From a virus: 22,406 nt of DNA. The notes beneath the pieces were generated by a model. The model saw only the letters and a list, made by a program, of their open reading frames with translations. It did not search any database and was not told where the DNA came from. A program made the position numbers and the translations under genes. Below are positions 1-22,406 of the stretch, one piece after another. Where the stretch lies: IMG/VR virus record IMGVR_UViG_3300032286_000635, positions 1 through 22,406 of that record; one strand, written 5' to 3'. Each line of letters starts with the position of its first letter. Position 1 is the stretch's first letter.

Positions 1-2
1 GT

Positions 3-350
3 TTTGTCGGCAGTAAAATACCATTTGTTGGAGCATATGCGACTATCATTAAGATTGCTTCTATACTTCTATTCTGTATTGGTGTATACTGGAAGGGTGG
101 TTACAGTGTAGAAGCAGATTGGCGTCAACGTGTAGCAGAACTTGAGGAGAAAGTAAAAGATGCGGAAGAGAAATCACGACAGACAAATGTGGTTATTGAA
201 ACGAAATACCGAGATAGAGTCAAAAAGGTCACAGAAACTAGAGAGAGAGTTGTCGAGAAGATTAAAGAGAGGGAAAAAGTTATTAACACAAAGTGCGAAC
301 TTGACCCTTCAGTCATAAGCATTCTGAATGAGGCGGCGAAGAAACCATGA
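3..350 (+). CDS. Inner-membrane spanin (i-spanin, Rz-like), 5' partial
   Basis: The reading frame is open from the first bases and ends at TGA 348-350; no start codon is visible, so the N-terminus lies outside the window. A hydrophobic segment (about residues 11-30 of the visible part) is followed by a long charged, coiled-coil-like region rich in E, K and R, and a short C-terminus. This is the usual build of an Rz-type i-spanin, anchored in the inner membrane and spanning the periplasm. The stop overlaps the start of the next gene (ATGA), which encodes an Rz1-like lipoprotein; the pair would fuse inner and outer membranes at lysis. The assignment rests on topology and neighbours, not on a conserved motif. 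Confidence 0.7.
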   Translation, partial: FVGSKIPFVGAYATIIKIASILLFCIGVYWKGGYSVEADWRQRVAELEEKVKDAEEKSRQTNVVIETKYRDRVKKVTETRERVVEKIKEREKVINTKCELDPSVISILNEAAKKP

Positions 351-607
351 AGAAGATACTAATACTATCATTGTTGCTGAGTGGTTGTATGTCTGTACCA
401 GTTGCTCGTAAGTTTCCAGAGACACCTGATGTACTAATGGTTTCTTGCCCGCCACTAACAAAGATTAAAGAAGGAACAACCAAATTAAGTGATGTAGTTG
501 GGGTTGTTACAGATAATTACTATGAATATCACAAGTGCAGTGATAAGAATGATTTGTGGATTGAATGGTATAAAGCACAAAAGGAAATATTTGATTCTGT
601 AAAATAA
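347..607 (+). CDS. Outer-membrane lipoprotein spanin (o-spanin, Rz1-like)
   Basis: 86 aa with a short hydrophobic signal sequence and a lipobox LLLSGC, so Cys14 would be lipidated and the protein sorted to the outer membrane. The mature part has a CPPL segment, then LSDV, an NYYEYHKC segment and a WYKAQKEIF tail. This layout recurs in phage Rz1-like proteins encoded apart from the lambda-type nested arrangement. It overlaps the i-spanin by 4 nt and is followed by the endolysin. It probably pairs with the upstream i-spanin to disrupt the outer membrane in the last step of lysis. Confidence 0.78.
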   Translation: MKKILILSLLLSGCMSVPVARKFPETPDVLMVSCPPLTKIKEGTTKLSDVVGVVTDNYYEYHKCSDKNDLWIEWYKAQKEIFDSVK

Positions 608-619
608 TAAGGATAAGAA

Positions 620-1234
620 ATGGAACTCACAAAACAACAATTAAAAGAATTGCTTCCAAAAAATCCATACATTGACCAGTGGCATCATGCACTGAGTCAA
701 CTGTTGCCCGATTACGAGATTAACACACCACAGCGTATTGCTGCGTTTATTGCACAGTGTGCTCATGAGTCTGGTAATTTTGTTTTTCTATCGGAGAACT
801 TGAACTACAAAGCAGAAAGCCTGATGAAGATTTTTGGAAAATACTTCAAAGATATGGGAACTGCTAAAGCATACGAAAAGAATCCTCAAAAGATTGCCAA
901 CAAAATCTATGCAGATCGTATGGGTAATGGTAACGAAGCATCGGGAGATGGATTCAAATACCGTGGTCGTGGATTAATTCAATTGACAGGCAAAACGAAC
1001 TATACTTGGTTTGCTGCATCACTTGAAATCACACCTGAAGAAGCAGCAGAGTATACTCAAACATTCGAAGGTGCAGCACAATCAGCATGTTGGTTTTGGG
1101 AGACAAATAAACTTAATCAGTGGGCAGATAAGGGTGACATCGAAAAGATGACAAAAATCATCAACGGTGGCACAATTGGACTTGAAGATAGAAAGAAACA
1201 TTATGCACACGCCCTTCACGTTTTAGGAGCATAA
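620..1234 (+). CDS. Endolysin, glycoside hydrolase family 19 (chitinase-like)
   Basis: 204 aa. The GH19 signature is clear: AQCAHESGNF with the probable catalytic acid Glu50, a second acidic residue in SENLNY (Glu59), and the substrate-cleft motif YRGRGLIQLTG around residues 114-124. GH19 enzymes cut beta-1,4 glycosidic bonds; phage members act as peptidoglycan-degrading endolysins. There is no signal peptide or anchor, so export would need a holin, and candidate holins lie 250-950 bp downstream. The start is preceded by AAGGATAAGAA, a usable ribosome binding site. Size fits a single-domain lysin with no separate cell-wall-binding module. Confidence 0.93.
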   Translation: MELTKQQLKELLPKNPYIDQWHHALSQLLPDYEINTPQRIAAFIAQCAHESGNFVFLSENLNYKAESLMKIFGKYFKDMGTAKAYEKNPQKIANKIYADRMGNGNEASGDGFKYRGRGLIQLTGKTNYTWFAASLEITPEEAAEYTQTFEGAAQSACWFWETNKLNQWADKGDIEKMTKIINGGTIGLEDRKKHYAHALHVLGA

Positions 1235-1238
1235 TGCA

Positions 1239-1481
1239 ATGAGATATATACTACTTCTATTGTTACCACTTACTTTGTTTGGATGTGACGAGGGATATCG
1301 TTATCCTTGTCAAGACCCACATAATTGGGAACAAGAACAATGCAAGAAACCATATTGCTCTGCAAATGGTACATGTCCTGAAGATTTGAAACATTACGTA
1401 AAAGATAGTTCGGGCAAACCTATTATTCCACAACAAGAACAACAAATAACAAAAGTGCCAAATAAAGGAGATTGCAAATGA
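1239..1481 (+). CDS. Small cysteine-rich lipoprotein, unknown function
   Basis: 80 aa. The N-terminus is a signal sequence ending in the lipobox LTLFGC, with lipidation expected at Cys16. The mature part has five further Cys residues in its first half, then a hydrophilic, glutamine- and lysine-rich C-terminus ending in a Cys. It is placed between the endolysin and a membrane protein and ends overlapping the next start (ATGA). It could be an accessory lysis or envelope protein; no family was recognised. It is a second lipoprotein beside the o-spanin, so an o-spanin role for this one is less likely but not excluded. Confidence 0.7.
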   Translation: MRYILLLLLPLTLFGCDEGYRYPCQDPHNWEQEQCKKPYCSANGTCPEDLKHYVKDSSGKPIIPQQEQQITKVPNKGDCK

Positions 1482-1954
1482 TTAACGAATTATGGTCAGG
1501 TGAGAGATATTCTACAGAACAACTGAATGCTCGCCTAAAGTTTTTTATCGGTATTATTCTCGGTCTAACACTGTTTGGAATTGTATTTGTGGTTCTCTAC
1601 AGTTTAATTTTTGTTACTCAACCGATGAACGGTATGAGTCCAGTGGATAATAAATTCTTTGAACTCATTATTCCAGTTGCAACATTCTTGACAGGTACTC
1701 TATCAGGTATCATGTTGGCAGGTGATGATAAAGAATTACGTGGTAAGGCAATCGATGCTGCAAACAAACCATACACGCCGCCACCAGAACCAGCATCAGT
1801 TGCAAAAGCATCTGCACCAGAAGCATTTGTAAACTCTGTACCAGTTGGTGCGGGTGGATTTATGACAACAACATCAGCATTTGCTCCAGCAGAACCTATT
1901 ACTGGTTTCGGTGGCAAACCTGCACCGTCACAACCTCCACATCCAGAGGTATAA
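1478..1954 (+). CDS. Membrane protein with Pro/Ala-rich tail; holin candidate
   Basis: 158 aa. Start chosen at ATG 1478, seven bases after AAAGGAG; an in-frame TTG six bases earlier has worse spacing. Two hydrophobic segments are visible (about residues 22-47 and 62-82) joined by a short polar loop, then a long flexible C-terminal tail rich in Pro and Ala with several PAP/PEP stretches. The start overlaps the upstream lipoprotein stop. The position in a lysis block suggests a holin or lysis regulator, but the long tail is unlike small classical holins, so this is only positional inference. Confidence 0.7.
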   Translation: MINELWSGERYSTEQLNARLKFFIGIILGLTLFGIVFVVLYSLIFVTQPMNGMSPVDNKFFELIIPVATFLTGTLSGIMLAGDDKELRGKAIDAANKPYTPPPEPASVAKASAPEAFVNSVPVGAGGFMTTTSAFAPAEPITGFGGKPAPSQPPHPEV

Positions 1955-2179
1955 ATGAACTTCTTCACAAAAATGTTATCTGGTGAAGGTGAAAATAATC
2001 CTAGTAGCAAAAGAATGATTACTTTTTTAGCATTCCTTCTACTTGCTACAGGATTCATTGCAGAAATGTTTTTTGAAAAAAAGGTAAATCCACAAACATT
2101 TGATACAATGATGTATATTGTTATCGGTGGTTTGGGATTTACCGCATCCGAAAAATTTGTCTCTAAGGAAAAAAAATGA
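1955..2179 (+). CDS. Small two-TM membrane protein; holin candidate
   Basis: 74 aa. A polar N-terminus is followed by two predicted transmembrane segments (about residues 21-39 and 50-66) and a short Lys-rich C-terminus. Small size, two membrane spans and a charged tail match the general look of class II holins. It begins directly after the previous stop codon with no spacer, so it is probably translationally coupled, and it ends in an ATGA overlap with the next gene. A holin would release the GH19 endolysin into the periplasm. No family-specific motif was seen. Confidence 0.65.
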   Translation: MNFFTKMLSGEGENNPSSKRMITFLAFLLLATGFIAEMFFEKKVNPQTFDTMMYIVIGGLGFTASEKFVSKEKK

Positions 2180-2376
2180 AAAATGAAATCCTCGTAGGTT
2201 CAATGATTCTGTTTCTGCTTTTTGCACCACTGACCAAGGCTGCCTTTGCTGCCGAAGAAAAGAAAGTATGTGTCAAAGAGTTGGACAGCAAAACCAAAAA
2301 AGAAAAAGAAGTTTGTAAAACAATTAAAGTGCATAAGAAATTAGAAGGCACTGCGATTCCAGATAAAAAGAAATAG
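2176..2376 (+). CDS. Small secreted lysine-rich protein, unknown function
   Basis: 66 aa. A typical signal peptide runs to about residue 26 (hydrophobic core then AAFA before AEEKK). The mature peptide of about 40 residues is highly charged, with KK and KE runs and two Cys residues (in VCVKE and EVCK) that could form a disulfide in the periplasm. It overlaps the preceding membrane protein by 4 nt. The function is not recognisable. Confidence 0.6.
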   Translation: MKNEILVGSMILFLLFAPLTKAAFAAEEKKVCVKELDSKTKKEKEVCKTIKVHKKLEGTAIPDKKK

Positions 2377-2381
2377 CAATC

Positions 2382-2822
2382 ATGTTGCAAGACGCTGAAG
2401 AAATAAGTTTAAAAGTCGATGTAAGTGTATTGAAAGAGAAAGTCAATACACTTACATTGCTTTGCGACAAAATGGATAGAGTCATCGAAAAACTTGCGGA
2501 TAACCAATTAGACCTTGCTGGTCAGATTTATCAAGATATGGATAAAAGAAAAGAGCAAACCGTGAGTGACATCAAAGAACTTCATTCTCGTATTACTACG
2601 ACAGATAGAAATCTATCGGATAAGATAGAACTCACTGAGCGTAGAATCATGGATGAAATCAAATCTCTGCGTGAATGTATCGATGAGCATAACAGCAGAG
2701 AATCAGAGGACATGAAAAAGTTATCACAATGGAAATGGATGGTTGTTGGTGGGGTAATTGCCGTTAGCTGGGTGATAACTAATGTCAAACTAGAAACATT
2801 GGGCAAACTTTTCGGCAGTTGA
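2382..2822 (+). CDS. Coiled-coil protein with C-terminal membrane anchor
   Basis: 146 aa. The first 115 residues are strongly heptad-like with repeated charged and hydrophobic positions, consistent with a long coiled coil. A single hydrophobic segment (about residues 118-137, WMVVGGVIAVSWVITNV) follows, making it a probable tail-anchored membrane protein. It is the last gene before a strong promoter and overlaps the promoter's -35 base by none. No function recognised; a structural or membrane-tethering role at lysis is a guess from position. Confidence 0.65.
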   Translation: MLQDAEEISLKVDVSVLKEKVNTLTLLCDKMDRVIEKLADNQLDLAGQIYQDMDKRKEQTVSDIKELHSRITTTDRNLSDKIELTERRIMDEIKSLRECIDEHNSRESEDMKKLSQWKWMVVGGVIAVSWVITNVKLETLGKLFGS

Positions 2823-2851
2823 TTGACATGACATAGAACCTATGCTATAAT
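2823..2851 (+). promoter_or_regulatory. Consensus sigma70 promoter for the primase operon
   Basis: TTGACA at 2823-2828 and TATAAT at 2846-2851 are both perfect matches, separated by 17 nt, with TG one base before the -10 (extended -10). The expected start of transcription, about 7 nt past the -10, falls at or next to the A of the primase ATG at 2858, so the mRNA should be leaderless or nearly so. No Shine-Dalgarno sequence precedes that ATG. Confidence 0.85.
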
Positions 2852-2857
2852 GGGTAT

Positions 2858-3898
2858 ATGTCAATCTATATCGATAACAAATATGTAAGATTAGTTTCTT
2901 CTCGTTTGCGTAACTTCAAACAGAAGAGCGATAATCTTTGGAACTTCTCATGCCCCTTCTGTGGGGATTCCCAAAAGAATAAACTCAAAGCACGTGGCTA
3001 TGTTTTCGCCAAAGGCAATGATTTATTATACCGATGTCATAACTGTGGAGTAGGAACTAATGTTGCCAATTTACTCAAGCAAGTTGATCCTTCATTACAT
3101 GGAGAGTATACATTCGAAAAATACAAATCGGGTGAATCCAATACATTCTTCAACAAAAGCAACACTTCACCTACATTCAATATACCATCACCACGATTTG
3201 GAAAAGTCGAACAGCAAAAAGTCTTCGACCATGCAGAATGGGTCAGCGAACTCCAGAGTGGACATTTTTGTCTGACGTATGCAGAGAACAGATGCATACC
3301 TACAGAACACTACGATAAACTACTATTCACACCCAAGTATCGGCAATTTATCGATGCTCTAGTGCCTAATCATGGTAAAACACTTGCAGATGATGCTCGA
3401 CTTGTGATACCATACTATGATGTCAACGGTGAACTGGTTGCCGTATCTGGTCGTGCATTAGAGACTTCCGATGTCAAACTACGGTATGTGACTGTTCGCA
3501 CCAATGATAATGATGATAAACTCATCTATGGTATGGACAGAGTGAATCTACATCAAACGGTGTATCTCGTTGAAGGTCCGCTCGATTCCCTTTTCATAAC
3601 AAACTGTGTTGCGTCTGGTGATGCAAATCTTTCAATCACGGCAAAAAATATTTCAGCACGAAATAAAGTGCTGATATTTGACAATGAACCACGAAATAAA
3701 GAAGTCTGCAAGTTAATAGAAAAAGCAATCAAGTTAGGTGAAGATGTGGTCATTTGGCCTGACACGATTGAGGGTAAGGATATAAACGAAATGATTTTGA
3801 ATGGTTTTTCACCAGACGAAATCAAAGGTATTATAGATAGTAATACATTTAGAAATTTAGAGGCGATTGCGAAGTTTACATTTTGGAAGAGAGTATGA
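2858..3898 (+). CDS. DNA primase, TOPRIM type (T4 gp61-like)
   Basis: 346 aa. An N-terminal zinc-binding motif has Cys pairs CPFC (32, 35) and CHNC (60, 63) with the CGDSQKNKLKARGY block usual in phage primases. A TOPRIM catalytic region follows: Glu239 in YLVEGPLDS and the acidic LIFDNEPRN (Asp275), then WPDTIEGKDINEM. These bind metal for RNA primer synthesis at the replication fork, together with a helicase not in this window. It starts right at the expected transcription start of a consensus promoter and overlaps thyX by 4 nt. The start codon is supported because the zinc motif begins 30 residues in, as in relatives. Confidence 0.92.
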   Translation: MSIYIDNKYVRLVSSRLRNFKQKSDNLWNFSCPFCGDSQKNKLKARGYVFAKGNDLLYRCHNCGVGTNVANLLKQVDPSLHGEYTFEKYKSGESNTFFNKSNTSPTFNIPSPRFGKVEQQKVFDHAEWVSELQSGHFCLTYAENRCIPTEHYDKLLFTPKYRQFIDALVPNHGKTLADDARLVIPYYDVNGELVAVSGRALETSDVKLRYVTVRTNDNDDKLIYGMDRVNLHQTVYLVEGPLDSLFITNCVASGDANLSITAKNISARNKVLIFDNEPRNKEVCKLIEKAIKLGEDVVIWPDTIEGKDINEMILNGFSPDEIKGIIDSNTFRNLEAIAKFTFWKRV

Positions 3899-4545
3899 GC
3901 GTTAAGTTGATAGGTATGACTGCACCTTCTAATGACCACAAGTCGGCAGAAGATTTGATTGTTTTTATGGCCAGAGTGTCAAATCCAAACAATCAAGACA
4001 ACACACAGGGTAATGATAAGTTAATTCGTTACCTAATCAAAAACCAACACTGGTCACCGTTTGAGATGGTATCATTAGTGATGGAAATAAACACAACAAG
4101 AGACATCGCACGACAGATTTTGCGCCACCGCAGTTTTTCCTTTCAGGAATTCTCGCAACGGTATGCTGACCCTACGAAAGATTTAAGTTTTGAACTTCGT
4201 GAAGCACGACTTCAGGATGTGAAGAATCGTCAGAACTCTATTGAAACAGATGATGTGGAACTGCAAAACAAATGGAATCTAATGCAACAGTCGATAATCA
4301 ACAATGCAGAACACGCATATAATTGGGCAATACAAAGTGGCATCGCAAAAGAACAAGCACGTGCAGTATTACCTGAAGGAATTACGCAATCACGATTATA
4401 CATGAATGGAACACTTCGTTCGTGGATACATTACTGCCAACTACGCATGGAAAATGGAACACAGAAAGAACATGCGGAAATAGCAAATGAATGTTGGGAT
4501 ATTATAGCAGCACAATTCCCAAATGTAGCACTAGCAATAGAATAA
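3895..4545 (+). CDS. thyX: FAD-dependent thymidylate synthase ThyX
   Basis: 216 aa from ATG 3895, which overlaps the primase stop as ATGA; an in-frame TTG four codons earlier is not needed. The ThyX signature is present as RHRSFSFQEFSQRY at residues 77-90, binding FAD and dUMP. The enzyme makes dTMP from dUMP with methylenetetrahydrofolate and NADPH. The order primase, thyX, nrdA, nrdB places it in a DNA-precursor operon, which lets the phage raise the dTTP supply during infection. The length is normal for the family. Confidence 0.96.
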   Translation: MSVKLIGMTAPSNDHKSAEDLIVFMARVSNPNNQDNTQGNDKLIRYLIKNQHWSPFEMVSLVMEINTTRDIARQILRHRSFSFQEFSQRYADPTKDLSFELREARLQDVKNRQNSIETDDVELQNKWNLMQQSIINNAEHAYNWAIQSGIAKEQARAVLPEGITQSRLYMNGTLRSWIHYCQLRMENGTQKEHAEIANECWDIIAAQFPNVALAIE

Positions 4546-4561
4546 TAATAACGGAGAAAAG

Positions 4562-6355
4562 ATGGCAGAAATTAATGGTATAACGATAGACTATTCACGT
4601 GATAGTTTGTTCGATGAGTTAGGTATCAAACGGTTGCAAGAATCATACATGAAGGAAGATGAGAAGTCACCACAGGAAAGGTTTGCGTATGTATCAAAAG
4701 CTTTCGGTAGTAATCCAGAACATGCTCAACGTCTTTATGACTATAGCTCTAAGCATTGGCTTAGCTACAGCACTCCTATTTTATCTTTTGGTCGTAGTAA
4801 GCGGGGGTTGCCTATTAGCTGCTTCTTGCCGTTTCTCGACGATTCTGCTGAAGGATTGGTGGACACTTTATCTGAAGTCAACTGGCTCTCTATGTTGGGA
4901 GGCGGAGTAGGAATTGGTTTGGGTATTCGTTCTGCTGATGATAAGTCTGTTGGTATCATGCCTCACCTTAGAACGTATGATGCTTCTTCTCTTGCTTATC
5001 GTCAAGGTAGGACTAGGCGTGGGAGTTATGCTGCTTATCTGGACATCTCTCACCCTGACATTATCAACTTTCTGGAGATGAGAAAACCAACAGGTGACCC
5101 AAACATGCGTTGTTTGAATCTCCATCACGGTATCAACATCACTGATGACTTCATGCAGTTAGTTGAGAAGTGTATGATTGACCCACAGATGGATGATACA
5201 TGGGAACTGAAAGACCCACATACAAAAGAAGTTCGTGAGACTATACCTGCACGTGAACTATGGCAACGTATACTTGAAATGCGAATGATGACAGGTGAAC
5301 CATATATCCACTTCATCGACACAAGTAATCGTGCAATGCCAGAGTTTCAAAAGAAGTTGGGATTGAGTATCAAACAATCAAATCTCTGCTCTGAAATTAT
5401 TTTACCAACCGATAAACAACGAACCGCAGTGTGTTGTTTGTCATCAGTTAATTTGGAGTATTACGATGATTGGAAAGATGACAAATTATTTCTTCGAGAT
5501 GTTGCTGAAATGCTTGATAACGTGCTTCAGTATTTTATTGATAATGCTCCTACTGCCATCAGTCGTGCTGTTTATTCTGCTAAGCGTGAGCGTAGTATTG
5601 GTATTGGTGCTTTGGGGTTTCATGCATATCTGCAAAAACAAAATCTTGCGTGGGAATCGGCACTAGCAACATCGGCGAATGTGAGAATGTTCAAACATAT
5701 TAGGGAGAAACTAAACGATGCAAATCTTGAACTCGGTAATGAACGTGGTGAGGCACCAGATGCAAAAGGTACCAAACAGCGTTTTAGTCACCTTATGGCT
5801 ATTGCTCCTAATGCTTCCTCTTCTATTATTATGGGCAACACCTCCCCATCTGTCGAACCTTACAGAGCAAATGCATATCGCCAAGACACTCTTTCTGGTT
5901 CACATCTAAACAAAAACAAATTCTTGGATAAAATTATCAAGGAGAAATGCGATGCAGACACGAAATTGGATTACCAAGAAATCTGGTCAAGTATCATTGC
6001 AAATGACGGTTCAGTCCAACACTTGGATATCTTGGATGATTGGACAAAGGATGTGTTCAAAACTGGTATGGAAATTGACCAACGATGGGTTGTGGATCAC
6101 GCAGCTAACAGACAGGTGTTCATTGACCAAGCGCAATCCATTAACTTGTTCTTCAGACCTGATGTGAATGTGAAGTATCTACATGCTGTGCATTATCAGG
6201 CATGGAAGCAAGGATTGAAAACTCTGTATTACTGCCGAAGTGAAAAGATTGGCAAAGCAGACAAAGTATCAAAGAAAATTGAACGTGAGATTATATCAGA
6301 AATTGATTTGAAGCAATTAGCAACAGAGGATGTATGTTTGGCATGTGAAGGATAA
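4562..6355 (+). CDS. nrdA: Ribonucleoside-diphosphate reductase class Ia, alpha subunit
   Basis: 597 aa. Catalytic residues are visible: Cys87 (PISCFLP) and Cys291 (AVCCLSS) as the redox pair, the NLCSE motif with Asn274, Cys276 (thiyl radical) and Glu278, tyrosines Tyr556-Tyr557 for radical transfer, and a C-terminal CLAC pair (592, 595) for re-reduction. It is shorter than cellular NrdA because the N-terminal ATP cone is missing, so overall dATP inhibition is probably absent. It converts NDPs to dNDPs with the NrdB subunit encoded at 7171. CGGAG lies 7 nt before the start. No glutaredoxin or thioredoxin gene was seen nearby. Confidence 0.95.
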   Translation: MAEINGITIDYSRDSLFDELGIKRLQESYMKEDEKSPQERFAYVSKAFGSNPEHAQRLYDYSSKHWLSYSTPILSFGRSKRGLPISCFLPFLDDSAEGLVDTLSEVNWLSMLGGGVGIGLGIRSADDKSVGIMPHLRTYDASSLAYRQGRTRRGSYAAYLDISHPDIINFLEMRKPTGDPNMRCLNLHHGINITDDFMQLVEKCMIDPQMDDTWELKDPHTKEVRETIPARELWQRILEMRMMTGEPYIHFIDTSNRAMPEFQKKLGLSIKQSNLCSEIILPTDKQRTAVCCLSSVNLEYYDDWKDDKLFLRDVAEMLDNVLQYFIDNAPTAISRAVYSAKRERSIGIGALGFHAYLQKQNLAWESALATSANVRMFKHIREKLNDANLELGNERGEAPDAKGTKQRFSHLMAIAPNASSSIIMGNTSPSVEPYRANAYRQDTLSGSHLNKNKFLDKIIKEKCDADTKLDYQEIWSSIIANDGSVQHLDILDDWTKDVFKTGMEIDQRWVVDHAANRQVFIDQAQSINLFFRPDVNVKYLHAVHYQAWKQGLKTLYYCRSEKIGKADKVSKKIEREIISEIDLKQLATEDVCLACEG

Positions 6356-6371
6356 CTGGAGATGATATATT

Positions 6372-6536
6372 ATGATAGCCGAAATGATTGTGTGGGGATT
6401 TTTCTCTGCGATAGGATGGATGAGTGCAAATTGGACGGTAGATAAAGTTTTTCCTGAAAAGGAAAAAGTAACAATCTGTAGAAAAATGGATTCGGATGAT
6501 TTGGTGTGTAAGGAGGAGGAGAAAAAATCAAAATGA
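6372..6536 (+). CDS. Small membrane protein between nrdA and the amidotransferase gene
   Basis: 54 aa. The N-terminal half is a hydrophobic, tryptophan-containing segment (MIVWGFFSAIGWMSANW); the C-terminal half is charged with two Cys residues (TICRK and LVCKE) and ends in a Glu/Lys-rich tail. GGAG lies 10 nt upstream and the stop overlaps the next ATG (ATGA). Its placement in a coupled operon and clean codon structure support a real gene. Function unknown; it may tether something to the membrane. Confidence 0.65.
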   Translation: MIAEMIVWGFFSAIGWMSANWTVDKVFPEKEKVTICRKMDSDDLVCKEEEKKSK

Positions 6537-7174
6537 AAACCCGAATGGCATTGTTTGTACACCAACCCCGATGTTCAGTTCAATCTGTCAATGGGATTAT
6601 GAATGCGCTAAGTGAGGATTATACATTTAAAATATTTACAAAGCATGAAATAGAAGATGATTTTTTCAATGATGTAGATGTCATCTGTTTTCCAGGTGGC
6701 ATAGGTGATTCTGATGCTCACGATTTCCTATTCAAACAGAATGGGGAATCGATTCAGAAGTTTATTGGTAATGGTGGTAAGTATCTTGGCATCTGTATGG
6801 GTGCGTATTGGGCGGACAATGACTATTTCAATTTACTTGATGATGTTCGTGTGGTACAATATATAAAACAACCTAACACAGATACACATAGACCCCATGC
6901 GAAAGCAATGCCAGTAGTATGGGAAGATGTTTCTCTCAAGATGTATTTCTATGACGGTCCGACATTTACAGGAAACAATTTTGATACTGTTGCGACCTAT
7001 CCGAACGGTGACCCAATGGCAATCATCCAAGATAATATTGGATTGATTGGTTGCCATCCTGAAAGCACAAAGCACTGGTATGAATCATATAGTTGGATGA
7101 AGAAACAATGGCATGATGATACGCACGGCGAACTACTACTAAACTTTACGAATAAACTAATGGGAAGAGAATGA
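6533..7174 (+). CDS. Class I glutamine-amidotransferase-like protein (BPL_N type)
   Basis: 213 aa. The fold is recognisable from FPGGIGDSD, the nucleophile elbow GKYLGICMGAYWAD with Cys88, and GCHPE with His175 and Glu177, giving a complete Cys-His-Glu triad. The GGKYLGIC.GAY pattern is closest to the BPL_N domain seen in the N-terminal part of eukaryotic biotin-protein ligases and in bacterial stand-alone proteins. The real substrate is unknown. It lies between nrdA and nrdB with 4-nt overlaps at both ends, so it should be made together with the reductase. A role in nucleotide or ligase-type amide chemistry is possible but only inferred from context. Confidence 0.8.
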   Translation: MKTRMALFVHQPRCSVQSVNGIMNALSEDYTFKIFTKHEIEDDFFNDVDVICFPGGIGDSDAHDFLFKQNGESIQKFIGNGGKYLGICMGAYWADNDYFNLLDDVRVVQYIKQPNTDTHRPHAKAMPVVWEDVSLKMYFYDGPTFTGNNFDTVATYPNGDPMAIIQDNIGLIGCHPESTKHWYESYSWMKKQWHDDTHGELLLNFTNKLMGRE

Positions 7175-8163
7175 TAAAAAAAACAAACCTAAACTTGCAA
7201 GAAGAACGAACACACTTTAAACCTTTCAACTATCCGTGGGCATACAATGCTTGGTTAAAACATGAACAATCACACTGGTTACACACTGAAGTCCCGATGG
7301 CAGAGGATGTCAAGGATTGGAAAAATAAACTATCGAAAGACGAGAAAGGTTTTCTCACTCATGTATTCAGATTTTTTACTCAGGGTGACATTGATGTTGC
7401 AGGTGGTTACGTTAGTAATTATTTACCTTATTTCCCTCAACCTGAAGTAAGAATGATGCTGCTTGGTTTTGCAGCACGTGAAGCACTTCACATTGCAGCA
7501 TACTCACACTTGATTGAAACATTAGGTATGCCTGAAACAACGTATTCAGAGTTTCTAGCATATCAGGAGATGAAAGATAAACATGATTATGTTCTTAATA
7601 TTAGCTCACAGAATGGCGATAGGGCTTCTACTGCTGCTCACATTGCAGTATTCTCTGCTTTCACCGAAGGAATGCAACTATTCAGTTCCTTTATCATGCT
7701 ACTTAACTTCCCTCGACATGGTAAAATGAAAGGTATGGGACAAATCATTACTTGGTCTATTGTAGATGAAACACAACATGCCGAGTCAATGATTAAGTTG
7801 TTCCGCACATACATCGAAGAGAACAAAGATATATGGAATGATGACCTCAAATCACGAATCTATTCTATTGCAGAAAAGATGGTAGAACTAGAAGATAACT
7901 TCATCGACCTAGCATTCAAGATGGGTAAGATGGAAGGACTATCTCCTGAAGATGTGAAACAATATATTCGATACATTGCAGACCGTAGATTGATTAGTCT
8001 TGGTCTAAAAGGTATTTTCAAAGTAAAGAAGAACCCACTGCCGTGGGTAGAGGAGATGATTAATGCACCAACACACACAAATTTCTTTGAGAACCGAGCC
8101 ACAGATTACGCTAAGGGGGCGTTATCTGGAGATTGGGTGGACGTTTGGGGTAAGGCTGCCTAA
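7171..8163 (+). CDS. nrdB: Ribonucleoside-diphosphate reductase class Ia, beta subunit
   Basis: 330 aa. Diiron ligands are visible: a probable Asp73 (TQGDIDV), Glu104 and His107 in REALHIAAY, Glu166 (FTEGMQ), and Glu200 and His203 in DETQH. Tyr111, four residues after His107, sits where the stable tyrosyl radical of class Ia/Ib enzymes resides, so the enzyme looks like a normal radical-storing R2. It supplies the radical to NrdA. The start overlaps the amidotransferase stop (ATGA) and the stop overlaps the desaturase start (TAATG). Confidence 0.95.
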   Translation: MIKKTNLNLQEERTHFKPFNYPWAYNAWLKHEQSHWLHTEVPMAEDVKDWKNKLSKDEKGFLTHVFRFFTQGDIDVAGGYVSNYLPYFPQPEVRMMLLGFAAREALHIAAYSHLIETLGMPETTYSEFLAYQEMKDKHDYVLNISSQNGDRASTAAHIAVFSAFTEGMQLFSSFIMLLNFPRHGKMKGMGQIITWSIVDETQHAESMIKLFRTYIEENKDIWNDDLKSRIYSIAEKMVELEDNFIDLAFKMGKMEGLSPEDVKQYIRYIADRRLISLGLKGIFKVKKNPLPWVEEMINAPTHTNFFENRATDYAKGALSGDWVDVWGKAA

Positions 8164-8876
8164 TGGAAATCATCTATCTACTACTGACGACACACATAAC
8201 GATATTGTGTGTAACAATGTATTTACATCGGAGTCAAGCACATAAGGGAGTTGTATTTCATCCTGTCGTTGCTCACTTCATGCGATTCTGGTTGTGGTTG
8301 ACAACTGGTATGGTAACCAAACAATGGGTTGCCATACACCGCAAACATCACATGGCAACAGAAACAGAACACGATCCACATTCACCACATTACTATGGTA
8401 TTTGGCGTGTCCTGTTTGGTGGTGCTTTTCTATATCACACAGCATCAAAAGACCAGAAGATGGTCGATAACTTTGGAGTAGGCACACCCGATGATTGGGT
8501 TGAACGAAACGTCTATTCAAAGCATTCGAAGTTAGGATTCTTGTCGTTGCTGTGTTTCAATACTTTGTTGTTCAATGGATGGGGAATTGTCATTTGGTTG
8601 ATACAGATGGCATGGATACCATTTTGGGCAGCAGGTGTAATCAATGGTCTTGGTCATTGGTGGGGTTATCGCAATCATGTATTAAGTGATGAATCGACCA
8701 ATCTTGTACCATTGGGTATTATCATCGGTGGTGAAGAGTTACATAACAATCACCATGATATGCCCGCCAATCCTAAGTTCAGCCACAAGTGGTACGAGTT
8801 TGATGCTGGTTGGATGTGGATTACTATTCTGTCTAAGTTGAAATTGGCAGATGTGAAATATGACAGTTGTGTTTAA
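8163..8876 (+). CDS. Membrane fatty acid desaturase (acyl desaturase family)
   Basis: 237 aa integral membrane protein with the three histidine boxes of the desaturase superfamily: HRSQAH (22-27), HRKHH (59-63) and HNNHH (194-198), plus extra His in NGLGHWWGYRNH. These bind a diiron centre that oxidises a C-H bond with oxygen to form a double bond in a fatty acyl chain. Hydrophobic spans surround the boxes. It is shorter than most bacterial delta-9 desaturases and has no fused cytochrome domain, so it would use host electron carriers. TAATG overlap with nrdB implies co-translation. Likely an auxiliary metabolic gene that alters host membrane fluidity; substrate and regiospecificity cannot be read. 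Confidence 0.9.
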   Translation: MEIIYLLLTTHITILCVTMYLHRSQAHKGVVFHPVVAHFMRFWLWLTTGMVTKQWVAIHRKHHMATETEHDPHSPHYYGIWRVLFGGAFLYHTASKDQKMVDNFGVGTPDDWVERNVYSKHSKLGFLSLLCFNTLLFNGWGIVIWLIQMAWIPFWAAGVINGLGHWWGYRNHVLSDESTNLVPLGIIIGGEELHNNHHDMPANPKFSHKWYEFDAGWMWITILSKLKLADVKYDSCV

Positions 8877-8926
8877 AAAGTCTATTTCGATAGATATTAA
8901 GATGTATTAACTTAAAGGAGATGTGA

Positions 8927-9493
8927 ATGAAGTTAGCAAAAATCTTGGCAGTAGCCACATTAATGGTAGCAGGTGCAGCACAAGCAGGTGGTTATGCAGA
9001 CCTCCAGTATTATCAAGAAGAGAATCGCAATACCAACAAAGAGAACATCAAACATGCAGTAACAGTCGGTTATAAAACTGATGACGCATGGGATTACAGT
9101 TTCAAGTTAGAGACAAGTCAAACTGAAGTTGGTAACGGTTCTATCAGTGAAGGTGTTGAAGCTCGTGTCCGTAAAGGATTACAATTCGGTGCATTCAAAC
9201 CATACGTTGGTGTGCGTTTAGGTGAGAAGATTGGTTCTTCATCGCATTTCACACACTATGCAGTTGATGCTGGTACAAAGTTTCCTCTGATTGGTTCTTT
9301 GAATGGTGATATCGGATATCGTTATCGTAATGCATTTGAAACAGTCAATTTGTATCAAAGCAATCGTTATCATGCAGCATTGTCTTATGCACTGACTAAA
9401 GAAGATACTGTTGCAGTGCGTTATAGCCAATCATTTGGTGACACATCGGAAGATAAGAACTCTTGGCGTTTCACATACTCACGTAGTTTCTAA
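8927..9493 (+). CDS. Outer-membrane beta-barrel protein
   Basis: 188 aa. A signal peptide ends at AQA before GG (about residue 20). The mature protein shows alternating polar and aromatic/hydrophobic residues typical of beta strands (for example AVTVGYKT, YSFKLETSQT, FKPYVGVRLG, RYHAALSYAL, AVRYSQSF) and ends in WRFTYSRSF, with the terminal Phe used as a BAM-complex sorting signal. About 168 residues suit an 8-stranded barrel. It starts after a strong AAAGGAG site. A phage-encoded barrel could alter host receptors, permeability or superinfection, but no specific function is visible. Confidence 0.8.
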   Translation: MKLAKILAVATLMVAGAAQAGGYADLQYYQEENRNTNKENIKHAVTVGYKTDDAWDYSFKLETSQTEVGNGSISEGVEARVRKGLQFGAFKPYVGVRLGEKIGSSSHFTHYAVDAGTKFPLIGSLNGDIGYRYRNAFETVNLYQSNRYHAALSYALTKEDTVAVRYSQSFGDTSEDKNSWRFTYSRSF

Positions 9494-9504
9494 TCAAAGC
9501 AATC

Positions 9505-9542
9505 GGTCACAACGATATGGTGACTCTGGAACCGTAACCAGA
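9505..9542 (+). other. Two tandem stem-loops between barrel gene and LpxH-like gene
   Basis: In the 56-nt gap, GTCAC (9506-9510) can pair with GTGAC (9520-9524), and TCTGG (9525-9529) with CCAGA (9538-9542). Neither is followed by a T-run, so they are not classical terminators. They might stabilise or separate mRNA segments. Stems of 5 bp could also occur by chance. Confidence 0.35.
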
Positions 9543-9549
9543 AACTATA

Positions 9550-10398
9550 ATGGATAAAACCTACCGCACTATTTTTATATCAGATGTCCATCTTGGAACG
9601 AAAGATTGCAAGGCAGGACATCTGAATAATTTTCTCAAGCACAATACATGTGAAACATTATATCTTGTTGGCGATATAATCGATGCATGGAAAATCAAAC
9701 AAAACAAATGGCGTTGGAAGCAATCACATACTAATGTGGTTCGCCGTGTTCTTGGTCATGCCAAACGTGGCACAAAAGTCATTTACATATTAGGCAATCA
9801 TGATGAATTCCTCAGACCATACTTACACTATGGTTTAGGTTTTGGTATGTTGGAAGTTAAAAATCAATGCGAACACATTGGTGCAGATGGTAAACATTAT
9901 CTTGTTACGCATGGCGATCTATTCGATGGCATCACAAGATTGGCACCGTGGTTATCCATATTAGGAGACAAAGCATATGATTTCGTTCTTTCTATCAATT
10001 CTCGATTCAATTGGTTCCGTCATCGACTTGGCTTTGGTTATTGGAGTCTTAGCCTTTATCTTAAACAAAGGGTTAAACGAGCTGTAGATTTTATGTTTCA
10101 GTTCGAGAAGAACCTTGCAGGTTACTGTAAGAAAAAAGGATATGATGGTGTGATATGTGGTCACATACACAAAGCAGAGATAAAAGAAATAGATGGTGTA
10201 GTCTATATGAATGATGGTGATTGGGTAGAATCATGTACAGCATTAGTTGAGCATCACGATGGTCGATGGGAAATAATCACATGGACAGAGGAGCACGATG
10301 ATGGCATGGATGATGATATTGATAGCAGTTCACCTAAACGACCCAAACGATCAACCAGGAAAAATAACACTGGAATTTCCCGACCAGCAGAGCTGTGA
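9550..10398 (+). CDS. LpxH-like metallophosphoesterase (UDP-2,3-diacylglucosamine hydrolase family)
   Basis: 282 aa. All calcineurin-type metal motifs are present in order: SDVHLG (Asp12, His14), GDIIDAW (Asp42), LGNHDE (Asn83, His84), VTHGD (His121) and CGHIHKA (His205, His207). The layout, with a long helical insert between HGD and GHIH, resembles the UDP-2,3-diacylglucosamine diphosphatase family that acts in lipid A synthesis at the inner membrane. The C-terminal 30 residues are Asp/Ser/Lys-rich and extend beyond the fold; another gene is encoded in a second frame there. Lipid A editing fits the neighbouring envelope genes, but a different phosphodiester substrate is possible. Confidence 0.85.
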   Translation: MDKTYRTIFISDVHLGTKDCKAGHLNNFLKHNTCETLYLVGDIIDAWKIKQNKWRWKQSHTNVVRRVLGHAKRGTKVIYILGNHDEFLRPYLHYGLGFGMLEVKNQCEHIGADGKHYLVTHGDLFDGITRLAPWLSILGDKAYDFVLSINSRFNWFRHRLGFGYWSLSLYLKQRVKRAVDFMFQFEKNLAGYCKKKGYDGVICGHIHKAEIKEIDGVVYMNDGDWVESCTALVEHHDGRWEIITWTEEHDDGMDDDIDSSSPKRPKRSTRKNNTGISRPAEL

Positions 10399-10474
10399 AC
10401 AATCAAAAGCAACCATGACATATTGGTTGAAGTTCAAAGGATTTAAGATAGACGCATCATGTCATAAAAAATAG
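10301..10474 (+). CDS. Small conserved-type phage protein overlapping the phosphoesterase gene
   Basis: 57 aa in the frame opposite to the phosphoesterase tail; the first 98 nt overlap it. AGAGGAG lies 7 nt before ATG 10301. The N-terminus (MAWMMILIAVHL) is hydrophobic, and the rest, with LEFPDQQSCEQS, LKFKGFK and two Cys, has the look of short proteins seen in other marine and freshwater phages with a FP-C-S...WLKFK-FK-C pattern; that resemblance is from memory. The open frame continues well past the phosphoesterase stop, which supports it as a gene. Function unknown. Confidence 0.65.
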   Translation: MAWMMILIAVHLNDPNDQPGKITLEFPDQQSCEQSKATMTYWLKFKGFKIDASCHKK

Positions 10475-10488
10475 TCTTAAAACCTGTG

Positions 10489-10497
10489 CTAAATAAA
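10489..10497 (+). promoter_or_regulatory. Late-promoter-like motif CTAAATAAA
   Basis: CTAAATAAA lies 20 nt before the nuclease start, in the only non-coding stretch there. It resembles the T4-type late promoter TATAAATA. The same nonamer recurs at 11539-11547, also in a gap before a small gene, and no strong -35 accompanies either. Assignment depends on the phage using gp55/gp33-type late transcription, which is not shown in this window. Confidence 0.45.
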
Positions 10498-10516
10498 AGT
10501 TTCGAAGGAGTCTATT

Positions 10517-10954
10517 ATGAAACTTTTATTATCTTTAGTAATGGCAGCATTTTGTTCTTTATCTTTTGCAGCAAAGACACCAGATGGTGTTACGTATGAA
10601 GCGGTTATCCTTCGTGTTAGTGATGGTGACACCGTAGTTATTGCCGCACCATTCCTACCACCCCCACTCAAACAAGAATTAGCCGTTCGTGTTTTTGGAG
10701 TTGACACACCAGAAAAAGGATTTCGTGCTCAATGTCCACAAGAAGACCAACGTGGTCAAGCAGCATCGGCATTCACCAAAAATCTAGTTAATAAATCAGT
10801 CAAACGTCAAGCGACACTTTACGGATGGGATAAGTTTGGTGGCCGTGTATTGGGTGACATCATACTCGATGGTCAAAGTCTTCGTGCTCAACTGATTGCA
10901 AACGGTTTTGCACGTGAATACTTTGGTGAAGCTAAACAATCATGGTGTAACTAA
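10517..10954 (+). CDS. Secreted thermonuclease-like protein (SNase domain)
   Basis: 145 aa. A signal peptide ends near residue 19 (SLSFA before AKTPDG). The staphylococcal nuclease core is intact: VSDGDTV (residues 34-40), RVFGVDTPEKG with Arg58, Asp63 and Glu66, and Arg110 in DKFGGRVLGD. The spacing of Arg58, Glu66 and Arg110 (8 and 44 residues) equals that of the catalytic Arg35, Glu43 and Arg87 of the S. aureus enzyme. It should be a Ca2+-dependent nuclease acting on DNA or RNA in the periplasm or medium, perhaps clearing foreign DNA or salvaging nucleotides. A good site GAAGGAG precedes the start. Confidence 0.92.
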   Translation: MKLLLSLVMAAFCSLSFAAKTPDGVTYEAVILRVSDGDTVVIAAPFLPPPLKQELAVRVFGVDTPEKGFRAQCPQEDQRGQAASAFTKNLVNKSVKRQATLYGWDKFGGRVLGDIILDGQSLRAQLIANGFAREYFGEAKQSWCN

Positions 10955-11133
10955 TGATTAAAATAAACCATGAATGTTCAGCCTGTGGTTCTGACTTTAC
11001 TATTCAATATGATGAAATGAATACAGAGTCAGACCCAAATCACTGCCCATTTTGTGGGGAGTATATGATTCTTGAAGAAGAGGACTTCGGTGACGCCGAT
11101 GATGACGATGATGAGGACGATGATTCTCTATGA
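10954..11133 (+). CDS. Small zinc-ribbon protein with acidic tail
   Basis: 59 aa. Two Cys pairs, CSAC (8, 11) and CPFC (31, 34), form a likely zinc ribbon similar to short phage DUF-type zinc fingers. The last 18 residues are almost all Asp and Glu. Its start overlaps the nuclease stop (TAATG) and its stop overlaps the GIY-YIG start (ATGA), so it belongs to the same translational unit. A nucleic-acid or RNA polymerase binding role is plausible but not shown; acidic tails are sometimes DNA mimics. Confidence 0.72.
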   Translation: MIKINHECSACGSDFTIQYDEMNTESDPNHCPFCGEYMILEEEDFGDADDDDDEDDDSL

Positions 11134-11546
11134 CATGGTTATTATGCGACAGTGAATACATCGATGATGGAATGTGTTTTGGTTTTGTGTATATGATAGA
11201 GAATACAATTACAGGACGGAAATATATTGGACGCAAATACTTTACACAAGCTGGCTACAAGCAAGTCAACGGCAAAAGAAAAAAAATCCGAAAACCATCT
11301 GATTGGAAAACCTATTACGGTTCCAATGCAACACTTCAAGAAGATGTCTCAATCTTAGGTGAGGATAAGTTCGTAAGGACTATCCTTCACCTTTGTAAGA
11401 CTAAATCGGAATGCTCATACTACGAGACTGCCGAGATATTCAAACGAGATGCTCTAGTATCTCCCGATTATTATAATGATTGGGTGCAGTGTAAGATACG
11501 CCGAGCACACCTCACCAATATCCAAATATCAGTTATCACTAAATAA
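11130..11546 (+). CDS. GIY-YIG family endonuclease (phage Seg-like)
   Basis: 138 aa. The GIY-YIG core appears as FVYMIEN followed by GRKYIGRKYF, then KPSDWKTYYGSN, and FVRTIL with later YYETAEIFKRDAL containing the probable metal-binding Glu. This is the arrangement of free-standing phage GIY-YIG nucleases that are short and lack a recognisable DNA-binding tail. It would cut double-stranded DNA, as a homing nuclease or in recombination or repair. It is coupled to the upstream zinc-ribbon gene by a 4-nt overlap. Confidence 0.82.
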   Translation: MTWLLCDSEYIDDGMCFGFVYMIENTITGRKYIGRKYFTQAGYKQVNGKRKKIRKPSDWKTYYGSNATLQEDVSILGEDKFVRTILHLCKTKSECSYYETAEIFKRDALVSPDYYNDWVQCKIRRAHLTNIQISVITK

Positions 11547-11547
11547 A
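11539..11547 (+). promoter_or_regulatory. Late-promoter-like motif CTAAATAAA (second copy)
   Basis: Identical to the nonamer at 10489. It overlaps the stop codon of the GIY-YIG gene and lies about 20 nt upstream of the hairpin that covers the next ribosome binding site. Transcripts starting just downstream of it would carry the whole hairpin. Confidence 0.4.
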
Positions 11548-11565
11548 ATATTGCATTGCACCATT

Positions 11566-11593
11566 TCCCTCCTATATAATATCATAGGAGGGA
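11566..11593 (+). promoter_or_regulatory. Hairpin sequestering the Shine-Dalgarno of the 11601 gene, with an internal TATAAT
   Basis: TCCCTCCTAT (11566-11575) pairs perfectly with ATAGGAGGGA (11584-11593) around an 8-nt loop. The right arm contains the full AGGAGG ribosome binding site of the gene starting at 11601, so a read-through mRNA should be poorly translated. TATAAT (11575-11580) lies at the loop; initiation about 7 nt downstream would omit the left arm and free the site. The -35 candidate (TTGCAT, 11551-11556, 18-nt spacing) is poor, so the internal promoter is uncertain while the hairpin is clear. Confidence 0.7.
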
Positions 11594-11600
11594 TTTACAA

Positions 11601-11747
11601 ATGCTAAAAAAACTGATACAATGGTTTGTTCAACCACAAATAACTGAAATAGAACAATATATTTCTTCACACAATCCAAAGAACACGGCGGATGTGGAGA
11701 TGTTAATCAACGAATTCAACTACAAAAGGAAACTACAATGTTTTTAA
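11601..11747 (+). CDS. Small phage protein under hairpin control
   Basis: 48 aa, starting 8 nt after AGGAGGG. The N-terminus (MLKKLIQWFVQP) is amphipathic, followed by EIEQYISSHNPKNTADVEML, a pattern I recall from short proteins of many environmental phages. It overlaps the next start by 10 nt. The function is unknown. The perfect Shine-Dalgarno buried in a hairpin suggests its level or timing matters. Confidence 0.7.
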   Translation: MLKKLIQWFVQPQITEIEQYISSHNPKNTADVEMLINEFNYKRKLQCF

Positions 11748-11998
11748 ATCAACCTCAATTCCCTGTATTCTATACATTCAATGATGTTACTCGCAAAGCA
11801 GAAGATGCAGCAGTAAAAACCATCGATTTCAACAAGCAATTGATGGATATCACTATTGCCCATTTCGACTCAATTACAGATAATCAGTTTACTACATATA
11901 CAAAGAAGGTAGCAACTTTAAATGAGAATGTAGCAAATGACGCAAAGAAAATCATCAAAACAGAAAAATCTGCAACTGGAGATACAAAGCAAAAGTAG
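11738..11998 (+). CDS. Phasin-like small helical protein
   Basis: 86 aa. Mostly helical, with NKQLMDITIAHFDSITDNQFTTYTKKVATLNENVANDAKK, resembling phasins, which coat polyhydroxyalkanoate granules and are also found in phages of unknown purpose. AAAGGAAA lies 6 nt before the start, inside the preceding gene's last codons. The C-terminus is Lys-rich. The phasin assignment is by overall composition and pattern; other small amphipathic helical proteins would look similar. Confidence 0.6.
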   Translation: MFLNQPQFPVFYTFNDVTRKAEDAAVKTIDFNKQLMDITIAHFDSITDNQFTTYTKKVATLNENVANDAKKIIKTEKSATGDTKQK

Positions 11999-12194
11999 AT
12001 TTTACCAACCAGTGAGTCGCAATGGGTGGTGGATTAAGTTCTCCACCTATCGTGACCACTACATATTACTAATGATTGTCTCACGATACACTGCACAAAC
12101 AATCATTCGGTATTATCTCGATGAAGATGAAGCAGTCGCATTCATTAACTTTGTCACTACCTGCAATCCCAATGACCTAATCGAATCAGCCTAG
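11937..12194 (+). CDS. Hypothetical protein; true start uncertain
   Basis: The open frame gives up to 85 aa from ATG 11937, which overlaps the phasin-like gene by 62 nt and has no clear ribosome binding site. The convincing part is residues 20 onward (SRFYQPVSRNGWWIKFSTY, SRYTAQTIIRYYLDEDEAVAFINFV), which looks like a compact alpha/beta protein and lies mostly beyond the phasin-like stop at 11998. GGAG at 11979-11982 suggests initiation nearby, perhaps at a non-ATG codon. The function is unknown. Confidence 0.55.
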   Translation: MTQRKSSKQKNLQLEIQSKSRFYQPVSRNGWWIKFSTYRDHYILLMIVSRYTAQTIIRYYLDEDEAVAFINFVTTCNPNDLIESA

Positions 12195-12202
12195 GAGTTA
12201 TT

Positions 12203-12826
12203 ATGAGTTTTGTCGTGAACAGTTTGCTCAAATCGAGAGCAATGGTGAATGCCCTATTAGAAAACAACGAATCAAACTTTGCAAGTGCCACAACCCCTCA
12301 ACCACTCACCGAACTAGTAAAAGCATCAGAAGCATGTGTTGATTCACTTCGCAACGGTGGCAAAATATTCTTTATGGGTAATGGTGGTTCAGCAGCAGAA
12401 GCACAACACCTATCAGCAGAGTTAGTCGGTCACTTCATGCAGCAAAGCAAACCCTATGCTGCACTTGCACTCAATACAGATACATCAGCAATCACTGCCA
12501 TTGGTAATGATTACGACTTCAAAGATATCTTTGCACGACAACTACAAGCACTTGGAAGAGCAGGAGATATTGCAATCTACCTATCCACATCAGGACGGTC
12601 AGAGAACATCCTACAAGCAATGAGAATGGGTAAGATGATTGGTATAACCAACATTGCATTCACTGGTCAGGTGACACGTTACATGCAAGAATGGGCAGAC
12701 TATTACATCGCCATACCATCCACATCCACACCACAAATACAAGAAGGTCATTTGATGTTGGGTCATATCTTATGTGACTACATAGAAAGTAAGTTGGAAT
12801 CAACAACACTGAACGATAACTTCTAA
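12203..12826 (+). CDS. gmhA: Phosphoheptose isomerase (sedoheptulose 7-phosphate isomerase)
   Basis: 207 aa, one SIS domain. Family motifs are intact: GNGGSAAEAQH (59-69) with AELVG (Glu73), LSTSGRSENI (127-136) and QEGHLMLGH with His183. GmhA converts sedoheptulose 7-phosphate to D-glycero-heptose 7-phosphate, the first step of ADP-heptose synthesis for the LPS inner core in the cytoplasm. The rest of the heptose pathway is not in this window. AGGAG lies 8 nt upstream. Together with the LpxH-like gene it suggests that the phage influences LPS structure or supply, possibly to alter receptors. Confidence 0.93.
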   Translation: MSFVVNSLLKSRAMVNALLENNESNFASATTPQPLTELVKASEACVDSLRNGGKIFFMGNGGSAAEAQHLSAELVGHFMQQSKPYAALALNTDTSAITAIGNDYDFKDIFARQLQALGRAGDIAIYLSTSGRSENILQAMRMGKMIGITNIAFTGQVTRYMQEWADYYIAIPSTSTPQIQEGHLMLGHILCDYIESKLESTTLNDNF

Positions 12827-12829
12827 TGT

Positions 12830-13144
12830 ATGCCCATACTCAAAACCTGTCCTAGATGTGGAACACAACATCAAAAACGAGGACCATATTGTTCTCGATC
12901 ATGTGGTAATGTTCGTGAGCATACAGCAGAAGATAAAGCAATACGAGCGCAGAAACTGGTAGAGTATCATCAGACACCAGAAGGTTCTGCAACCAGAGAA
13001 AAATCATCCCGAATAATGTCAGCCAAGAGAAAAGGAGAAGAGTGGGAAGAAGTTGGCCAAGAAGATTTTGCCGTTGATATACCCGATGTTCATGATTACG
13101 TTTCAGACTATGACGATACGTGGAATAGGGCAGAAAAGTGGTAA
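12830..13144 (+). CDS. Small zinc-finger protein
   Basis: 104 aa. The N-terminus has CPRC (8, 11), then YCSRSCGN (about 21-25), a four-Cys zinc-binding motif like those at the start of phage HNH or NUMOD-type proteins. The remainder is charged, with an acidic C-terminus ending in W. It may bind DNA, but no nuclease motif is present. The start lies three bases after the gmhA stop with no clear Shine-Dalgarno, so it is probably coupled to gmhA translation. Confidence 0.68.
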   Translation: MPILKTCPRCGTQHQKRGPYCSRSCGNVREHTAEDKAIRAQKLVEYHQTPEGSATREKSSRIMSAKRKGEEWEEVGQEDFAVDIPDVHDYVSDYDDTWNRAEKW

Positions 13145-13149
13145 TCTTG

Positions 13150-13178
13150 TTGACACTGTAACCCCATTATGCTATCAT
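13150..13178 (+). promoter_or_regulatory. Sigma70-type promoter
   Basis: TTGACA (13150-13155), 17-nt spacer, TATCAT (13173-13178), with TG one base before the -10. The 13-nt stretch TTATGCTATCATG closely matches CTATGCTATAATG of the promoter at 2823. Transcription would begin near 13185, inside the long form of the next small ORF, which favours the internal ATG 13225 as its start when made from this promoter. Confidence 0.7.
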
Positions 13179-13224
13179 GGAAACTAAAGACTACAAAGAC
13201 TTTACAGTACAGAAGAAAATACTA

Positions 13225-13335
13225 ATGGAATATTTGCAGGTAATGATTGCCAATGAAGATTGGCATGGTGTTGCAGACTTAGCAATGGATATGCGTGAAC
13301 TTGAGGCGAGGAATGAAAGAACATTCAATAAATGA
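13225..13335 (+). CDS. Very small protein with DWHGVADLAMDMRE motif
   Basis: 36 aa from ATG 13225; the frame is open upstream to ATG 13177 (52 aa), but that ATG overlaps the -10 of the local promoter. The core NEDWHGVADLAMDMRELEA resembles a motif I recall in tiny proteins of other phages. It overlaps the following oxygenase gene by 23 nt. Upstream signals are weak (AGAAGAAAA). Function unknown. Confidence 0.6.
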   Translation: MEYLQVMIANEDWHGVADLAMDMRELEARNERTFNK

Positions 13336-13900
13336 TTTAGATAATTTTATCGGTGGTTGGTATATTGATCCAGACCTTTGTGATAAACTAATAAAATACT
13401 ATGAGGAAAGTCCAAATAAGTATGATGGATTTGTTGGCCAATCAGAAGCAGGTAAAACTAGGGTGAATGTAGATTCTAAAAAAAGCACTGAAGTTATACT
13501 TGATCTAACTGGAGAAAATGAAGTTTGTAATGATTATGCAAAAGAACTACAAAATGTATTAAACAAGTATTTCGAAAAATATCCGTGGAGTAATAAGTAT
13601 AATAAATTCAAGGTAGTATCAAATGTGCAGATTCAACATTATAAACCCAATGAGGGATTTTATATATGGCATACTGAAAGAACTGGAGCACAAAAAGTAG
13701 CATCAAGACATTTAGTTTTCATGACGTATCTAAATGATGTTAGTAATGGTGGAACTGAGTTCTTTCATCAAAAACTTATTACACAAGCAGAAAAAGGATT
13801 GACTTTAATATGGCCAGCAGATTGGACATTCACACATCGTGGTGTTATATCACCAGATCAACACAAATACATAACCACTGGTTGGTTTGATTTTTATTAA
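13313..13900 (+). CDS. 2OG-Fe(II) oxygenase (prolyl-4-hydroxylase-like)
   Basis: 195 aa from ATG 13313, six bases after GAGG; an in-frame GTG at 13295 is less likely. The double-stranded beta-helix signature is seen in IQHYKPNEGFYIWHTERTG (His and Glu as the first two iron ligands), RHLVFMTYLNDVSNGGTEFF, and PADWTFTHRGVISP (distal His). Such enzymes use 2-oxoglutarate and oxygen to hydroxylate proteins, nucleic acids or small molecules. The target is not readable. Related genes are common in T4-like marine phages. It follows a promoter and a tiny gene, and is followed by the S11 peptidase. Confidence 0.85.
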   Translation: MKEHSINDLDNFIGGWYIDPDLCDKLIKYYEESPNKYDGFVGQSEAGKTRVNVDSKKSTEVILDLTGENEVCNDYAKELQNVLNKYFEKYPWSNKYNKFKVVSNVQIQHYKPNEGFYIWHTERTGAQKVASRHLVFMTYLNDVSNGGTEFFHQKLITQAEKGLTLIWPADWTFTHRGVISPDQHKYITTGWFDFY

Positions 13901-13904
13901 TACT

Positions 13905-14870
13905 ATGAAACCTATTTTTGAAATGATTCTAAAAGCATTTTCGTGGAGATACACACCGATACTATTCATCGGTATTTTTGTATTCATGTGTTCCACATCA
14001 TATGCAAAAGGTAGAGATACTAGCACTATCGCACATTACAATCTAACTCAAGACAAATGGATTGTATCACAAAACATCGATAAGACTCGACCACTTGCAT
14101 CAATGACTAAACTCATGACTGCAATGGTAGCACTGGATTACAGCAAGGACATGAAACGTAAACTTGTGTTGAAGACCAGAGTCGGTTCACATCTACCAGT
14201 AAAAGAATTCACTCGCAATGAATTGTTTCATGCCATGTTGATTCGTTCCGATAATGCAGCAGCAGAAACGATTGCCGATGATTATCCAGGTGGACGACAA
14301 GCATTCATCAAGGCAATGAATACCAAAGCAAAAGAGATGAAACTATCTGCTACACAATTCAAAGACCCAACTGGTTTGAGTGGTTCTAATCTATCAAGTG
14401 GTTCTGATATGGTAGATATCGTGAGAGAAGCATCACTATACGATGTTATTCGTACCACCAGCATAAAGAAACAGACTATCATCGAGACACATTACAAGTC
14501 TAAGGTTCGGTCTATTGTGCTTGAGAATACAAACAAACCTCTGCTATTTGAGTTTGATGATATCGTTATCAGCAAAACTGGATTCACGAACTCGGCAGGT
14601 TGGTGTGTTGCACTACTGGTAGAACATTGGACTAAACGAACACAACGTGAACCTACTGTTATAGACAAGTTTATGTCATACTTTGATGGTGAACCTGATA
14701 GGGATATTGCACGTGGTGACTTGGAACAGCATATCATTATCATTATGGGTGCAAAGAATAAGTCTGAACGTATTGCAGATGTGAAGAAACTGATGTATAA
14801 TCACATAAACGATCAGCAAATATCACAATGGGATTATGATTGGAAGATAGATGAAAAAAGCAAAGAATAG
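13905..14870 (+). CDS. D-alanyl-D-alanine carboxypeptidase, peptidase family S11
   Basis: 321 aa from ATG 13905, five bases after the oxygenase stop. A signal or anchor segment (about residues 16-30) precedes a SYAK cleavage-like site. The three penicillin-binding motifs are complete: SMTK (Ser66, Lys69), SDN (115-117) and KTG (224-226). S11 enzymes remove the terminal D-Ala of, or cut cross-links in, peptidoglycan in the periplasm. A phage copy outside the lysis block suggests wall remodelling during infection rather than final lysis. The C-terminus lacks an obvious amphipathic PBP5-type anchor. Confidence 0.92.
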   Translation: MKPIFEMILKAFSWRYTPILFIGIFVFMCSTSYAKGRDTSTIAHYNLTQDKWIVSQNIDKTRPLASMTKLMTAMVALDYSKDMKRKLVLKTRVGSHLPVKEFTRNELFHAMLIRSDNAAAETIADDYPGGRQAFIKAMNTKAKEMKLSATQFKDPTGLSGSNLSSGSDMVDIVREASLYDVIRTTSIKKQTIIETHYKSKVRSIVLENTNKPLLFEFDDIVISKTGFTNSAGWCVALLVEHWTKRTQREPTVIDKFMSYFDGEPDRDIARGDLEQHIIIIMGAKNKSERIADVKKLMYNHINDQQISQWDYDWKIDEKSKE

Positions 14871-15117
14871 AACATGGACAGGATGGCCAACAACCAAATC
14901 ATTGGAATGGCCATTTGAGGAGGTTGAGTTATCATTTCCAATGAAACGACCACGTGAAGGTAAAGCAAAGATAGAAAGTATGACAGATGAAGAACTGATA
15001 AACAGTATGCCGATATTGGAAAATGAAGAAATGTGGGCAAGTCGTGTTATTGATGAAGCTGCGAGAGAACAACTAAACAAAATAAGTGAGAATGAACATG
15101 TCAACGAAAAAAAGTAA
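14851..15117 (+). CDS. Hypothetical protein
   Basis: 88 aa, overlapping the S11 gene by 20 nt and the next oxygenase start by 20 nt. The N-terminus is basic with RTWTGWPTTKSLEWPF; the C-terminal half is acidic and helical (MTDEELINSMPILENEEMWASRVIDEAAREQLNKI). No family was recognised. Its tight overlap with two genes in a coupled run supports it as real. Confidence 0.6.
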   Translation: MKKAKNRTWTGWPTTKSLEWPFEEVELSFPMKRPREGKAKIESMTDEELINSMPILENEEMWASRVIDEAAREQLNKISENEHVNEKK

Positions 15118-15841
15118 ATCAGAAACTGTAAATGTTGACAATATGTCATACTATGCACATCAACTCTTTCCAACACCAGTTGTGTTTTCGAATATCAATA
15201 GAAAATTCACAAAAGATGAATTAGATTTTCTGAGAAAACATAGCAACGGTGATAAACTGAGAGTCAACACTGGTAATCATTCATCAAAAAATAATAATGT
15301 TCTTGAAGAAGAAGTGATGAAAGATATAAAACAATATTGTAAAAGTTTTGTCGATAAGTATTTGCAAGAAATTATATGTCCAATGCATGATGTTGAATTG
15401 TATATTACACAATCATGGCTCAATCGAACAACGAAAGGTGAATTTCATCATAGGCACAACCATGCAAACAGTATTATTTCTGGTGTGTTTTATATTAATG
15501 CTATTCCAGAACTCGATAAGATAGTCTTTTACAGAGATGGTTATCAACAACTACAACTCACAAAAAAATCGTGGAATGATTTTAATTCAGAGTCGTGGTG
15601 GTTTACAGTTAAAACAGGAGACATTATTTTATTCCCCTCACATTTAACTCACATGGTTGAAAGTGTAGTCAGTGACAAACCTAGAATAAGCTTAGCATTC
15701 AATACATTCTATAAGGGATATGTTGGTGAAGATGATGCTCTCACTGGATTACATTTGGGATATGAGACACCTATATCAGAGAGAAAACATAAAGAACTGA
15801 CCGAAGAAGAGAAACAAACAAAATCTAAGCAGTCATATTAA
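15098..15841 (+). CDS. 2OG-Fe(II) oxygenase (phage-type, putative)
   Basis: 247 aa from ATG 15098 with GTGAG seven bases upstream; GTG 15086 and ATG 15092 are alternatives in frame. The family signature is EFHHRHNHANSIISGVFY (iron-binding His) followed by TGDIILFPSHLTHMVE with the distal His and KPRISLAFN with the 2-oxoglutarate-binding Arg. It is a different subfamily from the oxygenase at 13313, closer to the putative 2OG oxygenases often annotated in marine phages. Substrate unknown. The C-terminal 40 residues are charged and probably flexible. Confidence 0.82.
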   Translation: MSTKKSKSETVNVDNMSYYAHQLFPTPVVFSNINRKFTKDELDFLRKHSNGDKLRVNTGNHSSKNNNVLEEEVMKDIKQYCKSFVDKYLQEIICPMHDVELYITQSWLNRTTKGEFHHRHNHANSIISGVFYINAIPELDKIVFYRDGYQQLQLTKKSWNDFNSESWWFTVKTGDIILFPSHLTHMVESVVSDKPRISLAFNTFYKGYVGEDDALTGLHLGYETPISERKHKELTEEEKQTKSKQSY

Positions 15842-15844
15842 CTA

Positions 15845-16027
15845 ATGGATGAATACTTTGCACAAAAAATGGGAGAACATGCCGAACCATCGGGGAATGT
15901 CGTATCGTTCATTCCACTGTATAATGAAACGATAAACAAAGACTTTGTATTGGATAAATACACTGAGGAGAGTGTAAAATGTCAGATACCCCCGAAGTCA
16001 CCCCCGAAGATACCCCCGAAGACCTAA
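15845..16027 (+). CDS. Small hypothetical protein
   Basis: 60 aa. It fills the gap between the oxygenase and the next gene, starting four bases after the oxygenase stop, and its last 49 nt overlap the next ORF in another frame. The segment GNVVSFIPLYNETINKDFVLDKYTEESVK reads like a genuine folded peptide. The C-terminus (PPKSPPKIPPKT) is the out-of-frame reading of the 12-nt repeat in the next gene. No function recognised. Confidence 0.55.
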   Translation: MDEYFAQKMGEHAEPSGNVVSFIPLYNETINKDFVLDKYTEESVKCQIPPKSPPKIPPKT

Positions 16028-16311
16028 AAAAGAAATTAAACAAACTCAAACCCAAGAAGAAGTTGGATATCGTGGAGGGTTTGCTTGATGGCGCCAAGAG
16101 TTATGAAGGTAAACTGGAAGCAGTCAAAATCATTGCTGAACGAGAAAAAAACAGAACTGTATTACTCATCAAAGGTTTGATTGCGAATGCAGAACAAGAA
16201 CGTGCTAGGGTAGCAGAACTACAAGCAAAAGAAAAGAAAGCGAAGGAAGAGAAAGAAGCATTAGAACGTGCAGCAAAAATTGCCAAAGAAAAGAAAGGCA
16301 AGAAGAAATGA
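15979..16311 (+). CDS. Lysine/glutamate-rich coiled-coil protein
   Basis: 110 aa. The N-terminus has a PEVTPEDTPED repeat from a 12-nt tandem repeat. The rest is highly charged, with a central LDIVEGLLDGAKSYEGKLEAVKIIAEREKNRTVLLIKGLIANAEQE segment and a long KEKKAKEEKEALERAAKIAKEKK tail likely to be a single helix or coiled coil. It overlaps the next gene by 4 nt (ATGA). Function unknown. Confidence 0.65.
   Translation: MSDTPEVTPEDTPEDLKKKLNKLKPKKKLDIVEGLLDGAKSYEGKLEAVKIIAEREKNRTVLLIKGLIANAEQERARVAELQAKEKKAKEEKEALERAAKIAKEKKGKKK
15988..16021 (+). repeat. Three tandem 12-nt repeats (ACCCCCGAAG core)
   Basis: ACCCCCGAAG occurs at 15988, 16000 and 16012, a perfect 12-nt period. In frame it encodes TPE repeats at the N-terminus of the coiled-coil protein; in the other frame it encodes PPK repeats at the end of the 15845 gene. 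GC content is higher than around it. Copy number could vary by slippage. Confidence 0.85.
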
Positions 16312-16520
16312 TTGCGATAACCATTCTACTCATTTTCCTTGCTGTAATGAATGTGGGATTAATACTGTTTTTGGTGTACGATTCGTATGGTACACAAATG
16401 GCATTTGACGAGATACGCAAAGATGCTGCTGCGTTACAAGCAGAACACGACAAGTTAAGAGAAATTGAAGAAAGACTACATTTAGAAAAACGAAAGAAAG
16501 AGGCGCATCATGATGAATAA
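16308..16520 (+). CDS. Membrane-anchored coiled-coil protein
   Basis: 70 aa. One N-terminal transmembrane helix (about residues 3-25) is followed by a charged helix ending in HLEKRKKEAHHDE. It is coupled to its upstream neighbour by ATGA and overlaps the next ORF by about 11 nt. The layout resembles small phage membrane proteins of unknown role; with the preceding coiled-coil protein it might form an interacting pair. Confidence 0.62.
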   Translation: MIAITILLIFLAVMNVGLILFLVYDSYGTQMAFDEIRKDAAALQAEHDKLREIEERLHLEKRKKEAHHDE

Positions 16521-16689
16521 CTTCTATGACGATGACGGCGACACACTACCTGATTGGATGCTGGCTGAAACGCATCGCAATCCCAAACCACAATTCACTA
16601 GGCATCAGAAAACATTGACTGAAGCAATCAATGATGCACTACGTAAACCACACATTCCAATTATATTGATAGAACCAAAAGGTGAGTAA
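16510..16689 (+). CDS. Small hypothetical protein, last gene of the rightward block
   Basis: 59 aa from ATG 16510 (a second ATG follows at 16513). GAGG lies about six bases upstream. The sequence starts with an acidic FYDDDGDTLPDWM segment and continues with a basic, helical middle. It ends only 2 nt before the 3' end of the tRNA gene on the other strand, so the two transcription blocks meet here with no visible terminator. Confidence 0.62.
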   Translation: MMNNFYDDDGDTLPDWMLAETHRNPKPQFTRHQKTLTEAINDALRKPHIPIILIEPKGE

Positions 16690-16691
16690 GT

Positions 16692-16766
16692 TGGTCCGCC
16701 GTGTAGGAATCGAACCTACATTTATAGCTTAGAAGGCTACTGTTCTATCCATTGAACTAACGGCAG
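16692..16766 (-). tRNA. tRNA-Arg (anticodon UCU)
   Basis: Read on the minus strand, a full cloverleaf is visible. The acceptor stem is CTGCCGT with ACGGCGG (one G-U), the D stem GTTC/GAAC, the anticodon stem GTAGC/GCTAT around the loop CTTCTAA (anticodon TCT), and the T stem GTAGG/CCTAC with loop TTCGATT. The 3' CCA is encoded. It reads AGA, a frequent codon in these AT-rich genes but often rare in proteobacterial hosts, so it probably supports phage translation. It sits 6 nt past the end of the homing endonuclease gene. Confidence 0.93.
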
Positions 16767-16772
16767 ATTGAT

Positions 16773-17279
16773 TTATTTGTGTCGTGCAAACTCACCATGT
16801 AGTTTGTTTCGTGCAATAGTCATTGCTGCTTCTGCTTCTTCTATTGTATTATAACTTCCTAGATATTCATTCTTACCGTTTACCTTTATTCGAGAAACCC
16901 ATTTTTGTCGAGATTTATTCCAATATACACCTTTAACACCTGATGTATTGGTGGATTTGAGTTTAGTATTCATGAAATTTTGTGCTCTTGTTACTTCACG
17001 AAGATTCTCAATACGATTGTTTGATTTATCGGTATCAATGTGATCTATTTCTAATCCTGATGTCAGATATCCATAATGATACATAAAAATCATTCGATGA
17101 AGATTATAAATTTTCCCATCAACGAATACTTGATGATGATTAGTGGTTGGATTGAGAGTACCTGCAATCATATCCTTTCGTATTCCGAACTTAGATTTTT
17201 TCCATATCAGGTTACCATCATCCCGATACTCAAATAGTTCATGCAATCGTTCTTGCGATGGATATGATCTAGACTTCAT
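16773..17279 (-). CDS. HNH homing endonuclease with AP2 DNA-binding domain
   Basis: 168 aa. The N-terminal half holds the HNH core: NLHRMIFMYHYG, LEIDHIDTDKSNNRIENLREVT (Asp79, His80, Asn88). The C-terminal half is an AP2-like domain: SGVKGVYWNKSRQKWVSRI then YLGSYNTIEEAEAA. This two-domain build is typical of free-standing phage homing nucleases. It starts 11 nt inside the end of the gene before it and lies next to tRNA-Arg, so it has probably inserted between the small-gene operon and the tRNA. It would cut alleles lacking it during mixed infection. Confidence 0.93.
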   Translation of the reverse strand: MKSRSYPSQERLHELFEYRDDGNLIWKKSKFGIRKDMIAGTLNPTTNHHQVFVDGKIYNLHRMIFMYHYGYLTSGLEIDHIDTDKSNNRIENLREVTRAQNFMNTKLKSTNTSGVKGVYWNKSRQKWVSRIKVNGKNEYLGSYNTIEEAEAAMTIARNKLHGEFARHK

Positions 17280-17466
17280 ACTGATACGGCAGTCGTGTTG
17301 CTTTCAACTCTTTGATACGTTCCTCAAGCACACCGATAGCAGTGTTATAATGTCCAGTTGCCGAACCTTCTGGTTTGTAGTAATAACGGCGAAGCACTTC
17401 TACTTCAGTTTGCAGCACGGCGATATACTCATCACGTGACGTAAAGAACTGTTCATTGTTTGGCAT
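17269..17466 (-). CDS. Small helical hypothetical protein
   Basis: 65 aa from the ATG at 17466 after GAGGG; a longer frame to 17523 would overlap the upstream gene. DEYIAVLQTEVEVLRRYYYKPEGSATGHYNTAIGVLEERIKEL suggests a helical hairpin with coiled-coil features; I recall similar short proteins in other phages. It overlaps the homing endonuclease start by 11 nt. Function unknown. Confidence 0.68.
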   Translation of the reverse strand: MPNNEQFFTSRDEYIAVLQTEVEVLRRYYYKPEGSATGHYNTAIGVLEERIKELKATRLPYQYEV

Positions 17467-17467
17467 A

Positions 17468-17623
17468 TCATTTTCCCTCATTATTTGACGTTTGCGATTT
17501 AGTGATAGTACATTCTGTGTCATTACTCAACATCCTCATAGTTTTTTGATGCAGCAAATCCCATACATCGGGATCGCCGTAGAATAGAAAGACTGCGATT
17601 AGTATAGCAAGAAACGTACTCAT
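17468..17623 (-). CDS. Small membrane protein with DPDVWDLLH motif
   Basis: 51 aa. The N-terminus (STFLAILIAVFLFYG) is a transmembrane segment, followed by DPDVWDLLHQKTMRM, a motif I remember from small phage membrane proteins. The C-terminal part, beyond residue 33, is polar. It begins three bases after the preceding stop and ends one base before the next start. An alternative reading in another frame of the same region has a less natural composition and is not called. Confidence 0.65.
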   Translation of the reverse strand: MSTFLAILIAVFLFYGDPDVWDLLHQKTMRMLSNDTECTITKSQTSNNEGK

Positions 17624-17625
17624 AG

Positions 17626-17817
17626 TTAGAATTCCGTTTCTTCTGCCAGTTTGTTGCGAGAACTACGATAGGTTTCACTCTGCTCAAACTGTGACCGAAT
17701 GAACTGATTCTCCCACTGGTCGAACTCTTCATCTGCATCATCTGCGATTTCTTTCAACTCAATGGCTTCATAGTGGTCTTTCAACAGACGTTTTACAAAT
17801 TTGTTTTTGTTTGACAT
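17626..17817 (-). CDS. Small charged hypothetical protein
   Basis: 63 aa. ATG 17817 is chosen because GGAG lies 8 nt upstream; an ATG three codons earlier is too close to it. The sequence is highly charged and helical (VKRLLKDHYEAIELKEIADDADEEFDQWENQF). No motif recognised. Confidence 0.62.
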   Translation of the reverse strand: MSNKNKFVKRLLKDHYEAIELKEIADDADEEFDQWENQFIRSQFEQSETYRSSRNKLAEETEF

Positions 17818-17831
17818 TTCATTCACTCCGA

Positions 17832-17972
17832 TTATTTTAGTGGAACTTTTTCTTTGGGTGTAACCAACTCCGATGCAGTTTGCAAATCCTTACCCACACC
17901 CGATAGCACACCCGCCGTGGTATTACATGCAGATAGCATGACCAACAACGAACACAATAAAATCACTCTCAT
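17832..17972 (-). CDS. Entericidin-like small lipoprotein
   Basis: 46 aa. Signal peptide and lipobox MLSAC, with Cys16 expected to be lipidated, followed by NTTAGVLSGVGKDLQTASELV. The CNT...G.GKDLQ.A pattern is that of the entericidin EcnA/EcnB family, small membrane lipoproteins linked to stationary-phase lysis and antidote function in enteric bacteria. It is somewhat longer at the C-terminus than host entericidins. It lies mid-operon among early leftward genes. Role in the phage is unknown; membrane modification or a lysis-related effect are possibilities. Confidence 0.72.
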   Translation of the reverse strand: MRVILLCSLLVMLSACNTTAGVLSGVGKDLQTASELVTPKEKVPLK

Positions 17973-17973
17973 A

Positions 17974-18144
17974 TTATCCCCTAGTGCAATAACCAGCATT
18001 AATCAATGCAGTCGCTGTGCGACCATACGAACCTTGTAACTTCCATGCCAAACCTGAATCAATTAGTTTCTGAAACAAATCGATGATACCGTCATCATCC
18101 AATTCACCCGATTCGAACGCCATAATCGCATCAACTTCACTCAT
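17974..18144 (-). CDS. Small conserved-type protein (FESGELDDDGIIDLFQKLIDSG)
   Basis: 56 aa from ATG 18144, six bases after GGAG (another ATG directly precedes it). The FESGEL..IIDLFQ.LIDSGLAWKLQGSYGRTA..LI pattern is a strongly conserved small family found in phages and some bacteria (recalled as a DUF). Overlaps the preceding gene by 8 nt. Biochemical role unknown. Confidence 0.8.
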   Translation of the reverse strand: MSEVDAIMAFESGELDDDGIIDLFQKLIDSGLAWKLQGSYGRTATALINAGYCTRG

Positions 18145-18388
18145 CATTTTCTCCATAGTATCCATAATCTTCATCTGTACCAAAACCTGCCGATGCCATG
18201 CCCGAATCAAAGTCACCATCCAACGATTCATTGTATTGCGAATCATCAATTTGATTCATCCATTCTTTCGCAATCACTTCAACGTCACCCACTGGTATGC
18301 CATAGAAGTCGGCAATTTGCTGAAACGATAGTTTGCCACGTTCCAAGTCTGCTTCAATGTCAATAATCATATCTTTAAACCTACTCAT
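18137..18388 (-). CDS. Small protein with HTH-like segment
   Basis: 83 aa. Residues 15-44 (LERGKLSFQQIADFYGIPVGDVEVIAKEW) resemble a helix-turn-helix, as in sigma-like or transcription-regulator folds, with IADFYGIPVGDV as the turn. The C-terminal half is acidic and glycine-rich and probably disordered. The start overlaps the upstream stop (TAATG). A DNA-binding or regulatory role is plausible from the helical pattern only. Confidence 0.7.
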   Translation of the reverse strand: MSRFKDMIIDIEADLERGKLSFQQIADFYGIPVGDVEVIAKEWMNQIDDSQYNESLDGDFDSGMASAGFGTDEDYGYYGENDE

Positions 18389-18555
18389 TAATACACCTCA
18401 CGTTCATATACATCATAATCAATATCCAACGGCATTATCTCTTCTGCTGTCAACTCATCGGCATACTTTACCGCATCATCATACTTGGCAAATACTCGCA
18501 TTACGGTATCGCCTTCGTATGCAACTTTCTGCACCACAATGAATACTTTGTTCAT
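18388..18555 (-). CDS. Small hypothetical protein
   Basis: 55 aa. Begins MNKVFIVVQKVAYEGDTVMRVFAKYDDAVKYADEL, alternating beta and helix, then an acidic C-terminus (PLDIDYDVYEREVY). Similar beta-beta-alpha patterns appear in two other genes of this operon (20634 and 21194), which suggests a family of small proteins. Coupled at both ends by 4-nt and 1-nt overlaps. Confidence 0.65.
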   Translation of the reverse strand: MNKVFIVVQKVAYEGDTVMRVFAKYDDAVKYADELTAEEIMPLDIDYDVYEREVY

Positions 18556-18701
18556 ACCGTCACCCTATCATTTGCTGAAATACGAAAAGTTCGCATGTAT
18601 TGCACTAGTATTGCAGTCTTGGTCGATACCTTCGTGCAGAAGTTACCATTGAACTCAAACGAATCACCTACATTCAACTCCGAAAATTTCACTTGTTTCA
18701 T
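18552..18701 (-). CDS. Small SH3-like beta protein
   Basis: 49 aa. MKQVKFSELNVGDSFEFNGNFCTKVSTKTAILV has the FSELNVGDSF...KVS pattern of very small phage beta proteins I recall from other genomes. Starts at a TAATG overlap and ends with an ATGA overlap. Function unknown. Confidence 0.7.
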   Translation of the reverse strand: MKQVKFSELNVGDSFEFNGNFCTKVSTKTAILVQYMRTFRISANDRVTV

Positions 18702-19087
18702 TATTGCATACTCCTAAAATTCAATTCATTGACAAACAACTGACGAATGTGGTCACGCAAATGTGTTTGTGTCTCAAGTATGGCATCGATATGATCCGAA
18801 CTCATATCCTTCAGAATCACGTATGTCAATGGTTGCTTACCATCGATACCATACGTTCCCCACTTGAATACCTCACGAATAACCGAATGGTCTGCGTTGC
18901 ACATAACCGATAATTCAGTATACGGTGCATCATCGTGAATATTTCTTCGCAAGTAATCGAGGCCACCATCAACCATATACTCTTTACCATTCGCATCGAT
19001 ATATGTCACATAGTCGTGACGATTCATCGATTCGAGTATCGTACCATCAGGTGTGCGGATACGATTACATATAATTTTTTCACTCAT
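18701..19087 (-). CDS. Conserved phage protein of unknown function
   Basis: 128 aa. The order RIRTPDG, HDYVTYIDANGKEYMVDGGLDYLRR, YTELSV, IREVFKWGTYGIDGKQPL, DHIDAILETQ and FVNELNFR matches a family I recall from many T4-like and other environmental phages, always uncharacterised. The ATG at 19087 gives the usual length; the open frame extends further but overlaps the upstream gene. It is the largest of the small minus-strand genes without a recognised domain, apart from the homing nuclease. Confidence 0.82.
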   Translation of the reverse strand: MSEKIICNRIRTPDGTILESMNRHDYVTYIDANGKEYMVDGGLDYLRRNIHDDAPYTELSVMCNADHSVIREVFKWGTYGIDGKQPLTYVILKDMSSDHIDAILETQTHLRDHIRQLFVNELNFRSMQ

Positions 19088-19265
19088 AGTCGAACTCTTC
19101 CTCTTCATCCTCTTCATCAACAATGAATTCATTCACTTCCATCATTTGTTTAACATCTGAATCACTGAGATAGTTTATCATTGCACAAATTACCGCATCC
19201 CTATCAAGTATGCCCTCTTCAACCAAGTCGAGCAACTTCATCGAATATTCTCTCGCATTTTTCAT
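19080..19265 (-). CDS. Small acidic-tailed protein
   Basis: 61 aa from ATG 19265 (TAATG overlap with the gene before it). A helical body (EYSMKLLDLVEEGILDRDAVICAMINYLSDSDVKQMM) is followed by a very acidic C-terminus (DEEDEEEEFDYE). The helical body resembles small DNA-mimic or regulator proteins in a general way; no function recognised. Confidence 0.68.
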   Translation of the reverse strand: MKNAREYSMKLLDLVEEGILDRDAVICAMINYLSDSDVKQMMEVNEFIVDEEDEEEEFDYE

Positions 19266-19465
19266 TATACATTTTCCTCTGTTGGACAGTTGGACATACA
19301 CATTCTGAATTGTTCGAGAGCTTCACTATAATCAGTGTAGAACTTTATCGTTCTCTTGTAAATGCCCGAACCAATATCGATATCGTATCGATAGTCACCA
19401 ATGTGCCATAGCACAACACGTTCATTACGTTTATTTGTGCCACTCATAATATATTGAATGCTCAT
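19265..19465 (-). CDS. Small hypothetical protein
   Basis: 66 aa from ATG 19465 (TAATG overlap). ERVVLWHIGDYRYDIDIGSGIYKRTIKFYTDYSEALEQFRMCM reads as beta strands then a helix, much like the other small alpha/beta proteins here. Function unknown. Confidence 0.65.
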   Translation of the reverse strand: MSIQYIMSGTNKRNERVVLWHIGDYRYDIDIGSGIYKRTIKFYTDYSEALEQFRMCMSNCPTEENV

Positions 19466-19644
19466 TACCATCTATCCTCTGTTTCAATAATGCATTTCTG
19501 CATAACTTCGAATTCACGACGAAAATCGTCTTCTGTCCATTCGGATATGTCATTACGTGGACGAAAACCATACGCATCTTTATGCATATCCGAATAGATA
19601 CAAATATACTGCTCAAGCAACGACATTTCATTCCATAACTTCAT
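19465..19644 (-). CDS. Small conserved-type protein (YSDMHKDAYGFRPR motif)
   Basis: 59 aa from ATG 19644. It contains YICIYSDMHKDAYGFRPR, a motif I remember from many phage and bacterial small proteins, followed by a helical part. Another frame over the same bases has no such motif and is not called. It starts one base past the upstream stop. Function unknown. Confidence 0.75.
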   Translation of the reverse strand: MKLWNEMSLLEQYICIYSDMHKDAYGFRPRNDISEWTEDDFRREFEVMQKCIIETEDRW

Positions 19645-19645
19645 T

Positions 19646-19897
19646 TTAGTAACTCACATTGTGATGCGACTGATAAAAATAGACGGAAAAACGATTTGCA
19701 GAGTCACGTGGGCAATGAGACTGTGGACGATTTGAACCACGAAAACGAAAACGGTATTTTCCGAGAGTTGGATTTTTCGACTGAAACTCACGCACTGCAC
19801 TTCGTGCGACTTCAATCAAGTCAATAGGGATATTCTTAAACAAGGCAACTTCACTTGTAATCGGGTTTTTGTACTGCTCTAAATTGAATGTACTCAT
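19646..19897 (-). CDS. Basic hypothetical protein
   Basis: 83 aa starting at an ATGA overlap. The N-terminal part (FKNIPIDLIEVARSAVREFQSKN) is helical; the C-terminal part is rich in Arg, Ser and aromatic residues (KYRFRFRGSNRPQSHCPRDSANRFSVYFY). A nucleic-acid-binding protein is possible from charge only. Confidence 0.65.
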   Translation of the reverse strand: MSTFNLEQYKNPITSEVALFKNIPIDLIEVARSAVREFQSKNPTLGKYRFRFRGSNRPQSHCPRDSANRFSVYFYQSHHNVSY

Positions 19898-20085
19898 ATT
19901 TTCTTTCCATAGTCTATTGCATCGATATCATAAGATCGTGCAGCATATTCATTTTGCTCAAACAATGCACACAAGTCATCAACCATTGCATCATACTGGT
20001 AATCGATGTATTGCTCATTTAACAACGTGGCAATGTCTCTTGCCAAATCATTAATCTGCTGCACTGTCATAGTTGCTCTTTTCAT
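19894..20085 (-). CDS. Small helical protein downstream of the 20.1 kb promoter
   Basis: 63 aa from ATG 20085, which falls at the predicted start of transcription (leaderless), or 58 aa from ATG 20070, which has AAGAG five bases upstream. The protein is helical and acidic (INDLARDIATLLNEQYIDYQYDAMVDDLCALFEQN). First gene after an internal leftward promoter and operator. Frame extends upstream through the promoter, which is not counted. Function unknown. Confidence 0.65.
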   Translation of the reverse strand: MKRATMTVQQINDLARDIATLLNEQYIDYQYDAMVDDLCALFEQNEYAARSYDIDAIDYGKKI

Positions 20086-20091
20086 GTTCCT

Positions 20092-20120
20092 ATTATGCCC
20101 GATTACCCTAGACTTGTCAA
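20092..20120 (-). promoter_or_regulatory. Leftward early-type promoter A
   Basis: On the minus strand: TTGACA (plus 20115-20120), 17-nt spacer ending in CGGG, CATAAT (plus 20092-20097). It belongs to a set of four promoters sharing CGGGCATAAT. The expected start of transcription is at the ATG 20085. The -35 is inside a 15-bp palindrome and an 18-bp TGTTG-N8-CAACA site lies 7 nt upstream. Confidence 0.82.
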
Positions 20121-20124
20121 GTCT
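20110..20124 (-). promoter_or_regulatory. 15-bp palindrome over the -35 of promoter A
   Basis: AGACTTGACAAGTCT has 7-bp perfect arms around one central base and contains the TTGACA box. A protein bound here would block RNA polymerase, so a repressor operator is the likeliest reading. A shorter related form, AGACAAGTCT, covers the -35 of promoter D. Confidence 0.65.
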
Positions 20125-20127
20125 CTC

Positions 20128-20145
20128 TGTTGCGCCAATACAACA
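20128..20145 (-). promoter_or_regulatory. TGTTG-N8-CAACA site A
   Basis: On the minus strand TGTTGTATTGGCGCAACA, identical over 18 bp to site B at 21610. Its centre lies about 51 nt upstream of the predicted start of promoter A. Confidence 0.75.
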
Positions 20146-20152
20146 CATTGTC

Positions 20153-20470
20153 TCAAAATGTATTTAATGTAGGTGCTAATTTGGCAATCAGCTCACGTTC
20201 TCGTGCATGTGCGTTTTTGCGACCACGCACGATTTCGATTATTTCATACGTCCAATCACATTCTGCCAACTCACGCAATGCAACGCACATGCCCCACGCT
20301 TTATCCTCACACACTGCACGACTTACATGTTTTTGCCAACGAACTTTCACCGAACGAACGTATGCCTGACCATTTGCTACTGTTAGACCGATATACGTAT
20401 CATTCGTATCAACACAAGTCACTTTGTAAATGACATGATTACGGTCTGCACGTTTTTTGCGTATTGTCAT
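20153..20470 (-). CDS. GIY-YIG domain protein
   Basis: 105 aa. The GIY-YIG core is HVIYKVTCVDTNDTYIGLT, then VRWQKHVSRAV, WTYEIIEIVRGRKNAHARERELI (probable catalytic Arg and Glu) and KLAPTLNT. This is nearly a bare nuclease domain without a DNA-binding tail, unlike the longer GIY-YIG gene at 11130. It overlaps the upstream gene by 4 nt and is the last gene before promoter A, so it is probably read from promoter B. Role may be DNA processing or homing. Confidence 0.82.
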   Translation of the reverse strand: MTIRKKRADRNHVIYKVTCVDTNDTYIGLTVANGQAYVRSVKVRWQKHVSRAVCEDKAWGMCVALRELAECDWTYEIIEIVRGRKNAHARERELIAKLAPTLNTF

Positions 20471-20634
20471 ACTCTCACTTTCGGACTCATATCCATCAAA
20501 ATCGAAATAATAGTCTCTTCAGGACAATCATTCTCTGCCATAAGTGTCGCAATCGATTTACGATTGTGCTTATAGTCAAGAGTGATTTCAATCATCTTTT
20601 CACGTATTTCAACGTATTCTTTAATGGTACACAT
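20467..20634 (-). CDS. Small helical hypothetical protein
   Basis: 55 aa from ATG 20634 (TAATG overlap). Helical throughout: IKEYVEIREKMIEITLDYKHNRKSIATLMAENDCPEETIISIL, with a possible HTH-like pattern (KSIATLMAENDCPEETI). Function unknown. Confidence 0.65.
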   Translation of the reverse strand: MCTIKEYVEIREKMIEITLDYKHNRKSIATLMAENDCPEETIISILMDMSPKVRV

Positions 20635-20789
20635 TATTTTACTCTCACAAAAACGGATATACAACGAACATTTTCATTTTCAATCAATGCGTCTTGCTCT
20701 GCACTTTCGGCATCTTCGGCATCACAATGAAATTCCCATTGTTTTTGATAATCGTCACTTCTCTGCAAAACCAAAATATACTCTTTCAT
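20634..20789 (-). CDS. Small alpha/beta hypothetical protein
   Basis: 51 aa from ATG 20789, one base after the upstream stop. Pattern beta (EYILVLQRSDDYQKQWEF), acidic helix (AEDAESAEQDALIE), beta (RCISVFVRVK). It resembles the genes at 18388 and 21194 in layout, suggesting related small proteins. A longer frame upstream overlaps the next gene and is not counted. Confidence 0.65.
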   Translation of the reverse strand: MKEYILVLQRSDDYQKQWEFHCDAEDAESAEQDALIENENVRCISVFVRVK

Positions 20790-20790
20790 C

Positions 20791-20931
20791 TTAAAACTCA
20801 CTTTCGAGAATAGTTGCCACTGCATTGTCATCACGATTACGCAATGCTTCGACCACGTTATCATTTTCCAGTGCAATATCGGGATCAATATCGTAGTTAC
20901 TGCACAAAACCAGAAATTCATTTTTACTCAT
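20791..20931 (-). CDS. Very small helical protein (DPDIALENDNVVEALRNRDD)
   Basis: 46 aa from ATG 20931. FLVLCSNYDIDPDIALENDNVVEALRNRDDNAVATILESEF matches a short protein type I recall in many phages (EFLxLxxxYxIDPxIALEN...VxALRxRDD). Function unknown. It begins two bases after the preceding stop. Confidence 0.75.
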   Translation of the reverse strand: MSKNEFLVLCSNYDIDPDIALENDNVVEALRNRDDNAVATILESEF

Positions 20932-20933
20932 AT

Positions 20934-21197
20934 CTATTTCTCCATCACATAAAAAGTTTCAAGACCAATGACAATTTGATTCAGGTAACGCAATGCCATT
21001 TTTTCATCGATACTAGGAAAACGATAAAAATCACCGATGTTTTTTTCCTTATCGAATCGAACAATATGAAACAATACTTTACCCGAACTATTCTCAGAAC
21101 GAATTACGTCATAAACCATTGTGCCTACAGTCTTTTGTTTCACTGTTACAGCATCATCACTTATTAGACGATTAAACAACTCATTGAATCTACTCAT
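20934..21197 (-). CDS. Hypothetical alpha/beta protein
   Basis: 87 aa with an ATGA overlap at the start. NELFNRLISDDAVTVKQKTVGTMVYDVIRSENSSGKVLFHIVRFD reads as helix then beta strands; the C-terminal part is helical (SIDEKMALRYLNQIVIGLETFYV). No family recognised. Confidence 0.62.
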   Translation of the reverse strand: MSRFNELFNRLISDDAVTVKQKTVGTMVYDVIRSENSSGKVLFHIVRFDKEKNIGDFYRFPSIDEKMALRYLNQIVIGLETFYVMEK

Positions 21198-21376
21198 TGT
21201 ATCAAATCCCTAGTAATAACATAATAACGCAAATCCTGCTCACTTTTCGACTGCTTCGACAATCTATGCTCATTCATTAATCGTTTTGCTTCTGACTCTG
21301 CATCATCCTTCGAACTGTATACACTGACTACAGAATCAGAATACCGCAGATTAAGCATTAGAATAAAAACATTCAT
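21194..21376 (-). CDS. Small alpha/beta hypothetical protein
   Basis: 60 aa, starting four bases past the upstream stop. Layout beta (NVFILMLNLRYSDSVVSVYSS), helix (KDDAESEAKRLMNEHRL), beta (LRYYVITRDLI), similar to the genes at 18388 and 20634. Function unknown. Confidence 0.65.
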   Translation of the reverse strand: MNVFILMLNLRYSDSVVSVYSSKDDAESEAKRLMNEHRLSKQSKSEQDLRYYVITRDLIQ

Positions 21377-21380
21377 AATC

Positions 21381-21539
21381 TTAACTCACTCTTTCGGTAG
21401 TGATTTTCACGATATAACTTTCATTCGCACTATTGAACTGCCAACTTTTCTTTAAATGCTCACGTGCTTCTTTGCGAGTTTTGAATGATGCTTTCCACGT
21501 AGTGCCAGACCTACGAACCTGCCAGATTACTGTTTTCAT
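21381..21539 (-). CDS. Small basic protein, first gene from promoter B
   Basis: 52 aa. ATG 21539 follows AAAGGAAA in a leader that starts from promoter B. WQVRRSGTTWKASFKTRKEAREHLKKSW is basic, beta then helix, with the pattern of small AP2-like or integrase-arm DNA-binding domains, but it is too short to assign. It is the first product of the leftward early operon, which makes a regulatory or host-takeover role plausible. Confidence 0.68.
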   Translation of the reverse strand: MKTVIWQVRRSGTTWKASFKTRKEAREHLKKSWQFNSANESYIVKITTERVS

Positions 21540-21574
21540 ATTTTGTTTCCTTTGTTTGCTTATCCAATGTACCT

Positions 21575-21603
21575 ATTATGCCCGAAAACACTCTAGAAGT
21601 CAA
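21575..21603 (-). promoter_or_regulatory. Leftward early-type promoter B
   Basis: On the minus strand: TTGACT (plus 21598-21603), 17-nt spacer ending in CGGG, CATAAT (plus 21575-21580). The leader has ACATTGGAT followed by GCAAACAAAGGAAA, nearly identical to that of promoter C. Drives the gene at 21381 and probably the genes down to 20153. Confidence 0.82.
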
Positions 21604-21609
21604 GTTGGC

Positions 21610-21627
21610 TGTTGTATTGGCGCAACA
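21610..21627 (+). promoter_or_regulatory. TGTTG-N8-CAACA site B
   Basis: TGTTGTATTGGCGCAACA, identical to site A but in the opposite orientation relative to its promoter. Centre about 50 nt upstream of the predicted start of promoter B, with 6 nt between site and -35. Confidence 0.75.
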
Positions 21628-21799
21628 CAGTAAAACGGCAATATAATGCATCCAATGAGAATGATTCGCATTCGCATTGCAAACGCACTACTCTGGATAG
21701 TGGGAAAATGTGGTAAATAGTGTGTTACCGAACTGCCAACCATTCGACTTGCCAACCGAGCAACCATCCGTCTTGTCACTCTGCCAACGTGCCGCACAG
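21628..21799 (+). other. Non-coding divergent control region with 8-bp-phased short repeats
   Basis: This is the core of a 356-nt gene-free stretch between the divergent genes at 21539 and 21896. It holds TGCCAACC at 21734 and 21750, GAGCAACC at 21758 and TGCCAACG at 21782, at distances of 16, 8 and 24 nt. ATTCGACT and ATCCGTCT sit between them. It also has GAATG-N5-CATTC near 21660 and an isolated TATAAT at 21642 without a -35. It could hold iterons, an origin or binding sites for a regulator; open frames running through it have unnatural compositions and are not called. Confidence 0.5.
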
Positions 21800-21817
21800 T
21801 GTTGTATCGGCGCAACA
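21800..21817 (+). promoter_or_regulatory. TGTTG-N8-CAACA site C
   Basis: TGTTGTATCGGCGCAACA differs from sites A and B by one base. Fifteen nt separate it from the -35 of promoter C; the centre is about 59 nt upstream of the predicted start. Confidence 0.75.
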
Positions 21818-21832
21818 TACGGCAAATATGAC

Positions 21833-21861
21833 TTTACAACTCTACTGCTTTCGGGCATAAT
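21833..21861 (+). promoter_or_regulatory. Rightward early-type promoter C
   Basis: TTTACA (21833-21838), 17-nt spacer ending in TTTCGGG, CATAAT (21856-21861). The leader carries ACATTGGAT, GCAAACAAAGGAAA and the start at 21896, almost the same as for promoter B on the other strand. Confidence 0.82.
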
Positions 21862-21895
21862 GGTTACATTGGATGAGCAAACAAAGGAAAATAAA

Positions 21896-22060
21896 ATGAT
21901 GACAAGAAAAGATTTCGTTGTATTAGCAGCAACTATTGCCAATATTACAGATGCAGCAGATCGTGCAAAATTTGCATTGCAATTGTTGCCTACTTTGAAA
22001 GCTTCGAACCCACGTTTCAATGCTGCTAAGTTTTTGGCAGCAAGTAATGTTGTTGTGTAA
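21896..22060 (+). CDS. Small alanine-rich protein, first rightward gene from promoter C
   Basis: 54 aa from ATG 21896 (a second ATG follows directly). AAAGGAAA lies about 6 nt upstream. The sequence is helical and Ala-rich (FVVLAATIANITDAADRAKFALQLLPTLKASNPRF). The open frame continues upstream through the promoter region but that part is not coding-like. Function unknown; it is likely one of the earliest genes expressed. Confidence 0.72.
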   Translation: MMTRKDFVVLAATIANITDAADRAKFALQLLPTLKASNPRFNAAKFLAASNVVV

Positions 22061-22068
22061 AAACAACA
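22051..22068 (+). promoter_or_regulatory. TGTTG-N8-CAACA site D (weaker)
   Basis: TGTTGTGTAAAAACAACA has the same ends and spacing as sites A-C but a different centre, and overlaps the stop codon of the 21896 gene. It can also form a 6-bp hairpin. It lies 14 nt upstream of the -35 of promoter D, as site C does for promoter C (15 nt). Confidence 0.5.
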
Positions 22069-22082
22069 GTGGCAGAAAAGCC

Positions 22083-22111
22083 TAGACAAGTCTCTGCACT
22101 TCGGGCATAAT
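22083..22111 (+). promoter_or_regulatory. Rightward early-type promoter D
   Basis: TAGACA (22083-22088), 17-nt spacer ending in CTTCGGG, CATAAT (22106-22111), followed by GGTTATATTGGAT as in promoter C. The bases AGACAAGTCT over the -35 are an imperfect copy of the palindrome at promoter A. It starts a leader of about 155 nt before the gene at 22272. Confidence 0.78.
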
Positions 22112-22172
22112 GGTTATATTGGATGGGCAGAAAGAAAAACGAAAAAAGTGCGAATCGTTTTCCCTGATGGGT

Positions 22173-22232
22173 TTAGCAAGGTTTTGATGCAGTATCGACT
22201 TCGGCATCATGTAATAGTCAGTACCTTGTTAG
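22173..22232 (+). ncRNA. Possible pseudoknotted leader RNA of the 22272 gene
   Basis: Three helices can form. P1 pairs TTAGCAAGG (22173-22181) with CCTTGTTAG (22224-22232), 9 pairs with two G-U. P2 pairs TGATGC (22185-22190) with GCATCA (22204-22209). P3 pairs GTATCGACT (22192-22200) in the P2 loop with AGTCAGTAC (22216-22224), with one C-A mismatch and one G-U; its last base competes with P1. P2 and P3 together form an H-type pseudoknot inside P1. It could be a leader regulator, a ligand-binding RNA or a small RNA. ATAAATTTAT follows at 22237. Confidence 0.5.
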
Positions 22233-22271
22233 CATTATAAATTTATTGAACGAACATTGAAAGGTTTCAAA

Positions 22272-22406
22272 ATGACAACAACTAATTTCTCTTCTGTGGT
22301 AGATATTCAAAACGCCATTATCGTGGCAAAAGGTGACTTGGATAGCTGCCGCAATGCAGTAAAATACAACTTGCGTAAATTGAAAGAACTGAAAACTTCA
22401 TTGAAA
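22272..22406 (+). CDS. Hypothetical protein, 3' partial
   Basis: 45 residues are visible before the window ends. GAAAGG lies 7 nt before ATG. The sequence starts with a TTTNFSSVVDIQNAIIVAKGD segment then a basic helix (AVKYNLRKLKELKTSLK). It follows promoter D and the structured leader. No family can be named from the fragment. Confidence 0.7.
   Translation, partial: MTTTNFSSVVDIQNAIIVAKGDLDSCRNAVKYNLRKLKELKTSLK

Follow-up and report, generated by a model that had tools for sequence, protein, structure and literature searches.

A small-gene region of an uncultured T4-like phage with two predicted early transcription units and a likely operator dyad at its promoters

The array of small genes at positions 16773–21539 of IMG/VR record IMGVR_UViG_3300032286_000635, of which a stretch of 22,406 nt (the window) was analysed, is best explained, with a probability that we put near 0.75, as the ORFanage of an uncultured T4-like phage, organized in two units that would be read early from host sigma70 promoters, with an 18-bp dyad, TGTTG-N8-CAACA, as likely operator. 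A block of tiny genes of mostly unknown function is ordinary for T4-like phages; the unexpected part is the promoter dyad.

By its sequence, the window comes from an uncultured T4-like phage. The core genes for gp61 primase, thyX, nrdA and nrdB are syntenic with those of four uncultured relatives (G002, G003, G004 and G006), and homologs of NrdA and the primase are found in the Methylophilales phage Melnitz (MZ577097, PMC9004378) and in cyanomyoviruses. The primase is 43% identical to that of Melnitz, T4-like phages fill its match list, and the window gave no match to annotated phages at the DNA level. Like the window, Melnitz carries primase, nrdA and nrdB, many small ORFs and then a tRNA-Arg(tct); here, a tRNA-Arg(TCT) identified by ARAGORN (16692–16766, minus strand) lies at the array's far end. 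However, the small genes of Melnitz are co-directional with the core, and the homologs of array genes g8, g12, g13, g15 and g17 in the relatives are also on the core's strand, whereas the block in the window occupies the opposite strand. Homologs in related contigs were found for 9 of the 22 array genes; the other 13 have none, even though the core is syntenic there, and the array can therefore be assigned to the T4-type hyperplastic regions, a known kind of locus. This gene turnover is also in keeping with the first-pass annotation, which had called the genes small and dispensable. As in the S-PM2-type hyperplastic regions, or 'ORFanage' (PMC4503421), a contiguous block of small ORFans adjoins a conserved core and varies among relatives. 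The array differs from T4-like hyperplastic regions in running opposite to the core strand and in its dyad-bearing promoter cassettes.

A single 82-nt gap interrupts the array and separates g7 from g8. Because a sigma70-like promoter, P2 (20092–20120, minus strand, TTGACA-17-CATAAT), sits in this gap, we divide the genes into two putative transcription units, g1–g7 and g8–g22, the first preceded by P1 (21575–21603, minus strand, TTGACT-17-CATAAT). Two further sigma70-like promoters lie on the plus strand: the divergent P3 (21833–21861), from which a 53-aa gene (21899–22060, plus strand) would be transcribed, and P4 (22083–22111). All four were predicted by consensus match, agreeing at 10–11 of 12 positions as strong early promoters of the sigma70 type, and the total of sigma70-like matches in the window region is below the shuffled mean. 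Among the relatives, consensus sigma70 promoters numbered 35 in G002 (5–10 in shuffled sequence) and 32 in G006 (4–7). The T4-type late box TATAAATA is absent from the window. Host-type promoters ahead of both units, together with the lack of a late box in the window, fit the earlier suggestion that these are early genes, and the array is probably transcribed early. The promoter cassettes are themselves repeats at 72–82% identity, some of them inverted.

At each of the four promoters in the window, the 18-bp dyad lies 6–15 bp upstream of the -35 element: at 21610–21627 for P1, 20128–20145 for P2, 21800–21817 for P3 and 22051–22068 for P4, where it and the stop codon of the 53-aa gene overlap. 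With a spacer of 8, the dyad was observed 22 times against 2.3 expected, nearly always just upstream of a promoter. At least 120 viral stretches combine the dyad with a consensus promoter; the inside-out control yielded 0. At 444 other promoters in dyad-bearing contigs, a spacer of 8 occurred 45 times and any other spacer at most 3 times; sites from related phages are non-independent observations. Most copies conform to TGTTGY-N6-RCAACA. Their distance to the -35 element ranges from 1 to 30 bp and shows no clear helical phasing, in contrast to a classical activator. The pattern emerged after the operator query was relaxed to TGTTG-N8-CAACA. More specific operators were rejected: TGTTGYRYYGGCGCAACA matched 80 viral stretches and TGTTGTATYGGCGCAACA 26 bacterial stretches, many inside coding frames and in numbers near chance. 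The exact leader pattern CGGGCATAATRGNNACATTGGAT was found in no viral contig. The module of dyad and promoter is absent from nine phage isolates, and that of dyad and TTGACA from the whole Melnitz record. A literature search found no relevant description of the motif and no match to a described regulator.

We think it most likely that the dyad serves as a DNA operator, bound by a dimeric regulator through which many promoters of this phage lineage would be controlled together. The nearest described arrangement is the PeSL cassette of T4-type phages (Arbiol 2010 and Comeau 2014, as cited in PMC4503421), in which, as far as that account goes, a strong sigma70-like promoter adjoins an inverted repeat and the pair is repeated between small accessory genes; few PeSLs are reported from the hyperplastic region of cyanophage S-PM2 (PMC4503421). 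That the dyad is such a stem-loop, terminating the upstream gene ahead of the next early promoter and kept similar by recombination, not by a regulator, strikes us as unlikely. Its layout and genomic setting are those of PeSLs, upstream genes often end in or beside the dyad, which may then have a role at 3' ends, and varied strong stem-loops do lie upstream of other promoters in these phages (stems of at least 7 bp at 32 of 402, against about 4.6 expected). Yet in place of varied repeats we find one fixed inverted-repeat sequence with its spacer held at 8, and two copies, at 21610 and 21800, fall between the divergent g1 and 53-aa genes, not at a gene end. Nor does the predicted RNA look like a terminator in silico: the hairpins, with a median of -4.5 kcal/mol (-2.4 to -5.1 kcal/mol for those of the window), are weak, and a U-tract rarely follows. 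At imperfect promoters, where sites were unselected by the scan, C/A and T/G asymmetries at dyad positions 6 and 13 were equal (11 and 11), and RNA pairing is therefore not conserved. Weak hairpins, the scarcity of U-tracts and the lack of RNA-pairing bias favour a putative protein-bound operator over a PeSL terminator hairpin.

Whose protein would bind the operator is a separate question. A host regulator that several phages exploit would account for the 17 of 120 dyad loci that have no protein in common with the relatives retrieved, which suggests that different phages may use the dyad. We regard this as improbable, given that the module is missing from 398 Pseudomonadota genomes, though the true host was perhaps unsampled, and that, within the order of one betaproteobacterium, just 1 of 80 genomes has the strict dyad by itself. 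Tentatively, we propose instead that a dedicated dimeric regulator of this phage lineage, probably phage-encoded, binds TGTTGY-N6-RCAACA closely upstream of intact sigma70 promoters, switches early and accessory operons genome-wide and replaces the MotA-type middle control of T4. A 91-aa winged-helix protein conserved in dyad-bearing contigs (HTH_39, E 0.0013, below cut-off) is a lead only. The operator would resemble the T4 MotA/AsiA middle promoters in being a repeated motif, presumably protein-bound here, that distinguishes a group of phage promoters. The MotA box takes the place of the -35 element, whereas the dyad is found upstream of an intact -35. In Melnitz, middle promoters were not identifiable, as reported also for marine T4-like members (PMC9004378).

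The proteins of the array, all encoded on the minus strand, measure 46–168 aa, a wider range than the 46–128 codons first given for nearly all of them. Unit 1 comprises the basic ORFan g1 (21381–21539; 52 aa, pI 10.7), which has no homolog in the relatives; g2 (21194–21376; 60 aa), weakly similar to g15 and, under the cut-off, to DUF7336; the ORFans g3 (20934–21197; 87 aa), g4 (20791–20931; 46 aa, acidic), g5 (20634–20789; 51 aa, acidic) and g6 (20467–20634; 55 aa); and finally g7 (20153–20470; 105 aa), a candidate GIY-YIG-type, homing endonuclease-like nuclease. The last falls just under the Pfam gathering cut-off (E 1.6e-4, 22.3 bits against 22.6), matches three PHROG homing endonuclease families (E 2.5e-4) and has homologs in four related contigs. 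Unit 2 opens with the acidic g8 (19894–20070; 58 aa; homologs of 37–49% identity in four relatives), followed by the basic g9 (19646–19897; 83 aa; 31% in G002), g10 (19465–19644; 59 aa; PHROG 21968, unknown function, E 1.3e-4), the ORFan g11 (19265–19465; 66 aa), g12 (19080–19265; 61 aa, acidic tail; 46–48% in G004 and G006), g13 (18701–19087; 128 aa), g14 (18552–18701; 49 aa; PHROG 1648, unknown function, E 9e-5), g15 (18388–18555; 55 aa; 45–51% in four relatives) and the acidic g16 (18137–18388; 83 aa; 66% in G001 and G002). Beyond these lie g17 (17974–18144; 56 aa; DUF7417, Pfam E 4.4e-21; 56–71% in relatives), a predicted small lipoprotein, g18 (17832–17972; 46 aa), weakly entericidin B-like (NCBIfam E 0.0085, 15.8 bits against a cut-off of 94), the ORFans g19 (17626–17817; 63 aa) and g20 (17468–17623; 51 aa, hydrophobic N-terminus), g21 (17269–17466; 65 aa), whose 67% identical homolog in G002 lies distant from the other homologs, and g22 (16773–17279; 168 aa), a homing-type endonuclease with HNH_3 and AP2 domains (Pfam E 1.1e-18 and 4.8e-9).

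Two structural claims survived in part. A shared beta-helix-beta layout had been proposed for g2, g5, g11 and g15; the model of g15, the one modelled of the four, is beta-beta-alpha-beta (pLDDT 85) and g2 aligns to it at 32% identity, but a common layout is unsupported for g5 and g11, which reach just 20% and 14%. Of the HTH-like segments, that of g16 has a sub-threshold match, possibly in the N-terminal half (E 0.09), and that of g6 has none. A member of a DUF7695-containing family (Pfam E 1.7e-6, 28.1 bits against a gathering cut-off of 25), g13 gave an AF2 model with pLDDT 93, to which the closest fold in BFVD is that of a DUF7695 protein (TM 0.85). Fold searches of the PDB with the g13 and g15 models returned no significant match. 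With a confident model, no significant solved-structure match and family members at no fewer than 133 viral loci, in very different phages, g13 is a protein worth solving.

One reading takes the block to be a set of proteins dedicated to host takeover or anti-defence, some of them inhibiting CRISPR, restriction or toxin systems; in its favour, variable phage genes of small size and early type often have such roles. We doubt this reading. The strong acidity of g4, g8, g12 and g16 recalls DNA-mimic inhibitors but is by itself common in phage proteins, and T4 Dmd appeared in the g15 fold search far down the list, without significance (E 3.8). Among the proteins tested, none significantly matched a known defence or anti-defence family in Pfam, PHROGs, NCBIfam or PADLOC, libraries poor for this class, or a solved structure; moreover, two array members are predicted endonucleases and g13 belongs to a family conserved across very different phages. 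Individual array proteins may nevertheless act in host interaction. The array had been singled out as the best place in the window for a new system; its novelty lies in the promoters, not in an identifiable new gene system.

The array itself is real and beyond chance, since among ATG-initiated ORFs of at least 45 codons the longest head-to-tail chain comprises 22 genes over 4737 bp, tiling 16773–21539, whereas the opposite strand reaches 2 and none of 200 dinucleotide shuffles gave more than 2. The gene count and head-to-tail order first described thus hold, with one interruption at the promoter-bearing gap. The junctions comprise five TAATG (1-nt overlap), four ATGA (4-nt overlap) and eleven others from -11 to +14 nt. 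The called frame has the best codon usage in 22 of 22 genes, an outcome toward which the choice of stop-free frames is biased. That the ORFs are mostly non-coding products of ORF calling, as the poor codon signal of g2, g14, g18 and g20 might suggest, is very improbable in view of this chain, the tight couplings and the protein homologs of nine genes.

We propose that host sigma70 RNA polymerase reads the array early as two polycistronic units, g1–g7 from P1 and g8–g22 from P2, with translational coupling. In each promoter cassette, the 18-bp dyad is followed by a strong sigma70 promoter, and this by a short leader. The genes would be mostly strain-specific accessory genes, mixed with homing-type endonucleases, that related phages exchange, acquire and lose, and the reversed orientation of the block, presumably an inversion, plausibly arose from recombination of inverted promoter cassettes at about 21.54–21.90 kb. 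Gene timing in non-coliphage T4-like phages is poorly known. A fixed putative operator at many phage promoters offers a concrete motif to test and a route to its regulator, and the dyad may serve as a marker of early genes in uncultured phages.

In the window, a virus record of 22,406 bp, the interval 16773-21539 is tiled by 22 minus-strand ORFs (g1-g22, numbered from 21539 downward), and the longest head-to-tail chain on this strand comprises 22 genes over 4737 bp, versus two on the opposite strand and never more than two in 200 dinucleotide shuffles of the sequence. The first-pass annotation had described a single head-to-tail array with coupled junctions. The chain itself was borne out, but its only true gap, 82 nt at the g7/g8 boundary, holds a promoter, and the array is therefore divided into two units, g1-g7 and g8-g22. 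Of the junctions, five are TAATG and four ATGA; eleven others, apart from the gap, range from -11 to +14 nt. A tRNA-Arg(TCT) follows the array.

Among isolates, the gp61-type primase of the window (346 aa; 2858-3898, plus strand) is nearest to that of Methylophilales phage Melnitz (43%), followed by T4-like cyanophages and Pelagibacter phage Mosig. The plus-strand core, which spans the primase, thyX, nrdA and nrdB, is syntenic gene by gene with contigs of 170, 133, 82 and 77 kb, where homologs of g8, g12, g13, g15 and g17 lie on the core strand, downstream of the core. Melnitz, with genes of its own, is laid out likewise: primase, nrdA and nrdB are followed by a small-ORF run and tRNA-Arg(tct), and all point in the same direction. 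In contrast to Melnitz and the relatives, the small-gene block of the window occupies the strand opposite to the core. This architecture of core and small-gene block is that of the T4-type hyperplastic region, a studied case being the 'ORFanage' of cyanophage S-PM2, whose loss during passage was accompanied by increased fitness (PMC4503421). In sum, the array constitutes an ordinary accessory region in an uncultured T4-like phage.

Homologs in related contigs were found for nine of the 22 array genes (g7, g8, g9, g12, g13, g15, g16, g17 and g21) and not for the other 13. The minus-strand products include GIY-YIG-like g7, g22 with HNH_3 and AP2, g17 (DUF7417), a small lipoprotein weakly resembling entericidin B (g18, 17832-17972), and g10, g14 and g16, which match PHROGs of unknown function; g15 has a predicted beta-beta-alpha-beta fold. 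The most widespread is g13 (18701-19087, minus strand; DUF7695), with at least 133 viral loci and homologs in 14 of 50,697 annotated phage records, chiefly Aeromonas, Vibrio, Alishewanella and Limnohabitans phages. Across this family (the window and viral loci L082-L161) the N-terminal half is strongly conserved, TPDGT...DANGKEYMVDGG. The confident g13 model (pLDDT 93.4) had no significant match in the PDB and a DUF7695 protein as its sole significant match in BFVD, and the window protein matched no PHROG. No analysis made here marked out any array gene as an inhibitor, and the anti-defence role proposed earlier is so far unsupported.

Elsewhere in the window, 8163-8876 encodes a membrane desaturase-like protein that contains the three histidine boxes HRxxxH, HRKHH and HNNHH; it matches one relative at 68% and had no Pfam match at E 0.01. 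Between it and a metallophosphatase gene, 8927-9493 encodes a signal-peptide protein, resembling an outer-membrane beta-barrel by eye, with no homolog found in related contigs. Two genes of host-envelope type with homologs in relatives encode a calcineurin-like phosphoesterase (9550-10398), which by eye resembles LpxH, and a sugar isomerase resembling GmhA (12203-12826).

Four sigma70-like promoters in the window have a common core, GGGCATAAT (four exact copies), and mostly a common leader. One lies ahead of g1, one ahead of g8, and the other two ahead of the plus-strand genes at the right end. Gene starts with a ribosome-binding site, where these were identified, are mostly 12-32 nt away from the predicted start of transcription, and this distance supports the promoter calls. 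Upstream of each -35 lies an 18-bp dyad, TGTTG-N8-CAACA, separated from it by 6-15 bp. The window and related contigs together hold 22 dyads against 2.3 expected, nearly all upstream of a promoter. Dyad plus consensus promoter occurred in at least 120 viral stretches, compared with 0 for the inside-out control, and both asymmetric dyad forms, C/A and T/G, are also present among the matches listed. Proteins in common with T4-like relatives accompany 103 of the first 120 dyad loci and are lacking at 17. The module is absent from Melnitz and eight other isolates, and a search of 398 Pseudomonadota genomes did not recover it; Melnitz has been reported without identifiable middle promoters (PMC9004378).

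In contig G002 (L195:12139-16028), a peptidase-like gene, an AAA_5 (CobS/MoxR-like) gene and a gene for a 91-aa winged-helix protein are consecutive, a candidate regulator lead; in other contigs, relatives of the first two often lie downstream of a dyad promoter. Four viral contigs (L040, L051, L061, L068) carry several consecutive TGTTGTAT-type repeats followed by TGCACC-type repeats, possibly a related operator array.

We favour a putative DNA operator over an RNA hairpin because the spacer is fixed at 8, T/G and C/A forms are equally frequent, and the hairpins are weak and few have a T-run. At other promoters of the fetched loci, spacer 8 occurred at 45 of 444, which is not a genome-wide frequency since dyad presence was the reason these loci were fetched, and every other spacer at most three times; moreover, samples from related phages are not independent. 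Promoters with an imperfect match, beyond the reach of the scan's selection, included 11 T/G dyads, which would pair as RNA, and 11 C/A dyads, which would not. The hairpins predicted for the dyads are weak, their median being -4.5 kcal/mol, and at least five T within the next ten bases follow just 18 of 183; other promoters have, at the same position, terminator-like stems down to about -13.

T4-type PeSL cassettes (Arbiol 2010 and Comeau 2014, cited in PMC4503421) reportedly combine a strong early promoter with a stem-loop that acts as terminator, and gene shuffling reportedly takes place at them. The window cassettes have the same layout and genomic setting, but in silico the terminator feature was not found in them, and we therefore term them PeSL-like rather than PeSLs. 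The part worth following up is the promoter-linked dyad.
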